From: Streptomyces corallincola
Lineage (GTDB): Bacteria; Actinomycetota; Actinomycetes; Streptomycetales; Streptomycetaceae
Direction: 5' to 3'
Assembly (NCBI RefSeq): GCF_019104725.1
Contig: NZ_JAHRXF010000008.1
Coordinates: 1 to 64,000 of the forward strand
Length of the DNA stretch: 64,000 nt
Shown piece after piece: positions 1 through 64,000 of the stretch (the stretch's first letter is position 1; the number at the start of each line of letters is the position of its first letter). A program made the translations under genes and the position numbers. A model generated the notes under the pieces. The model saw only the letters and a program-made list of their open reading frames with translations, did no database searches and had not been told where the DNA came from.

Positions 1-33
1 TTCCGCATTTCCGGACCTTTTCGGGGGAAATGA

Positions 34-70
34 AGAATTACCGCCCCGGCGGGCTCGGCGCGGTAATTCT
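34..70 (-). terminator. Hairpin terminator after the DUF58 gene
   Basis: An 11-base perfect inverted repeat (AGAATTACCGC / GCGGTAATTCT) encloses a GC-rich loop. It lies 3 bases past the stop codon of the DUF58 gene. On the minus strand it is followed by a pyrimidine-rich stretch, as expected for an intrinsic terminator of the five-gene minus-strand operon. Confidence 0.6.
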
Positions 71-73
71 CAT

Positions 74-1383
74 TCAGAGACGGCCAGCCGCTTTCAGGGC
101 CAGATAGGCATCCGCCAGCGCGGGCGCCAAGTCTTCCGGCATCGCGTCCACAACCGTCACTCCGTGCCGACGCAGCTGCTCCGCCGTACGTCGGCGTTCA
201 TTCTGGGCCTGTGCTGCTGCCGCGGCCTCGTATACCGCCTCGACATCCCCCCTGGCCTTCGCCATGCCGTCGATGAACGGGTCGGAGACGGCCGCGACGA
301 GGACGGTGTGCCGTTGGGTGAGCTGGGGGAGTACCGGCAGCAGGCCTTCTTCCACCGGGGCCGCGTCCAGTGTGGTGAGCAGGACGACGAGGGAGCGGCG
401 AGGGGCCGCGCGCAGGACGGTTGCCGTGAGGCCGCGGGCGTCGGTCTCCACCAACTCCGGCTCCAGCGTGGCCATCGCGGTGACCAAGGACGGCAGGACC
501 TCAGCGGCGGAGCGGTTCTGGACGAGTGCGCGCACCCTGCGGTCGTAGGCAAGGAGATCGACGCGGTCGCCCGCGCGGGCCGCCAGTGCGGCGAGGAGGA
601 GGGCCGCGTCCATCGCGGCGTCCAGGCGCGGGACGTCGCCGACGCGACCGGCTGAGGTGCGGCCGGAGTCGAGGACGATCAGGATGTGCCGGTCGCGCTC
701 CGGGCGCCAGGTACGGACGGCGACGGCCGTCTGCCGGGCGGTGGCCCGCCAGTCGATGGAACGGGTGTCGTCGCCGGGGACGTACTCGCGGAGGCTGTCG
801 AACTCGGTGCCCTCGCCGCGGGTCAGCATGCTGGTCCGGCCGTCGAGTTCACGCAATCGTGCGAGTTTGGACGGTAGATGCTTTCGGCTGGCGAAAGCGG
901 GCAGAACCCGTACAGACCAGGGGATTCTGTGGGAGCCCTGGCGGGAGAAGAGTCCGAGGGGGCCGTATGAGCGGATGGTGACACGGTCGGCGTGACGGTC
1001 GCCGCGTCGGGTGGGACGCAGACGGGTCGTCAGGCGGCGCCGCTCTCCGGGCGGGACCGTGACGCTGTGCCGGGACCCTTCGGTCTCGGTGCCAGGTGCC
1101 CAACTGCTGGGCGGCCAGCCGTCACGGACGCGGGCACGCAGTTGTCGCCGGGTCGGGTTGGTCAGGGTCAGGGTGACATCGGCGGGTTCGCCGAGACGCG
1201 TGGTGGTGTCGCCGGACCTCGACAGCACGAGCCGTCGTACGGGGGCCGCGAGGGCGAAGTCGCAGGCGCAGGCCAGGGCGACGGTGCCGTTCACGGCGAG
1301 GATGCCCGTCCAGCCGGGATCGAGCAGGCCGACGGGGAGCGAGCCGATGGCGGCGACCAGGGCGGCGCGTCCGGTGACGGCCA

Positions 1384-1384
<1 letters not shown>
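74..1384 (-). CDS. DUF58 domain-containing protein
   Basis: A 436-residue protein with two N-terminal hydrophobic segments (about residues 8-50), a beta-rich region with a Pro/Arg-rich positive stretch, and the DUF58 signature EFDSLREYVPGDD..IDWRATAR near residues 195-215. The C-terminal part has a vWA-like fold pattern (ILIVLDSGR, a MIDAS-like DSGRT). DUF58 proteins accompany MoxR ATPases; their biochemical role is poorly defined, and chaperone or assembly functions at the membrane are proposed. The ATG overlaps the MoxR stop codon as ATGA, so the two are translationally coupled. Last gene of the operon. Confidence 0.88.
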
Positions 1385-2372
<988 letters not shown>

Positions 2373-2376
<4 letters not shown>

Positions 2377-3581
2377 GGACGGCGAACCTCTCTTTCGAGG
2401 GCGTCGAGTCGGTCGGTGAGGTCGATCAGGGCCGCGTCGTCGCCGGGCGGCGGTCCGAACAGCAGGCCGTGCAGGGCATGTCCGGCGCTGTCGTCCAGGT
2501 GGGCGGCCAGGGCCGGGAGCAGGGCCTCGGCGGTGTGCGCCCTGGTGGCGGGGACGCCGACCAGGGGGGCGAGGCGGGTGCGGGTGGCGGTGCGGAGGGC
2601 GTCGGCGGCGCGGTCCCGGGCGTCGCCCCTGTGGTAGAGGCGGGCGCGGCCTTCGACGGTCTCCGAGGCGCGGATGGCGACGGGGAGCCGTTCGGGCACG
2701 AGGGGACCGAACCGGCGGGCGCGCCAGAAGGCGGCGACACCAGCGGCGATGAGCAGTTGCAGGGTGCCCCAGAGCCAGCCGGAGGGGAGCAGGTCCAGGA
2801 AGTCCTTCTGTGCGCCGTTCGCGGTGGCGGAGTCGTCCGACAGAGAGGGGAGGTACCAGACCAGATGAGGGCGCGAGCCGAGGAGTTGGAGAGCGAGCGA
2901 GGCGTTGCCCTGTTCGCCGAGATGTTCGTTGAGAAGGATGTCGGGGCCGCCCAGCAGGACGGTGTCGCCCTTGCCTGTCGGGGCGGGCAGGCGGAGCAGG
3001 GTGGCGCGGCCGGAGCTGGGGTAGCAGGCGTCGGCGCCGGGGCGGGCGGTGGTGTAGCGGATGCCTCCGGTGTCGGCTCGACCGGCCCGCCGGGCGGCGG
3101 GGAGCGCGCAGTCGGGGTCGTGCGGCGAGGCGTCGTCGGGTGTGCCGCTCGCGGTGACTCCGGGGGCAAGGCGGCTGGTGGACCAAGCGGTGGGGGCGAC
3201 CAGCACGGTTCGGCCGCCCGTGTCGGCGGTGGACGCGTGCAGCCGGTTCTGCTGGGCGTGGGTCAGCAGGTCGGGTGCGGCGACGAGGAGGGTGGTGTCG
3301 GGTGCGGCGGCGGCACGGGCCGCGGTGAGTGTGGTGACCACGCGGGTGGAGACGCCCTGGTCGGCGAGGAGCTCCGCGACCGCGCGGCTGCCCTGGGGGT
3401 CGGGGGAGCGCGGGTCGAGTGCGCCGTACTGGGCGCGGGAGTTGAGCGCGGCGGTGGCGACGGCCGTGACCAGGATCAGGACGACGGCGAGGGCTATGCC
3501 TCGGGAGCGGGTCCACATCTGGCGGGTGGTGGGCGCGGTGGAGGTGGCCGGGACGGTGGGAAGTGGGGCCGTGGTCGTCAT
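2373..3581 (-). CDS. DUF4350 domain-containing membrane protein
   Basis: A 402-residue protein. One transmembrane helix lies near residues 28-46 (GIALAVVLILVTAVATAAL), followed by an extracytoplasmic DUF4350 region typically starting SRAVAELLADQGV. A second hydrophobic segment sits near residues 260-280 (WGTLQLLIAAGVAAFW), followed by a charged cytoplasmic tail. DUF4350 proteins occur almost only in MoxR/DUF58 cassettes; no activity is known. The start is at an ATG that overlaps the DUF4129 stop (ATGA), and the stop overlaps the MoxR start. The longer open frame upstream is not supported. Confidence 0.88.
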
Positions 3582-4387
3582 CCGGCGGCTCCCCGGTGGG
3601 TGCTTTGGGCGGCCGTGGTGCTGTCGGCGGTCGTGGCCGTGCTGTCGGTGAGGACCGGGCGGCTGCGTTCCAGGTCGGCGTCGAGTGCGGTGAGGTCGCG
3701 GTATGTCGGCTCGTCGGCACCGAGTCCGCCGTATGTGACGTCGTCGAAGGCGCGGGCGGCGGTGTGCAGCCGTCCGGTGAACGCGGGGAGGGCGCGGCCC
3801 GCTTCGGCGGCGGCCTCGTCGGCGGTGCGGCCGGGCCGTACGTCGAGCAGGGCGCGTTCCTCCAGGGCGCGGACGATGGCGCGCATGCGTTCCTGGACGG
3901 CCTGGTTCCAGTGGCCCTGGGCGGCGTGCGCCTCGGCGGCCGAGCGGTGTTCGGCGGCGCTGCGGGGGCGGGCGTCGAACAGCGCGGGTGCGGAGGCGGG
4001 TCGGCGGTGCGGGGTGCCGAGCCGCCACCAGAGGGCGGCCAGTACGGCGAGTACGCACAGGGCGACGACGATCAGGCCGACCGCGCCGCCGGGGGTGGCG
4101 GACGCGGCGCGGTCGAGGAGTCTGCCGATCCACTCCCAGAAGGCGGTCCAGACGCGCTGGAACAGGCTCGGGTCGTGCTGGTGGTACATCCCCTTGGACA
4201 GTTCGCGGCGGGCGGCCTCGCGTGCCGGGTCGCGCGGGGTCGTGACCGGCGGCCCGGACGACGGGCCTTGGGCCGCGAGGACCGTGGTGTGCGCGGTGCC
4301 GAGCAGCCGTCGTACGGCTGCTCCGGCTGTTCCCGTCGTGTACGGCGCCCCCGCTGCCGCCGTGATGACTCCCCCCGTCAGGCCCAC
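3578..4387 (-). CDS. DUF4129 domain-containing membrane protein
   Basis: About 269 residues from the proposed GTG start, which lies 4 bases after the stop of the upstream gene behind a GGGAGC motif. The frame stays open 44 codons further upstream, but that part is Ser/Thr/Pro low complexity lying inside the upstream gene. A hydrophobic segment (AVGLIVVALCVLAVLAALWW) sits about residue 125-145. The C-terminal DUF4129 region (RMRAIVRALEERALLDVRPGRTADE) ends with a Thr/Ser-rich tail. DUF4129 domains are often fused to transglutaminase-like proteins of the MoxR system; here it stands alone. Function unknown. Confidence 0.82.
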   Translation of the reverse strand: MGLTGGVITAAAGAPYTTGTAGAAVRRLLGTAHTTVLAAQGPSSGPPVTTPRDPAREAARRELSKGMYHQHDPSLFQRVWTAFWEWIGRLLDRAASATPGGAVGLIVVALCVLAVLAALWWRLGTPHRRPASAPALFDARPRSAAEHRSAAEAHAAQGHWNQAVQERMRAIVRALEERALLDVRPGRTADEAAAEAGRALPAFTGRLHTAARAFDDVTYGGLGADEPTYRDLTALDADLERSRPVLTDSTATTADSTTAAQSTHRGAAG

Positions 4388-4391
4388 CCCG

Positions 4392-5753
4392 TCAGCTCCC
4401 GGGTACGGGACCGGGGGCGCCGGTGGCGCCGGGAGCGGGGACATCGGCGGCGCGGGCGAGGTCGAGGTCGAGTGCCTCGCGGCGGATGCGCTGGTCGATG
4501 TAGAGGAGGACGAGGACACCCGCGTTGAGCGGGAGCGTGATCGTGGAGCCGATCACCGCTCCGACGCCGGTGATGATCAGGTACGTCCAGCCGAAGCTCT
4601 GTCCCTGGCCGGCACCGAGCATCCCCGGCATGCCGCCGCCCGCGGTCATGGCGATGAGGCTGAACGGGAAGACCACCAGCGACGAGACGACGCCCGCGAT
4701 GACCGCGGCGAGCAGTTGGATAGCGGAGATCCGCCACCAGGAGCCGCGGACGAGCTTCGTGGAGCGGCTCATCGCCTTCACGATGGGCTGCCGCTCCAGC
4801 ATCAGCGCGGGCGATGCCAGGGAGAAGCGGACCTGCAGCCACACGGCGACCACGGCGGCGCCGATCAGGCCGACGACCAGCAGCGCGGCGCCGGCGACTT
4901 CGGAGCCCGCCAGCAGGGCGATGAAGCCGGGCGCCAGGCCCACGGCGAGCACGCCGACGGTGATGAGGCCGAGCAGCAGGAGCAGGCCGAAGAGCCTCGG
5001 TACCTGCGGGCGGGCTTGGCGCCAGGCTTCGCGGGCGCTGATCTCGCGGCCGATGACGGCGCGGCTGGTGACCGTGGTGAGCAGGGCGGTGGCGACGAGG
5101 TTGGCGACGAGCCCGATCACGGTCACGAGGCCGCCGCCCGCCGCGAGCCCGCCCAGGGTGCTCAGTGCCTCCCTCGGCGTGATGGAGGGGTTGTCCAGAC
5201 CGGCGGTGCCGAAGGTCTCGAGGGTGTGCTTGAGCACCAGGCCCTGGAGCAGTACGACGGCGAGCTGGGAGATGACGGCGACCGTCAGGGAGATCCCGAG
5301 GACCGTGCGCCAGTAGGTGCGCATGGTGGAGACGGCGCCGTCGAGGATCTCGCCGACGCCGAGCGGGCGCAGCGGGATGACGCCGGGCTTGGCCGCGGGC
5401 GGGGGCCCGCCCCAGCCGTTGTTCCAGCCGTTGCCCCAGCCCGTCGGGCCGTTGCCCCGGGCGCCGGGGGTGCCGGGTGTCTCGTAGCCGCCGGGCTGGC
5501 CGCCCCAGCCGGGGCCGGAGGGCGGGGGCGGTGGGGTCTGGCCGGGGTGCGGGGCGCCGGTGGGTGCCGACCACTGGCCGGGGGGCGGCTGTTCCCCGGC
5601 CCACTTGGGCCCCGACGCGTCCTGCGGAGGTATGCCGGGCTGTCCCTCGGGCCCGCTGGGGCCCGGCCGGTCGGTGGGGCCGGACGTGCCGGACTCCCGG
5701 TCCTCGGGCGACGGGGGGTTTCCGGGCGAGGCCCAGCCCGGAGTGTCAGTCAT
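4392..5753 (-). CDS. Glycerophosphoryl diester phosphodiesterase membrane-domain protein
   Basis: A 453-residue protein with a Pro/Gly-rich N-terminal cytoplasmic region (about 120 residues) and then six or so transmembrane segments (for example VLGISLTVAVISQLAVVLL, LFGLLLLLGLITVGVLAV, ALLVVGLIGAAVVAVWL). It matches the GPDPase membrane-domain family, which lacks the phosphodiesterase catalytic domain. It starts behind a good AAGGAG ribosome site and is first of the five-gene operon ending at DUF58. The role is unknown; as part of a MoxR cassette it may be an envelope assembly factor (inference). Confidence 0.85.
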   Translation of the reverse strand: MTDTPGWASPGNPPSPEDRESGTSGPTDRPGPSGPEGQPGIPPQDASGPKWAGEQPPPGQWSAPTGAPHPGQTPPPPPSGPGWGGQPGGYETPGTPGARGNGPTGWGNGWNNGWGGPPPAAKPGVIPLRPLGVGEILDGAVSTMRTYWRTVLGISLTVAVISQLAVVLLQGLVLKHTLETFGTAGLDNPSITPREALSTLGGLAAGGGLVTVIGLVANLVATALLTTVTSRAVIGREISAREAWRQARPQVPRLFGLLLLLGLITVGVLAVGLAPGFIALLAGSEVAGAALLVVGLIGAAVVAVWLQVRFSLASPALMLERQPIVKAMSRSTKLVRGSWWRISAIQLLAAVIAGVVSSLVVFPFSLIAMTAGGGMPGMLGAGQGQSFGWTYLIITGVGAVIGSTITLPLNAGVLVLLYIDQRIRREALDLDLARAADVPAPGATGAPGPVPGS

Positions 5754-5893
5754 CGAAGCTCCTTCACGGTGCCGTTCCGCGGTCGCGGCGGCAGGCTGGC
5801 AGCCATCGTGCCACGAGCGGCATGCGAGGTGACCGGCCGCTGCATGAGCTGTGATCCTTCAATTCTCCGGCGGATACGGGGCAGACTGACGGC
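5754..5893. promoter_or_regulatory. Divergent intergenic region, MoxR cassette / mtnA
   Basis: 140 bases separate the start of the minus-strand membrane cassette from mtnA. Both transcription units must start here because nothing else drives them. The stretch TGATCCTTCAATTCTCCGG is locally AT-richer than its surroundings, but I see no clear -35/-10 pair. Confidence 0.4.
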
Positions 5894-7036
5894 ATGGCTG
5901 ATCAGCGCGCGCGATCCGGTGAGGACAGGCGGCCGAGCGGGATACCCGCGATCCGATGGGAGGAACCGCCCGAGGGACCCGTGGTGGTCCTGCTCGACCA
6001 GACCCGACTGCCCGCCGAGGAGGTCGAGCTGGTCTGCACGGACGCTCCGGCGCTGGTGGAGGCGATCCGCTCGCTTGCGGTGCGCGGTGCGCCGCTGCTG
6101 GGCATCGCGGGCGCGTACGGCGTCGCCCTCGCCGCAGCGCGTGGCTTCGACGTCCAGGACGCGGCGCGCGCCCTGGAGGCGGCCCGGCCCACCGCGGCGA
6201 ACCTGGCGCTCGGTGTGGGGCGGGCGGAGTCCGCGTACCGCGAGGCGCTTGCGGCGACCGGCGATCCGACCGCCGCCGCGACGGCGGCCCTGGGCGCGGC
6301 GCGGGAGCTGCACCGGGAGGACGCGGAGGCCAGCGCGGCGATGGCCGCGCACGGGCTCGCGCTCCTCGACGAGCTGCTCCCGGGCGGCGGACAGCGGGTG
6401 CTGACCCACTGCAACACCGGCGCGCTGGTGTCCGGCGGGGAGGGCACGGCGTTCGCGGTGGCGCTCGCCGCACACCGGCAGGGGCGGCTGCGGCGGCTCT
6501 GGGTGGACGAGACGCGTCCGCTGCTCCAGGGCGCCCGGCTGACCGCGTACGAGGCGGCCCGGCACGGGATGGCGTACACGCTGCTCACGGACAACGCGGC
6601 CGGGTCGCTGTTCGCGGCGGGTGAGGTGGACGCGGTGCTGATCGGCGCGGACCGGATCGCGGCGGACGGCTCGGTGGCCAACAAGGTGGGCAGCTATCCG
6701 CTCGCGGTGCTGGCCCGCTACCACCACGTGCCGTTCATCGTGGTCGCCCCGCTGACGACGGTGGACACCTCCACTCCGGACGGTGCCGCCATCGAGGTGG
6801 AGCAGCGTCCCGGCTACGAGGTGACCGAGCTGGCGTCGCCGCAGGCCGCGGGCCCCGGACCGTCCGGTGTCGCGGTCGCCCCGCTGGGCACGCAGGCGTA
6901 CAACCCGGCCTTCGACGTGACCCCGCCGGAGCTGGTCACGGCACTGGTGACGGAGCGCGGGGTGATCTCGCCGGTGACGGCGGAGGCGGTGGCGGGGCTG
7001 TTCGACGGGAAGGACGGGGCGGTTCAGCGGGGTTGA
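5894..7036 (+). CDS. mtnA: S-methyl-5-thioribose-1-phosphate isomerase
   Basis: A 380-residue enzyme of the eIF2B-alpha/MtnA family. It isomerises 5-methylthioribose 1-phosphate to 5-methylthioribulose 1-phosphate in the methionine salvage pathway. Visible family motifs are RSLAVRGAPLLGIAGAYG near residues 55-75, the THCNTGAL loop with the catalytic cysteine at about residue 173, and IGADRIAADGSVANKVG with the catalytic aspartate at about residue 253. The length is typical for the family. The gene stands alone between the divergent membrane cassette and mtrA, with a GC-rich hairpin behind it. Confidence 0.95.
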   Translation: MADQRARSGEDRRPSGIPAIRWEEPPEGPVVVLLDQTRLPAEEVELVCTDAPALVEAIRSLAVRGAPLLGIAGAYGVALAAARGFDVQDAARALEAARPTAANLALGVGRAESAYREALAATGDPTAAATAALGAARELHREDAEASAAMAAHGLALLDELLPGGGQRVLTHCNTGALVSGGEGTAFAVALAAHRQGRLRRLWVDETRPLLQGARLTAYEAARHGMAYTLLTDNAAGSLFAAGEVDAVLIGADRIAADGSVANKVGSYPLAVLARYHHVPFIVVAPLTTVDTSTPDGAAIEVEQRPGYEVTELASPQAAGPGPSGVAVAPLGTQAYNPAFDVTPPELVTALVTERGVISPVTAEAVAGLFDGKDGAVQRG

Positions 7037-7047
7037 CGCCGACCGGT

Positions 7048-7080
7048 CGGGCCCGGGGCGCAGGGTGCGCGCCGGGCCCG
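7048..7080 (+). terminator. GC hairpin after mtnA
   Basis: CGGGCCCGG and CCGGGCCCG face each other across a 15-base loop, starting 11 bases after the mtnA stop. There is no T-run, which is common for Streptomyces terminators. It would separate mtnA from mtrA. Confidence 0.5.
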
Positions 7081-7199
7081 GTGCCCCGGGTCGGCGGGTC
7101 CGGGAGGGGGCCGGGGCAGACAGTGACTGGCCGGTACGACTATCGTCACGGTGCGGTGAGCTGCCTCACCTGCGCCTCTGTCGTCGTTATGTGAATGGG

Positions 7200-7889
7200 A
7201 TGATGTCGTTTATGAAGGGACGAGTTCTCGTCGTTGACGACGACGCCGCGCTGGCCGAGATGCTGGGCATCGTGCTGCGTGGTGAGGGGTTCGAGCCGTC
7301 GTTCGTCGCGGATGGCGACAAGGCGTTGGCCGCGTTCCGGGAGGTAAAGCCGGATCTGGTGCTGCTGGACCTGATGCTGCCCGGACGGGACGGCATCGAG
7401 GTGTGTCGGCAGATCCGGGCGGAGTCCGGGGTGCCGGTGGTGATGCTGACGGCGAAGAGCGACACGGTGGACGTGGTGGTGGGGCTGGAGTCGGGCGCCG
7501 ACGACTACATCGTCAAGCCGTTCAAGCCGAAGGAGCTGGTGGCCCGCATCCGGGCCCGGCTGCGGAGGTCGGAGGAGCCGGCGCCGGAGCAGCTCACCAT
7601 CGGTGATCTGGTCATCGATGTCGCCGGGCACTCGGTGAAGCGGGACGGGCAGTCCATCGCGCTGACCCCGCTGGAGTTCGACCTGCTGGTGGCGCTGGCC
7701 CGCAAGCCCTGGCAGGTGTTCACCCGCGAGGTGCTGCTGGAGCAGGTGTGGGGTTACCGGCACGCCGCCGACACCCGCCTGGTCAACGTGCATGTGCAGC
7801 GGCTGCGTTCCAAGGTCGAGAAGGACCCGGAGCGCCCGGAGATCGTGGTGACCGTGCGCGGTGTCGGCTACAAGGCCGGACCGAGCTGA
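7200..7889 (+). CDS. mtrA: MtrA response regulator (OmpR family)
   Basis: A 229-residue OmpR/PhoB-type regulator. The receiver domain (residues 7-120) shows the acidic pair DDD at 13-15, the phosphorylated Asp57 in LVLLDLMLPG, the switch Thr in VVMLTAK and the Lys in IVKPFKPKEL. The winged-helix effector domain ends TVRGVGYKAG. MtrA is the DNA-binding half of the MtrAB system, which in actinobacteria links the cell envelope to cell division, development and antibiotic clusters. The MM start is chosen because it matches the known family N-terminus; the open frame extends upstream without similarity. One base separates it from mtrB. Confidence 0.97.
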   Translation: MMSFMKGRVLVVDDDAALAEMLGIVLRGEGFEPSFVADGDKALAAFREVKPDLVLLDLMLPGRDGIEVCRQIRAESGVPVVMLTAKSDTVDVVVGLESGADDYIVKPFKPKELVARIRARLRRSEEPAPEQLTIGDLVIDVAGHSVKRDGQSIALTPLEFDLLVALARKPWQVFTREVLLEQVWGYRHAADTRLVNVHVQRLRSKVEKDPERPEIVVTVRGVGYKAGPS

Positions 7890-7890
7890 C

Positions 7891-10020
7891 GTGTCCGGGG
7901 ATCGGACCGCTTCGGCTCCCGGCGGACCCGGTGAGCGTCCGGGGCGGTCCGCGGGTGCCGCTCCGGCGGGCTCGCGCCGACCGCGGTTCCTGGAGGGCGG
8001 GCTGCTCCAGGGCGGGGTCCAGGGCAGCCCGGTCGTCCGGCTGTTCCTGCGCTGGGTGCGGCGGCCCCTGCTGCCCGTGATGCGGCTGTGGCGGCGGAAC
8101 ATCCAGCTCCGGGTCGTCGCCGCGACGCTGCTGATGTCGCTGGGCGTGGTGCTGCTGCTCGGGTTCGTCGTCATCGGACAGGTGCGCAACGGCCTGCTGG
8201 ACGCGAAGGTGAAGGCGTCGCAGAGCCAGGCCACCGGCGGGTTCGCGGTCGCCAAGCAGCGGGCCGACGAGGCGGCGAGCGCGGCGGGCGGTGCGCCGGA
8301 CACGGACGACGCCGACGGCACGACCGCCGACGGACGCCAGTCGCAGAACGTCATCCAGTGGATGAGCGACCTCGTGGAATCCCTGTCCAGCGGCGGCGCG
8401 GGCGCGTTCGACGTGGTCACGCTGCCCGTCGGCGACGAGAGCGGCGGCGGACGCAGTCCCCGCGGCTCCGGCAACGTGGACCCGACCGCGAGCGTGCCCG
8501 CCGCCCTGCGCGAGCGGATCAACAACAGCACGACGGCCGCGCAGAGCTACACCCGGATCGTCTACTCGGGTGGCAGGAGCTCCCAGCCCGCGCTGGTCAT
8601 CGGCAAGCAGATCAACGACCTCAACAGCCACCCGTACGAGCTGTACTACCTGTTCCCGCTGACCCAGGAGGAGAAGTCCCTCAGCCTGGTCAAGGGCACC
8701 CTGGCGACGGCCGGGCTGTTCGTCGTCGTGCTGCTCGGAGCCATCGCCTGGCTGGTCGTGCGGCAGGTCGTGACGCCGGTGCGGATGGCCGCCGGGATCG
8801 CGGAGCGGCTGTCGGCGGGGCGGCTCCAGGAGCGGATGAAGGTCACCGGCGAGGACGACATCGCCCGCCTCGGTGAAGCCTTCAACAAGATGGCGCAGAA
8901 CCTCCAGCTCAAGATCCAGCAGCTGGAGGACCTGTCGCGGATGCAGCGGCGGTTCGTCTCCGACGTGTCGCACGAGCTGCGCACCCCGCTGACGACCGTA
9001 CGGATGGCCGCCGACGTCATCCACGAGGCACGGGGGGACTTCGACCCGGTGACCGCGCGTTCCGCCGAACTCCTCGCGGACCAGCTCGACCGGTTCGAGT
9101 CGCTCCTCGCGGACCTGCTGGAGATCAGCCGGTTCGACGCGGGCGCCGCCGCGCTGGAGGCCGAGCCGATCGACCTGCGCGAGGTCGTGCGCCGGGTGGT
9201 CGGCGGCGCCGAGCCGCTGGCCGAACGCAAGGGCACCCGCATCCGGGTCGCCGGGGACCAGCAGCCGGTGGTGTGCGAGGCCGACGCCCGGCGCGTCGAG
9301 CGGGTCCTGCGCAATCTGGTCGTCAACGCCGTCGAGCACGGCGAGGGCCGGGACGTCGTCGTACGGCTCGCCTCGGCGGGCGGCGCGGTCGCCGTCGCCG
9401 TACGCGACTACGGCGTGGGGCTCAAACCCGGCGAGGCGACCCGCGTGTTCAGCAGGTTCTGGCGGGCCGACCCGGCCCGCGCGCGGACCACCGGAGGCAC
9501 CGGCCTCGGGCTGTCCATCGCCCTGGAGGACGCCCGGCTGCACGGCGGCTGGCTCCAGGCGTGGGGCGAGCCCGGCGGTGGTTCGCAGTTCCGGCTGACC
9601 CTGCCGCGCACCGCCGACGAACCGCTGCGCGGCTCCCCGATACCGCTGGAGCCCAAGGACTCCCGGCGCAACCGGGGCCTGGACGAGGCGGGAGTGGCGC
9701 GCGGGGCCGACGAGAAGCGGGCGACCGTACCGGTGCGGCCGGGAGCGGGCCAGGGGCAGCAGCTGCCCGCGCACGCCGGGGTCGGCTCGCGTACGGCGGT
9801 CGGCCCGTCCGCCGGTCCGGCCGCGCTGCCGGGCAACGGCAACGGCGCCCGTGTGGTGCCGCGCCCGGCCGGACCCGCCGACGGCGGCCGGAGCGCGGGC
9901 GGTACGGCCGCCCCGCGCGGGCACGACGACCGGCCGGTGCCCGGACAGACCGGCGGCAGCCCGGAGGGGGCCGGGCCGAAGGACGCGAGTGAGCCAGGGG
10001 AGGCATTTCGTGGGCGCTGA
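7891..10020 (+). CDS. mtrB: MtrB sensor histidine kinase
   Basis: A 709-residue membrane kinase starting at a GTG one base after the mtrA stop. Transmembrane helices at about residues 75-97 and 269-292 bracket an extracytoplasmic sensor domain. A HAMP linker follows, then the H box SHELRTPLTTVR with the phosphorylated His361, and the HATPase N (NAVEHG), G1 (DYGVGL) and G2 (GGTGLGLS) boxes. The last ~120 residues are a Pro/Gly/Arg-rich tail beyond the catalytic core. It phosphorylates MtrA and is thought to be modulated by the lipoprotein LpqB. Its 3' end overlaps lpqB by 11 bases. Confidence 0.96.
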   Translation: MSGDRTASAPGGPGERPGRSAGAAPAGSRRPRFLEGGLLQGGVQGSPVVRLFLRWVRRPLLPVMRLWRRNIQLRVVAATLLMSLGVVLLLGFVVIGQVRNGLLDAKVKASQSQATGGFAVAKQRADEAASAAGGAPDTDDADGTTADGRQSQNVIQWMSDLVESLSSGGAGAFDVVTLPVGDESGGGRSPRGSGNVDPTASVPAALRERINNSTTAAQSYTRIVYSGGRSSQPALVIGKQINDLNSHPYELYYLFPLTQEEKSLSLVKGTLATAGLFVVVLLGAIAWLVVRQVVTPVRMAAGIAERLSAGRLQERMKVTGEDDIARLGEAFNKMAQNLQLKIQQLEDLSRMQRRFVSDVSHELRTPLTTVRMAADVIHEARGDFDPVTARSAELLADQLDRFESLLADLLEISRFDAGAAALEAEPIDLREVVRRVVGGAEPLAERKGTRIRVAGDQQPVVCEADARRVERVLRNLVVNAVEHGEGRDVVVRLASAGGAVAVAVRDYGVGLKPGEATRVFSRFWRADPARARTTGGTGLGLSIALEDARLHGGWLQAWGEPGGGSQFRLTLPRTADEPLRGSPIPLEPKDSRRNRGLDEAGVARGADEKRATVPVRPGAGQGQQLPAHAGVGSRTAVGPSAGPAALPGNGNGARVVPRPAGPADGGRSAGGTAAPRGHDDRPVPGQTGGSPEGAGPKDASEPGEAFRGR

Positions 10021-11848
10021 CCGCGAGGGGGGCGTCCGGCGCAGATCCGGACGCGCGGTGGCCTACGCCGCCTGTGGTGCCGTACTGCTGGCCGGGTGCG
10101 CGTCGATGCCGGACAGCGGGGACCTGCGGGACGTCGAGTCCACGCCCCGGCAGGACACGGGGGTACGGGTCTTCGCGATGCCGCCCGCCGAGGGCGCCCG
10201 CCCCGGCGAGATCATGCAGGGCTTCCTCGAAGCGCTGACCAGCGACGATCCCCAGTACGACACGGCACGCAAGTATCTGACGGAGAAGGCCGCGGCCTCC
10301 TGGCAGCCCGACGAGTCCGCGACCGTGCTGGCCAACGGGCCGAGCGTGGCGCCCGCCACCCAGCCACGGGACCGCGAGGCGTCCGACAACGGCGTCACCT
10401 ACCTGCTCTCCGGCAGCAGGGTCGCCGCCGTGGACGCCGAGCAGGCGTACGCGCCCGCGCACGGGTCGTACGAGGCGAGCGTGCACATGACCAAGGACCC
10501 GAAGAGCGGGCAGTGGCGGATCGACGGGCTGCCGCAGGGCGTGGTCATGGGCCGTACGGACTTCCAGCGCAACTACACGTCGGTCAACAAGTACTACTTC
10601 GCCTCGACCGCCACGGTCGGCGCGACCGGGCAGCCGGTCGCGGTCGCCGATCCGGTGTTCGTGCGCGGCAAGGTCGATCCGATGACCCAGGTGGTGCGGT
10701 CGCTGCTCGACGGCCCCAGCCGCTGGCTCGGGCCGGTCGTCCGCTCCAGCTTCCCCACCGGCTCCGCGCTCCAGAAGGGCGTCACCGGGCTCGCCCCGGA
10801 CGACCAGAACCGGCTGACGGTGCCGCTCAACGCCAAGGCCGCGCAGGCGGGACCGGCCAAGTGCACGGAGATGGCGACGCAGCTGCTGTTCACCCTGCGG
10901 AACCTGATGCCGACCCTGGAGTCGGTCGAGCTGCGCGGGCCGGGCGGACACGCGCTGTGCGACCTCGGTGAGGGCCGGGCCGACGCGGTCGCCTGGCACG
11001 CCTCGGGACAGCGCCCCGACTACCTGTACTACCTGGACGGCAAGCACCGGCTGGAACGGCTGCCGACCACCGGTGCGACCACCAGCGCCGCCCCCGTGCC
11101 GGGACCGCTCGGTGACGGCGCCAAGGACCTGCGGTCGGTGGCCGTCGCGCGCGACGAGCAGACCGCGGCCGGGGTCAGTGCCGACGGGCGCGGCCTGTAC
11201 GTCGCCTCGCTCGCCGCGGGCGGCTCGCTCGGCCCGGCGGTCGTCACCAGCCAGGGGCTCACCCCGGACAACCGGCTCACCACGCCGAGCTGGGACGCGC
11301 GCGGCGACCTGTGGGTGGCCGACCGCGACCCGCGCGACCCCAAGCTGTACGTGCTCGCGCAGGGCGCCGGGAAACCGGAACGGGTCAACGTACCCGGCCT
11401 GCACGGCCGCATCCGCGACGTGCGGGTCGCCGCCGATGGGGTACGGGTGGCACTGGTCGTCACCGACGGCGACAAGGAGTCGCTGCGGATCGGCCGTATC
11501 GAGCGCGACGACAAGTCGGGCGCCGCGCCCACCGTGGTCGAGCTGCGCCCCGCCGCGCCCGACCTGGAGCAGGTCACCGCCATGTCCTGGGCGGGGGACA
11601 GCCGCCTGGTCGCCGTCGGGCTCGAACAGGGGGGTGTGCACCAGATGCGGTACATCCAGGTGGACGGCTCCACGCTGGACGGACCCGCACCGGCCGCGCT
11701 GTCCGGGGTGAAGGCCATCGCCGCGTCCGAGGACGAGCGGGCTCCGCTGGTCGCCTACTCCGAGGACGACGGGGTGGTGCGGCTGCCGAGCGGGGCGCAG
11801 TGGCAGAAGGTGGACAAGGACGGGACGGCGCCGGTCTATCCGGGGTGA
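10010..11848 (+). CDS. lpqB: LpqB lipoprotein, MtrAB accessory
   Basis: A 612-residue lipoprotein. The GTG start is set by an AGGGGAGG ribosome site just upstream and lies inside the end of mtrB. A signal peptide ends in the lipobox LLAGC (Cys about residue 26). A GerMN-like domain (LTVPLNAKAA region) and a C-terminal beta-propeller follow. LpqB interacts with the MtrB extracellular domain in mycobacteria and tunes its signalling; the same role is likely here from the conserved mtrA-mtrB-lpqB order. The stop codon lies within the first unit of a tandem repeat that runs on downstream. Confidence 0.95.
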   Translation: MGADREGGVRRRSGRAVAYAACGAVLLAGCASMPDSGDLRDVESTPRQDTGVRVFAMPPAEGARPGEIMQGFLEALTSDDPQYDTARKYLTEKAAASWQPDESATVLANGPSVAPATQPRDREASDNGVTYLLSGSRVAAVDAEQAYAPAHGSYEASVHMTKDPKSGQWRIDGLPQGVVMGRTDFQRNYTSVNKYYFASTATVGATGQPVAVADPVFVRGKVDPMTQVVRSLLDGPSRWLGPVVRSSFPTGSALQKGVTGLAPDDQNRLTVPLNAKAAQAGPAKCTEMATQLLFTLRNLMPTLESVELRGPGGHALCDLGEGRADAVAWHASGQRPDYLYYLDGKHRLERLPTTGATTSAAPVPGPLGDGAKDLRSVAVARDEQTAAGVSADGRGLYVASLAAGGSLGPAVVTSQGLTPDNRLTTPSWDARGDLWVADRDPRDPKLYVLAQGAGKPERVNVPGLHGRIRDVRVAADGVRVALVVTDGDKESLRIGRIERDDKSGAAPTVVELRPAAPDLEQVTAMSWAGDSRLVAVGLEQGGVHQMRYIQVDGSTLDGPAPAALSGVKAIAASEDERAPLVAYSEDDGVVRLPSGAQWQKVDKDGTAPVYPG

Positions 11849-11990
11849 GGTGTGGGTTCATCCGGGGTGAAGTGCGGATCTGTCGGGGATGAGCGCCGCT
11901 TTGTCCGGGGTGCGGTGCGGGCCCATATGCGGTGACGTGCGGCTCTGTCCGGGGTGCGGTGCGGGTTCGTCCGGGGTGAGTGCTGCCCTG
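11839..11990. repeat. Degenerate tandem repeat, ~21-23 bases, seven units
   Basis: Seven units of roughly TCCGGGGTGAGGTGCGGGTCTG follow one another with drift. The first unit contains the last codons and the TGA of lpqB. The rest of the lpqB-comF gap holds no gene I can support. Confidence 0.75.
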
Positions 11991-12142
11991 CCCGGGGGCC
12001 TGTGTCGGTTGGGGGTGCGGTCGCCCCGAGTCGGTTGTCCTCACACGTGTGGGTGAGGCGTGTCCGGCGCCGGGTGCGTTTGTCCACAGGGCGTTGTCCA
12101 CAGGGGTGGCCGGTTCGGTTCGGCGTTGGCAGAGTGGTGGGC

Positions 12143-13009
12143 ATGCCGAGGTGGTGGCAGGACCTCACCGATCTGGTGCTCCCGACCGACTGCGCGGGGT
12201 GCGGAACACCCCGTACCGCTCTGTGCTCCCGGTGCCGTACGACCCTCGGCGTGCTCGCCCCGCGCCGGGTGCGTCCGGTGCCGGAGCCGCCGGGACTGCC
12301 GGTGGTGCACGCCGTCGCCCCGTACGGGGAAACGGTGCGGTCGATGATCCTCGCCCACAAGGAGCGCGGTGCGCTGCCGCTCGCCGGGGTGCTGGGCGGG
12401 GCGCTCGCGCGGGCGGTGCGGGGCGGACTCGGGGCGGGTGGTGCGGGTGGTTCCGGGTGTCGTTCCGGTGCCGGGGCGGTGCTGCTCGTGCCGATGCCTT
12501 CCGCGCGCCGGGCGGTGCGGGCGCGCGGGCACGACCCGGTACGGCGTACAGCGCTCGCGGCGGCCCGTGAACTGCGGCGCACCGGGACGCCCGCACGGGT
12601 GGCCTCCGTGCTGCGGCAGCGGCGCCCGGTGGCCGACCAGGCGGCGCTGGACGGCCGACAGCGGCTGGCCAACCTGGCGGGCGCGCTGGAGGTCCCGGCG
12701 GGCGCGGTGCGGCTGCTCGACGGGGGCCGGGTGGTGGTCGTGGACGACCTGATGACCACCGGCGCGAGCCTCGCGGAGGCGGCGCGTGCGCTGCGCGCGG
12801 CGCTCGGAACACGCCTCGCACCCGTGTCCGCCGAATATGCGGCGCGATGCCGGGAAGGAAGGGGAGAACGACGGATCGGCGGAGGGCCGGAGGGTGAGGA
12901 GTGGGTGCATGACGCACCGGGAAAGACGGCAGCGCATGTCGTCGGAGAGCCACTCCGCGCGGCGGTGATCGCCGCGCCACGGGATTCCTTCGAAATAAAC
13001 AGGAACTGA
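12143..13009 (+). CDS. ComF family protein (phosphoribosyltransferase-like)
   Basis: A 288-residue protein. The N-terminal zinc-binding pattern CAGCGTPRTALCSRC (about residues 18-32) precedes a type I phosphoribosyltransferase domain with the PRPP loop RVVVVDDLMTTGASLAEA (about residues 196-213). ComF takes part in DNA uptake in competent bacteria; in Streptomyces it is conserved without known competence, so the role is unclear. The ATG giving MPRWWQDL is preferred over upstream starts in the repeat-rich gap. The C-terminal ~70 residues are charged and unlike the family, so the natural end may be a lineage-specific extension. Confidence 0.87.
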   Translation: MPRWWQDLTDLVLPTDCAGCGTPRTALCSRCRTTLGVLAPRRVRPVPEPPGLPVVHAVAPYGETVRSMILAHKERGALPLAGVLGGALARAVRGGLGAGGAGGSGCRSGAGAVLLVPMPSARRAVRARGHDPVRRTALAAARELRRTGTPARVASVLRQRRPVADQAALDGRQRLANLAGALEVPAGAVRLLDGGRVVVVDDLMTTGASLAEAARALRAALGTRLAPVSAEYAARCREGRGERRIGGGPEGEEWVHDAPGKTAAHVVGEPLRAAVIAAPRDSFEINRN

Positions 13010-13324
13010 CCGAGAACTTGCGTCGTTGCAGGTAGTAGAAGGGTCTATTCACCTGAACGGAGGTACGCCGCAGTAGAGGGTGACGACATCCGTCCGGGCG
13101 AGATATGTTCGGTTCAGAGGAAAGGCGCAGGCCACACCTCCCGAATCCGAATGCCGTGTCGCGGGTTTATCCGTAATCACCCGCGGCGACGGGGTGGAGA
13201 GCCCGTCCGTGGGGGATGAGGAGGTGGACGTCACCGAGTCCGAGGTTCCGGGGATGACCGGAGCCGGGTGCAAAAGGGAGATGCTCCGCCAGTGGAGCGG
13301 GGCTATCCGGGAACGGAGTTCTGC
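13010..13324 (+). promoter_or_regulatory. Leader region of hpf with an inverted repeat
   Basis: 315 bases without a convincing gene. It contains an imperfect inverted repeat GTCGCGGGT-N12-ACCCGCGGC (13158-13187, one mismatch in nine), which could be a regulator site or an RNA hairpin. The first half (TGACCGAGAACTTGCG... to AGTAGAAGGGTCTATTC) is AT-richer than its surroundings and is the likeliest promoter zone. A short open frame here has no family features. Confidence 0.35.
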
Positions 13325-14017
13325 GTGGACATCGTCGTCAAGGGCCGCAAGACCGAGGTGCCCGAGCGGTTCCGCAAGCACGTGGCCGAGAAGCTGAAGC
13401 TGGAGAAGATCCAGAAGCTCGACGGCAAGGTGATCAGCCTCGACGTCGAGGTGTCCAAGGAGCCGAACCCCCGGCAGGCGGACCGGTGCGACCGGGTGGA
13501 GATCACCCTCCGGACGCGCGGCCCGGTGATCCGGGCGGAGGCGGCGGCGAACGATCCCTACGCGGCGCTGGACCTGGCGGCGGAGAAGCTGGACGCGCGG
13601 CTGCGCAAGCAGCACGACAAGCGGTTCTCCCGGCGCGGTTCGCGTCGCATCCCGGCGGCCGAGGTCGCCGACCACGTGCCGGACGCGGCGACGCTCGACG
13701 GTGACGGCCGCGTCGTGCACGAGGAGGACACGGAAGGGGTGCCGACGAAGCGGATCGGCTCGCTGGAGGTCAAGGGCGAGGGCCCGCTGATCGTCCGCGA
13801 GAAGACCCACGTGGCGTCCCCGATGAGCCTGGACCAGGCCCTCTACGAGATGGAACTGGTCGGCCACGACTTCTATCTGTTCGTGGACTCCGAGACCAAG
13901 GAACCCAGTGTCGTCTACCGGCGGCACGCCTACGACTACGGCGTCATCCACCTCAGCACCGACCCGATGGTCGCCGAGGTGCAGCCCCCGGCGGCCGGGG
14001 GCACGCTGGGCGGCTGA
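13325..14017 (+). CDS. hpf: Ribosome hibernation promoting factor, long form
   Basis: A 230-residue long HPF. The N-terminal S30AE domain (about residues 1-105, MDIVVKGRKTEVPERF) binds the small subunit where mRNA and tRNA sit. The C-terminal domain (about 170-222, MELVGHDFYLFVDSET..SVVYRRHAYDYGVIHL) dimerises ribosomes into 100S particles. It acts in stationary phase or stress. The GTG start has GGAG upstream and gives the family N-terminus; an ATG 19 codons earlier is less likely. The gene is followed by a long GC hairpin, and its leader carries an inverted repeat. Confidence 0.95.
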   Translation: MDIVVKGRKTEVPERFRKHVAEKLKLEKIQKLDGKVISLDVEVSKEPNPRQADRCDRVEITLRTRGPVIRAEAAANDPYAALDLAAEKLDARLRKQHDKRFSRRGSRRIPAAEVADHVPDAATLDGDGRVVHEEDTEGVPTKRIGSLEVKGEGPLIVREKTHVASPMSLDQALYEMELVGHDFYLFVDSETKEPSVVYRRHAYDYGVIHLSTDPMVAEVQPPAAGGTLGG

Positions 14018-14036
14018 TCCGCCCGGCCGGAGCGCA

Positions 14037-14080
14037 GCCGGTGCCCCTGGAAGCGCGTGTGCGCCCCCAGGGGCACCGGC
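14037..14080 (+). terminator. Hairpin terminator after hpf
   Basis: GCCGGTGCCCCTGG pairs perfectly with CCAGGGGCACCGGC over a 16-base loop, 19 bases after the hpf stop. There is no T-run. The perfect 14-base stem supports a terminator. Confidence 0.72.
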
Positions 14081-14218
14081 GTGCGACCACTTCGCGCCCC
14101 GCACGTCCCCGCAGTGACGCCCGAGCATGGAATCATGACCGCAGCGGCCCAACAGGTGGGCCGTTGCCTTGGGTTGGCGATGGCACGGACCAGGCCACAG
14201 CCTTCAGGGGGAGGAACG

Positions 14219-14962
14219 ATGGCGGACACCTTCGGACCACTGCGGGGCGCCGGGGCCGGTGACGGCACCGCGGCCGACCGCGACGCGGACTCCGCGCGCG
14301 CGGAACCCATCCGGGTCCTGGTCGTGGACGACCATGCCCTCTTCCGCCGCGGTCTGGAGATCGTGCTGCTTGCCGAGGAGGACATCGAGGTCGTCGGTGA
14401 GGCGGGCGACGGCGCCGAGGCCGTGGACAAGGCCGCCGACCTGCTGCCCGACATCGTGCTGATGGACGTGCGCATGCCCCGGCGCGGCGGGATCGAGGCG
14501 TGCACCTCCATCAAGGAGGTCGCCCCCAGCGCGAAGATCATCATGCTGACGATAAGCGACGAGGAGGCCGACCTCTACGACGCGATCAAGGCGGGCGCGA
14601 CCGGATATCTGCTGAAGGAGATCTCCACCGACGAGGTGGCGACCGCGATCCGCGCGGTGGCCGACGGACAGTCGCAGATCAGCCCCTCGATGGCGTCGAA
14701 GCTGCTCACCGAATTCAAGTCGATGATCCAGCGCACCGACGAACGCCGACTGGTCCCCGCGCCCCGGCTGACCGAGCGCGAACTGGAAGTCCTCAAACTC
14801 GTCGCCACCGGAATGAACAACCGGGACATCGCCAAGGAACTGTTCATCTCCGAGAACACCGTGAAGAACCACGTCCGCAACATCCTGGAGAAGCTGCAAC
14901 TGCACTCCAGGATGGAGGCCGTGGTGTACGCGATGCGGGAGAAGATCCTCGAAATCCGCTGA
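14219..14962 (+). CDS. NarL/LuxR-family response regulator, orphan
   Basis: A 247-residue regulator. A 30-residue disordered N-terminus precedes a receiver domain with DD at 37-38, the phosphorylated Asp83 in [13 protein letters not shown], and Lys in GYLLKEI. A LuxR-type helix-turn-helix follows at the C-terminus ([27 protein letters not shown], then [16 protein letters not shown]). The ATG is set by a strong GGGGAGGAA site. No histidine kinase gene lies next to it, so its partner is elsewhere or it is an orphan. Its targets cannot be read from the sequence. Confidence 0.93.
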
Positions 14963-14964
14963 GC

Positions 14965-14978
14965 CCCCGAAGTCGGGG
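14965..14978 (+). terminator. Small hairpin after the response regulator
   Basis: CCCCGA-AG-TCGGGG lies 3 bases after the stop. The two-base loop is too tight unless the inner pair opens. Weak candidate between convergent genes. Confidence 0.3.
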
Positions 14979-14996
14979 ACCAGCGGTCCGAGCACC

Positions 14997-15054
14997 GATC
15001 AGCCCACCAGCGCCGCCAGTTCGCGGATCAGTCCAGCAGCGCGGCCAGTTCGCG
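14997..15054. repeat. 29-base tandem duplication across a stop codon
   Basis: Two adjacent 29-base units match at 26 positions. The inner unit carries the last codons of the YcaQ-like gene and its TGA; the outer unit repeats them downstream in another frame, again ending in TGA (LIRELAALLD-stop versus LIRELAALVG-stop). Confidence 0.8.
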
Positions 15055-16221
15055 GATCAGCGGTTCGCGCAGCTCGGGGGAGTCCACGCGTTCCACCCTC
15101 ACGTCCGAGCAGTCCACCCAGGTCGCCGCCTCCGTCAGCGCCCGCGCCACCGCCGGGACCGCCTTCGCGTTCTCGACACCGACCTGCCGGGCCACCAGGG
15201 TGCGGCCCTCGCGGGCAGGATCGACCCGGCCGACGAGACGGCCCCCGGACAGCACCGGCATCACGAAGTAGCCGTGCACCCGCTTGGGCTTCGGGACGTA
15301 CGCCTCCAGCCGGTGGGTGAAGCCGAAGATCCGTTCCGTGCGGGCGCGTTCCCATACCAGCGAGTCGAACGGGGACAGCAGTGTCGTACGGTGCCGGCCG
15401 CGCGGCGGGGCGGTGAGGGCCGCCGGGTCCGCCCAGGCGGGTCTGCCCCACCCGGCCACCTCCACCGGGACCAGACCGGAGTCCGCGATCACCGCGTCCA
15501 CCTGCTCGCCCCTGAGCCGGTGGTAGTCCGCGATGTCCGCGCGGGTGCCCACGCCCAGCGCCTCACCGGCCAGCCGCACCAGGCGCCGTACGCACTCGGT
15601 GTCGTCCAGGTCGTCGTGGAGCAGGTCGTCCGGGATCGCGCGCTCGGCCAGGTCGTACACCCGCTTCCAGCCCCGGCGTTCGACGCACACCACTTCGCCG
15701 TACATCAGCGCGCGTTCGACGGCGACCTTGGTGCCGGACCAGTCCCACCAGTCACTGGTCTTCTTGGCGCCGCCCAACTCGGTGGCGGTGAGGGGGCCCT
15801 CGGTGCGGAGCTGCTTGACCACCTGGTCGTACACCCCGTCCGGGAGCTGGTGGTTCCAGTGCGGGCGGGCGCGGTAGGCGCGGCGGCGGAAGGCGAAGTG
15901 CGGCCACTCCTCGACGGGCAGCAGGCAGGCCGCGTGCGACCAGTACTCGAAGGCGCGCGGTCTGCCGTCCGGTCCGTCCGGCTTCCAGTACGCCGACTCC
16001 ACGGAGCCCCGGCCGACCGCGCCGAGCCGGGCGTACGGCACCAGTTCGTGCGAGCGGGCCAGCACCGAGATCGTGTCCAGCTGGACCGCGCCGAGGTGGC
16101 GCAGCACGCCCCGGACGCCGGAGCGCCGGTCGGGGGCGCCGAGGAGACCCTGCGCCCGCAGGGCGATGCGCCGGGCATCGTCCGCGGAGAGGGCGGCTGC
16201 GGGACGCAGGAGGGTCGTCAT
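15028..16221 (-). CDS. YcaQ/AlkX-type winged-helix DNA glycosylase
   Basis: A 397-residue member of the HTH_42 superfamily, which includes the AlkZ and YcaQ crosslink-repair glycosylases. The catalytic motif reads VQLDTISVLARSHE near residues 38-51; in this superfamily Q-x-D marks the YcaQ/AlkX branch, while AlkZ has Q-x-Q. These enzymes excise alkylated bases and unhook interstrand crosslinks. The ATG giving MTTLLRPAAAL is preferred; the open frame runs further upstream without family features. The 3' end is duplicated in tandem. It is convergent with the response regulator. Confidence 0.87.
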   Translation of the reverse strand: MTTLLRPAAALSADDARRIALRAQGLLGAPDRRSGVRGVLRHLGAVQLDTISVLARSHELVPYARLGAVGRGSVESAYWKPDGPDGRPRAFEYWSHAACLLPVEEWPHFAFRRRAYRARPHWNHQLPDGVYDQVVKQLRTEGPLTATELGGAKKTSDWWDWSGTKVAVERALMYGEVVCVERRGWKRVYDLAERAIPDDLLHDDLDDTECVRRLVRLAGEALGVGTRADIADYHRLRGEQVDAVIADSGLVPVEVAGWGRPAWADPAALTAPPRGRHRTTLLSPFDSLVWERARTERIFGFTHRLEAYVPKPKRVHGYFVMPVLSGGRLVGRVDPAREGRTLVARQVGVENAKAVPAVARALTEAATWVDCSDVRVERVDSPELREPLIRELAALLD

Positions 16222-16297
16222 GCCGAGGACGATAGAGGGTGCCACTGACAATCGGCGCTGACCTGCGGGTTCGTGTGCTATGGGGTGGTGGGCGGGG

Positions 16298-16870
16298 TTA
16301 CGCGGGTGCCGGGACGTACGGCTCGGTGGAGGGCAGGCCGAGGTCGGAGGGGAGCAGGGAGCCCAGCCAGCAGTCCCGGCGCACACCCCGGTTCACCGTG
16401 GCGGCGCGCTGGACGCCCTCGATGGTGAATCCGGCGCGCTCGGCGACCGCGCGGGAGGCCGTGTTGCCGACTTCCGCGCGCCATTCCAGGCGGTCCACGG
16501 CCAGTTCGGTGAAGGCCCAGCGGGCGGCGGCGAGGGTCGCCTCGGTGACGTAGCCCCTGCCCCGGTGCTCCCTGGCGGCCCAGAATCCGACCTCGCGGAC
16601 GCCCCATCCGCGCCGGTTCACCGCCAGCGCGCCCGCCAGTTCCCCGCCGGACAGGAAGACACCGAAGGTGTACGCGCTGTCGTCGGCCCAGCCGTCCGGG
16701 ACGATCCGTCCCGTGAACGCCTCGGCGTGCTCGCGCAGATAGGGCGAGGGGATGTCGCCGATCCAGCGCTGGACGACGGGGTCCCGCGCCGCGTCGTACA
16801 CGGCGTCGGTGTCGGCCGGGGTGACGGCGCGCAGCAGAAGGCGCTCGGTGGTGAGGGCGACGGGTTCCAT
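16298..16870 (-). CDS. GNAT family N-acetyltransferase, RimJ/RimL-like
   Basis: A 190-residue acetyltransferase starting MEPVALTTERLLLRAVTPAD, the usual RimJ/RimL opening. Motif A is REHRGRGYVTEATLAAARWAF with the acetyl-CoA pyrophosphate loop (R-G-R-G-Y), followed by VGNTASRAVAERAGF. The substrate cannot be predicted; relatives acetylate ribosomal protein N-termini or small molecules. It stands between the DNA glycosylase and secA as a single gene. Confidence 0.9.
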   Translation of the reverse strand: MEPVALTTERLLLRAVTPADTDAVYDAARDPVVQRWIGDIPSPYLREHAEAFTGRIVPDGWADDSAYTFGVFLSGGELAGALAVNRRGWGVREVGFWAAREHRGRGYVTEATLAAARWAFTELAVDRLEWRAEVGNTASRAVAERAGFTIEGVQRAATVNRGVRRDCWLGSLLPSDLGLPSTEPYVPAPA

Positions 16871-17122
16871 CGGCCGATTCTGGGTGCCGGGCGCGGGTGT
16901 GCGCCAGCGGTTGTCCGGAGGGTGAGCGGGCGGTCACAATTCGCGCAATTCATCGGCCCGGAGCGGCACCAACGGCCCGTCCCGTCCGTTGGAACCTGTG
17001 AAGCGACCGTCGGGCAGCCAGGCCCTCCCGGCGCGGCCGGGTCCTCGCATACGATGGCCGTTGCTCAGTCCGTATAAGGAAACCGACCGTCCCAGGCCCG
17101 ACCGGCAAGGAGACCAGCCCCC
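16871..17122 (+). promoter_or_regulatory. secA upstream region
   Basis: 252 bases between the divergent acetyltransferase and secA. The stretch CGCATACGATGGCCGTTGCTCAGTCCGTATAAGGAAACC (17047-17085) is the AT-richest part and probably holds the secA start site, but I cannot assign -35/-10 elements. The ribosome site AAGGAG lies 11 bases before the GTG. Confidence 0.35.
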
Positions 17123-19945
<2,823 letters not shown>

Positions 19946-19973
19946 CTCGCCGCGCTCCTGCTGAGCGGTTTGG

Positions 19974-20014
19974 CCGGTGGGCCGGGGCTTTCGAGCTTCG
20001 GCCCACCGGTGTTT
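19974..20014 (+). terminator. secA terminator
   Basis: CCGGTGGGCC and GGCCCACCGG form a perfect 10-base stem 28 bases after the secA stop, followed by TGTTTT. A second shorter repeat of the same kind (CGGGCTTCGGCCCCG) follows at once. Confidence 0.75.
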
Positions 20015-20070
20015 TCCGGGCTTCGGCCCCGTGGTGTTCTCGGGGTGGGCCTGCCCGTAGCCACGCGTGC

Positions 20071-20550
20071 TCAGGCGTCGTGGTCCGCCGCGTTGCCCGG
20101 GAGGGGGAGGGAGAGGGCTGTGCAGCGCCAGCGGTTGGCGGGGCCGAGTTCGAGGCGGAAGGCGAGGGCGCGGAGGTGGGCGCCGGTGGTGACGCGGGCG
20201 AAGACCTCCAGGGCGCCGTCGCGGGGGACGTAGTAGCCGATGTCCTGGACGGCGGGGGCGGGCAGGGGGCGCCGGGCGGCGAGGCGGGACAGCTCGTCGT
20301 AGGCGGAGCCCGCTGTGTAGCGGAGCATCCAGTGCACGGGGCGGCGCCCGCTGAGGACGGCCAGCAGGCGTTCCGCGAAGAGGTCGGTGGGCCGGGGCTC
20401 GGCGACGACGCGGGCCGCGTTCACCTCCGCCGTGCCGCGTACCGGGTTGCGGGGCGGGGCGCCCGCCGGGCGGCGGGAGTCGCGGCGGGTCGGCGGACGG
20501 TGCCGGGGCCGCGCCGGACGGTCCTCGGTGCGGCTCATGACCTTGTTCAT
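20071..20550 (-). CDS. Rv3235-family protein
   Basis: A 159-residue protein. A basic, Pro/Arg-rich N-terminus (about 45 residues) precedes a compact domain with RLLAVLSGRRPVHWMLRYTA and RLELGPANRWRCTAL, the signature of the actinobacterial Rv3235 family that is found next to secA in many genomes. No function is known; the steady link to secA suggests a role near the Sec system or its regulation (inference). The ATG of MNKVMS is preferred over the ATG four codons on because it has GGGGAC spacing upstream. Confidence 0.82.
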   Translation of the reverse strand: MNKVMSRTEDRPARPRHRPPTRRDSRRPAGAPPRNPVRGTAEVNAARVVAEPRPTDLFAERLLAVLSGRRPVHWMLRYTAGSAYDELSRLAARRPLPAPAVQDIGYYVPRDGALEVFARVTTGAHLRALAFRLELGPANRWRCTALSLPLPGNAADHDA

Positions 20551-20850
20551 GGGGGTCCCCGTTCCTGTGCTCGTGAGATTCCTCGGCGGACATACCGGGC
20601 GGTAACTCGCTAGGAGATCTTGTACGGGGTGCCGGAGTCGGCCGCAAGGAACGCGGGGCCGGGGCGCGGGGGCCCCGAAGATTCACTTATCAGGATGACG
20701 AGGGACCCCGAAAACCCCCCGGTTGAGCGGGGGTACCGGGTGAACGAACGGGTGCCGGGTTGACGCCCGGAGGGGTGCGGGTGGGGACTCGAAAGGGGAC
20801 GGGCGCACGTATCCTGAAGGCCCGTCGTTGACCAGGAAAGTGCGGCCGCC
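20551..20850. other. Intergenic gap, divergent, no gene
   Basis: 300 bases between two divergent genes. The sequence is G-rich on the plus strand with loosely repeated GGGTGCCGGG/GGGTACCGGG words (20730-20775), and TTGACG occurs at 20759-20764. A ribosome site AGGAAAG precedes the next gene. No RNA gene or operator is recognisable. Confidence 0.3.
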
Positions 20851-21363
20851 ATGCGCGTCTACGTCCCCCTGACCCTCCCCCGTCTCGCCGAGGCGCACCG
20901 GACGGGCGAGCTGGGGGCCGGTTCCTTCACGGCGTACGCGGTGACGCCCGGCCTGCGTGAGTGGTACGTCTCCGACGACCTGGAGGAGCTGGAGTACGCC
21001 GCGCTCGGCCGCGCCGCGCTCGCCTCCCTGCGCCTGCTCGCCGCCGACACCGGCGCCGCCCCGCGCCGGGTCGTGGTCGCCGTGGACGTGGCCGACGGCG
21101 CGGTCAAGGCCGACCCGGACCGTGCGCTCGACCCGTCCGCGCTCGCCGAAGTGGCCGTCTCCGGCCCGGTGGTGCTGGCGAAGGCCGCCGCGGTGCACGT
21201 GGACGCCGACGACGCGGAGGCGGACGTCACGGCCGCCACGGAGGCGCTCCAGGCGGCGGACGACGGTGACGACGACGCGCGGTTCCTGGTGGACGAGACG
21301 GACGACCACGAACTGCTCTGGTTCGCCACCCAGGAGATCCCGGCCCTGCTCGGCGGGGTCTGA
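20851..21363 (+). CDS. DUF6912 family protein
   Basis: A 170-residue cytoplasmic protein starting MRVYVPLTLPRLAEAHRTGE, the typical opening of the DUF6912 family conserved in actinomycetes. The middle is Ala/Asp-rich and the C-terminus has DETDDHELLWFATQEIPALL, another family signature. Function unknown. The next gene starts 47 bases on, so the pair may be one transcript. Confidence 0.83.
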   Translation: MRVYVPLTLPRLAEAHRTGELGAGSFTAYAVTPGLREWYVSDDLEELEYAALGRAALASLRLLAADTGAAPRRVVVAVDVADGAVKADPDRALDPSALAEVAVSGPVVLAKAAAVHVDADDAEADVTAATEALQAADDGDDDARFLVDETDDHELLWFATQEIPALLGGV

Positions 21364-21410
21364 GTCCCCGCCGGACCCTGTTGTCGGTGGCTGCGGGTAC
21401 GGTCTTCGGC

Positions 21411-22082
21411 ATGGGTACTGAAGTCGGCGCGCACATAGTCTGGGACTGGAACGGCACCCTGTTCCACGACAATGACGCGATCATCGGCGCCACCAACGCG
21501 GCGTTCGCGGAGATCGGGCTCGCGCCGATCACGCTGGAGCGGTACCGGGCGCTGTACTGCGTCCCGGTGCCGAAGTTCTACGAGCGGCTGCTCGGCCGAC
21601 TGCCCACCGACGCCGAGTGGGAGCTGATGGACGGGGTGTTCCACCGGCACTACACCGAGCGCCGGGTGCGCTGCGCGCTGACCGAGGGCGTCACCGACCT
21701 GCTGGCGGGCTGGCGTTCGGCCGGGCACAGCCAGTCCCTGCTGAGCATGTACGGCCACGACGAGCTGGTGCCCCTGGTGCGGGACCTCGGTATCGAGGCG
21801 CACTTCCTGCGGGTCGAGGGGCGTACGGGGCCGTCCGGCGGGAGCAAGGCCGCGCACATGGTGCGGCACCTGGCGGCGCTGGCCGGGAGCGTGGAAGCGG
21901 CTCGGACCGTGGTGATCGGGGACGCGGCGGACGACGCGGTCGCCGCCCGGCACGCCGGTGCCCACGCGGTGCTCTACACCGGCGGCTCGCACAGCCGGGC
22001 CAGCCTGGAGGGGGTCGAGGGGGTGCCGGTCGTGGACACGCTGGCCGAGGCCGTGGACGAGGCGCGGCGGCTGGCCGCCTGA
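21411..22082 (+). CDS. HAD-family hydrolase
   Basis: A 223-residue HAD phosphatase. Motif I is WDWNGTLFHD (nucleophile Asp about residue 11), with Thr after Asn-Gly in the usual D-x-N-G-T order. A helical cap follows, then motif II around SLLSMYG, the Lys of motif III (GGSKAAHM), and motif IV VVIGDAADDAVAARHAGA. It probably dephosphorylates a small metabolite; phosphoglycolate phosphatase-like genes look similar but this cannot be decided here. The ATG of MGTEVGAH is preferred to an upstream GTG. Confidence 0.88.
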   Translation: MGTEVGAHIVWDWNGTLFHDNDAIIGATNAAFAEIGLAPITLERYRALYCVPVPKFYERLLGRLPTDAEWELMDGVFHRHYTERRVRCALTEGVTDLLAGWRSAGHSQSLLSMYGHDELVPLVRDLGIEAHFLRVEGRTGPSGGSKAAHMVRHLAALAGSVEAARTVVIGDAADDAVAARHAGAHAVLYTGGSHSRASLEGVEGVPVVDTLAEAVDEARRLAA

Positions 22083-22131
22083 GCGGGGCCGGTCCGGCCA
22101 CGGGCCGTCCTCCGCCCGGTACCGGTGGGGC

Positions 22132-22698
22132 TCAGTCCACCGGGGCCGCCACCCGCAGCACCTTCAGGAACTCCCGCATCCACGCCGGGTGGTCGGGCCA
22201 GGCGCGGGACGAGACCAGCGTGCCGTCCACCACCGCCTCGGCGTCCTCGAAGTGGGCGCCCGCCGTCTGCATGTCCATCTCCAGCGCCGGATAGGCGGTG
22301 ACCCGGCGCCCGCTCAGGCCCTCGACCGCGGCCGTGAGCAGCGGGCCGTGGCAGATCTGGGCGACGGGTCTGTCCGCGTCGAAGAACGCCTTGAGGATCT
22401 TGCGGAGTTCGGGGTCGTTGCGCAGGTACTCGGGCGCCCGGCCGCCGGGGATCACCAGGGCCGCGTAGGCGCCGGGATCGACCTCGGAGAAGGCCAGGTC
22501 GGCGGGCCAGGTGTAGCCGGGCTTCTCGGTGTAGGTGTCGAAGCCGGGTTCGAAGTCGTGGACGACGAAGCGGAGCGTCTTGCGGGCCGGGGCCGCGATG
22601 TCCACCTCGTACCCCTCCTCCCGCAACCGCTGGTACGGGTAGAGGACTTCGAGGGACTCCGCCGCGTCGCCGGTGACGACGAGGATCTTCGGGGGCAT
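22132..22698 (-). CDS. DJ-1/PfpI family protein
   Basis: A 188-residue single-domain member of the DJ-1/PfpI superfamily. The nucleophile elbow is VAQICHGPLLTAA (Cys about residue 110) with the acidic partner near the N-terminus (SLEVLYPYQRL). Family members are glyoxalases, deglycases, chaperones or proteases, so the activity is not settled. The ATG follows GAAGGAGGGG. The transcript leader contains a perfect 20-base palindrome. It converges with the HAD gene. Confidence 0.88.
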   Translation of the reverse strand: MPPKILVVTGDAAESLEVLYPYQRLREEGYEVDIAAPARKTLRFVVHDFEPGFDTYTEKPGYTWPADLAFSEVDPGAYAALVIPGGRAPEYLRNDPELRKILKAFFDADRPVAQICHGPLLTAAVEGLSGRRVTAYPALEMDMQTAGAHFEDAEAVVDGTLVSSRAWPDHPAWMREFLKVLRVAAPVD

Positions 22699-23434
22699 GT
22701 CCCCTCCTTCGGGGGAGGTGCCTCCCCCGCGCGGGGGAGGTGGGCGCGGTCCCGGCCCGGCACACTCGTAGACGAGCCCGGACGAGGGGGCGTCCGCTCC
22801 CAGCGTGCGACTCCCCGCCGCCCGGCGCGACCCGCGATCCCACCGACACGGCAGGACGACCGCCGGAACCACCACGACTCCCTGACCGCCACCGCTCCGT
22901 CAGCGCCACCACTCCACGACCGCCACCGCTCCGTGAGCACCTCGGTCCCACGGCCGCCGCCACTCACCGGCCACCACCCCTCTACGCCACACCCACCCCC
23001 CGAGTCCCTGTGCAGAACGTCAAACTTCGGCACCGGGTTTTGTACGCATAAGGCTCATGACGGGCCACCCGAGAAGGGAGATAGCCTTGTGGGCGTGATC
23101 AGCGCGATAGTTCGCGGGGACCATCCTGTCCCTGCCCCGCGCCCGGATTGCACGGACAGTCTCCGTGGCCGGGTGGCGGTCGCTGATCCGCTCGGGCGGG
23201 ACGGGGGCGCGGAAGCCCCCGAGGCGCCGACGACAGCCCCGGAGACGAACGCCGCGAGAGCGACGTCACACCGGACGGGCCTGTCGGACATGGCGGAAAT
23301 CCCCGCGTTCATCTCACCTCTCGGCATAGCGTCGGAACGGACCGGAAACCCCGGACCGCGGCGTCGAGCCGGAAGGGGAGACACCGTGTTTCCTTCTACG
23401 TCACGCAACGGCGCGCGACAGGAGCCAGAGGACA
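22699..23434. other. 736-base gene-free region before glutamate dehydrogenase
   Basis: Open frames here show no family features. The left end carries the palindromic leader of the DJ-1 gene (22701-22740). A 17-base direct repeat (GACCGCCACCGCTCCGT) occurs at 22884-22900 and 22918-22934. The stretch CGTCAAACTTCGGCACCGGGTTTTGTACGCATAAGG (about 23018-23053) is locally AT-rich and is the best place for a promoter of the dehydrogenase gene, leaving a leader of nearly 380 bases. Confidence 0.4.
22721..22740. repeat. Perfect 20-base palindrome
   Basis: CCTCCCCCGC/GCGGGGGAGG is fully self-complementary and sits 23 bases upstream of the DJ-1/PfpI start. A smaller CCTCC...GGAGG hairpin lies between it and the ATG and includes the ribosome site. 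Confidence 0.8.
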
Positions 23435-26400
23435 ATGCAGACCAAGCTGGACGAAGCCAAGGCCGAGCTGCTCGAACGGGCGGCCCGCGTAGCTGAGAAC
23501 AGCCCGGTCGGGGGGCACCTACCGACCGGGGCGACGGGCGACGGCTCGGCGGGCACCGCCGACCCCGCGTCCACGCTCGCGTTCCTCCAGCGCTACTACC
23601 TGCACACCGCACCCGAGGACCTCTCCGGCCGCGACCCGGTCGATGCCTTCGGTTCCGCCGTATCGCACTACCGGCTCGCCGAGACCCGGCCGCAGGGCAC
23701 CGCCAACGTCCGGGTGCACACGCCGACGGTCGAGGAGAACGGCTGGACCTGCAGCCACACCGTGGTGGAGGTCGTCACCGACGACATGCCCTTCCTGGTG
23801 GACTCGGTCACCAACGAGCTGACCCGGCAGGGGCGCGGCATCCACGTCGTGATCCACCCGCAGATGGTGGTGCGCCGCGACCTCACCGGCAAGCTGATCG
23901 AGGTGCTGCCCGTCCCGGCCTCCTCCGGTGACCTCCCGCACGACGCGCACGTCGAGTCCTGGATTCACGTCGAGACCGACCGCGAGACCGACCGCGCCGA
24001 CCTCAAGCAGATCGCCGGTGACCTGCTCCGGGTCCTGTCCGACGTCCGTGAGGCCGTCGAGGACTGGGAGAAGATGCGCGAGACGGCGATCCGGGTCGCG
24101 GACGGCCTGACCGCCGAGCCCGCCCCCGCCGACCTCGACACCGCCGAGGCGGAGGAGGCCCGCGAGCTGCTGCGCTGGCTCGCCGCCGACCACTTCACCT
24201 TCCTCGGCTACCGCGAGTACCAGCTCCTGGACGACGACAGCCTCGCCGCCGTCCCCGGTACCGGCCTCGGTGTCCTGCGTTCCGACCCCAAGCACTCCGA
24301 GGACGACCAGCACCCGGTCAGCCCCTCCTTCGAGCGGCTGTCCGCCGACGCCCGCGCCAAGGCCCGCGAGCACAAGCTGCTGGTGCTGACCAAGGCCAAC
24401 AGCCGGGCCACCGTGCACCGGCCGTCGTACCTGGACTACATCGGCGTCAAGAAGTTCGACGCGGACGGCAACGTCGTCGGTGAGCGCCGCTTCCTCGGTC
24501 TGTTCTCGTCCGCCGCCTACACCGAGTCGGTGCGCCGGGTGCCGGTCATCCGCCGCAGGGTCGCGGAGGTGCTCCAGCGCGCCGGGTTCTCGCCCAACAG
24601 CCACGACGGCCGCGACCTGCTCCAGATCCTGGAGACCTACCCGCGCGACGAACTGTTCCAGACCCCGCCCGCCGAACTGCAGTCCATCGCCACCAGCGTG
24701 CTCTACCTCCAGGAGCGCCGCCGACTGCGGCTCTACCTCCGCCAGGACGAGTACGGCCGCTACTACTCGGCCCTCGTCTACCTGCCGCGCGACCGCTACA
24801 CCACCGGCGTCCGGCTGCGGATCATCGACATCCTCAAGGAGGAACTGGGCGGTATCAGCGTCGATTTCACCGCCTGGAACACCGAGTCGATCCTGTCCCG
24901 GCTGCACTTCGTGGTCCGGGTCCCGCAGGGCACCGAGCTGCCCCAGCTGTCGGACGCCGACAAGGACCGCATCGAGGCCCGGCTGGTCGAGGCCGCCCGC
25001 TCCTGGGCGGACGGTTTCGCGGAGGCGCTGAACGCTGAGTGCGGCGAGGAGCGCGCCGCCGAGATGCTCCGCCGCTACCAGGGCGGCAACGCCTTCCCCG
25101 AGGGGTACAAGGCGGACCACACCCCGCGTGCCGCCGTCGCGGACCTCGTCCACCTGGAGCGCCTGAGCGGCGAGCAGGGCGACGACTTCTCGCTCAGCCT
25201 GTACGAGCCGGTGGGCGCCGCGCCCGGTGAGCGCCGCTTCAAGATCTACCGCAGGGGCGACGCGGTCTCCCTGTCGGCCGTGCTGCCGGTCCTCAACCGG
25301 CTCGGCGTCGAGGTCGTGGACGAGCGGCCGTACGAACTGCGCTGCTCGGACCGGACCACCGCCTGGATCTACGACTTCGGCCTGCGCATGCCGAAGGCGC
25401 TGGGCGCCGGTAATGGCGACCTGCTCGGCGAGGACGGCCGGGAGCGGTTCCAGGAGGCGTTCGCCGCGACCTGGACCGGCGCGGCGGAGAACGACGGGTT
25501 CAACGCCCTGGTGCTGAGCGCCGGACTGGGCTGGCGGCAGGCGATGGTGCTGCGCGCCTACGCGAAGTACCTGCGCCAGGCCGGTTCCACCTTCAGCCAG
25601 GACTACATGGAGGACACCCTCCGCAACAACGTCCACACCACCCGGCTGCTGGTCTCGCTGTTCGAGGCGCGGATGTCCCCGGACCGGCAGAAGGCCGGAC
25701 TGGAGCTGACCGACGCGCTGCTGGAGGAGCTGGACGCGGCGCTGGACCAGGTCGCCAGCCTGGACGAGGACCGCATCCTGCGTTCCTTCCTCACCGTCAT
25801 CAAGGCCACCCTGCGCACCAGCTTCTTCCAGCTCACCGAGGACGGCACGCCGCACTCCTACGTGGCGATGAAGTTCGACCCGCAGGCCATCCCCGACCTG
25901 CCCGCACCGCGCCCGGCGTACGAGATCTGGGTGTACTCCCCGCGTGTGGAGGGTGTGCACCTGCGGTTCGGCAAGGTCGCGCGCGGCGGTCTGCGCTGGT
26001 CGGACCGGCGGGAGGACTTCCGGACCGAGATCCTCGGCCTGGTCAAGGCGCAGATGGTGAAGAACACCGTCATCGTGCCGGTGGGCGCCAAGGGCGGCTT
26101 CGTCGCCAAGCAGCTGCCCGATCCGGGGGTGGACCGGGACGCGTGGCTCGCGGAGGGCATCGCCAGCTACAAGACGTTCATCTCGGCGCTGCTCGACATC
26201 ACCGACAACATGGTGGCCGGTGAGGTCGTGCCGCCGCGTGACGTGGTCCGGCACGACGGGGACGACACCTATCTGGTGGTCGCGGCCGACAAGGGCACGG
26301 CGACGTTCTCCGACATCGCCAACGGGGTCGCGGAGTCGTACGACTTCTGGCTCGGGGACGCGTTCGCCTCCGGCGGTTCAGCGGGCTACGACCACAAGGG

Positions 26401-28393
26401 CATGGGCATCACCGCGCGCGGCGCCTGGGAGTCCGTGAAGCGGCACTTCCGCGAGCTGGGCGTGGACACCCAGTCCGAGGACTTCACGGTCGTCGGCATC
26501 GGTGACATGTCCGGTGACGTGTTCGGCAACGGCATGCTGCTCAGCGAGCACATCCGGGTGGTCGCCGCCTTCGACCACCGGCACATCTTCATCGACCCGG
26601 TCCCGGACGCGGCGACCTCGTACGCCGAGCGGCGCCGGCTGTTCGAGCTGCCCCGCTCCAGCTGGGCCGACTACGACACGAAGCTGCTGTCGGCGGGCGG
26701 CGGGGTGTTCCCGCGCAGCGCCAAGGCGATCCAGCTCAACGCGCACATCCGGCAGGCCCTGGGCATCGAGGAGAAGATCTCCAAGATGACCCCGGCCGAC
26801 CTGATGAAGGCGATCCTGCACGCCCCGGTGGACCTGCTGTGGAACGGCGGCATCGGCACGTACGTGAAGTCGTCGGCGGAGTCCAACGCCGATGTCGGCG
26901 ACAAGGCCAACGACGCGATCCGGGTGGACGGCGCCGACCTGCGGGTCAAGGTCGTCGGCGAGGGCGGCAACCTGGGCCTGACCCAGCTCGGCCGGATCGA
27001 GTTCGCCCTGGCGGGCGGCCGGATCAACACCGACGCGATCGACAACAGCGCCGGTGTGGACACCTCCGACCACGAGGTGAACATCAAGATCCTGCTCAAC
27101 GGCCTGGTCACCGACGGCGACATGACGGTGAAGCAGCGCAACAAGGTGCTCGCCGAGATGACCGACGAGGTCGGCGCCCTGGTGCTGCGCAACAACTACG
27201 CGCAGAACACCGCCATCGCCAACGCCCTGTTCCAGTCGAACGACATGCTCCACGCCCAGCAGCGGTTCATCCGCCACCTGGTGCGCGAGGGCCACCTCGA
27301 CCGGGCGCTGGAGTTCCTGCCCGCCGACCGGCAGATCCGCGAGCGGCTCAACCAGGGCCAGGGTCTCACCGGCCCGGAGACGGCCGTCCTGCTCGCCTAC
27401 ACGAAGATCACGGTCGCGGACGAGCTGCTGCACACCTCGCTGCCCGACGACCCGTATCTGCGCGGGCTGCTGCACGCGTACTTCCCGACCGCGCTGCGCG
27501 AGCGGTTCGCGGAGGCCGTGGACAGCCACCCGCTGCGCCGTGAGATCACCACGACCGTGCTGGTCAACGACACGGTGAACACGGGCGGTACGACGTATCT
27601 GCACCGGCTCCGCGAGGAGACCGGGGCCTCCCTGGAGGAGATCGTCCGCGCCCAGACCGCGGCCCGTGCCATCTTCCGCTCGGCGCCGGTGTGGGACGCG
27701 GTGGAGGAGCTGGACAACACGGTGGACGCGGGGGTGCAGACCCGTATCCGGCTGCACTCGCGGCGCCTGGTGGAGCGCGGCACGCGCTGGCTGCTGAACA
27801 ACCGGCCGCAGCCGCTCCAGCTCGCGGAGACCGTCGAGTTCTTCGGCGAGCGGGTCGAGCGGGTCTGGCAGGAGCTGCCGAAGCTGGTGCGCGGCGCGGA
27901 CCTGGAGTGGTACCAGCACGTGTACGACGAGCTGTCCGAGGCCGGGGTGCCGGACGAACTGGCCGCCAAGGTGGCCGGGTTCTCCTCCGCCTTCCCGGCG
28001 CTGGACATCGTCTCGGTCGCCGACCGCATGGGCAAGGAGCCGCTGGACGTGGCCGAGGTCTACTACGACCTCGCCGACCGGCTCGGCATCAGCCAGCTCA
28101 TGGACCGCATCATCGAGCTGCCCCGCGCGGACCGCTGGCAGTCGATGGCCCGTGCCTCCATCCGTGAGGACCTGTACGCGGCCCATGCCGCCCTCACCGC
28201 CGACGTGCTCGCGGCCGGGGACAGCCCGGCGACGCCGGGGCAGCGGTACGAGGCGTGGGAGGCGGACAACGCGGCGATCCTGGGCCGGGCGCGGACGACG
28301 CTGGAGGAGATCCGGGGTTCGGACGCGTTCGACCTCGCCAACCTGTCGGTGGCGATGCGCACCATGCGGACGCTGCTGAGGTCTCACTCGTAG
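23435..28393 (+). CDS. NAD-dependent glutamate dehydrogenase, large (180 kDa) type
   Basis: A 1652-residue enzyme of the large NAD-GDH class (first described in Streptomyces clavuligerus), which deaminates glutamate to 2-oxoglutarate and ammonium. The N-terminal half holds ACT-like regulatory segments (SHTVVEVVTDDMPFLVDSVT). The catalytic core starts near residue 830 (RFGKVARGGLRWSDRREDFR), with VGAKGGFVAKQL near 884 and the nucleotide-binding GIGDMSGDVFGNGMLLS near 1025. The C-terminal ~400 residues are helical. The length fits the family. Start ATG behind AGAGGA. It is monocistronic and closed by a strong terminator. Confidence 0.97.
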   Translation: MQTKLDEAKAELLERAARVAENSPVGGHLPTGATGDGSAGTADPASTLAFLQRYYLHTAPEDLSGRDPVDAFGSAVSHYRLAETRPQGTANVRVHTPTVEENGWTCSHTVVEVVTDDMPFLVDSVTNELTRQGRGIHVVIHPQMVVRRDLTGKLIEVLPVPASSGDLPHDAHVESWIHVETDRETDRADLKQIAGDLLRVLSDVREAVEDWEKMRETAIRVADGLTAEPAPADLDTAEAEEARELLRWLAADHFTFLGYREYQLLDDDSLAAVPGTGLGVLRSDPKHSEDDQHPVSPSFERLSADARAKAREHKLLVLTKANSRATVHRPSYLDYIGVKKFDADGNVVGERRFLGLFSSAAYTESVRRVPVIRRRVAEVLQRAGFSPNSHDGRDLLQILETYPRDELFQTPPAELQSIATSVLYLQERRRLRLYLRQDEYGRYYSALVYLPRDRYTTGVRLRIIDILKEELGGISVDFTAWNTESILSRLHFVVRVPQGTELPQLSDADKDRIEARLVEAARSWADGFAEALNAECGEERAAEMLRRYQGGNAFPEGYKADHTPRAAVADLVHLERLSGEQGDDFSLSLYEPVGAAPGERRFKIYRRGDAVSLSAVLPVLNRLGVEVVDERPYELRCSDRTTAWIYDFGLRMPKALGAGNGDLLGEDGRERFQEAFAATWTGAAENDGFNALVLSAGLGWRQAMVLRAYAKYLRQAGSTFSQDYMEDTLRNNVHTTRLLVSLFEARMSPDRQKAGLELTDALLEELDAALDQVASLDEDRILRSFLTVIKATLRTSFFQLTEDGTPHSYVAMKFDPQAIPDLPAPRPAYEIWVYSPRVEGVHLRFGKVARGGLRWSDRREDFRTEILGLVKAQMVKNTVIVPVGAKGGFVAKQLPDPGVDRDAWLAEGIASYKTFISALLDITDNMVAGEVVPPRDVVRHDGDDTYLVVAADKGTATFSDIANGVAESYDFWLGDAFASGGSAGYDHKGMGITARGAWESVKRHFRELGVDTQSEDFTVVGIGDMSGDVFGNGMLLSEHIRVVAAFDHRHIFIDPVPDAATSYAERRRLFELPRSSWADYDTKLLSAGGGVFPRSAKAIQLNAHIRQALGIEEKISKMTPADLMKAILHAPVDLLWNGGIGTYVKSSAESNADVGDKANDAIRVDGADLRVKVVGEGGNLGLTQLGRIEFALAGGRINTDAIDNSAGVDTSDHEVNIKILLNGLVTDGDMTVKQRNKVLAEMTDEVGALVLRNNYAQNTAIANALFQSNDMLHAQQRFIRHLVREGHLDRALEFLPADRQIRERLNQGQGLTGPETAVLLAYTKITVADELLHTSLPDDPYLRGLLHAYFPTALRERFAEAVDSHPLRREITTTVLVNDTVNTGGTTYLHRLREETGASLEEIVRAQTAARAIFRSAPVWDAVEELDNTVDAGVQTRIRLHSRRLVERGTRWLLNNRPQPLQLAETVEFFGERVERVWQELPKLVRGADLEWYQHVYDELSEAGVPDELAAKVAGFSSAFPALDIVSVADRMGKEPLDVAEVYYDLADRLGISQLMDRIIELPRADRWQSMARASIREDLYAAHAALTADVLAAGDSPATPGQRYEAWEADNAAILGRARTTLEEIRGSDAFDLANLSVAMRTMRTLLRSHS

Positions 28394-28438
28394 CGGCGGA
28401 GTGATGACGGTACGGCGCGCGAGGCGTCGTACGACGGG

Positions 28439-28478
28439 GGGCGCCCCGGACCGGAGTCATCGGTCCGGGGCGCCCCTT
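28439..28478 (+). terminator. Strong intrinsic terminator after glutamate dehydrogenase
   Basis: GGGCGCCCCGGACCG and CGGTCCGGGGCGCCC form a perfect 15-base stem with a 7-base loop, followed by CTTT. It lies 45 bases after the stop codon. Confidence 0.9.
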
Positions 28479-28523
28479 TGTCGCTTTCCCGGCACTTTGG
28501 GGGGTTTCGGATAGGGTCGGGCC

Positions 28524-30035
28524 GTGACAGTGAACCCCCCGAGGCCCCGGTCGTCCGGCGGGACGCGGTCCACACCGGACCGCGCCGCCACGTTCGGCCG
28601 GGTGCTGCCGCAGGCCGCCGTCGCGCTGGTCCTGCTGCTGATGCTGCTGGTCGTGGTCCGACTGCCCTGGGCGGGCGACCTCGGTATGCACGCGGCGACG
28701 CTGCAACGGCTGCGGCACAGCCTGCTGCATCCCGGAAATCCGCTGGTCGATGCGGACACACCGAGTCCGTACTACTCGCCCTGGATGCTGCTGCTCGGCT
28801 GTGTCGCCCGGGTGACGAGCCTGTCCGTCTTCCAGGTGCTGCGCGTGGGGGCGGTCGTCGGGCTGGCGCTGCTGGTCGGCGGGGTGTGGCGGTACGTCCG
28901 CACGCTCAGCGCGCACCGGGCGGCGCCCGCGCTCGCGCTGCTCTGCCTGCTGTTCCTGTGGGGGCCGGTGCTGTTCGAGTGGAGCGGGTTCCTCGGGCTC
29001 AACTCCCTCGCGCTCACCGTCGCCTACCCGAGCGTCCTCTCGCTCGGTCTGTCCTTCCACCTCTGGGCCTGGCTCACCCATGCCCTGCGGGGCGGGGAGC
29101 GGCGCTGGCGGGTGTGGCTCGGACTGGGACTGCTGTGGGGGGTGATCCTGCTGTGCCACCAGTTCACGGGTGTGGTCGCCTCCCTCGGCGCGCTGGCGAC
29201 GGTCCTCTCCGCGCGGCCGGGGAGGGCGGTGCTGCTGCGGCTGGGGTGCGGGGTGGTGCTCGGCGTGGTCCTGCTGGGGGTCTGGCCGTACTACGACTTC
29301 TTCGCGCTGTTCTCCGCCGGTGCCGACCTGGAGGCGATCCACCGCTCGCTGTACACCGGGCTCGCCGGGCGGTTCGGGCTGGTCCTGCTCGGGGTCGTCG
29401 CGCTGGTGGCGCGGTGGCGGCGGGACCGGTGGGACGCGCTGGCGCTGTTCTTCGTCCTCGGCGTGCTGGTGTTCGCCGCGGGCGGTCTCACCGGGCACTA
29501 CTCCTGGGGGCGCGCCCTGCCCGCCGTCCTGATCCCGGCCCAGCTCGCCGCCGCGCTGGAGGCCGTGTCCCGAGGGCGGCGCGGCGCGCGGCTGGGATGG
29601 GCGTGGGCCCTGGGCGCCGCCCTGCTGGTGGGCGCGTGGACCCAGGCGGGCACCCTCGGCTACGTCACCGGCCGGTCCGCGCTCCCCGGTGCCGTCGCCG
29701 CCAAGTACCGCGAGCCCTGGCGCGGGTACCAGTGGGTCACCCCCTGGGTGAAGTACGGCGACGTCGTCATGGCCCGCACCTTCCCCGCCCGCCAGCTGCC
29801 CGCCTACGGCGGCTACACGGTTGCCCCCGGCTACCCCGACGTCTTCCTCCCGGACGCGGGGGCGCGTGACGCGGCGGTGCGGCGCTACTTCTCCGCCACC
29901 ACGTCCGCCGGTGAACGCCTGTCCCTGCTGAAGCGGTACGGGGTGCGCTTCGTCCTGGGCGGTCCTGCCGAGCCGTTCCTCCACCGGGTCGCCGTGGGAC
30001 CGGGGGGGCAGGCGCTGTACGAGGTAGGCGGCTGA
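28524..30035 (+). CDS. Polytopic membrane protein, glycosyltransferase-like
   Basis: A 503-residue protein with roughly ten to twelve transmembrane helices (AAVALVLLLMLLVVVRLPW at the start, VGAVVGLALLVGGVWRYV, LLWGVILLCHQFTGVVASL, LALFFVLGVLVFAAGG). A soluble ~110-residue C-terminal domain follows. A short acidic-aromatic loop after the first helix (LPWAGDLGMHAATLQRL) and DTPSPYYSPW resemble the first extracytoplasmic loop of GT-C glycosyltransferases that use lipid-linked sugars, but I cannot assign a family. It starts with GTG and lies at the edge of the envelope polymer region, so a sugar transfer role is plausible. Confidence 0.75.
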   Translation: MTVNPPRPRSSGGTRSTPDRAATFGRVLPQAAVALVLLLMLLVVVRLPWAGDLGMHAATLQRLRHSLLHPGNPLVDADTPSPYYSPWMLLLGCVARVTSLSVFQVLRVGAVVGLALLVGGVWRYVRTLSAHRAAPALALLCLLFLWGPVLFEWSGFLGLNSLALTVAYPSVLSLGLSFHLWAWLTHALRGGERRWRVWLGLGLLWGVILLCHQFTGVVASLGALATVLSARPGRAVLLRLGCGVVLGVVLLGVWPYYDFFALFSAGADLEAIHRSLYTGLAGRFGLVLLGVVALVARWRRDRWDALALFFVLGVLVFAAGGLTGHYSWGRALPAVLIPAQLAAALEAVSRGRRGARLGWAWALGAALLVGAWTQAGTLGYVTGRSALPGAVAAKYREPWRGYQWVTPWVKYGDVVMARTFPARQLPAYGGYTVAPGYPDVFLPDAGARDAAVRRYFSATTSAGERLSLLKRYGVRFVLGGPAEPFLHRVAVGPGGQALYEVGG

Positions 30036-30293
30036 CCGGCGCCGCTGCCGGCCGGGCGGGGTGCCGCCCGCCCGCACCGGAGGGACGGCCCCCGCGCCCC
30101 CGCGCCGCCGCGCAGCTATGTCGGCCACGCCCCCACGCCCCCACGCCGCCACGCCCCCACGCCGCCGCGTCCCACGCCGCTGCGCCCCCGCGCAGCTATG
30201 TCCCCGCGCCCCGCCCCCTCCCGCGCCGCCCTCGGCGGCCCATCTGCCCGCACCCACCGCGCACCCCTACATCGGCGCACCCACCGCGCACCC
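30036..30293. repeat. C-rich repeat region between convergent genes
   Basis: 258 bases of low complexity. CCACGCCCCCACG-type words repeat around 30120-30180. The 15-mer CCGCGCAGCTATGTC occurs twice, about 79 bases apart. A 22-base word (CGCACCCACCGCGCACCCCTAC) occurs at 30249-30270 and 30276-30297; the second copy contains the stop codon of the glycosyltransferase gene. Confidence 0.7.
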
Positions 30294-31961
30294 CTACTTC
30301 AGCGCGCTCGACACCAGCCGGGCCACAGCCCGCACCCGAGGCCGGGCCAAGGTCCTCAGGGCGGGCCGGAGCACGCGGGACGTGATGCCCACCGGAGTCC
30401 AGCGGAGTTGCAGGCGGCCGGGGTTTCGGGGTTCGGGTTCCAGGGTGAGGGTGTGGGGGGCGGTGCCGGAGCGGTAGGGGAGGCGGGCGGTGGAAGTGGG
30501 GAGGGAGAGGGGGGCCAGCAGGATGCCGGTGTGGGCGAGGCCCTGCTGGGTGAGGCGGAGGACGGGGTGCCGGGTGCCGCTGAAGCCGTGCAGGGGGATG
30601 GCGGCGGCGCCGGGGTCCAGGGTCACCCGCCCCTCGAAGACCCCCGGCCGCACCGGACTCAGCCGGAACGGCACCGTCAGACGGCGGCGGCCCGGCGTCA
30701 GCAGCAGGGACGCGCGCTGCGGCCCGACGGGCAGCCGCAGACCGGGATCGTAGGTGCGGACGGCCAGCCGCAGCGAGGCACCCGGCCCGGTCTCCACCGA
30801 GGTGATCTCGTGCCGGAAGTACGCCCCGGAGAACGGCCGCGTCTCCAACTCCATGTCGGACAGGTCCAGTTCACGGCGGGCCCGCTCCGTGTCCGGTACC
30901 GAGTCCCCCCAGTACACCACCCCCGAAGCTCCCTCCGCCGTCACCTCCCGGGGCCCCACCTGATGCCCCAACCCCCGTGCCGCGAGCCGTACTTCGGCCG
31001 TCCGTCCCTGCCGCAGCAGCTCCAGCACGACCCGTTCGGGCCGTGGTAGCCGGGCGTACGCGCCCTCGGCCAGTGTGTCGAGGTACGGGTTCATGACGGC
31101 GCCGAAGGACTCCAGCCAGGCGTCGTCCCGGTAGGGCAGATCCCCGGCGTACATCCGGAAATCGTGCTTGAGGAACTTGTAGTCCTTGTCCTCGCGCAGC
31201 GCCCCGTGCCCGTTGTCCAGCAGGAACGCGTCGATGAGCCGCTGCACGCGTACCCGGTCCTCGACGTTGGAGATCTTGTGCCGCTGGTTGGAGATGGAGG
31301 CGGCGGAGGCGTCGGCGTAGGGCTCGATGTACCAGACGTACACCGGCTCGGGGATCACGGTGAACGCGCGGGCCAGGCAGTACGCCTGGGCGGAGAACAG
31401 CTGGTCCTCGTAGTGGATGCCCTCGGGGAAGCGCAGCCGGTGCCGGTCGAGGAAGGCGCGGGCGTACATCTTGCTGGTGGAGAGGTGCTCGAAGAACAGC
31501 CGGGGGTCGTCCGCGATGCCCTCGACCGTGCGCCGCTCGGCGACGAGGTGCGGCATCCAGGTGGAGCGGCGCCCGTTGTCCACGCGGACCCGCCGCACCG
31601 CGCCCATCGTGAAGTCCACGTCCCGTTCGCGGTGTGCGGCGAGCAGCGACTCGACCGCGCGCGGCGGGAGTTCGTCGTCGCTGTCGAGGAACATCAGATA
31701 GGGCGCGCGGGCGATCTCGACGGCGCGGTTGCGCGGCGCGCTGCACCCGCCGCTGTTCTCGGGCAGCCGCAGATAGCGGATGCGATCGTCCTGAGTGACC
31801 AACTCCCGTGCAACGGAGGGTGTTTCGTCCGTGGAGTGGTCGTCGCTGATGATGATCTCGATGTTCGCGTGGGTCTGCGCCCGCAGGGAGGCGACCGCAC
31901 GGGGCAGCCGGGCCGCGTCGTTGTAGACGATGACCGTGACCGTCACGTCGGGGGTCGTCAT
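30294..31961 (-). CDS. Family 2 glycosyltransferase with C-terminal extension
   Basis: A 555-residue protein. Residues 5-230 form a GT-A fold (VTVTVIVYNDAARLPRAVAS, DDHSTD, and the metal-binding LMFLDSDDELPPRA). The rest includes a helical part and a ~180-residue beta-rich C-terminal domain of unknown role. It probably adds a sugar from a nucleotide donor to a wall polymer. The ATG overlaps the stop of the upstream TagF-like gene (ATGA), so the two are coupled. The stop codon lies in a 22-base direct repeat. A longer open frame upstream is antisense-like and rejected. Confidence 0.88.
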   Translation of the reverse strand: MTTPDVTVTVIVYNDAARLPRAVASLRAQTHANIEIIISDDHSTDETPSVARELVTQDDRIRYLRLPENSGGCSAPRNRAVEIARAPYLMFLDSDDELPPRAVESLLAAHRERDVDFTMGAVRRVRVDNGRRSTWMPHLVAERRTVEGIADDPRLFFEHLSTSKMYARAFLDRHRLRFPEGIHYEDQLFSAQAYCLARAFTVIPEPVYVWYIEPYADASAASISNQRHKISNVEDRVRVQRLIDAFLLDNGHGALREDKDYKFLKHDFRMYAGDLPYRDDAWLESFGAVMNPYLDTLAEGAYARLPRPERVVLELLRQGRTAEVRLAARGLGHQVGPREVTAEGASGVVYWGDSVPDTERARRELDLSDMELETRPFSGAYFRHEITSVETGPGASLRLAVRTYDPGLRLPVGPQRASLLLTPGRRRLTVPFRLSPVRPGVFEGRVTLDPGAAAIPLHGFSGTRHPVLRLTQQGLAHTGILLAPLSLPTSTARLPYRSGTAPHTLTLEPEPRNPGRLQLRWTPVGITSRVLRPALRTLARPRVRAVARLVSSALK

Positions 31962-34153
31962 GCGGTGGCCTCCTCGGGCGTCGGGGCGGGGGTACGGGCG
32001 TCCAGCGGCAGGACCGGCGGCAGCGCGGACTCGGGCTCCCCGAGGAACACCCGCCGTACGACCCGCTCGGCGGCGCGCCCGTCGTCGTACTCGCAGAACC
32101 GGCGGCGGAAGGCGGCCCGCGCCTTCGCGCCGCTCTCGTCGCGCCAGGCTCCCGAGGTGAGAATCTCGGTCAACTCCTCCTGGGTGCGGGCGACATGGCC
32201 GGGTGACTCGGCCATCAGGTCGAAGTAGACACCGCGCGTGGTGCGGTACGTCTCCCAGTCGTCCGCGAAGACGACGATCGGGCGGTCCAGGTTGGCGTAG
32301 TCGAACATGATCGAGGAGTAGTCGGTCACCAACGCGTCGGCGGCCAGGCAGAGTTCCTCCACGGGATCGTAGGAGGAGACGTCGATGATGCGCCCCGAGC
32401 GGCGCAGCCCGGTCAGCGGGGAGGCGGCGCCGCCGTAGAAGTAGTGGGCGCGGACCAGCAGGACCGTGTTCTCGCCGAGCCGGTCGGCCAGCGCGGCGAG
32501 GTCGAGCCGGGGGGTGAACCCGGCCTCGTAGTCGCGGTGGGTCGGCGCGTAGAGGACGGCGGTGCGGCCGGGGGCGATGCCGAGCCGGTCGCGGGCGGCG
32601 CGCACGTCGGCCGAACGGGCCGTGTAGAACACGTCGTTGCGCGGATAGCCGTGGTCCAGCGAGGTGTAGCGGGCCGGGTAGGCGCGCTCCCACATGCGGG
32701 TGGAGTGGCTGTTGGCGCTGACGCTGTAGTCCCAGCGGTCGATGCGGGCGAGCAGCGCGGCGAAGTCCAGGCCCTTGGCGGCGGCCGGGTGGTCCATCTG
32801 GTCCAGGCCCATCCGCTTGAGCGGGGTGCCGTGATGGGTCTGGAGGTGGACCGCGTCCGGCCGTTTCACCACCGCGCCGGGGAAGTTGACGTTGTTCACG
32901 AGGTACCGTGCACCGGCCAGCGTCTCCCAGTACCGCCGGGTGCCGGGTACGACATGGTCGGTGCCGGGCGGCAGCAGGGCCGCGTTCTCCTTCGCCACCA
33001 CCCACACCTGCCGTACGTGCGGGGCGAGTTCGCCGAGCTTGGCGGCGATCGCCGCCGGGTTGCAGGACACGCCCCGGTCCCAGTAGGCCGCGAACACCGC
33101 CAGCTGGGGATCGACCGGCTGGTCCAGTGCCCGCCGGTACTGGTGGTCGCGGAGCCGGGTGCCCATCTGCCGCTTCCGCGACCGTACGGTCTTCCGGGTC
33201 GCCCGGCGCGCCCGGTTCACGGTCTGGAGCGCGCGGTAGCGGGTGTACGCGCCCTCCTCCAGCAGCGCGTGCCGTACGCCCTCCAGGCCCGCCGGGCGTT
33301 GGTGCCCCTCGGGGCGCCAGCGCAGCGCGGCCAGCGAGGCGCGCCGGAAGAACTCGCGGGCGACCGCCTCGGGCAGGTCTTCGCGGGCGAAGACCCGGAT
33401 CAGGTCGCGGACCATCAGGTCGTACAGGACGGTACGGGCCTTGCCCCGGTCCCTGGTGAGGGGGAGCAGCGTCTCGTAGTGGCCGACCAGGGCGAGCCGG
33501 TCCTCCGGGGTGCGCTCCGGGAGGCTTTCCGGGCGCAACACCCGTTGTTCGTAGGCGACTTGGTTGAGGCAGGCGACCCGGTCGGCGCGCAGCAGAGCGG
33601 CGCGGGCGGCGTACGGCTCGTCGGAGGTGGTGCGCAGGTCCTCGTGGGCGTGCCAGAACGCGGCGCGCAGCACGCGGGTGCCGAGCAGCGGGGTGAGCCG
33701 GAGCAGGGCGGCGGCCGGGTCGGGCGGGAGGGCGGCGCGTCCGGCGGCGGCGAGCAGGCGGCCGTCGCGGGAGGGGGCGGCCGCCGTGCGCCAGGTGGTG
33801 GTGACGTGGTCGGTGAGCAGGACGTCCACGGTGTCGTCCAGCTCGGCCAGGCGCTCGGTGATCAGCCGGGGGGCGCCCGCCGGGAGGCCGTCCTTGGCGT
33901 GGACGAAGTGCAGCCAGCGGCCGGTGGCCCGCGCGGCGCCCGCCGTCCGCGCCTCGGGGTCTCCGGTGCCGTCCGGCAGCGCGAGGACGACCGTATCGGG
34001 GGCGTGCCGCTCGGCGGTCTCGCGGGCCCAGTCGCCCACGGCGGCGACGATCACCTCGGTGTCGGGGAGGGGATGCGCCGCCAGGGAGTCCAGCAGTTCG
34101 GTCAGACGCCCCTGGGTGTTCGGTCCGTGGACGATCACGCTGAGCTGGGGCAT
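31958..34153 (-). CDS. TagF-like glycerophosphotransferase with GT2-like N-terminus
   Basis: A 731-residue two-domain protein. The N-terminal ~240 residues resemble a family 2 glycosyltransferase without a clear DxD (MPQLSVIVHGPNTQGRLTEL). The C-terminal part, from about residue 360, is a CDP-glycerol glycerophosphotransferase domain with THHGTPLK (His441), RWDYSVSANSHST, GYPRNDV, VRAHYF (His570) and DYSSIMFDYANLDRP. Both histidines essential in TagF-type enzymes are in place. It probably polymerises or primes a teichoic-acid-like chain at the inner membrane face. Start behind GAAGGAG. An AT-rich patch upstream is its likely promoter. Confidence 0.9.
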   Translation of the reverse strand: MPQLSVIVHGPNTQGRLTELLDSLAAHPLPDTEVIVAAVGDWARETAERHAPDTVVLALPDGTGDPEARTAGAARATGRWLHFVHAKDGLPAGAPRLITERLAELDDTVDVLLTDHVTTTWRTAAAPSRDGRLLAAAGRAALPPDPAAALLRLTPLLGTRVLRAAFWHAHEDLRTTSDEPYAARAALLRADRVACLNQVAYEQRVLRPESLPERTPEDRLALVGHYETLLPLTRDRGKARTVLYDLMVRDLIRVFAREDLPEAVAREFFRRASLAALRWRPEGHQRPAGLEGVRHALLEEGAYTRYRALQTVNRARRATRKTVRSRKRQMGTRLRDHQYRRALDQPVDPQLAVFAAYWDRGVSCNPAAIAAKLGELAPHVRQVWVVAKENAALLPPGTDHVVPGTRRYWETLAGARYLVNNVNFPGAVVKRPDAVHLQTHHGTPLKRMGLDQMDHPAAAKGLDFAALLARIDRWDYSVSANSHSTRMWERAYPARYTSLDHGYPRNDVFYTARSADVRAARDRLGIAPGRTAVLYAPTHRDYEAGFTPRLDLAALADRLGENTVLLVRAHYFYGGAASPLTGLRRSGRIIDVSSYDPVEELCLAADALVTDYSSIMFDYANLDRPIVVFADDWETYRTTRGVYFDLMAESPGHVARTQEELTEILTSGAWRDESGAKARAAFRRRFCEYDDGRAAERVVRRVFLGEPESALPPVLPLDARTPAPTPEEATA

Positions 34154-34193
34154 CGCCGGGGTCTCCTTCGGCTGGATGTCGTCTCGGAGGGCA

Positions 34194-34239
34194 CCTTTCT
34201 TAACATACTGTCATTAGGCAGATAAAAGGGATAATTACG
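34194..34239 (-). promoter_or_regulatory. AT-rich promoter-like patch before the TagF-like gene
   Basis: About 46 bases (CTTTCTTAACATACTG ... AAAAGGGATAATTACGG) are mostly A/T in a region otherwise near three-quarters GC. They end about 40 bases upstream of the TagF-like start. TATGTT and TAATTA words occur on the minus strand, but no textbook -35/-10 pair with 17-18 base spacing can be set. Confidence 0.45.
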
Positions 34240-34240
34240 G

Positions 34241-34390
34241 CGCGGGTCGGGTGAGGGGGCCGGCGGCGCACGCGGTGAGGGGCCGACGGCATACGTGGTG
34301 AGGGGCTCGGCGGTACCCGTGCGGAGGGGACCGCCGGGTACACGCACGGAGCGGGCCCGGCGGTATGCGCACGGAGGGGGCGCCGCGATC
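34241..34390. repeat. Degenerate ~25-base tandem repeat
   Basis: Five to six units, read on the minus strand as CCCCTCCGTGCGCATACCGCCGGG and variants, fill the gap between the ABC ATPase stop and the promoter of the TagF-like gene. Nearer the stop, GGCTTGGA is repeated twice in tandem. No gene is seen in the 290-base gap. Confidence 0.65.
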
Positions 34391-34443
34391 GGCACCCCCT
34401 CCCCGAACCCGCCGGGACTCCAAGCCTCCAAGCCCCTCGCGGG

Positions 34444-35355
34444 CTACTTCTTCTTGTCGCCCGTGAACGCCTCGTACGCCTGCATGACGTCCTCCGTCGG
34501 CCCGTCCATGCGCAGCTCGCCGCGCTCCAGCCAGAGCACCCGCTCGCAGGTGTCCCGGATGGACTTGTTGTTGTGGCTGACCAGGAACACGGTGCCCGCG
34601 CTCTGCCGCAGCTCGCGGATGCGTTCCTCGGAGCGCTTCTGGAAGGAGCGGTCGCCGGTGGCGAGGGCCTCGTCGATCAGCAGTACGTCGTGGTCCTTGG
34701 CGGCGGCGATGGAGAACCGCAGGCGGGCGGCCATGCCGGAGGAGTACGTCCGCATCGGCAGCGTGATGAAGTCGCCCTTCTCGTTGATCCCGGAGAAGTC
34801 CACGATGTCCTGGTACCGCTGCCGTACCTGCTCGCGGGACATGCCCATCGCCAGGCCGCCCAGGTACACGTTGCGCTCGCCGGTGAGGTCGTTCATCAGG
34901 GCCGCGTTCACGCCGAGCAGCGAGGGCTGGCCGTGCGTGTAGATGTGCCCGCGCTCCACCGGGAGCAGGCCAGCGATCGCCTTGAGCAGGGTGGACTTGC
35001 CGGAGCCGTTGGTTCCGATGAGGCCGATCGCCTCGCCCTTGTAGGCGACGAACGACACCTTCTTCACCGCGTGCACCAGCCGGACGCCCGCCGCCTTCTC
35101 GGCCTGCCTGCGGCGCATGATGCGGTTGAGCGCGGCGGTGGCGGTGCCCCGCCCGGCGCCGGTGCCGTTGACGCGGTAGACGATGTCCACGTCCTCGGCG
35201 ACGACGGTGGGGACGCGCTCGCCCCGCGCGTCCTCGGGGGACTCGGCACTGCCCGGGGTCCACTCGGCGGTGTGGCCCCCGGACGCGCGGTCTTCGGCAG
35301 CCGTACGTCCGTCGGTGATGAACTCGATCGCGTGCTCGGAGGTCTGCTCAGCCAC
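34444..35355 (-). CDS. TagH-like ABC transporter ATPase (wall polymer export)
   Basis: A 303-residue ATPase. A ~75-residue acidic N-terminal extension precedes the nucleotide-binding domain with Walker A GTNGSGKST (about 124-132), signature YSSGMAARL, Walker B HDVLLIDEAL and the switch His in VSHNN. The sequence groups with TagH/RfbB/Wzt-type polysaccharide exporters, which move undecaprenyl-linked teichoic acid or O-antigen across the membrane. It has a GTG start behind GAGGAG and overlaps the permease gene by 8 bases. No C-terminal substrate-binding module is present. Confidence 0.92.
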   Translation of the reverse strand: MAEQTSEHAIEFITDGRTAAEDRASGGHTAEWTPGSAESPEDARGERVPTVVAEDVDIVYRVNGTGAGRGTATAALNRIMRRRQAEKAAGVRLVHAVKKVSFVAYKGEAIGLIGTNGSGKSTLLKAIAGLLPVERGHIYTHGQPSLLGVNAALMNDLTGERNVYLGGLAMGMSREQVRQRYQDIVDFSGINEKGDFITLPMRTYSSGMAARLRFSIAAAKDHDVLLIDEALATGDRSFQKRSEERIRELRQSAGTVFLVSHNNKSIRDTCERVLWLERGELRMDGPTEDVMQAYEAFTGDKKK

Positions 35356-36265
35356 GGCCGTAGGTCTCCTCAGCCTTCCAGAAGTAGATGAAGCCGCCGA
35401 CGCCCGCGACCAGGGCCCAGCCCAGCGCGACCGGCCACACGTGCGGCGGGAGCTGATTGGCGTGGAAGCTGTCGATCAGGGCGTACCGCATCAGGTCGAT
35501 GTAGACGGCGGCCGGGTTGGTCTGGAGCAGTACGAGCACGATGTGCGGCAGGTCGTCGGACTTGGTGATCCGGTCGATGCTCCACATCACGCCGGACACG
35601 TACATCCAGGTGCGCAGCACGAACGGCATCAGCTGGGCGATGTCCGGGGTCTTCGCGCCCATCCGGGCCACGATCATGGACACGCCCGTGTTGAACACCG
35701 ACTGGAGCAGCAGCGCCGGGATCACCAGCAGCCAGGACGCGGAGACGGGCACGCCGAAGCAGAGCAGGATCACGATGAGCGCGGCCATCGAGAACATCAG
35801 CTGCTGGAGCTGCTGGAGCGCGAAGGAGATCGGCAGCGCGGCGCGCGGGAAGTGCAGGGCGCGCACCAGCCCCAGGTTTCCGGCGATGGCGCGGGTGCCC
35901 GCCATGATCGAGCTCTGCGTGAACGTCCAGATGAAGACGCCCGTCACCAGGAACGGGATGTAGTCCGGGACGTGCTGCTTGGTGCCGAGCAGGACACCGA
36001 AGATGAAGTAGTAGACGGCCGCGTTCAGCAGTGGCGTCATCACCTGCCAGACCTGGCCGAGCTTCGCCTGGCTGTACTGCGCGGTGAGCTTGGCGGTGGC
36101 GAACGCGGTGATGAAGTGGCGCCGGTCCCAGAGCTGGCGGACGTACGCCGGGAGGGAGGGACGGGCACCGCTGACGGTCAGGCCGTGCCGGGCGGCCAGG
36201 GCCGAGAGGTCCTCGTCGGCGGGGGGCGCCTGGATCGGGGGCGGTGTGTGGAGTACCTGGCTCAC
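35348..36265 (-). CDS. TagG-like ABC transporter permease
   Basis: A 305-residue ABC-2 permease with a cytoplasmic amphipathic N-terminal part (residues 1-60) and six transmembrane helices (PLLNAAVYYFIFGVLLG, IPFLVTGVFIWTFTQSSI, LMFSMAALIVILLCFGVPV, LVIPALLLQSVFNTGVSMI, and two more). It pairs with the overlapping ATPase to export a lipid-linked wall polymer. GTG start. Its upstream region is shared with a divergent TetR gene, which may control it. Confidence 0.92.
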   Translation of the reverse strand: MSQVLHTPPPIQAPPADEDLSALAARHGLTVSGARPSLPAYVRQLWDRRHFITAFATAKLTAQYSQAKLGQVWQVMTPLLNAAVYYFIFGVLLGTKQHVPDYIPFLVTGVFIWTFTQSSIMAGTRAIAGNLGLVRALHFPRAALPISFALQQLQQLMFSMAALIVILLCFGVPVSASWLLVIPALLLQSVFNTGVSMIVARMGAKTPDIAQLMPFVLRTWMYVSGVMWSIDRITKSDDLPHIVLVLLQTNPAAVYIDLMRYALIDSFHANQLPPHVWPVALGWALVAGVGGFIYFWKAEETYGRG

Positions 36266-36479
36266 ATCCGCTGCTTTCGCTCGGGGGAGGGGTCGGGTGC
36301 GGGGTGGTGTCCGGCTGCCGCCGGGCCGACGGCGTCGCGTGCCCGTTCGCCCGGCGTTTCCTTACGCTTCGCTTCACGTTCTCTTACGTCGGGACGGGAC
36401 CGTATCGTCGCAACGGGAGAGTAGATCCATCGCACGCCGGAACGCAACCGTTCCGTCGTCACGCCCTATGCTGGTCCGT
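36266..36479. promoter_or_regulatory. Divergent region TagG / TetR
   Basis: 214 bases between the export permease and the TetR regulator. CTTACG/CTTTCGCT words repeat around 36359-36390. The inverted repeat described separately lies near the TetR start. Promoters for both directions must lie here. Confidence 0.4.
36438..36455. promoter_or_regulatory. Candidate TetR operator
   Basis: CGGAACG-CAAC-CGTTCCG is a perfect 7-base inverted repeat with a 4-base centre. It ends 25 bases before the TetR start codon, where an autorepressor usually binds. Confidence 0.5.
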
Positions 36480-37106
36480 ATGACTACCGACGCCGACGAG
36501 GCCCCGAAGCGCGCGCGCCGCCGGGCCCCCGCCGGGGCCGCCGTGCTCCGCGAGGACGTGACCGAGGCCATCCGCGCGGCCGTCTTCGAGGAACTGGCCA
36601 CCGTCGGGTACGCCAGGATGTCCATCGAGGGCATCGCGCGCCGCGCGGGCGTCGGCAAGACGGCCGTCTACCGGCGCTGGCGGTCCAAGCTGCACCTGGT
36701 GCTCGACGTGGTCTCCGCGATGGCCGTCCTCGGCCTCCCGGCCCCCGACACCGGCTCCCTGGAGGGCGACCTCCGGCTCCTCTACGAGGTCACCTCGCGC
36801 GCCCTGCGCCACCCGGTCGCCTCGCAGATCATCCCCGACCTCCAGGCGGAGGCGGCCCGCAACCCCGAGATCGCCGAGGCCCTCCAGAAGGCCGTCCGCG
36901 ACGGTCAGGACGGCGTCGCCAGCGGCATCGTCGCCGCCGCCGTCCGCCGGGGCGACATCCGCCCCGACGCCGACCCCGCCCTCGCCCTCGACCTCATCTC
37001 CGGCCCCCTGTACTGGCGTTCCCTCGTCATCCGCGCCCCGCAGCTCCCGAAGGACTACCTGCCCAACCTGGCCCGCGCCACGGCGGGCGCGCTGGCGGCG
37101 CTGTGA
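36480..37106 (+). CDS. TetR/AcrR family regulator
   Basis: A 208-residue repressor. The DNA-binding domain (about residues 22-70) shows VTEAIRAAVFEELATVGYARMSIEGIARRAGVGKTAVYRRWRSK, here cited as helices 1-3. The C-terminal helical domain carries IRPDADPALALDLISGPLYWRSLV, typical of the TetR_C_11-like group; its ligand is unknown. An ATG four codons earlier (MLVR) is possible. It is divergent from the TagGH-like exporter, and a perfect inverted repeat lies just upstream. Confidence 0.9.
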   Translation: MTTDADEAPKRARRRAPAGAAVLREDVTEAIRAAVFEELATVGYARMSIEGIARRAGVGKTAVYRRWRSKLHLVLDVVSAMAVLGLPAPDTGSLEGDLRLLYEVTSRALRHPVASQIIPDLQAEAARNPEIAEALQKAVRDGQDGVASGIVAAAVRRGDIRPDADPALALDLISGPLYWRSLVIRAPQLPKDYLPNLARATAGALAAL

Positions 37107-37273
37107 GTCCGTTTGGATGCCGGTGAGTTGACGGGGGCGGGGGGCAACGGGCGTTGCGTTCAGGGGAGTCGGCGGGGCGCGGCACGGCGTGGCGGGCCAT
37201 GACCCGGAGTACGTCCCGACCGGTCCGTCGTCCTGGGCCCGCGTGGTGTGCGTCGGCTGAGGGAACCGGTGGC

Positions 37274-38212
37274 TTACTGGGCCAACTGCTCAGCCAAAGA
37301 TGCTAGTTCGGGCGCCCGGAGCACCCGGTCGCCGAAGCCCGGCAGGGGTACGTGAAGGGCGGCCGTCCAGCGGGCCGGGATCGACGCGGCGCCGTACACC
37401 GCTCCCGCCAGTGTGCCGGTGACCGCTGCCACGGTGTCCGTGTCACCGCCGAGGTCCACCGCCGCGCGCACCGCGTTCTCGTAGGTGGAGGTCGTCCGCA
37501 GCGCCCAGACCGCCGAGCCGAGGCAGGGCCAGACGGCGCCGTTGAACTCCGTCGCTTCGTCGGGGTGCCAGTCGGGGGCGAGGACAGTGGCGTAGCGGGG
37601 GCGGTGTTCCGGCACGAGTGCCGCGAGGATGTCCGGTAGGGCGGACAGCGGGTCGGCGCCGGTGAGGGCGACCCGGACCAGTTCGTGCAGGACGGCGGTG
37701 CCCTCCCAGGCCGCCGGGTCGCCGTGGGTGAGGGCGGAGAGACGGCGGGCCGCGTCCATCGTGGCCGTGCTGCCGTGGCGGGCGAAGTGCACCGCCGAGG
37801 GGGCGGCCCGCATCAACGCGCCGTTCCCCGCCGCGCGTTGGTTCGACGCGAAGTGCAGGGCCGCCGCCGTGTCCCAGGGGGCGCCGCCGGTCAGCACCGC
37901 CTCCGTCTGGAGGCCGATGTCCTTGGGGTCGGCCGCCGCCCAGCGCCGGAACCGGTCGAACACGTCGGCCGGGTCCAGGCCGCCGCGCTCCCGCAGCGAC
38001 TCGGCGGTCAGGACGGCCAGTTGCGTGTCGTCCGTCGCCTCGCCGGGGTCCCAGCCGCCGCCCCCGCACATCTCACCGCCCTGCCCACGCACCGGGAACC
38101 GCGCCGAGAACGCTCCCTCCGGGCCGAACTCGAAGGGAGCCCCGAGCGCGTCGCCCACCGCGGAGCCGAGTACGGCGCCGATGGCGCGGTCGGTACGGGA
38201 GGTCGTGGACAT
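37274..38212 (-). CDS. ADP-ribosylglycohydrolase family protein
   Basis: A 312-residue all-helical hydrolase of the DraG/ARH family. Metal-site motifs are GSAVGDALGAPFEF near the N-terminus, GEATDDTQLAVL (the acidic triad), AAGNGALMRAAPSAV and DLGGDTDTVAAVTGTLAGA near residue 255. It removes ADP-ribose from a protein, nucleic acid or small molecule; the target is not readable here, and no ADP-ribosyltransferase gene is adjacent. It lies 26 bases before a GT2 gene on the same strand. Confidence 0.92.
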   Translation of the reverse strand: MSTTSRTDRAIGAVLGSAVGDALGAPFEFGPEGAFSARFPVRGQGGEMCGGGGWDPGEATDDTQLAVLTAESLRERGGLDPADVFDRFRRWAAADPKDIGLQTEAVLTGGAPWDTAAALHFASNQRAAGNGALMRAAPSAVHFARHGSTATMDAARRLSALTHGDPAAWEGTAVLHELVRVALTGADPLSALPDILAALVPEHRPRYATVLAPDWHPDEATEFNGAVWPCLGSAVWALRTTSTYENAVRAAVDLGGDTDTVAAVTGTLAGAVYGAASIPARWTAALHVPLPGFGDRVLRAPELASLAEQLAQ

Positions 38213-38238
38213 GGCGGGAGCCTACGGCTGGTCGTGCC

Positions 38239-39897
38239 TCAGTGTGTGCGGCGGAACCGCTCGGCCCGGCCGCGCAGTACGGACATCGCGCCGCCGGGTC
38301 CCGTTGCCACGCGGAGGGCCAGGGAGCCGGAGTGGGTCGCGTACGGGTGGATCAGGAGCAGGCCGTGGCGGGCGCTGGGGAGGGCGTGGCGGCGGGTGGT
38401 GGCGGGGTGGGCGTGGGCGGTGAGGTCGCGGTGGGTGCCGTCGGCGAAGCGCAGGGCCAGGCGCAGGTCCCAGGTGCCGGTGCCGAGGGCCGCCGGGCGC
38501 AGCGGGAGGTCCGCCGTCCAGGTGGGGGCGTCGCCCGTGGTCGCCGGGGCGAGCCGGGTTCGGGTCCGCCGGGCCGGTTCGCCGGTCTCCCTGCGGTGCC
38601 AGGTCACGTCTAGATCGCGCGGGCCCGCCTCCGCCACGCGGCCGTAGAGCTCGTACAGGGTCAGATGGAGGCGCAGGGTGCCCCGTAGGGGCCCCAGGGG
38701 GCGGACCTCGGCCTCGATCGTCAGGGGGAGGGTCGCCGGAGGTCTGGTCAGGAGCGGGGTCAGGGTGATCCGGGGGAGATCCGGGGACCAGACGGGGTTC
38801 GCGTCGGGGGTGCGGGCGTACGGGGGCAGCAGCCGCGCCGGGCGGGCCGCCAGCTCGCGGAGCCGGGGCAGGTCGCGCGGCTCTGGGGAGGCCATGATCA
38901 CCCGGCCGAGCAGACATCCCGGTGCCGCCGGGTCCCGCTCCCAGTCGGCGGCGTCGAAGCGTGCGAGGCAGGACCGGGTGTGCGCCCACCAGGCACGCCG
39001 GTACGCCTCGTCGCGCAGCGGCAACTCCTTGGCGTACATGCGGAGTTCGTGGTCGAGGAACTTCGCCCGCGCCGCCCGCGCCAGCTCCTCGCGCCCGGCG
39101 CCGAGCAGGATGTCGTATGCCTGGGCGCACGCCTCGGTACGGGCCGTCCAGTTGTCGATGCGGTCCCGGTCCAGGGAGAGGGACAGGCGCTCGGCCGACC
39201 GGCGTACGTGCCAGAGGTAGACGCGGTCCGGGATCAGCGCGAGGCGTGGGGCTGCGGCCAGTACGCGGGCGGTGAAGACGAAGTCCTCGTAGAGGAAGCG
39301 GCCTTCGGGGAAACGGATGCCGTGCTCGCGCAGGAACGCGGTGCGGTACAGCTTGTTCACGCACAGGGTGTCGTGGACCAGGCGCGGGCGCCCGGCGGGG
39401 TCCGCGACGACCGCCGGGGTGGTGAACAGACGCTGCTGCCACGGCTGTTCGCGTCCCGACGGGAGCTCGCGGCGGACGCACAGACCGGCCGCCACCTCGG
39501 CGCCCGCCCCGGTCGCCGCCGTGAGCAGCGCGTCCACCGCGCCGGGCGGCAGCAGGTCGTCGCTGTCCAGGAACATGACGTACGGCAGCGCCGCCGCGTC
39601 GATCCCCGTATTGCGCGGGGTGCCGCAGCCGCCGCTGTTCACCGCCCGGCGCAGCACCCGCAGCCGGGGCTCCCGCTCGGCGAGGCGGGACAGCAGGGCG
39701 GCGCTTTCGTCCGTCGAACAGTCGTCCACGGCGAGCACCTCACCGACCGCCGGCCCCTGCGCGAGCGCGGAGGCGACGGCGTCCCCGACATGGGCCGCGT
39801 CATTGTGGCCGATCACGACGACGGTCACCTGCGGGGGGCTCTGCGGCGGCTTCCGCGGTGGGCTCTGCGGGAGGCTCTGCGGTGGAGGCGCGTTCAC
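38239..39897 (-). CDS. Family 2 glycosyltransferase with beta-rich C-terminus
   Basis: About 552 residues from the GTG giving VNAPPPQ; another GTG 13 codons upstream is equally possible because neither has a clear ribosome site. A Pro/Gln-rich leader precedes a GT-A domain (VTVVVIGHNDAAHVGDAV, DDCSTD, and the DxD motif VMFLDSDDLLPPGA). The C-terminal ~190 residues are beta-rich and resemble the tail of the GT2 gene at 30 kb, so the two are likely paralogues. Nucleotide sugar and acceptor are unknown; an envelope polymer role is inferred from context. Confidence 0.85.
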   Translation of the reverse strand: MNAPPPQSLPQSPPRKPPQSPPQVTVVVIGHNDAAHVGDAVASALAQGPAVGEVLAVDDCSTDESAALLSRLAEREPRLRVLRRAVNSGGCGTPRNTGIDAAALPYVMFLDSDDLLPPGAVDALLTAATGAGAEVAAGLCVRRELPSGREQPWQQRLFTTPAVVADPAGRPRLVHDTLCVNKLYRTAFLREHGIRFPEGRFLYEDFVFTARVLAAAPRLALIPDRVYLWHVRRSAERLSLSLDRDRIDNWTARTEACAQAYDILLGAGREELARAARAKFLDHELRMYAKELPLRDEAYRRAWWAHTRSCLARFDAADWERDPAAPGCLLGRVIMASPEPRDLPRLRELAARPARLLPPYARTPDANPVWSPDLPRITLTPLLTRPPATLPLTIEAEVRPLGPLRGTLRLHLTLYELYGRVAEAGPRDLDVTWHRRETGEPARRTRTRLAPATTGDAPTWTADLPLRPAALGTGTWDLRLALRFADGTHRDLTAHAHPATTRRHALPSARHGLLLIHPYATHSGSLALRVATGPGGAMSVLRGRAERFRRTH

Positions 39898-39960
39898 GGA
39901 CAAAAGGGTACGAAGGAAACGGGCCGTGCGCTGCACCGGCCGCTCACGGGCCTCTCACGC

Positions 39961-40110
39961 GCCCCGCCCTCTACGGGTTCCCTCACCCCGCCCCCTCCCC
40001 TACGGTCCCCTCACCCCACCCCGTCCCCTACGGGTCCCCACCCCGACCCACCCCCTACGGGTCCCCCCACCCCGACCCGACCCCTACGCGTCCCCCTACG
40101 CCCCCACCTT
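39961..40110. repeat. Degenerate C-rich tandem repeat around a stop codon
   Basis: About six copies of CCCTACGGGTCCCC-plus-CACCCCGACC, spaced 13-29 bases. On the minus strand each copy carries GTAGGGG, and the copy at 40096-40098 supplies the TAG that ends the GT87-like gene. The minus strand is very G-rich (runs of 3-6 G). Confidence 0.75.
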
Positions 40111-41388
40111 CCCCACCTTCCGCTCCGCGCGCCGTTCCGTCCCCGAGCGTGCCCGCACCCTCGTCGCCGGGAGCTCCGCGCGAGGCGGGCGGGCGGCCCG
40201 CCACAGGCGGACGAAGGACAGCAGCGCGGCGGCGGCCAGCAGCAGGTTGCGGGCGAGGATCAGCAGGCAGCCGGTCCAGGTGCCGGTGACGACGTCCTGG
40301 TAGAACACCGGGTACACCACCGAACTCAGCGCACTGGCCGCGCAGATGAGCAGGGCCACCGGGCGCTGGGTGGTGTGCCGGGAGGTCAGGCACACGGCCG
40401 CGAGGCCGATCAGCCAGACCAGGTACTGCGGGCTGATCACCCGGCTGGTCACCGTGAACAGCAGGACGGCCGCCAGCGCGGCGTCGTACGGCGTGGCCGG
40501 GCTCCAGTGCCGGGCTCGCAGCCGCCACAGCACCAGCAGCGCGAACGCGACCGCCGTCAGCGCGAGCGACGCGGTGGCGACGGCGTGCACGTGCGGGCCG
40601 GTCATCTCCACCGAGCCGTACTGGTAGCGGGCGCGGCCCGGCCAGCCCAGACGCCGGGCGAGATTCAGCGCCGTACCGCCGAACGACTCGATCTGCACGC
40701 CCCGGCCGCCCTGTTCGCGCAGGAAGTCCAGCGGGTGCCGCAGGGCCACGGCCAGCAGGGTGAACACGGCGGCGGCGGTCCCGGCGGCCCACCCCCACGC
40801 GCGGCGCGTCGCCGGGCCGCGCGGGGTGCCGAGCAGCACCAGTACCGGCCACACCTTCACCAGCGCGCCCAGCGCCGCGAACGCGCCCCCCGCGCGCCGC
40901 GAACGCCCCGCGGTGAGCAGCGAGGCGACGGCGAGCGCGGTCACCAGGACGTCGTAGCGGGCGAGCGGGAGGTGCAGCAGCAGCGGAAGACCGCAGGTCC
41001 ACAGGGCCGCGCCCGCGAGGCTGCGGCCCGGCCGGGTCCCGGCGTACACCAGCGCGGCCAGGATCAGCGCGTCCGCCGTCAGGGTCAGCGCCACGAACGC
41101 CTGGAAGTACGTCGATCCCGGTACCAGGCGGGTCACCGCACCGGGCAGCAGGAGCAGCGCGCCCGCGCCGGGCGGGTACTGCCAGGTGCTGTCGTGCGTC
41201 GGGAACGTGCCCTGCGCGAGGACGCCGTACCAGTGGACGTACAGCCGCCAGACCTCGCGCGGCACCGAACCGCCGCCCAGCAGGGGCGAACTGTCGTGCG
41301 TGAGCAGCCACCCCATCAGGGCACGGCTGGCCGCCCAGACGGTGGTGAGGGCGAGGACCGGACCGGAGGTGACACGGAGACGGTTCAT
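40096..41388 (-). CDS. GT87-like polytopic mannosyltransferase
   Basis: A 430-residue membrane protein with about ten transmembrane helices. The first loop (HDSSPLLGGGSVPREVWRLYVHWYGVL) and the STWQYPPGAGALLLLPGAV motif are typical of GT87 (polyprenol-phosphate-mannose-dependent) transferases, which act on the outer face of the membrane. Its acceptor is unknown. The ATG is preferred over the GTG directly before it. The stop codon is part of a tandem repeat. It is divergent from the GT39-like gene. Confidence 0.85.
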   Translation of the reverse strand: MNRLRVTSGPVLALTTVWAASRALMGWLLTHDSSPLLGGGSVPREVWRLYVHWYGVLAQGTFPTHDSTWQYPPGAGALLLLPGAVTRLVPGSTYFQAFVALTLTADALILAALVYAGTRPGRSLAGAALWTCGLPLLLHLPLARYDVLVTALAVASLLTAGRSRRAGGAFAALGALVKVWPVLVLLGTPRGPATRRAWGWAAGTAAAVFTLLAVALRHPLDFLREQGGRGVQIESFGGTALNLARRLGWPGRARYQYGSVEMTGPHVHAVATASLALTAVAFALLVLWRLRARHWSPATPYDAALAAVLLFTVTSRVISPQYLVWLIGLAAVCLTSRHTTQRPVALLICAASALSSVVYPVFYQDVVTGTWTGCLLILARNLLLAAAALLSFVRLWRAARPPRAELPATRVRARSGTERRAERKVGKVGA

Positions 41389-41479
41389 CACGTGGGAGCC
41401 TAATCCGCGCGGATGGTGTATTCATGCCGATACGCCGTCAATCTGTGTCAAAAGTTGGCTCATCGCAAAAGATCGGGCA
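41389..41479. promoter_or_regulatory. Divergent promoter region of two membrane glycosyltransferases
   Basis: About 90 bases, AT-richer than the flanks (TGGTGTATTCATGCCGATACG and TCAATCTGTGTCAAAAGTTGG). It must carry promoters for both directions. No consensus pair is obvious. Confidence 0.4.
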
Positions 41480-43261
41480 GTGGTGAACGCCGAGCCTCTC
41501 CTGAGTCCGCAGCCGCGTCGTGCGGCTGGCAGCGCTGTCGTCACGGTGGAGGCTCCGGTCCCGTCCGGTGCAACGACGCGGGCGGCGATAAGTGGTGCGG
41601 AAGGCCGTGCGGACCGGCCGGGCGGGCTGTCCGCGCGGGCGCGTGCGCGGGTACGCGCCGGGCTCGCGGCGGGAGTGCCCGCGCTGGTCGCGTTCCTGCT
41701 CGGGCTGTGGCGGCTGGACCGGGGCGGGATGTGGCGCGACGAGGCGGTCACCTTCCAGGTGGCCCGGCGGACGGTGCCGCAGATCTGGGCGCTGCTGCAC
41801 GAGGTGGACGCCGTGCACGGCCTCTACTACCTCCTCATGCACGCCGTCCTCGCCGCCGACCCGGGCCCGCCCGGCGAGGTCGCGCTGCGGCTGCCGTCCG
41901 TCTGCGCCGCCGCCGTCACCGCGGGGCTCGTCGGGGCGCTCGGCACGCGGGTCGCGCGGGCGCGGGTCGGGCTGTGGGCGGGTCTGCTGTACGCCGTCAC
42001 GCCGATGAGCGGGCATTACGCGCAGGAGGGGCGGTCCTACGCGCTCGTCGCGGCCGGGGTCACCTGGGCCACGCTGCTCTTCGTCTCCGCCGCGGCGCGG
42101 GGCGGACGCTGGGGCGGGTACGGGGTTGTCCTCGGAGTCACCTGCTGGGTGCACGAGTTCGCCGTGCTGGTGCTGCTCGCCCACGCGGTGTCCCTGCTGC
42201 TCGGGCGGGTGCGGGGCGCCGTGTGGCGGGGGTGGGGGCGGGCCGCGCTGTGCGTCTCCGGTGCGCTGCTGCCGATGGTCGTCGTCTCCCACGGGCAGGC
42301 GGCCCAGGTCGCCTGGCTGCGGGCGCCGGACCCGGACACCGCGTGGGGGTTGCTGGGGGAGTTCCTGGGTGGGGCGGACGGTGTGGTGTGGGGGTGCCTC
42401 GCACTGGCCGCCGTGGGGGCCCTGGGGTCGGTGGGGCGTGGACGCGTCACCGGGGCGGGAGTCGCGGTGCCTCTGATGCTGGTACCGCCGGGTGTGCTGA
42501 TGCTGGCGTCCCAGGTGTCGCCGCTGTACGTGGACCGCTACGTCCTGTACGCGCTGTCGGGGGCCCCGGTGCTGGTCGCGCTGGGCGCGGAGCGGCTGGC
42601 CGGGGTCGTACGGCGGCCGCGCGCCGGTGGTCGCCGTGTGCCCGCCCTTCCCCGCGTCCGGCGTCGCTCCGGCGGGGTGCTGGTGGGGGTGCTGGCGGTC
42701 GGCGTGGTGTTCGCGCAGGTGCTTCCCCTGCTGGAGTGGGACCGGGAGCCGGGACGGCGGGCCGATGACCTGGGGGCCGTGGCGCGGGTGGTACGGCGGG
42801 AAGGGGGGCCGGGGGATGCCGTGCTGTTCGTGCCGGAGATGGGGCGGAACGCGGCGCTGGCCTATCCCGAGGCGTTTCGCGGGGTGCGGGATGTCGCCCT
42901 GGTGGAGTCGGCGGGGGACTCCGGGACCCTGTACGGGCGGGAGGCCGGGGCCGACGAGGTGGTGCGGGGGGTGGCCGGGCTCGACCGGGTGTGGGTGGTC
43001 GGGGACCGGCGGGTGCTCGGTGGGGAGTGGGTGCCGGGGAACCCCACCGAGCGGGCCAAACTCGACCTGCTCGCACGGGACTTCGCGCCCGCCTGGCAGG
43101 TGACCCGGAACAGCGTGGTCGTACGGCTGTACGTCCGTCGGCACCTGCTCAGCGGAGCGGTGGAGTCGGTTGCCGCGCGCCCCCTGCCGACGCCGACGCC
43201 GACTCCGACACCGACTCCGACACCGACTCCGCCGACGCCGCCGCGTCCAGGGCGGCCGTGA
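41480..43261 (+). CDS. GT39-like polytopic glycosyltransferase
   Basis: About 593 residues from the first of two adjacent GTG codons. A disordered 60-residue N-terminus is followed by a helix and the loop GGMWRDEAVTFQVARRTV, whose Asp-Glu pair is the catalytic signature of GT39/PMT-type transferases. Eight or more further helices and a soluble C-terminal domain follow. The last ~25 residues are a Pro-Thr repeat encoded by a 12-base DNA repeat. The final 113 bases overlap the convergent ohrR gene, where the opposite strand encodes a Ser-Glu/Val repeat. Confidence 0.85.
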   Translation: MVNAEPLLSPQPRRAAGSAVVTVEAPVPSGATTRAAISGAEGRADRPGGLSARARARVRAGLAAGVPALVAFLLGLWRLDRGGMWRDEAVTFQVARRTVPQIWALLHEVDAVHGLYYLLMHAVLAADPGPPGEVALRLPSVCAAAVTAGLVGALGTRVARARVGLWAGLLYAVTPMSGHYAQEGRSYALVAAGVTWATLLFVSAAARGGRWGGYGVVLGVTCWVHEFAVLVLLAHAVSLLLGRVRGAVWRGWGRAALCVSGALLPMVVVSHGQAAQVAWLRAPDPDTAWGLLGEFLGGADGVVWGCLALAAVGALGSVGRGRVTGAGVAVPLMLVPPGVLMLASQVSPLYVDRYVLYALSGAPVLVALGAERLAGVVRRPRAGGRRVPALPRVRRRSGGVLVGVLAVGVVFAQVLPLLEWDREPGRRADDLGAVARVVRREGGPGDAVLFVPEMGRNAALAYPEAFRGVRDVALVESAGDSGTLYGREAGADEVVRGVAGLDRVWVVGDRRVLGGEWVPGNPTERAKLDLLARDFAPAWQVTRNSVVVRLYVRRHLLSGAVESVAARPLPTPTPTPTPTPTPTPPTPPRPGRP

Positions 43262-43706
43262 GGTGGTCCAGGCGGTCGCGGAGGTCACCGATCTCCGCCG
43301 GGTCGAAACCGGTGGCGGCGACGATCCGGCGCGGCACCTCCAGCGCCCGTTCCCGCAGGGCGGAGCCTTCCGGGGTGAGCCGCACCCGCACCGAGCGCTC
43401 GTCCACGGTGCTGCGTTCGCGCCGCAGCAGACCCGCGCCCTCCAGCCGCTTGAGCAGGGGGGAGAGGGTGCCGGAGTCCAGGCGGAGCCGCTCGCCGAGG
43501 GCCTTGACCGGGAGGTCGTCCCGCTCCCAGAGGACGAGCATGGCCAGGTACTGCGGATAGGTCAGCCCGAGTTCCTTGAGGATCACGCGGTACACGCCGT
43601 TGAAGGCGCGGGAGGCCGCGTGCAGGGAGAAGCAGATCTGCTGGTCCAGGCGGAGCCAGCCCGGCTCGGGGGCGGCACCCGGCGGCGGGGTCGGCGAGGA
43701 GGTCAT
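43149..43706 (-). CDS. ohrR: OhrR organic peroxide-sensing repressor (MarR family)
   Basis: A 185-residue MarR-type repressor. LRLDQQICFSLHAASRAFNGVYR holds the peroxide-sensing Cys25, and the winged helix includes LTYPQYLAMLVLWE, LRLDSGTLSPLLKRLE and the wing DERSVRVRLT. Oxidation of the cysteine by organic hydroperoxide releases the promoter. It is divergent from ohr, and a perfect inverted repeat lies between them. The C-terminal ~35 residues form a Ser/Glu/Val/Ala repeat tail that overlaps the neighbouring gene antisense and is unlikely to be part of the core fold. Confidence 0.93.
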   Translation of the reverse strand: MTSSPTPPPGAAPEPGWLRLDQQICFSLHAASRAFNGVYRVILKELGLTYPQYLAMLVLWERDDLPVKALGERLRLDSGTLSPLLKRLEGAGLLRRERSTVDERSVRVRLTPEGSALRERALEVPRRIVAATGFDPAEIGDLRDRLDHLTAALDAAASAESVSESVSESASASAGGARQPTPPLR

Positions 43707-43744
43707 GCCGTCCAGGGTAAACCCCCGCCCGTCATTTGATTGTG

Positions 43745-43759
43745 CACAACTAAGTTGTG
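43745..43759. promoter_or_regulatory. Candidate OhrR operator
   Basis: CACAAC-TAA-GTTGTG is a perfect inverted repeat located 38 bases upstream of the ohrR start in the ohrR-ohr divergent region. Its layout (AT-rich centre, TTGTG arms) resembles known OhrR boxes. Confidence 0.6.
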
Positions 43760-43841
43760 TGCTTCACTGGCTGTCGTCAGGGTGGCCACCGGCCGCCGCG
43801 CAGACAGCCGCAGACAGCCGAGACGAACAGGGATGGTCTTC

Positions 43842-44255
43842 ATGGACGCGCTCTACACCGCCGTCGCCACCGCGACCCACGGCCGCGAGGGCCGCGCCGT
43901 CAGCTCGGACGGCAAGATCGACCTCGCCCTGGCCATGCCGGTGGAGATGGGCGGCGACGGTCAGGGAACCAACCCCGAGCAGCTGTTCGCCGCCGGTTAC
44001 GCGGCCTGCTTCGGCAGCGCGCTCGGACTGGTCGGCCGCCAGGCCAAGGTGGACGTCAGCGACGCCGCCGTCACCGCCGAGGTCGGCATCGGCAAGCAGG
44101 GTGAGGGCTTCGCCCTGAAGGTCACGCTGCGTGTGGAGCTCCCCGACACCGTGGACGCGGAGACGGGCCGCAAGCTGGTCGAGACCGCCCACCAGGTCTG
44201 CCCGTACTCCAACGCCACGCGCGGCAACATCGAGGTGGACCTCGTCGTCGAGTAG
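43842..44255 (+). CDS. ohr: Organic hydroperoxide resistance protein Ohr
   Basis: A 137-residue OsmC/Ohr-family thiol peroxidase that reduces organic hydroperoxides. The two redox cysteines are in NPEQLFAAGYAACFGSAL (about residue 55) and HQVCPYSNATRGNI (about residue 121). The ATG giving MDALYTAV is chosen since AGGGA lies 8 bases before it; an ATG three codons earlier is too close to that site. It is controlled by the divergent OhrR repressor. Confidence 0.94.
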   Translation: MDALYTAVATATHGREGRAVSSDGKIDLALAMPVEMGGDGQGTNPEQLFAAGYAACFGSALGLVGRQAKVDVSDAAVTAEVGIGKQGEGFALKVTLRVELPDTVDAETGRKLVETAHQVCPYSNATRGNIEVDLVVE

Positions 44256-44289
44256 TCCCCGGAGGGCGTCGTCCCCGAAGGCGCCGGGG

Positions 44290-46524
44290 TCACCTCGTCG
44301 CGGGCAGTCCGCCCTCCGCGTGCTGCGCCGGGATGCGCACCCCGCCCGGACCGTCCGCCCCGGCCGGTTCGCCGAGCAGCAGGGTCCGTACGACCCGCTC
44401 GGCGGCCCGGCCGTCGTCGTACGTGCAGAAGCGCTTCCGGAATCCGGCCCGCAGCCGCGCCGACTCCTCGTCCCGCCAGGCGCCGGAGGCGAAGAGCCAG
44501 GCCAACTCCCGCTCGGTGGACGCCACATGGCCCGGTGTCCCGGTGGTGAGGTCCAGGTACATGCCCCGGCTCGCGGTGAACGCGGGCAGGTCGTCGGTGT
44601 ACAGCACGACGGGGCGGTCCAAGTTGGCGTAGTCGCACATCACCGACGCGTAGTCGGTGACCAGGGCGTCCGCCGCGAGCAGCACGTCCGACGTGTGCGG
44701 TTCGTCGGTGGCGTCCACCACGATCCCGCGCCGGTCCAGGTCCGCCAGGCCCATGCCGCGCGCGTGCCCGGCGGCCAGCGAGGGGTGCAGCCGGACCACC
44801 AGCGTGCGGTCCGGGCCGAGTTCGGCCGCGAACCGGGCCAGGTCCAGCCGCTCCACGTACCCGCCGCGCCGGTAGTCCCGGCGGGCCGGGGCGTACAGCA
44901 CGACCGTGCGGTCCGCCGGGATGCCGTGGCGCAGCCGGAACGCCGCCCCCCGTGTGTCGCCCGTGCCGCGAGCCGCGTCCACCAGGACGTCGTTGCGGGG
45001 GCTGCCGGTGCGGGCGGAGGCGAAGTGGCAGGGGTGGGCGCGCTCGTGGACCAGTTCGGAGTGGGCGTTGGCGACCAGGCTGTGGTCCCAGCGGTCGGCC
45101 CGGCGCAGCATCTGCGGCACGTCGAACCCGAGCCGCGCGCCCGGCTTGCCCAGCAGATCGGCGCCGGTGTACTCCAGCGGGGTCCCCTGGTGGGTGTGGA
45201 TGTGCACGCTGCCGGGCCGTTTGGCCAGCGAGCCGGGCCAGTTGACGTCGTTGACGAAGAACTTCGCCCGCGCGGTCACCTCCAGACAGCGCCGCGAGCC
45301 GAGCACCACGTACTCCGTCCCGGCGGGCAGCCCGGCCGCCGTCTCCGCGTCCCGCACCACCCACACCCCCCGCAATTGGGGTGCGATCTCGGCGGCCTTG
45401 CGCCAGATCGCCGCCGGGTCGCCCAGCACGCCCCGGTGCGAGGACGCCGAGTACACCACCAGTTCCGGGTCGAGCGGGCGCAGCGCGTGCAGCGCCGACC
45501 AGCCGGTGCGCGCCCGGCCGCCGGCCGCCCGGCGCACCTGTCCCGCCCGGCGGGCCGCCTCCCGGCTCAGCCTCCCCGCGCGCGCCTTCATCCGGTACGC
45601 GGTGAACCCGCCCTCCAGCACGGCCACTTCACCGTCCACCCGGGCGCCCTCGGGGCGGTGCTCGGCGAACATCTCGGCGGTACGGCGGAAGAACTCCGCT
45701 TTGTCGGCGGACGGCAGCCGGTCCGGCTTGGCCAGGATGTCGAGACAGTGTTCGCCCATCTTGCGGTGCAGGTACGGCAGCCAGGAGGCCAGTTCGGGGC
45801 GCCCGGCGACGAACGCGAAGACCCGCGCGTACTGGTCGTGGATGTCGAAGTGCTTGCGGCTGGTGGTGGACAGGATGTTGCCCTGCCTGCGCTGGCGGTA
45901 GTTGAGGCAGATCCGGTCCAGGGCGGCGATCCGGCGGGCGCTCAGCATCACCGGGAACGTCCAGGGCGTGTCCTCGTAGTAGCCCGGCGGGAAGACGAAG
46001 CCGTTGCCGGTGACGAAGTCGCGCCGGTACACCTTGTTCCAGACCACCATCAGCAGGTCCAGGATCTCCGGGTGCCCGGCGGCCGTGAAGGTGTCCTGGC
46101 CCGCGTCGGCGAGGACGTGGGCGAGCGCGTTGCGCCGGGTGCCGCCCCACCAGTAGGTGCGCGCGTAGTCGAAGACCAGCACGTCCGGGTCGCGGGTCTC
46201 GGCCAGCCGGTCCGCCATCGCGGCGAGCGCGCCGGGGGTGAGGGTGTCGTCGCTGTCCAGGAAGAACAGATAGTCGCCGGTGGCGTGCGGCAGGCCCGCG
46301 TTGCGGGCGCGGCCGAGGCCCACGTTCTCCGGCAGGTGCAGCACGGTGACGCGCGGGTCGCGGGCCGCGTACTCGTCCAGGATCGCGCCGCAGCCGTCCG
46401 GGGAACGGTCGTTGACGGCGATCAGCTCGAAGTCCGTGAACGACTGGCCGAGCACCGAGTCCAGGCACTCGCGCAGGAAGCCCTGCACCTTGTAGCAGGG
46501 CATGATCACACTGAAGCGGGGCAC
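44290..46524 (-). CDS. GT2-TagF fusion protein, first of three in tandem
   Basis: A 744-residue protein. Residues 1-240 are a GT-A domain (MPRFSVIMPCYKVQGFLREC, NDRSPD, and DYLFFLDSDDTLTPGAL). From about residue 365 follows a TagF-like domain with HTHQGTPLE (His445-Gln446, where paralogues have His before Gly), RWDHSLVANAHSE, SPRNDV, VRLHPS (His580) and DYASVMCDYANLDRP. It likely adds polyol-phosphate or sugar-phosphate units to a wall polymer. GTG start, 7 bases after the upstream paralogue. The Gln in the first motif may alter activity. Confidence 0.9.
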   Translation of the reverse strand: MPRFSVIMPCYKVQGFLRECLDSVLGQSFTDFELIAVNDRSPDGCGAILDEYAARDPRVTVLHLPENVGLGRARNAGLPHATGDYLFFLDSDDTLTPGALAAMADRLAETRDPDVLVFDYARTYWWGGTRRNALAHVLADAGQDTFTAAGHPEILDLLMVVWNKVYRRDFVTGNGFVFPPGYYEDTPWTFPVMLSARRIAALDRICLNYRQRRQGNILSTTSRKHFDIHDQYARVFAFVAGRPELASWLPYLHRKMGEHCLDILAKPDRLPSADKAEFFRRTAEMFAEHRPEGARVDGEVAVLEGGFTAYRMKARAGRLSREAARRAGQVRRAAGGRARTGWSALHALRPLDPELVVYSASSHRGVLGDPAAIWRKAAEIAPQLRGVWVVRDAETAAGLPAGTEYVVLGSRRCLEVTARAKFFVNDVNWPGSLAKRPGSVHIHTHQGTPLEYTGADLLGKPGARLGFDVPQMLRRADRWDHSLVANAHSELVHERAHPCHFASARTGSPRNDVLVDAARGTGDTRGAAFRLRHGIPADRTVVLYAPARRDYRRGGYVERLDLARFAAELGPDRTLVVRLHPSLAAGHARGMGLADLDRRGIVVDATDEPHTSDVLLAADALVTDYASVMCDYANLDRPVVLYTDDLPAFTASRGMYLDLTTGTPGHVASTERELAWLFASGAWRDEESARLRAGFRKRFCTYDDGRAAERVVRTLLLGEPAGADGPGGVRIPAQHAEGGLPATR

Positions 46525-46531
46525 GGCGGGG

Positions 46532-48733
46532 TCAGCTCCTGACGAGGGTCGCGGCGGCGGGGGCGGGGACGCGCTCGGCGAGCGGCACCACGGGCGGCAG
46601 CGCCTCGGGCGGCTCGCCCAGCAGCACCCGGCGCACCACCCGCTCGGCGGCCCGCCCGTCGTCGAACTCGCAGAACCGCTCCCGGAACGCGGCCCGCAGC
46701 GCGGCGGAGCCCGCGCTCGCGTACGAGCCGTCCCGGAACACGGCGGCCAGTTCCTCCGGGGTCCGCGCGACCGGTCCCGGCGCCTCGGCCATCAGGTCGA
46801 AATACACCCCGCGCGTCTCCCGGTACACCTCCCAGTCGTCGGCGAACACCACGATCGGGCGGTCCAGGTTGGCGTAGTCGAACATGATCGAGGAGTAGTC
46901 CGTGACCAGCGCGTCGGCGGCCAGGCACACGTCCTCCGAGGAGCGGTGCGCGGTCACGTCGATGATCCGGTCCGAACTCCGGGCGCCGCCCCGGTCGTAG
47001 AAGTAGTGGGCGCGCAGCAGCACCACCACGTCGTCACCGGCTGCCGCGCAGAACTCCTCCAGATCCAGGCCGGGTTCGAAGCCGGTCGCGTGGTCGCGGT
47101 GGGTCGGCGCGTACAGCACGGCCGTCGCGCCCTCCGGTACGCCCAGCTCCCGGCGGACCCGGGCCACGTCCTCGGCGGTCGCGGTGCAGTACACGTCGTT
47201 GCGCGGATAGCCGTACTCCAACTGCTCGTAGGAGCCGGGGAAGGCGCGTTCCCACATCTGGGTGGAGTGCCGGTTGGCGGAGAGGTTGAAGTCCCAGCGG
47301 TCCACCCGGCTCAGCAGCTTGGTGAAGCTGCCCGACCGCGCGGCGACCACCGGGTAGGTGGACTGGTCGGTGCCCATCGTCTTCAGCGGGGTGCCGTGCT
47401 GGGTCTGCACATGGACACTGCCCGGCCGTTTCACCACGCCCTCCGCGAAGTTGGCGTTGTTGACCAGATAGGTGGCCCGCGCCAGCACCTCCCAGTAGCG
47501 CCGGGAGCCGATCACCGCGTGCTCCACGCCCTCGGGGAGCGTGTGCTCCTGCCCCGCCTCCACCAGGAACACCGAGCGGATGTGCGGGGCGAGTTCACGG
47601 GCCTTGGCGTGGATGGCGGCCGGGTTGCAGGCGTAACCCCGGCCCCAGTAGGCGCAGTACACCGCCAGGTTGGGGTCCAGCGGGCGGCGCAGTTCGCGGG
47701 CGTACCGCAGTCGGGTGCGCAGCATGCGCGGGCGGGGCAGGGCCGAACTCAGCGACTCCGCACTCCGGTTGGCGCCGCGCAGGGTGCGGAACGCGGTGTA
47801 GGCACCGGCCGCCAGCAGACGGTGCTGGACACCGAGGCTGCCGCCCGGCGCCGGGTGCCCGGCCGGGCGGTGGCGGCGGTGGAGGCGGGCGGCACGGCGG
47901 AAGAACGCCCGGTGTCCGCCGGGCAGCCGCTCGGGCCGGGACGCGGTGCGCAGGACGTGCGTGAACAGCTCGTCGAACAGGGCGCCGCGCACCCCGGCGT
48001 CCAGTTCCGCGTCGGCGATGTGGGTGAGCGCCTCCTCGACCCGGTCCAGCAGGGTGTGCTGGTGCGGGCCCGGCAGGTTCAGCCTGCTGCCCTGTCTGCG
48101 CAGCCGGTGCCGGACCACCGGGCGGCGCAGCACGGCGGTCCGGCGGGCGGCGGCCGTCACCCGTGTGCCCCAGCCGAGATCTGTGAAGTACCCCTCGGGA
48201 AAGGTCAGTTCGTGCTCGGTGAGGAAGCTGCGCCGGTAGACCGCGCTCCACGCGGGGAGGTGGGCGCCGGTCAGCCGGGGGAACGCCTCCGGTGCGAACG
48301 CCCCCTTCGGCGCCTTCGCCAGCAGCGGGGCCACCGGGTTGCCGGGTTCGCCCTCCCACCAGGGCGCCCGCTCGTGCTCGGTGTACAGCACGTCCGCCCC
48401 GGCGGTCTCGGTCAGCCGGGCGTCCAGCGCGGCCAGCGCGCCCGGCAGCAGCAGATCGTCGCCGTCGAGGAACAGCACATGGCCGCCGGTCGCCGCGCGC
48501 AGCCCCGCGTTGCGCGCCCCGCTCAGCCCGGCGGACGGGTCCGAGTCCACCGGGACCACCCGCGCGTCCCGTGCCGCGTAGCCGTCGCTGACCTCGGCGG
48601 CCGGGGCGTCGGGCGCGTCGCGGACGGGGATCAGCTCCAGGTCGCCGAAGGACTGGCCGAGGACCGAGTCCAGCGCCTCGGACAACTTTCCGGCGACCCC
48701 GTGGGACGGGACGATGATGCTGAAGCGGGGCAT
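46532..48733 (-). CDS. GT2-TagF fusion protein, second of three
   Basis: A 733-residue fusion. The N-terminal GT-A domain (MPRFSIIVPSHGVAGKLSEA, then HVLFLDGDDLLLPGAL with DGDD as metal motif) precedes a basic helical linker. The C-terminal TagF-like domain has TQHGTPLKT (His446), RWDFNLSANRHST, GYPRNDV, LRAHYF (His576) and DYSSIMFDYANLDRP, so all expected catalytic residues are present. It is closest to the TagF-like gene at 32-34 kb in these motifs. ATG start behind GGAAAGAG. Likely an active polymerase of the envelope polymer. Confidence 0.9.
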   Translation of the reverse strand: MPRFSIIVPSHGVAGKLSEALDSVLGQSFGDLELIPVRDAPDAPAAEVSDGYAARDARVVPVDSDPSAGLSGARNAGLRAATGGHVLFLDGDDLLLPGALAALDARLTETAGADVLYTEHERAPWWEGEPGNPVAPLLAKAPKGAFAPEAFPRLTGAHLPAWSAVYRRSFLTEHELTFPEGYFTDLGWGTRVTAAARRTAVLRRPVVRHRLRRQGSRLNLPGPHQHTLLDRVEEALTHIADAELDAGVRGALFDELFTHVLRTASRPERLPGGHRAFFRRAARLHRRHRPAGHPAPGGSLGVQHRLLAAGAYTAFRTLRGANRSAESLSSALPRPRMLRTRLRYARELRRPLDPNLAVYCAYWGRGYACNPAAIHAKARELAPHIRSVFLVEAGQEHTLPEGVEHAVIGSRRYWEVLARATYLVNNANFAEGVVKRPGSVHVQTQHGTPLKTMGTDQSTYPVVAARSGSFTKLLSRVDRWDFNLSANRHSTQMWERAFPGSYEQLEYGYPRNDVYCTATAEDVARVRRELGVPEGATAVLYAPTHRDHATGFEPGLDLEEFCAAAGDDVVVLLRAHYFYDRGGARSSDRIIDVTAHRSSEDVCLAADALVTDYSSIMFDYANLDRPIVVFADDWEVYRETRGVYFDLMAEAPGPVARTPEELAAVFRDGSYASAGSAALRAAFRERFCEFDDGRAAERVVRRVLLGEPPEALPPVVPLAERVPAPAAATLVRS

Positions 48734-48858
48734 TCTGCTCTTTCCGTTGTCTTGCGGACGCGGCCCGGTCGTCCGGTCGGGCGCCAGGCGGACGGCCGGG
48801 ACGGGGTGGGCCGCGTCGTGCCGAGGGGCAGGGAGACTCCCGTGAGGGACAACGCCGT

Positions 48859-51108
48859 TCAGCGGCTCTCGGTGACGGGAAGCGGGCCGGAAGGTTGCGG
48901 CACGGTGGCGAGCGGGCCACGGGCCCGCGCCGCCGCCGACGGCACCGGGTTCCGCCCCGCGAGCGGTACGGCGGCCGGGCGCCCCGCCGGTTCCCCGAGC
49001 ACCACCCGCCGTACCACCCGCTCGGCGGCCCGGCCGTCGTCCCACGGGCAGAACCGCTCCCGGAACGCGGCCCGCACCTGCGCCGAGCGGGAGCCGTTCC
49101 AGTGCCCGGAGGCGAAGATGTCCGCCACCTCGTCCTCGCTCCGCGCCACCGCGCCCGGCGGGAACGCCCGTACGTCGAAGTAGGAGCCCCGGCTCGCCTC
49201 CCAGGCGTCCCGGTCGCCGGTGTGCAGGACGACGGGCCGGTCCAGGTTGGCGTAGTCGAACATCAGCGGGGCGTAGTCGGTGAGCAACGCGTCGGCGGCC
49301 AGGCACAGTTCCTCCGGGCGCGGATGCGCGGAGACGTCCAGGACGCGGCCGTCCGCCGTGAGGGCGCCGTCGCACGGCTCGGGCGGCCGGAACAGGAACA
49401 CGAAGCGCGGGCCGAGCCGCCGGGCCAGCCGCTCCAGGTCCAGCGGCGGGTGCTGGGTGCGCCGGTGGTCGCGGCGGGCCGGTGCGTACAGCACGGCCAC
49501 GCTGCCCTCGGGGACTCCGAGTTCGGTGCGCAGCCGGGCCACGTCCGCCGAAGTGGCCCGCTGGAGCACGTCGTTGCGCGGTCCGCCGCACTCCAGCGGG
49601 GTCCAGCGGCCGGGCAGCGCCCGCTGGAGGGCCAGGGTGGAGTGCCGGTTGCCGGTGACGACGTGGTCCCAGCGGTCCACCTCGCGCATCAGCGCCGTGA
49701 AGTCGGTGTTCCGGGCGGCGGCGGGACGCTCCAGGAGATCCAGGCCGACCTGTCCGAGCGGGGTGCCCGCCGGGACGTGCACCAGGACCTGCCCCCGGCG
49801 CTTGCGCAGCCCCTGACCCCAACTCCCGTCAGAAACAAGATACTTGGAGCGGGCCAGTGCCGTCCGGTGGGCGGCGCCGCCGGGCCGTGCCGGACGCGCC
49901 CCGCGCGGTGCCGTGCGAGTGCCCGCCGGGCCGGTGACCCAGGTGGTGCGCAGCCGCGGGGCGTGCGCGCGGAACGCCTCCTCCAGCGCGGCCAGGTCCC
50001 CGCCGGGACCGGTGGCCGCGAAGACCGCCCGGTCGGCCCGCACCGGCAGACAGCGCTGGACGCGGCCGTACAGCCCGAGCAGGCCCCCGCGCAGCGCCCG
50101 GACCAGGGCGCGGCCGGGCCGCCGCAGCCGCCTGCGGACCGCCCCGGCCAGCCGCAGCGCCCCGAACGCGCGGTGCGCGCCGAGCCGGACCAGGGTGTGC
50201 CGCGGCCGTGAGCGCGCGGGCACCGCCGCGCCCGGCACCCCGAACGCGCGGTGGTGGGCGCGGGCCCGGCGCGTGAACTCGGCGCGGCTGCCGCGCGGCA
50301 GCCGGTCGCGCCGGGACAGCACCGTCACGTAGTGGTCCAGCATCCGGGCCGCCAACTCCGGCCGCCAGCGGTCGAGTTCGGGGTGCCGATCGACGTACGC
50401 GAAGACCCGTTCGTACTGCTCGAACACGTCGAAGTGCTTGCGGCTGGTGGTGCGCAGGATGCTGCCCCGCCTGCCCTGGCGGTAGTGCACGCAGACCCGG
50501 TCCAGGGTGGCGATCGACTCGGCCGCCAACAGGACGGGGAACGTCCAGGGGGTGTCCTCGTAGTAGCCGGGGGGGAAGGCGAAGCCCCGGCGGGCCACGA
50601 AGTCCCGGCGGCACACCTTGTTCCAGGCGACCATCAGCACGCCCAGCAGGGCGGGGCGGTCGGTGAGCCGGAACGGCGCGGGGCCGTCCTGCGTGAGCAG
50701 CGGGGCGAGCCGGTTGCGGACGGTGGCGCCGTGCCAGTGGGTGCGGGCGTAGTCCACCATCAGCACCTCGGGATCACCGGTCGCGGCCAGCCGGTCGGCC
50801 ATCGCGGCGAGCGCGCCGGGGGTGAGGGTGTCGTCGCCGTCCAGGAACACCAGGTACTCGCCGGTCGCCGCCGCCATCCCCGCGTTCCGGGCCGGGCCGA
50901 GCCCCTGGTTCCGGGCCAGGTGCACGGGCTTCACCCGGGCGTCGCGTGCCGCGTACTCGTCGATCAGCGCCCCGCACGCGTCCGGTGAGCAGTCGTCCAC
51001 CGCGATCACCTCGACATCGGTGAACGACTGCCCGAGCACCGACTCCAGGCACTCGGAGAGATACGCCTGCACCCCGTACGCGGGGACGATCACACTGAAC
51101 CTGGGCAC
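48859..51108 (-). CDS. GT2-TagF fusion with degenerate TagF-like domain
   Basis: A 749-residue paralogue. The GT-A domain is intact (MPRFSVIVPAYGVQAYLSEC, VDDCSPDACG, EYLVFLDGDDTLTPGAL). The C-terminal TagF-like fold is still clear (RWDHVVTGNRHST, GPRNDV, DYAPLMFDYANLDRP), but the first catalytic motif reads HVPAGTPLG, with Ala447 in place of His, and the second reads FRPPEP, with Pro576 in place of His. Spacing (129 residues) equals that in the paralogue at 32-34 kb. The glycerophosphotransferase half is therefore probably inactive, while the glycosyltransferase half may work. GTG start; first gene of the tandem trio. Confidence 0.88.
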   Translation of the reverse strand: MPRFSVIVPAYGVQAYLSECLESVLGQSFTDVEVIAVDDCSPDACGALIDEYAARDARVKPVHLARNQGLGPARNAGMAAATGEYLVFLDGDDTLTPGALAAMADRLAATGDPEVLMVDYARTHWHGATVRNRLAPLLTQDGPAPFRLTDRPALLGVLMVAWNKVCRRDFVARRGFAFPPGYYEDTPWTFPVLLAAESIATLDRVCVHYRQGRRGSILRTTSRKHFDVFEQYERVFAYVDRHPELDRWRPELAARMLDHYVTVLSRRDRLPRGSRAEFTRRARAHHRAFGVPGAAVPARSRPRHTLVRLGAHRAFGALRLAGAVRRRLRRPGRALVRALRGGLLGLYGRVQRCLPVRADRAVFAATGPGGDLAALEEAFRAHAPRLRTTWVTGPAGTRTAPRGARPARPGGAAHRTALARSKYLVSDGSWGQGLRKRRGQVLVHVPAGTPLGQVGLDLLERPAAARNTDFTALMREVDRWDHVVTGNRHSTLALQRALPGRWTPLECGGPRNDVLQRATSADVARLRTELGVPEGSVAVLYAPARRDHRRTQHPPLDLERLARRLGPRFVFLFRPPEPCDGALTADGRVLDVSAHPRPEELCLAADALLTDYAPLMFDYANLDRPVVLHTGDRDAWEASRGSYFDVRAFPPGAVARSEDEVADIFASGHWNGSRSAQVRAAFRERFCPWDDGRAAERVVRRVVLGEPAGRPAAVPLAGRNPVPSAAARARGPLATVPQPSGPLPVTESR

Positions 51109-51220
51109 GGCACATCCATCGGTCGCTACATCGGTCGCTCGGGCGCTCTGCCCGGCAACGTCCGCCGAGGCGAATGGGTTACGCCCGCGTACGTCTTCCG
51201 GGGGACCCCGGGAACGGCCG

Positions 51221-51250
51221 AGGGGGCGGACCCCGGCGGGCCCGCCCCCT
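51221..51250 (-). terminator. Terminator of the sugar importer operon
   Basis: AGGGGGCGG and CCGCCCCCT form a perfect 9-base stem with a 12-base loop. On the minus strand it comes 21 bases after the stop of the last permease gene, between it and the GT2-TagF trio. Confidence 0.6.
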
Positions 51251-51271
51251 GCAACGCCTTTGCGCAGACGC

Positions 51272-52183
51272 CTACTTGACCGCGCCCGCCATCACCCCGG
51301 ACACGAACTGCCGCTGGAAGGCGAAGAAGACGACGAGCGGGACGACCATCGAGATGAAGGCGCCCGGCGCCAGCACGTCGATGTTGTTGCCGAACTGGCG
51401 GACCTGGGTCTGGAGCGCGACCGTGATCGGCTGCGAACCGGACTTGGTGAACACCAGCGCGACCAGCATGTCGTTCCACACCCACAGGAACTGGAAGATG
51501 CCGAGGCTTGCCACGGCGGGACCGCCCAGCGGCATCACCACCCGTGCGAACAGCCGGAGTTCACCCGCGCCGTCCAGCCGGGCGGCCTCCAGCAGTTCGC
51601 GGGGGATCTCCGCGAAGAAGTTCCGCAGCAGGAACACCGCGAACGGCAGCCCGAACCCCACATGGAACAGGATCACCCCGAGGATCGACCCGAACAGGCC
51701 GATGGAGCCGAACAGTTCGGCGATCGGGATGAGCGCCACCTGCACCGGCACCACCAGCAGACCGACCACGCCGAGGAACCACCAGTCCCGGCCGGGGAAC
51801 TCCATCCACGCGAACGCGTAGCCCGCGAGCGAGCCGATCACCACCACCAGCACCGTCGCCGGGACCGTGATCAGCACGGTGTTCAGCAGCGAGTGCGTGA
51901 TGTCGCCGTTCTCCAGCAGCCTGCGGTAGCTGGCGAAGGTCAGCTTCGACGGCTCGGACAGCACCGTCCACCAGCCGCTCGCGCTCATGTCCTCGGGCGC
52001 GCGCAGCGAGGAGATCAGCAGCCCGATGGTCGGCACCAGCCAGAACAGCCCGACCAGCAGCAGCACCACCCGGACCAGGCCGCCGCCGAGCCGTTCCGCG
52101 ATCCGCGTCCCCAGCGGGGTCCGCGCCCTCGTTCCGGCCGGGGCGGAGGCCGCCCCGCCGGCCCGTGTGGCGGTCGCCGTCAT
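51272..52183 (-). CDS. Carbohydrate ABC transporter permease (MalG type)
   Basis: A 303-residue permease with six transmembrane helices (VRVVLLLVGLFWLVPTIGLL at the start). The EAA loop contacting the ATPase is EIPRELLEAARLDGAGELRLFARVVMPL near residues 195-222. It is the MalG-like half of a sugar importer. The ATG overlaps the stop of the partner permease (ATGA). No ATPase gene is in the cluster; in Streptomyces a shared ATPase such as MsiK often serves several such importers (established for the genus). Confidence 0.93.
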   Translation of the reverse strand: MTATATRAGGAASAPAGTRARTPLGTRIAERLGGGLVRVVLLLVGLFWLVPTIGLLISSLRAPEDMSASGWWTVLSEPSKLTFASYRRLLENGDITHSLLNTVLITVPATVLVVVIGSLAGYAFAWMEFPGRDWWFLGVVGLLVVPVQVALIPIAELFGSIGLFGSILGVILFHVGFGLPFAVFLLRNFFAEIPRELLEAARLDGAGELRLFARVVMPLGGPAVASLGIFQFLWVWNDMLVALVFTKSGSQPITVALQTQVRQFGNNIDVLAPGAFISMVVPLVVFFAFQRQFVSGVMAGAVK

Positions 52184-53574
52184 CGCCGCACCTCCCGCCT
52201 GAGCCGACGCACGTTGAACAGCATCACCGGGATCACCAGCAGGAGCAGCAGCACCGCGATGGCGCTGGCCACGCCGGGCCGCCCCTCCGCGAAGCCCTTG
52301 CGGTACAGCTCCAGCGCCAGGACGTTCGCGTCGTCCTGGGAGGAGCCCGGCGCGATGATGTACACGAGGTCGAACACCTTCAGCACATTGATCATCAGGG
52401 TGACGGTGACCACCGCGAGCACCGGCGCCAGCAGCGGCACGGTGACCTTGCGGAACACCTGCCACTCGCTCGCGCCGTCCACCCGCGCCGCCTCCAGCAG
52501 CTCACGCGGCACGCCCGCGAGCCCGGCCGCGATCAGCATCATGGCGAACCCGGCCCACATCCACACGTACGACCCGATGATCGCCGGGGTGACCAGCGAC
52601 GGGCCGAGCCAGTCCACGCCGTTGTACGGCTCCTTGAAGTTGCTCGCCGGAAGCCGCAGTCGGGCGCCGTCGGCCGACCCGGGCAGCGTGAAGGTGCCGT
52701 TCGCCGCCGCCGTGGTGGACGCGACGACCTTGCCGTCCTTCACCGCCTCGACGCGCATCCCGGCGTACCCCCGCTCGGAGGCGTCCGGGGCGCCGAGCCT
52801 CCCGACGCCCCTGCCACGGGTGAAGTCCTGCCAGGTGGTGCCGGTGACCCTGCCCGGCTCCGGCTTCGCGGCGGCGGCGGGCCGCGCGGAGTCCGGCATC
52901 ACGTCCGGGGCGACCCCGACCAGCGGCAGCGCCACCGGCCGCCCGGCGCGCACCGGGGAGACGGTGACGAACCCGCCGCCCTCCGCCCTCAGCGGCGACT
53001 GCCGCCCCGGATGCGCCTTCGGGTACGCCGACGACTGCGCGAACGTGTCGTGCACGCCCACCCACACCGCGTTGGCGACCCCCCGGTCCGGGTCCTGGTC
53101 GTACACCAGCCGGAAGATGATCCCGGCGGCCAGCATCGAGATCGCCATCGGCATGAAGACGACCAGCTTGAACGCCGTTCCCCAGCGCACCCGTTCGGTC
53201 AGCACCGCGAAGACCAGACCGAGCGCGGTGGAGACGGTCGGGGCGAACACCACCCAGATGACGTTGTTCTTCAGGGCGGTGCGGATGCCGTCGTCCGTGA
53301 ACAGCGCCGTGTAGTTGGCGCCGCCCGCGAAACCGTCCCCGGCGGTGTTGAGGAAACTGCGCACCACGGAGTACCCGATCGGGTAGACCACGAGCGCCCC
53401 GAGCAGCACCAGGGCGGGCAGCAGGAACAGCGCCGCCACCGCCCTGCGCGTACCGGTCACGCTCCGCGGACTCCGGCCACCGCCGGGGGACTTGGAGACC
53501 GGGCCCCCGGCGGCGGGACCATCGGAGGCGGCGGGGCCCGGTGGGGACCCGGCCGCGGCGGCCGACGCGGTCAC
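52180..53574 (-). CDS. Carbohydrate ABC transporter permease (MalF type) with soluble insert
   Basis: A 464-residue permease, about 150 residues longer than usual. Helices lie near 45-66, 103-125, 134-156 and 328-352, followed by the EAA loop (VPRELLEAARVDGASEWQVF, 355-375) and two more helices. Between helix 3 and helix 4, residues 160-325 form an extra soluble region, where ordinary family members have only a short DPD..GLIN-to-GVDWLG loop. Its second half (GYAGMRVEAVKDGKVVASTT, GTFTLPGS) looks like a beta-sandwich carboxypeptidase-regulatory or Ig-like domain. GTG start 4 bases after the lipoprotein gene. Confidence 0.9.
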   Translation of the reverse strand: MTASAAAAGSPPGPAASDGPAAGGPVSKSPGGGRSPRSVTGTRRAVAALFLLPALVLLGALVVYPIGYSVVRSFLNTAGDGFAGGANYTALFTDDGIRTALKNNVIWVVFAPTVSTALGLVFAVLTERVRWGTAFKLVVFMPMAISMLAAGIIFRLVYDQDPDRGVANAVWVGVHDTFAQSSAYPKAHPGRQSPLRAEGGGFVTVSPVRAGRPVALPLVGVAPDVMPDSARPAAAAKPEPGRVTGTTWQDFTRGRGVGRLGAPDASERGYAGMRVEAVKDGKVVASTTAAANGTFTLPGSADGARLRLPASNFKEPYNGVDWLGPSLVTPAIIGSYVWMWAGFAMMLIAAGLAGVPRELLEAARVDGASEWQVFRKVTVPLLAPVLAVVTVTLMINVLKVFDLVYIIAPGSSQDDANVLALELYRKGFAEGRPGVASAIAVLLLLLVIPVMLFNVRRLRREVRR

Positions 53575-53578
53575 CGGG

Positions 53579-54949
53579 TCAGCTCCCGCTGCCGAAGGCC
53601 GCCGCCGCGTCCTTCTCCAGCTTCGCCTGCGCGCCCGCGACGTCCTTCGGGTTCTTCAGGAAGTCCTGGAGGTCCTTCCACTCGCCCTTGCCCGGCGTGC
53701 CGCCGAACGCCTGCGGCGCCTGGTCGGACATGTCGAAGCGGAAGTCGTCGCCGGACGCGATCAGCGCCTTGGCGATGGTCCGCTGCACCTCGTTCGGGTA
53801 CGCCGACTCGGGCACGTTCCTGTTCGGCGAGAGGTAACCGCCCAGCTTGGCCTGGATGGTGGCCGCGTCGGGCGAGGCCAGGAAGGTCGCCAGCGCCTGC
53901 GCGCCCCTGGAGTCCTTCAGGATCACCGCCGCGTCGCCGCCGGACACCACCGGCGCCGTCGAACCGGCCGCCGGGAACGGGAACGCCTTCGCGTCCGTGC
54001 CCACCTTCGCCTTGGTGTCACCGATGTTGACCTGCACGAAGTCGCCCTCGTACACCATCGCGGCCTTCGGCTGGTCGCCGCCGGTGAACACCTGCGTCAC
54101 CGACGCCGGGAACTCCGTCTGGAGCGCGCCGTCCGCGCCGCCCGCCACGTAGTCCTTCTTGCCCCAGACCTGGGCGAGCGTGGTGAGGGCCTGCTTCACC
54201 GACGGATCGGTCCACTTGATCCGGTGCTGGGCGAGCTGGTCGTACTTCTCGGGCCCGGCCTGCGAGAGGTAGACGTTCTCGAACCAGTCGGTGAGCGTCC
54301 AGCCGTCCGCGCCGCCCACCGAGAACGGGGTGACGCCCGAGTCGTAGACCGCCTGCGCGGTGGTCAGCAGCTCCGGCCAGGTCTTCGGCACCTTGGCGCC
54401 CGCGTTCTCGAACGCCTGGGCGTTGTACCAGATCAGCGACTTGTTGGCCGCCTTGTAGTAGACGCCGTACGGCGTGCCGTCCACCGAGCCGATGTCCTGC
54501 CAGCCCCGCGAGTAGTTCTTCCGCAGCTCCTTCAGCGCCTCCGCGCCGAGCGGCTTGGCCCACTTCTTCTGCACGGCCTGCTTGATCGCGCCCGGCTGCG
54601 GCAGCATCGCCACGTCCGGCGGCTGCCCGCCCGCGATCTTCGAGCCGAGGAAGTTGATGATCGGGTCCTGCGCGGGCACGAACGTCACCTTCGCGCCCGT
54701 GCGCCTCTCGAACTCGGCCAGCACCGTCTTGAAGTTCTTCTGCTCGGTACCGGTCCAGACGGCGGCGACCTCCAGCGTCGTCCCGTCCAGCTTCGGCAGG
54801 CTCAGGCTCGAACCACCGCTGGTGGCACCGCCGTCGCCGCCCTCCTTCTTCGTCTCCCCGCCGGAGCACGCGGTGAGCGCGAGCGCCCCCGCGAGAAGGG
54901 CGGCGAGGGTGCTCGCCGTTCTGCCTGCCCGGATCGTGCTGCTCTGCAT
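53579..54949 (-). CDS. Sugar-binding lipoprotein of an ABC importer
   Basis: A 456-residue extracellular solute-binding protein (family 1). The signal peptide ends in the lipobox LALTAC (Cys about residue 28), followed by a Gly/Ser/Lys linker. The body starts LEVAAVWTGTEQKNFKTVLAEFE and includes VDGTPYGVYYKAANKSLIWYN and FTGGDQPKAAMVYEGDF, all typical of oligosaccharide-binding proteins. It presents a sugar to the two downstream permeases. ATG start behind GGGGAAG; an earlier in-frame start gives no better signal peptide. The ligand is unknown. Confidence 0.93.
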   Translation of the reverse strand: MQSSTIRAGRTASTLAALLAGALALTACSGGETKKEGGDGGATSGGSSLSLPKLDGTTLEVAAVWTGTEQKNFKTVLAEFERRTGAKVTFVPAQDPIINFLGSKIAGGQPPDVAMLPQPGAIKQAVQKKWAKPLGAEALKELRKNYSRGWQDIGSVDGTPYGVYYKAANKSLIWYNAQAFENAGAKVPKTWPELLTTAQAVYDSGVTPFSVGGADGWTLTDWFENVYLSQAGPEKYDQLAQHRIKWTDPSVKQALTTLAQVWGKKDYVAGGADGALQTEFPASVTQVFTGGDQPKAAMVYEGDFVQVNIGDTKAKVGTDAKAFPFPAAGSTAPVVSGGDAAVILKDSRGAQALATFLASPDAATIQAKLGGYLSPNRNVPESAYPNEVQRTIAKALIASGDDFRFDMSDQAPQAFGGTPGKGEWKDLQDFLKNPKDVAGAQAKLEKDAAAAFGSGS

Positions 54950-55155
54950 CACTTCCCCGTTCGTCGTTCTCCGTTGAACGCCGGAACACATCTCCCGATC
55001 TCACCGGTCTACGCCGCGCCGAGCGGAGGCGGCAAGAGCGCCTGCGCGGTACGGGCGGTGATCGTGACCGGGTCGTGATCGGGGAAGTGGGGGGCGGGGC
55101 ACGGCAGTTGGAGCCAGCGCGCCCCGCCGGGCAGCCGGGACCCCGCCGACGCGGC
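54950..55155 (-). promoter_or_regulatory. Upstream region of the sugar importer operon
   Basis: 206 bases between the lipoprotein start and the end of the FHA gene on the same strand. I looked for the TGGGAGCGCTCCCA-type LacI-family operator common upstream of Streptomyces sugar importers and did not find it. No regulator gene is adjacent. Confidence 0.3.
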
Positions 55156-58100
55156 CTACAGCAGGGACGGGACGCGGGCCGCCGACACCTCCCGCGCGGC
55201 GCGTTCCACCGCGCTCGCCAGCAGGGCCAAGTCCGTTGGCCCGTTGCCCAGTTCACGGACCGGGCGACGGGTCGGCGGGTCCCCGGTGCGCTGCCACTCC
55301 AGCGGGACCACCGTGGGCCGCAGGGTCGCGGTGCGCGGGATGCGGCCGGTGACCCGGCCGCCCTGGAAACCGGTGCGGACACCGTCCCCGGACACCAACA
55401 CCCCACGCCCCGGCGCCGGTTCGTCCGGCCCGGCCGCCGGGGCGTCCAGCGTCACCCGCAGCGCCGCCTGCCGCACCGGCTCCGTCTCCGCCGTACGGCC
55501 ACCGGGCGCGGAGGCGGCCACCAGATGCACGCCGAGCCGCGCGCCGTCCCGCGCCACCGCCTCCAGCGCCCGCAGCACCGAACCGGCGGCGGGCCGCCCC
55601 GGCGAACCCAGCGCCGGGGACACCAGCGCGTCCAGGTCGTCCACGACCACCACCAGACGGGGCAGCGGTGCCGTCCCGCCGGGCGGCGGCCCGGCCTCCG
55701 CCTGCCGGGCCGCCGCGCCGGGGCGCAGCCGCATGGTGGAGCTGGGCGGGGTGTCCAGGTCGCCGTTGCCCGGCTGCTCGTAGGGCGCGGGCCGGTCGGT
55801 GCGCTCCGGGCGGTCGGTACGGTCCGTGCGGTCGGTGCGCTCCGGGCGGTTCAGCGGGGTGCGCTGGGCGACGATCCGGCCCGACACCTCGCGCCCGGTG
55901 TGCCACTGGGTGAAGTCGCCGCGCCCCAGCAGCTCCGCGCGCCGCTTCAGCTCGGCGCTCAGCGACTGCGCGAACTCCCGCATGCGGACGGGGTCGTTGG
56001 CGATCAGGTGGGTCGTCACGTGCGGGATGTCCGTGCAGGTCCGCAGGCCCTCGCAGCGGCCCGCGCCGGTGCCCACGCCGTCCCGGCCGTCGATCAGCAC
56101 CATGCTCAGCCGGTCCGGGCGTTCAGCGGCGGCCAGCGAGGCGACCACCGCCCGCAGCAGCTCCGTACGGCCGCTGCCCGCCGGGCCCTCGACCAGCAGA
56201 TGCGGGCCGTCCGCGACCAGATCGGCGGTCAGCGGCCCGCGCGGCCCGGCGCCCAGCACCGCACGCGCCCGGCCGCCCAGCGACCCGGTGTCGTCCGCCG
56301 CGTCCGCCCAGCGCGCCATCAGCGACGCCGGGGTGGCCCGCGCCAGGCCCAGCTCGTCCAGCAGCCGCGCCGACCTCGGCAGCGGCACGGCCGCCCGCGC
56401 GTGCCGGTCGCCCGCCGGACCGTCCGGCCGCAGCGGCGCCAGCGCCCGCGCGAAGCGCTCCGCCCAGGCCGCCGACACCGCGTCCACCACGGCGGGGGTG
56501 CCCTCCCCGACCGGGCCCGTCGGCGCCACCCGCGTCAGCCGCAGCGTCCCCGCCACGTCCCCGCCGAGCAGCGCCACCGCCCCGCAGTGCCGGAACGTCG
56601 GCGTCGCCGCGCAGGCCGCCTCGTACGTCCGCGTCACCGGCGAGGACGCCGTCGCCGCCGGGATGTCCGCCAGGCACACCACGTGGATCCCGGCGCGCGG
56701 CCCCGCCACCGCGAGCCGCGCCAGCGACTCGTGCAGCGCGGCTCCGCCGGGATCGCCGTCCACCACGACCACCGTGTACGGGCCGGGGAACCCGCCCGGA
56801 CCGTCCGCCTCCCGCGCCCACGAGGGCCGCCGGGCATCGGCGCCCTGCGGTGCGGCGGCTCCGGCGGGCCGGTCGTACGGCGGCTCCTCCCCGGTTCCCC
56901 GGAGGGGGGCCGTGCCGGAGCGGGCGCCCGGCGGGTGCGTGGTCCCGGCGGCGCGGTCGGCGGGTGCCGCCGTGCCCGCCCGGGCGGGACCCCGCCCCCC
57001 GTGCGCCGCGTGTTCCTCGACCCGGCGCAGCAGTTCCGCCGTACGGGCCGCCACCTGTTCGCGGTCGAACGCCAGCAGCAGACGGCAGTCCTGGCCGCGT
57101 CCGGGACGGACGTGCGGCAGCCAGCCCAGCCACGCCCACTCGGCGACGCGCTCCGCCTCGGGGCGTGCCCGGTCGGCGCTGATCAGCACGATCTCCAGCA
57201 GATCGGGGGAGTGCAGCGCGGTGAGCTGGGCCAGTACCGCGCGCGCGGCCCCCGACAGCCGGGGGCGCGGACCGGCCAGGCCCAGCGCGCCCGCCTCGCG
57301 GAGCGCCGCCGTCACCGGGACGGCGGGCAGCACGCCCGAGCCGTCCGGCGCCCCCCGGTCCGCCGTGCCGAGCCGTACGGTCAGCGCCTCCGGGTGCCCC
57401 GCGCCGCGCTCCCACAGCCGGGGTCCCGGACCGAGCGCCGTCAGCAGCAGCGCGGCCATGTCCGGCCAGGTCTCGGGGGACTTGGACACCTCGGCCGGGA
57501 ACGTCTCCGGGACCGCGCCGGACACCGGCCCGGTGTCCGCGCCGGGCTGCTCCGGGCCGCCGCCCCGGGCACCGCCCGCCAGCCGCCGCGCCCAGGCGCC
57601 GAGACCCCGTCTGCGTGCCTCGGAGCGCGCGGCACCGGTGCCCTCGTCGGGAGCGGAGCCGGGGTCGCGGTCCGGGCCGGGGGCGCCGCCGACGCCGTAC
57701 CGGCCCGCGTGCGTGTCCCCGCCCGGCAACCCGGCCGGGATCGGGATGCCCGCGCCTCCGGCGGTCACCGTGAAGGGGCGTCCCGTACGCGGGTCGGTGT
57801 ACGGGCGGCGCTCCGCGTGGTCTCCGGAACCCGGCCCGCCCCCGGAACCCGTCGCGTACCCGTGCCCGGTGCCGTACGCGTGCCCCGTGGGACCGGCCGG
57901 GCCGTGCGCCCCCCGGTCCGCCGCCGTACGCGCCCCCGGCACCCGCGCGCCCTCCGCCACGCCCCCGGCGTCGGCGTCCTCCCCCGGCGCCGGACGCAGG
58001 CACCCCTCGCCGTCCGGCACCGTCCGCACCCGGGCCCCCGGTCCGCCGGACGGGGTGACACGGAGCGCCGACTCACCGATGCGGAGCAGCGCGCCCGGCG

Positions 58101-58659
58101 CGAACGCCACCGGGTGCCCGCCGACGCGCACCCCGTCCAGGACGGTGCCGTTGGTGGAGCCCAGGTCGGCCAGCGAGGCGGTGCCGTCCGGGGCGACGGT
58201 GACCGCGCAGTGCAGGCGGGAGACGTCCGGGTCGTCGAGGGGGACGTCGGCGTCGGCCGAGCGGCCCACGGTGATCCGGCCGCCGTGCAGCAGATGGACC
58301 CCGCCCGCGTCCGGCCCGGCGACCACGTGCAGCTGGGTCGGGGCGTCGTCCAGCTCGGGGTGCGGTTCGGCCGCCGCCGGGGCGCCCAGCGCCAGTACGG
58401 CACCGTCCACCAGCGGCGGTTCGCCCAGCAGGCAGCGGCGCGGGTCGAGGCGTTCCGGACCGGCGTACAGCACCACCGGGGCACCGCCGGTGTCCCGGCC
58501 GGTACCGCCGCCGTCGCCGGTGACCGCGGCGGCCAGCGCCGACGCCACCGCCGCGAGGTCGGTTCCGGTCGGCGCCGTGACCAGGACGTCACGGCTCACG
58601 GCACGGCCCCGCTGCGGGGACGGCCCCGGCGGATCTACGACGGTCAGCCGGATCTGCAT
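55156..58659 (-). CDS. FHA domain protein with EccC/FtsK-like ATPase region
   Basis: A 1167-residue cytoplasmic protein. Residues 1-92 may be a ubiquitin- or FHA-like fold (RDVLVTAPTGTDL, LLGEPPLVDGAVLALG). Residues 123-201 are an FHA domain with GRS at 132-134, SRLH at 147-150 and STNG at 168-171. A disordered linker follows. From about residue 395 the sequence resembles the EccC/EssC region after the membrane anchor (GPRLWERGAGHPEALTVRLG, LLAQL-like, WLGWLPHVR). An ATPase-like core has GPAGSGRT at 825-832 and VVVVDDLDALV (Asp1007-Asp1008). No transmembrane helix is visible. Divergent from two Ser/Thr kinase genes. Confidence 0.85.
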   Translation of the reverse strand: MQIRLTVVDPPGPSPQRGRAVSRDVLVTAPTGTDLAAVASALAAAVTGDGGGTGRDTGGAPVVLYAGPERLDPRRCLLGEPPLVDGAVLALGAPAAAEPHPELDDAPTQLHVVAGPDAGGVHLLHGGRITVGRSADADVPLDDPDVSRLHCAVTVAPDGTASLADLGSTNGTVLDGVRVGGHPVAFAPGALLRIGESALRVTPSGGPGARVRTVPDGEGCLRPAPGEDADAGGVAEGARVPGARTAADRGAHGPAGPTGHAYGTGHGYATGSGGGPGSGDHAERRPYTDPRTGRPFTVTAGGAGIPIPAGLPGGDTHAGRYGVGGAPGPDRDPGSAPDEGTGAARSEARRRGLGAWARRLAGGARGGGPEQPGADTGPVSGAVPETFPAEVSKSPETWPDMAALLLTALGPGPRLWERGAGHPEALTVRLGTADRGAPDGSGVLPAVPVTAALREAGALGLAGPRPRLSGAARAVLAQLTALHSPDLLEIVLISADRARPEAERVAEWAWLGWLPHVRPGRGQDCRLLLAFDREQVAARTAELLRRVEEHAAHGGRGPARAGTAAPADRAAGTTHPPGARSGTAPLRGTGEEPPYDRPAGAAAPQGADARRPSWAREADGPGGFPGPYTVVVVDGDPGGAALHESLARLAVAGPRAGIHVVCLADIPAATASSPVTRTYEAACAATPTFRHCGAVALLGGDVAGTLRLTRVAPTGPVGEGTPAVVDAVSAAWAERFARALAPLRPDGPAGDRHARAAVPLPRSARLLDELGLARATPASLMARWADAADDTGSLGGRARAVLGAGPRGPLTADLVADGPHLLVEGPAGSGRTELLRAVVASLAAAERPDRLSMVLIDGRDGVGTGAGRCEGLRTCTDIPHVTTHLIANDPVRMREFAQSLSAELKRRAELLGRGDFTQWHTGREVSGRIVAQRTPLNRPERTDRTDRTDRPERTDRPAPYEQPGNGDLDTPPSSTMRLRPGAAARQAEAGPPPGGTAPLPRLVVVVDDLDALVSPALGSPGRPAAGSVLRALEAVARDGARLGVHLVAASAPGGRTAETEPVRQAALRVTLDAPAAGPDEPAPGRGVLVSGDGVRTGFQGGRVTGRIPRTATLRPTVVPLEWQRTGDPPTRRPVRELGNGPTDLALLASAVERAAREVSAARVPSLL

Positions 58660-59109
58660 CGCCGTCAGCGGTCCCTTCTGCGCGTGCGCGGTCGGCCCCG
58701 GCCCCTGGGCCGTGCCCGCGAAGCCCGCCCGGCACGCACTCCCCGTGCGGGGGCGTCCCCGGTCGCGTCGGCGCGACCCAGCACGGGCGTCTCGGCCAGT
58801 AACTGCACGCATCCTCGCACCTGTCACCGGCGCCGCGCCCGCCCCCGGCGGCCAAGTGATCTTGATTGGTCAGCTCTGCCCCCAAAAGTGCCCGACAAGT
58901 GGCCGACCCGTCACGCTTCGGTGATCACTTGAGACCGATCACGTCCGCCCCCTGGCAACCGGACGACCGGGGTGAGCGTCTTTCCTTCGAACATGGTCGT
59001 GACGGTCCGCGTGGTGTTCAGGGGGGCGGCACTACAGTGGGCCGAGTGCCGAACCGGCGGCGGACCGGTTCCGGGAAAGCAAGCAGCCAAGCAGCAGGGA
59101 GCGCGTGAC
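58660..59109. promoter_or_regulatory. Divergent region between FHA gene and pkaA
   Basis: 450 bases with no supported gene. CAAGTGATC (58853-58861) and its complement GATCACTTG (58923-58931) face each other about 61 bases apart. A related CCGATCACG follows at once. The part from 58850 to 59030 is the AT-richest and probably carries both promoters. The pkaA ribosome site is GGGAG. Confidence 0.4.
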
Positions 59110-60867
<1,758 letters not shown>

Positions 60868-60890
60868 CCGGGGCGCCGGGGCCGCCGTAC

Positions 60891-60970
60891 GGCGTTCGGG
60901 CGGGCCGGGAGACATTCGGGAGGGCCGGGAGACGTTCGGGAGGGCCGGGAGACGTTCGGGAGGGCCGGGA
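60891..60970. repeat. 20-base tandem repeat, four units
   Basis: Four head-to-tail copies of GACGTTCGGGAGGGCCGGGA; the last two are identical, the third differs from the second by one base and the first by two or three. It starts 23 bases after the pkaA stop. Confidence 0.9.
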
Positions 60971-61133
60971 AAGCGGTCCACCCGGCCGCAACCGGCCCCA
61001 TTCCGGCAAAGACGCCAACCCGTCACCGGCTTTGCGGATTTATCGATATCTGACGGGTGATTTCCGTCCCCGCGGTGAAGGTTGGCGCTCCAGGCGCGTA
61101 GTTTGGCGACAACACGCGTCCGTAGGAGCAGCC
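60971..61133 (+). promoter_or_regulatory. pkaB upstream region
   Basis: 163 bases after the tandem repeat. TTTGCGGATTTATCGATATCTGACGGG (61031-61057) is clearly AT-richer than its surroundings and is the likely promoter zone for pkaB. AGGAG precedes the TTG start. Confidence 0.4.
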
Positions 61134-62360
61134 TTGGCACGGAAGATCGGCAGCCGGTACACCGCCCACCAGATCCTGGGGCGGGGCAGCGCCGGCACGG
61201 TATGGCTGGGCGAGGGGCCGGACGGTCCCGTCGCGGTCAAGCTGCTGCGCGAGGACCTCGCCTCCGACCAGGAACTCGTCGGCCGCTTCGTCCAGGAGCG
61301 CACCGCGCTGCTCGGCCTGGAGCACCCGCACATCGTCACCGTCCGCGACCTCGTGGTGGACGGCAACGACCTGGCGCTCGTCATGGACCTGGTGCGCGGC
61401 ACCGACCTGCGCACCCGACTGGAGCGCGAGCGCAGGCTCGCCCCCGAGGCGGCCGTCGCCATCGTCGCGGACATCGCGGACGGCCTCGCCGCCGCGCACG
61501 CGGCCGGGGTCGTGCACCGGGACGTCAAGCCCGAGAACGTCCTGCTCGACATGCGGGGACCGCTCGGCCCCGGCGGCTCCCACCCCGCGCTGCTCACCGA
61601 CTTCGGTGTCGCCAAGCTGATCGACTCGCCCCGCCGCACCAGGGCCACGAAGATCATCGGCACCCCCGACTACCTCGCCCCCGAGATCGTCGAGGGCCTG
61701 CCGCCGCGCGCCGCCGTGGACATCTACGCGCTGGCCACCGTGCTCTACGAACTGCTGGCCGGGTTCACCCCGTTCGGCGGCGGCCACCCCGGTGCCGTAC
61801 TGCGCCGACACGTCACCGAGACCGTCGTCCCGCTGCCCGGCATCCCCGAGGAGCTGTGGCAGCTGCTGGTGCAGTGCCTCGCCAAGGCACCGGCGTCCCG
61901 GCTGCGCGCCTCGGAGCTGGCCGCCCGGCTGCGCGAGCAGTTGCCGCTGCTCGCCGGGATGCCCCCGCTGGACGTGGACGAGCCGGGCGCCGAGGCCGCC
62001 GCCGAGCAGGCCGAGGAGAGCACGCCCGCGGCCGGTACCGGTGAGCCGGTGCGGCGCCGGGGCGCGGTCTCCCTCGTCCCCGGCGCCAAGCCCGACTCCA
62101 ACCGGGACACCCACACCTCGATGCGCGTCCCGGGCCCCGACGAACTGGCCGGGGGAGCGCTCGGCACGGCCCGCGCCCCCCGGACGCCCGGAGCGCCCCG
62201 GCCCGGCTCCGCACGACACCGGGCCGCCGCCCGGCGCCGCCGGATCACCCTGGGCCTGGCCGGGGTCGCGCTGGCCGCCGCCGTCGGCGCCGGTGCCTGG
62301 GCCGCCACCTCGGGCGGCGACGAGCCCTCCGACGGCACGCACAGCACGTCGGCGCCCTGA
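61134..62360 (+). CDS. pkaB: Ser/Thr protein kinase, PkaB type
   Basis: A 408-residue kinase. The domain (about 9-270) has GRGSAG (16-21), Lys36, HRDVKPEN (catalytic Asp130), DFG at 156-158 and APE at 182-184. A ~100-residue disordered segment, a basic stretch (RHRAAARRRR) and one transmembrane helix (about 370-392) follow, with only 16 residues outside, so no sensor domain such as PASTA is present. The start is a rare TTG, set by AGGAG upstream and by the kinase N-terminus MARKIGSRYT. Symbol by similarity and by position before prfB. Confidence 0.92.
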   Translation: MARKIGSRYTAHQILGRGSAGTVWLGEGPDGPVAVKLLREDLASDQELVGRFVQERTALLGLEHPHIVTVRDLVVDGNDLALVMDLVRGTDLRTRLERERRLAPEAAVAIVADIADGLAAAHAAGVVHRDVKPENVLLDMRGPLGPGGSHPALLTDFGVAKLIDSPRRTRATKIIGTPDYLAPEIVEGLPPRAAVDIYALATVLYELLAGFTPFGGGHPGAVLRRHVTETVVPLPGIPEELWQLLVQCLAKAPASRLRASELAARLREQLPLLAGMPPLDVDEPGAEAAAEQAEESTPAAGTGEPVRRRGAVSLVPGAKPDSNRDTHTSMRVPGPDELAGGALGTARAPRTPGAPRPGSARHRAAARRRRITLGLAGVALAAAVGAGAWAATSGGDEPSDGTHSTSAP

Positions 62361-62366
62361 TACCGC

Positions 62367-62403
62367 CCCCGCCCGCCCCCCGGAGAGCCGGGAGCGGGCG
62401 GGG
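62367..62403 (+). terminator. Hairpin between pkaB and prfB
   Basis: CCCCGCCCG pairs with CGGGCGGGG across a 19-base spacer that holds a smaller CCGG hairpin. It lies 6 bases after the pkaB stop and ends 29 bases before the prfB start. Confidence 0.55.
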
Positions 62404-62432
62404 CCGCTTGCGGCAGCCGTTACGCTGGAGGC

Positions 62433-63539
62433 GTGGCAGTCGTCGATGTATCCGAAGAGCTGAAGTCCCTCTCCTCGACCATGAAGTCGATCGAGTCCGT
62501 CCTGGACCTCGACAAGATGAGGGCCGACATCGCCGTCCTGGAGGACCAGGCGGCGGCGCCGTCCTTGTGGGACAACCCGGACGAGGCGCAGAAGATCACC
62601 AGCAGGCTTTCCCACCTCCAGGCCGAGGTGCGGAAGGCGGAGGCGCTGCGTGGCCGCATCGACGACCTCGCGGTCCTCTTCGAGATGGCCGAGGAGGAGG
62701 ACGACCCGGACACCCGCGCCGAGGCCGAGTCCGAGCTGACCGGCGTGAAGAAGGCGCTGGACGAGATGGAGGTCCGCACCCTCCTCAGCGGTGAGTACGA
62801 CTCCCGTGAGGCGCTGGTCAACATCCGCGCCGAGGCCGGAGGTGTGGACGCGGCCGACTTCGCCGAGAAGCTCCAGCGGATGTACCTCCGCTGGGCCGAG
62901 CAGCGCGGCTACAAGACGGAGATCTACGAGACGTCGTACGCGGAGGAGGCGGGCATCAAGTCCACCACCTTCGCCGTGCAGTCGCCGTACGCCTACGGCA
63001 CGCTCTCCGTCGAGCAGGGCACCCACCGCCTGGTGCGCATCTCGCCCTACGACAACCAGGGGCGCCGCCAGACCTCCTTCGCCGGTGTCGAGGTGCTGCC
63101 CGTGGTGGAGCAGACCGACCACATCGAGATCGACGAGTCGGAACTCCGGGTGGACGTCTACCGTTCCTCCGGTCCCGGCGGCCAGGGCGTCAACACCACG
63201 GACTCCGCGGTGCGCCTGACCCACATCCCGACCGGCATCGTCGTCTCCTGCCAGAACGAGCGCTCGCAGATCCAGAACAAGGCGACCGCGATGAACGTCC
63301 TCCAGGCCAAGCTGCTGGAGCGGCGCCGCCAGGAGGAGCAGGCCCGCATGGACGCCCTCAAGGGCGACGGCGGCAACTCCTGGGGCAACCAGATGCGTTC
63401 GTACGTCCTGCACCCCTACCAGATGGTCAAGGACCTGCGCACCGAGTTCGAGGTCGGCAACCCCGAGGCCGTGTTCAACGGGGAGATCGACGGGTTCCTG
63501 GAAGCCGGAATTCGCTGGCGCAAGCAGCAGGAGAAGTAA
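62433..63539 (+). CDS. prfB: Peptide chain release factor 2
   Basis: A 368-residue class I release factor for UGA and UAA stops. The catalytic GGQ is at 249-251 ([18 protein letters not shown]). The stop-codon recognition tripeptide reads Ser204-Pro205-Tyr206 ([15 protein letters not shown]), where RF2 normally has SPF. The frame is continuous: the programmed frameshift known from Escherichia coli prfB is absent, as is usual in actinobacteria. The GTG has a GGAGG only one base away and TACGCT seven bases before it, so the mRNA may be leaderless. Confidence 0.96.
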
Positions 63540-63558
63540 AGAAGTACCTTTGTCGATA

Positions 63559-63595
63559 CGGGAACTGCCGCCCGAGGGGCGGCAGTTCCCGTTTT
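63559..63595 (+). terminator. prfB intrinsic terminator
   Basis: CGGGAACTGCCGCCC and GGGCGGCAGTTCCCG form a 15-base stem with a 3-base loop and are followed by TTTT. It lies 19 bases after the stop. Confidence 0.93.
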
Positions 63596-63843
63596 CTGGG
63601 TTTCGCGTCACACTTTCGGCCACCAAGTCGCCGCAAACAGCACCGCACTGGACATTGCGCGCGCAATGGCCTTGACGTTCCTTTGGAAAATCGGAAAGGT
63701 GAAGCGCGGCATGCGTGTTTACGGGGCGCATGTGAACCGGGGGAATGGGCGCGAACCTCATTCGTCACCGCTGCCTCCGTCGATCACGGCATGTCCCCAC
63801 GCGCGGCCCTCATCGACTCAGAGCTACTGGGGGTAGCAACCAC
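63596..63843 (+). promoter_or_regulatory. Upstream region of the last gene
   Basis: About 250 bases, AT-richer than average. CTTGACGTTCCTTTGGAAAATCGGAAAGG contains TTGACG (63672-63677) with a GGAAAGGT word at the right distance for a -10, but the match there is weak. GGGGGTAGC precedes the ATG. Confidence 0.4.
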
Positions 63844-64000
63844 ATGACGAAGAAGACGCGCATCCGCGTCGCACGCATAGCGGCCGGCGCCGTGGTCGCG
63901 GCCGGTGCCTCGCTGATGGTGACCGGCGTCGCCTCCGCCGATCCCACGCCCACCCCGGACCCGACCTGCGGCATCGGCACCCTGCCCGAGTGCCCGCCGG
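63844..64000 (+). CDS. Secreted protein, truncated by the window edge
   Basis: The first 52 codons of a gene. MTKKTRIRVARIAAGAVVAAG-type signal peptide: a basic n-region, an Ala/Val/Gly hydrophobic core and a probable cleavage after ASA (VTGVASA-DPTPTPDP). The mature start is Pro/Thr/Cys-rich (CGIGTLPECPP). No lipobox. The function cannot be told from this fragment. Confidence 0.75.
   Translation, partial: MTKKTRIRVARIAAGAVVAAGASLMVTGVASADPTPTPDPTCGIGTLPECPP

Follow-up and report, generated by a model that had tools for sequence, protein, structure and literature searches.

P0001, a protein encoded in the analysed window (a stretch of 64,000 nucleotides from Streptomyces corallincola), combines an intact FHA domain with a body related to the type VII secretion system (T7SS) ATPases EccC and EssC. 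With moderate confidence, we read it as a soluble, phosphothreonine (pThr)-reading scaffold that is related to the front half of a T7SS ATPase and would dock onto the membrane kinase PkaA, because its gene stands head-to-head with pkaA, its FHA residues have been kept and candidate docking motifs are enriched in the PkaA tail. From synteny, P0001 appears to be the orthologue of SCO2975. The features on which this reading draws are collected in Table 1.

Table 1. Features of the P0001 gene and of the adjoining pkaA-pkaB region, in window coordinates.
Feature	Position	Strand	Remarks
FHA / EccC-related soluble putative pseudo-ATPase gene (P0001, 1167 aa)	55156..58659	-	ATG start
P0001 ubiquitin-like (YukD/EccD-like) N-terminal domain, tentative, residues 1-95	58375..58659	-	low-confidence model; collinearity with P0002
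P0001 FHA domain, residues 109-203	58051..58335	-	pThr-binding residues present
P0001 variable Gly/Pro-rich linker	57478..58050	-	in place of the paralogue's membrane region
P0001 EccC N-terminal nucleotide-binding-like domain (NBD0/'DUF'), ~residues 395-730	56470..57477	-	boundaries are our estimate
P0001 NBD1-like (ATPase 1) domain, ~residues 731-1115	55315..56469	-	boundaries are our estimate
P0001 Walker A GPAGSGRT, residues 825-832	56164..56187	-	Arg831 for Lys
P0001 Walker B VVVVDD, residues 1003-1008	55636..55653	-	Asp-Asp for Asp-Glu
P0001 conserved C-terminal GNGPTDLALLASA element	55195..55248	-	where the paralogue has its ATPase1-ATPase2 linker
Sigma-E-type promoter sequence GGCAAC-N17-CGTCTT toward pkaA	58954..58982	+	
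pkaA, membrane-anchored Ser/Thr kinase	59110..60867	+	head-to-head with P0001 gene
PkaA DPTRAL, candidate FHA docking motif	60055..60072	+	broad pattern only
PkaA DPTTVL, candidate FHA docking motif	60178..60195	+	strict pattern
PkaA DPTAVL, candidate FHA docking motif	60214..60231	+	strict pattern
PkaA C-terminal membrane helix, residues 527-545	60688..60744	+	KD19 2.24
pkaB open frame	60810..62360	+	true start probably near 61100
pkaB weak C-terminal helix	62244-62300	+	

The initial annotation, made from the letters alone, had described an FHA domain followed by EccC/EssC-like sequence in a protein with no transmembrane helix, and our searches bear this out. The GRS, SRLH and STNG motifs are all present, and the Pfam FHA model matches residues 129-195 at 56.8 bits (cut-off 20.7). 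FtsK_SpoIIIE matches residues 808-1049 at 53.0 bits (cut-off 24), a similarity that extends past the P-loop, and the NCBIfam models EccCa (126.6 bits, profile positions 178-538) and EssC (66.9 bits) match far under their cut-offs of 509.15 and 778.4; no FtsK DNA translocase equivalog was found among the model matches of P0001 at E<=0.1. The expected structural resemblance holds in part: the best Foldseek matches of the P0001 model are EccC and EssC, but whole-model TM-scores are low (0.21-0.26), and the AlphaFold models are of low confidence (58.9 and 57.3) and were used for fold class only. A 19-residue Kyte-Doolittle scan found no membrane helix in P0001, whose maximum is 1.42, whereas the membrane region of the paralogue P0002 reaches 2.02, and the stretch between FHA domain and ATPase body reaches at most 0.96 in 24/24 orthologues. 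The N-terminal MQIRLTV is invariant in all 46 Streptomyces sequences, and more distant orthologues, read from their own starts, open with MQIRL(T/S), the M being replaced by V in locus L170. Since the start sequence is conserved, a helix concealed upstream of the annotated start is unlikely.

At the N-terminus, residues 1-95 may tentatively be called ubiquitin-like. A strand-strand-helix-strand-strand order is predicted in the low-confidence model, and the region matches, each with E 0.034, 6sgz_E from the ESX-3 complex and a ubiquitin-like domain of mouse; the N-terminus of P0002, with which that of P0001 is collinear, scores 20.2 bits against Pfam YukD, under the cut-off of 27. The NBD0-like domain carries a variable insert at ~555-625. 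P0001 ends shortly past its C-terminal GNGPTDLALLASA element, about where a second ATPase would start, and possesses a single FtsK_SpoIIIE stretch versus three in P0002. When the exact string GNGPTDL was sought in 18 orthologues it was found in 13, and in all 13 of these the protein ends 20-35 residues past the start of the string.

BLASTP matches between P0001 and the membrane-anchored P0002 are collinear over the N-terminal region, NBD0 and NBD1, an order that P0001 shares with EccC/EssC (TsxC) and with P0002 above all. P0001 differs from EccC/EssC in lacking membrane helices and ATPases 2 and 3 and in its Walker B Asp-Asp. For its part, P0002 has GTTGSGKS, VDE and no FHA match, and its DYKGG and ATQR segments are not retained in P0001. 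In an unrooted tree built from the window and 18 of the 53 family loci, a branch (100/100) separates the 19 orthologues from the two EccC rows, and a close kinship with EccC is thus not supported. The long EccC branch joins the tree among the paralogues, and, the tree being unrooted, it does not indicate which form came first. Kinship with an FHA-type, membrane-anchored three-ATPase paralogue and the end before ATPase 2, like the PkaA threonine motifs and the sigma-E-type promoter described below, go beyond the initial annotation.

The altered Walker motifs lie where they had been placed, with Arg831 in the Walker A motif and, VVVVDDLD beginning at residue 1003, Asp1007-Asp1008 in Walker B; ATPase 1 of EccC/EssC, in contrast, has the Walker A Lys and the Walker B Glu. 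Among relatives, Asp-Asp is present in 24/24 family sequences, a set used for Walker, FHA and linker residues that leaves out L170 (frame broken). Arg831 occurs in 27/29 Streptomyces sequences, a count that leaves out L073 (run of N in the gene), and the Arg is found in 46/46 sequences of the named set, for which 45 of the 80 named loci were used (alignment A1 holds 43 of these and A2 all 45, each plus the window). The P-loop Lys is retained in 16 of the 21 loci from other genera, and Arg is therefore rejected as a family-wide mark: Asp1008 is conserved as the annotation's reading would predict, but Arg831 is only typical of Streptomyces. With the Lys so widely kept, nucleotide binding is probably ancestral and would have been weakened mainly in Streptomyces; judged by these distributions, the Walker A and Walker B changes do not share one history. 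The suggestion that the protein may be ATPase-dead would accordingly fit Walker B but not, across the family, the P-loop, where the retained Lys means that an ATP-binding role may persist. The FHA pocket residues Arg133, SRxH (147-150) and STNG (168-171) are kept in 24/24 family sequences and 46/46 Streptomyces sequences, Ser134 being replaced by Ala or Gly in 6/24 family sequences, and the FHA profile matches 24 of the 25 members of alignment A3, with P0002 the sole member that it does not match. Because P0001 looks like a partly disabled relative of a secretion motor, in which hydrolysis would have been lost, and has an intact phosphate-reading domain, it is probably a docking scaffold in kinase signalling, not a motor.

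Of 31 genus genomes, 30 have a match to P0001; across the family, matches at E<=1e-27 cover 121/121 genomes and 17/17 genera. A PkaA-type kinase stands head-to-head with its gene in 50 of 53 family loci, and at the three others (L049, L054, L055) a contig end interrupts the locus. On the opposite flank of P0001, the sugar-transport gene is absent or non-orthologous in 12/53 (L054 at a contig end), making the kinase link the tighter of the two. Both adjoining Ser/Thr kinases reported by the initial annotation are genuine (Pkinase 182.1 and 160.3 bits), and its statement that ESX genes are absent nearby agrees with a profile search of the genome, in which the three WXG100 matches (E<=0.001) lie on contigs C35 and C16 and none on C90, which carries P0001. 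PkaA and PkaB have been familiar Streptomyces kinases for a long time, and few of their partners are known. In S. coelicolor, PkaB has been found by experiment to be tail-anchored, in a paper that describes it as a kinase of which little is known (PMC3087755, seen in part).

Asp-Pro-Thr-x-Val-Leu motifs in the tail of PkaA offer a plausible candidate docking site for the FHA domain, which is new here. We defined a strict pattern ([DE]xT[QAT]V[LIV]) and a broad one, both after the PkaA sequences had been seen, and applied them to tails taken as everything from 150 residues past the HRD motif up to the last residue of the frame, the membrane helix and the sequence following it included. Tails could be taken from 47 of the 50 loci with the kinase for PkaA (L061 was too short, and L066 and L134 fell under the best-hit score limit) and from 42 of 50 for PkaB. 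The strict motif is present in 30/47 PkaA tails and 0/42 PkaB tails, and among the 23 readable kinases of the genome (25 kinase loci) it occurs in PkaA alone. The broad motif averages 1.53 per PkaA tail versus 0.23 in shuffles, and 0.12 versus 0.44 for PkaB; it is unspecific, with some match in 12 of the 23 readable kinases, and is absent from 7/47 PkaA tails (L070, L073, L139, L141, L148, L149 and L152). In L147 the sole broad match (DFTSWV) lies, by its look, in the membrane helix or beyond.

Sigma-E is the cell-envelope stress sigma factor. Of the 69 named Streptomyces loci scanned, 68 have a sigma-E-type site pointing toward pkaA and 0 have one on the opposite strand, with one match to the pattern in 1.42 million positions elsewhere in the same loci; a looser pattern gives 69/69 and 8/69, respectively. 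These scans skip 11 of the 80 named loci, whose match stops short of the N-terminus. Beyond this set, the scan detected the site at just 5 of the 24 more distant loci, and a search of the distant genus members L151 and L152 did not find it. In S. coelicolor, sigma-E ChIP-seq lists both sco2974 (pkaA) and sco2975, and the nine conserved targets that the part of the source seen names as confirmed by S1 mapping or in vitro transcription do not include pkaA (PMC6767563). Because the listed S. coelicolor site falls on a conserved block, CGTGACCGATCTCAAG, without the AAC element, a sigma-E promoter of the FHA gene itself, and hence induction of sco2975, is not supported.

Taken together, these observations are consistent with a mechanism in which PkaA, its gene under the sigma-E-type promoter, would autophosphorylate threonines in its tail Asp-Pro-Thr-x-Val-Leu motifs, which the FHA domain of P0001 would then bind. 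Binding would bring the pseudo-ATPase body to PkaA at the membrane, where it could present substrates or putative downstream partners. The scaffold itself would comprise FHA, NBD0 and NBD1 together with a probable ubiquitin-like domain; the membrane helices of a secretion ATPase, and its ATPases 2 and 3, are missing. Of the initial proposal that P0001 is a soluble, possibly ATPase-dead scaffold reading phosphorylation by PkaA and PkaB, what survives is a predicted soluble, family-wide and PkaA-linked protein with a candidate docking motif in PkaA; the ATPase-dead part is supported in part.

Other roles for the motor-like body have to be weighed. P0001 might instead be a phospho-controlled regulator of T7SS ATPases, its NBD0/NBD1 and ubiquitin-like domain pairing with EccC-type motors in trans to poison or gate them upon phosphorylation of a partner by a kinase. 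Its kinship with FHA-type secretion ATPases and the retained front parts of the motor would suit such a role, as would the contact between the EccD ubiquitin-like domain and the first nucleotide-binding domain of EccC and the kinases and FHA proteins of several T7SS variants, as described in the available text of PMC11217815. We nevertheless consider this unlikely, given a contig without a WXG100 gene and FHA-type-motor-level matches (~76-110 bits) in 15/31 genus genomes versus 30/31 for P0001. The same difference implies that an FHA-type motor is not an obligate partner, and P0001 is thus rejected as its dedicated one; the 15 genomes were judged by score and frame length, the copy in the genome studied here alone being read. 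From the listing, EccC-like matches seem commoner than FHA-type-motor ones among the 31 genomes.

That P0001 still works as an ATPase, if perhaps a slow one, or as a switch dependent on ATP, with the FHA domain recruiting substrates, is more doubtful: the rest of the P-loop is intact, the Lys persists in other genera and the second Asp of Walker B could serve as a weak base, but the invariant Asp-Asp, the prevalence of Arg in Streptomyces and the named set, and the loss of the DYKGG and ATQR segments all argue against it. In an otherwise variable insert before Walker B, the motif PPSSTxRLRP, its Thr being Thr975, is kept through many Streptomyces, as might be expected if P0001 were a self-bound switch of the GarA/OdhI type, in which a kinase phosphorylates a Thr in P0001's own disordered insert and the FHA domain folds back on it. 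We regard this as improbable, for L054, L070, L071, L072, L144 and L148 have lost or replaced the Thr, the other non-genus inserts that could be excised showed no such motif, and P0001 reaches 33.9 with the OdhI model, whose cut-off is 200; as a family-wide mechanism it is rejected, and it survives as a weak rival.

Docking of P0001 on PkaA could form part of a larger, family-wide stress module, in which envelope stress would act through sigma-E on PkaA tail phosphorylation and docking, and a cut-down secretion motor, rewired as a soluble pThr reader of a membrane kinase, would control in trans an EccC/FtsK-type motor or the envelope-building machinery. This extension is tentative and somewhat doubtful. 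If the docking reading is right, it would give PkaA and PkaB a conserved reader of their own and a well-defined Thr motif, together with a possible tie to the envelope-stress sigma factor.

Among known systems, the mycobacterial PknA/PknB adaptors FhaA (Rv0020c) and FhaB/FipA likewise pair an intact FHA domain with a PknA/PknB-like kinase pair, and, to our knowledge, neither has an EccC-like body. P0001 scores under the cut-offs of the FhaB/FipA model (NF049868, 62.2 bits versus 125) and of the OdhI model (NF041660). In M. tuberculosis, FhaA is bound by the juxtamembrane region of PknB in its phosphorylated form, a precedent for the docking proposed here (PMC12077195, citing Roumestand 2011, seen in part). 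As far as the portion of PMC11217815 seen goes, TsdC and TseC of T7SSd and T7SSe are EssC-type ATPases that resemble P0001 in bearing an FHA domain whose pThr residues are conserved and in being accompanied by Ser/Thr kinases (TsdD/TseD), but are membrane-bound, have all the C-terminal NTPase domains and lie in secretion clusters; that text does not contain the word 'Streptomyces'. Another cytoplasmic enzyme homologue in kinase-linked regulation is the amidase homologue CwlM, whose enzyme activity is described as not essential in the part of PMC4946905 seen; unlike P0001 it has an amidase fold, and it takes the role of phosphorylated partner instead of that of an FHA reader. If our reading is correct, P0001 would be a secretion ATPase turned signalling protein, in parallel to the recruited enzyme fold of CwlM.

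P0001, the product of the FHA gene, which lies head-to-head with the Ser/Thr kinase gene pkaA, was found to combine an FHA domain (Pfam, 56.8 bits, residues 129-195) with an FtsK_SpoIIIE region (53.0 bits, residues 808-1049), and to score 126.6 bits against the NCBIfam EccCa model, whose cut-off of 509.15 lies well above. These profiles bear out the FHA/EccC-like assignment of the initial annotation, and its motif positions were recovered when the sequence was re-read. In Protein Data Bank sequence searches the top matches were EccC chains (4nh0, 7np7, 7b9f), and the FHA part resembled GarA, OdhI and TB39.8, among others. The AlphaFold model of the body has two alpha/beta cores (mean pLDDT 57.3), and its best PDB matches were EccC and EssC (4n1a, E 2.4e-14; query TM-score 0.21-0.26); the N-terminal model (58.9) came closest to FHA domains (3gqs, E 5.9e-4). 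The N-terminal MQIRLTV is unchanged in 46/46 Streptomyces sequences, and distant orthologues begin MQIRL(T/S), with V for M in one (L170).

When the C-terminal 448 residues were used as query, 30 of 31 genus genomes matched strongly, with top scores above 200 bits, the sole exception being an assembly of about 1140 contigs (G017). All 45 genus genomes of the order sample matched at E 1e-39 or better; of the 15 from other families, 12 gave hits, every one below 97 bits, and three gave none. In the class sample of 148 genomes, of which 11 belong to the genus, scores elsewhere never rose beyond 103 bits. Matches at E<=1e-27 were present in 121/121 genomes of the family, across 17/17 genera. Since paralogues can reach 1e-29, loci of the 16 other genera were read individually, at least one per genus, revealing an intact orthologue in 15; the g88 copy at L170 has a frame interrupted between the FHA and ATPase parts, reflecting either an assembly error or a pseudogene. 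The three full-length paralogues read outside the family (L174-L176) all contain strongly hydrophobic stretches and none adjoins such a kinase, so that the orthologue is likely missing there. A search limited in reach to close relatives gave 80 named loci, all Streptomyces. The original observation was right, and conservation across genus and family makes it stronger than first stated.

In such ATPases the catalytic base is the latter of the two acidic Walker B residues. The initial annotation had proposed checking orthologues for both altered Walker residues, Arg831 and Asp1008. A family set of 24 sequences comprised the window, a pair of distant genus members and 21 loci representing 15 other genera. 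In this set the Asp-Asp ending proved invariant (24/24), whereas the Walker A Arg is not family-wide: it occurs in 27/29 genus sequences (Lys in L054 and L056) and 46/46 of the named set, but the loci of other genera carry Lys in 16 cases and Arg in five, and the distant genus members are split (Lys in L151, Arg in L152). Read from these sequences, the P-loop Lys would most simply have been lost late and repeatedly, with Asp-Asp being older. The FHA residues Arg133, SRxH and STNG are retained in 24/24, with Ser134 replaced by Ala or Gly in six, and linker hydrophobicity (19-residue Kyte-Doolittle maximum, KD19) never rises above 0.96 in this set.

The same genome encodes a membrane-anchored paralogue, P0002 (1594 residues, contig C36), which has three FtsK_SpoIIIE stretches and a membrane region whose hydrophobicity reaches a KD19 of 2.02. 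The two proteins are collinear through the N-terminal region (E 3e-8), the EccC-type domains NBD0 (5e-15) and NBD1 (1e-20) and, more weakly, the surroundings of Walker B (E 0.004); the match to the linker preceding ATPase 2 is non-significant by itself (E 0.18), but the GPTDL core of this linker is identical in all 25 members of an alignment that includes P0002. Their motifs are complementary, P0002 possessing GTTGSGKS and a VDE Walker B without an FHA hit, and P0001 the reverse. Of the three full-length paralogues scanned from other families, L176 alone had an FHA domain above cut-off; the other two showed only sub-threshold traces of the FHA-related Yop-YscD_cpl model. In a tree of 38 rows, a branch with support 100/100 separates 19 orthologues from 17 paralogues and two EccC-type proteins of this genome. 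The tree is unrooted and gives no direction; we infer that the soluble form derived from a membrane-anchored one. A weak WXG100-like gene (E 0.0079, under the Pfam cut-off) adjoins the P0002 gene and may point to an additional type VII secretion locus.

We surveyed 56 neighbourhoods, 53 of them from the family. An opposite-strand kinase adjoins the P0001-type gene in 50/53 family loci, and in the remaining three (L049, L054, L055) the contig stops inside the gene; one locus (L141) has a single adjacent kinase only. On the other flank, the sugar-binding-protein gene is missing or non-orthologous in 12/53. The C-terminal helix is strong in PkaA (KD19 2.24) and weaker in PkaB (1.77), the S. coelicolor homologue of which has a tail anchoring shown by experiment, according to the accessible text of PMC3087755, where PkaB is closely likened to mycobacterial PknA and pkaA is the pknB counterpart. 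From synteny, we infer that the window gene is the orthologue of SCO2975. Nearby, a sugar ABC-type permease frame has an insert of about 100 residues between membrane segments that resembles, by eye, a MalF-type loop, and the tRNA-Arg call antisense within pkaA is probably a false positive.

Coordinates of features in the window and in two related loci
Feature	Positions	Strand or direction	Basis
P0001 gene (1167 residues)	55156-58659	minus	open frame, ATG start
Sigma-E-type site GGCAAC-N17-CGTCTT	58954-58982	toward pkaA	sequence pattern
18-bp block GACCAATCAAGATCACTT	58854-58871	read toward FHA gene	alignment
Second block CGTGACCGATCTCAAG	near 58854-58871		conservation
Permease frame	52180-53574	minus	
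Gln/Asn repeat (NQNQNQ), PkaA tail	about 60240-60330	plus	
tRNA-Arg call	60381-60458	minus	ARAGORN
WXG100-like gene, L013	6608-6925	minus	sub-threshold Pfam match
Interrupted g88 copy, L170	8632-10317	minus	

The sigma-E-type site upstream of pkaA agrees with the S. coelicolor pkaA site in the available text of a sigma-E study (PMC6767563), which supports pkaA by ChIP-seq and motif, does not name it there among nine conserved targets given as validated, and describes the sco2975 product as hypothetical and its site as poor. The tight pattern faces pkaA in 68 of 69 scanned named Streptomyces loci (other strand, 0/69), and the remaining 1.42 million positions of these loci gave a single hit; among 24 more distant loci five have it, and L151 and L152, the distant members of the genus, lack it. 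The link between kinase and FHA gene extends further than this promoter and therefore probably predates it. Between the divergent genes, an 18-bp block identical in 12/12 aligned Streptomyces loci and a second conserved block are possible regulator sites.

An acidic residue before Thr and a Leu at +3 fit actinobacterial kinases and FHA domains. The tail of the window PkaA contains the candidate docking motifs DPTRAL, DPTTVL and DPTAVL, with a Gln/Asn repeat soon after. A broad pattern occurs at least once in 40/47 PkaA tails (mean 1.53 versus 0.23 in shuffles) and a strict one, [DE]xT[QAT]V[LIV], in 30/47; PkaB tails gave 4/42 (0.12 versus 0.44) and 0/42, respectively. Both patterns were chosen after the PkaA sequences had been seen, with PkaB and other kinases as independent controls. 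Among 23 readable kinases (of 25 loci) in the window genome, the strict motif is confined to PkaA; the broad form is present in 12 and is therefore unspecific. In M. tuberculosis, the phosphorylated juxtamembrane region of PknB binds FhaA, as described in the accessible part of PMC12077195.

P0001 is a family-wide FHA/pseudo-ATPase neighbour of PkaA and, judging from conservation, linkage and motifs, its probable partner. In the simplest account, autophosphorylated PkaA would dock P0001 as an FHA scaffold, the EccC-related body of which would have lost its motor function, at least in Streptomyces; this body might hold substrates of the kinase, further NBDs or parts of the envelope machinery. 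The spore-wall complex kinase PkaI interacted with PkaA in two-hybrid screening (PMC4416010, in the text available), which fits a role at the envelope. The open-access literature, outside which most subscription journals lie, mentions SCO2975 in one paper and SCO2974 in two; it yielded no joint treatment of PkaA, PkaB and FHA in Streptomyces, two papers mention EccC, FHA, type VII and Streptomyces together, and PkaA appeared in none of the 12 on FHA, FtsK, kinases and Streptomyces; PMC6767563 and PMC4416010, both covering PkaA, do not mention FHA. Type VII secretion variants have FHA-bearing ATPases with kinases (PMC11217815, Streptomyces being unmentioned in the accessible text), and the P0001-PkaA arrangement is built from known parts.
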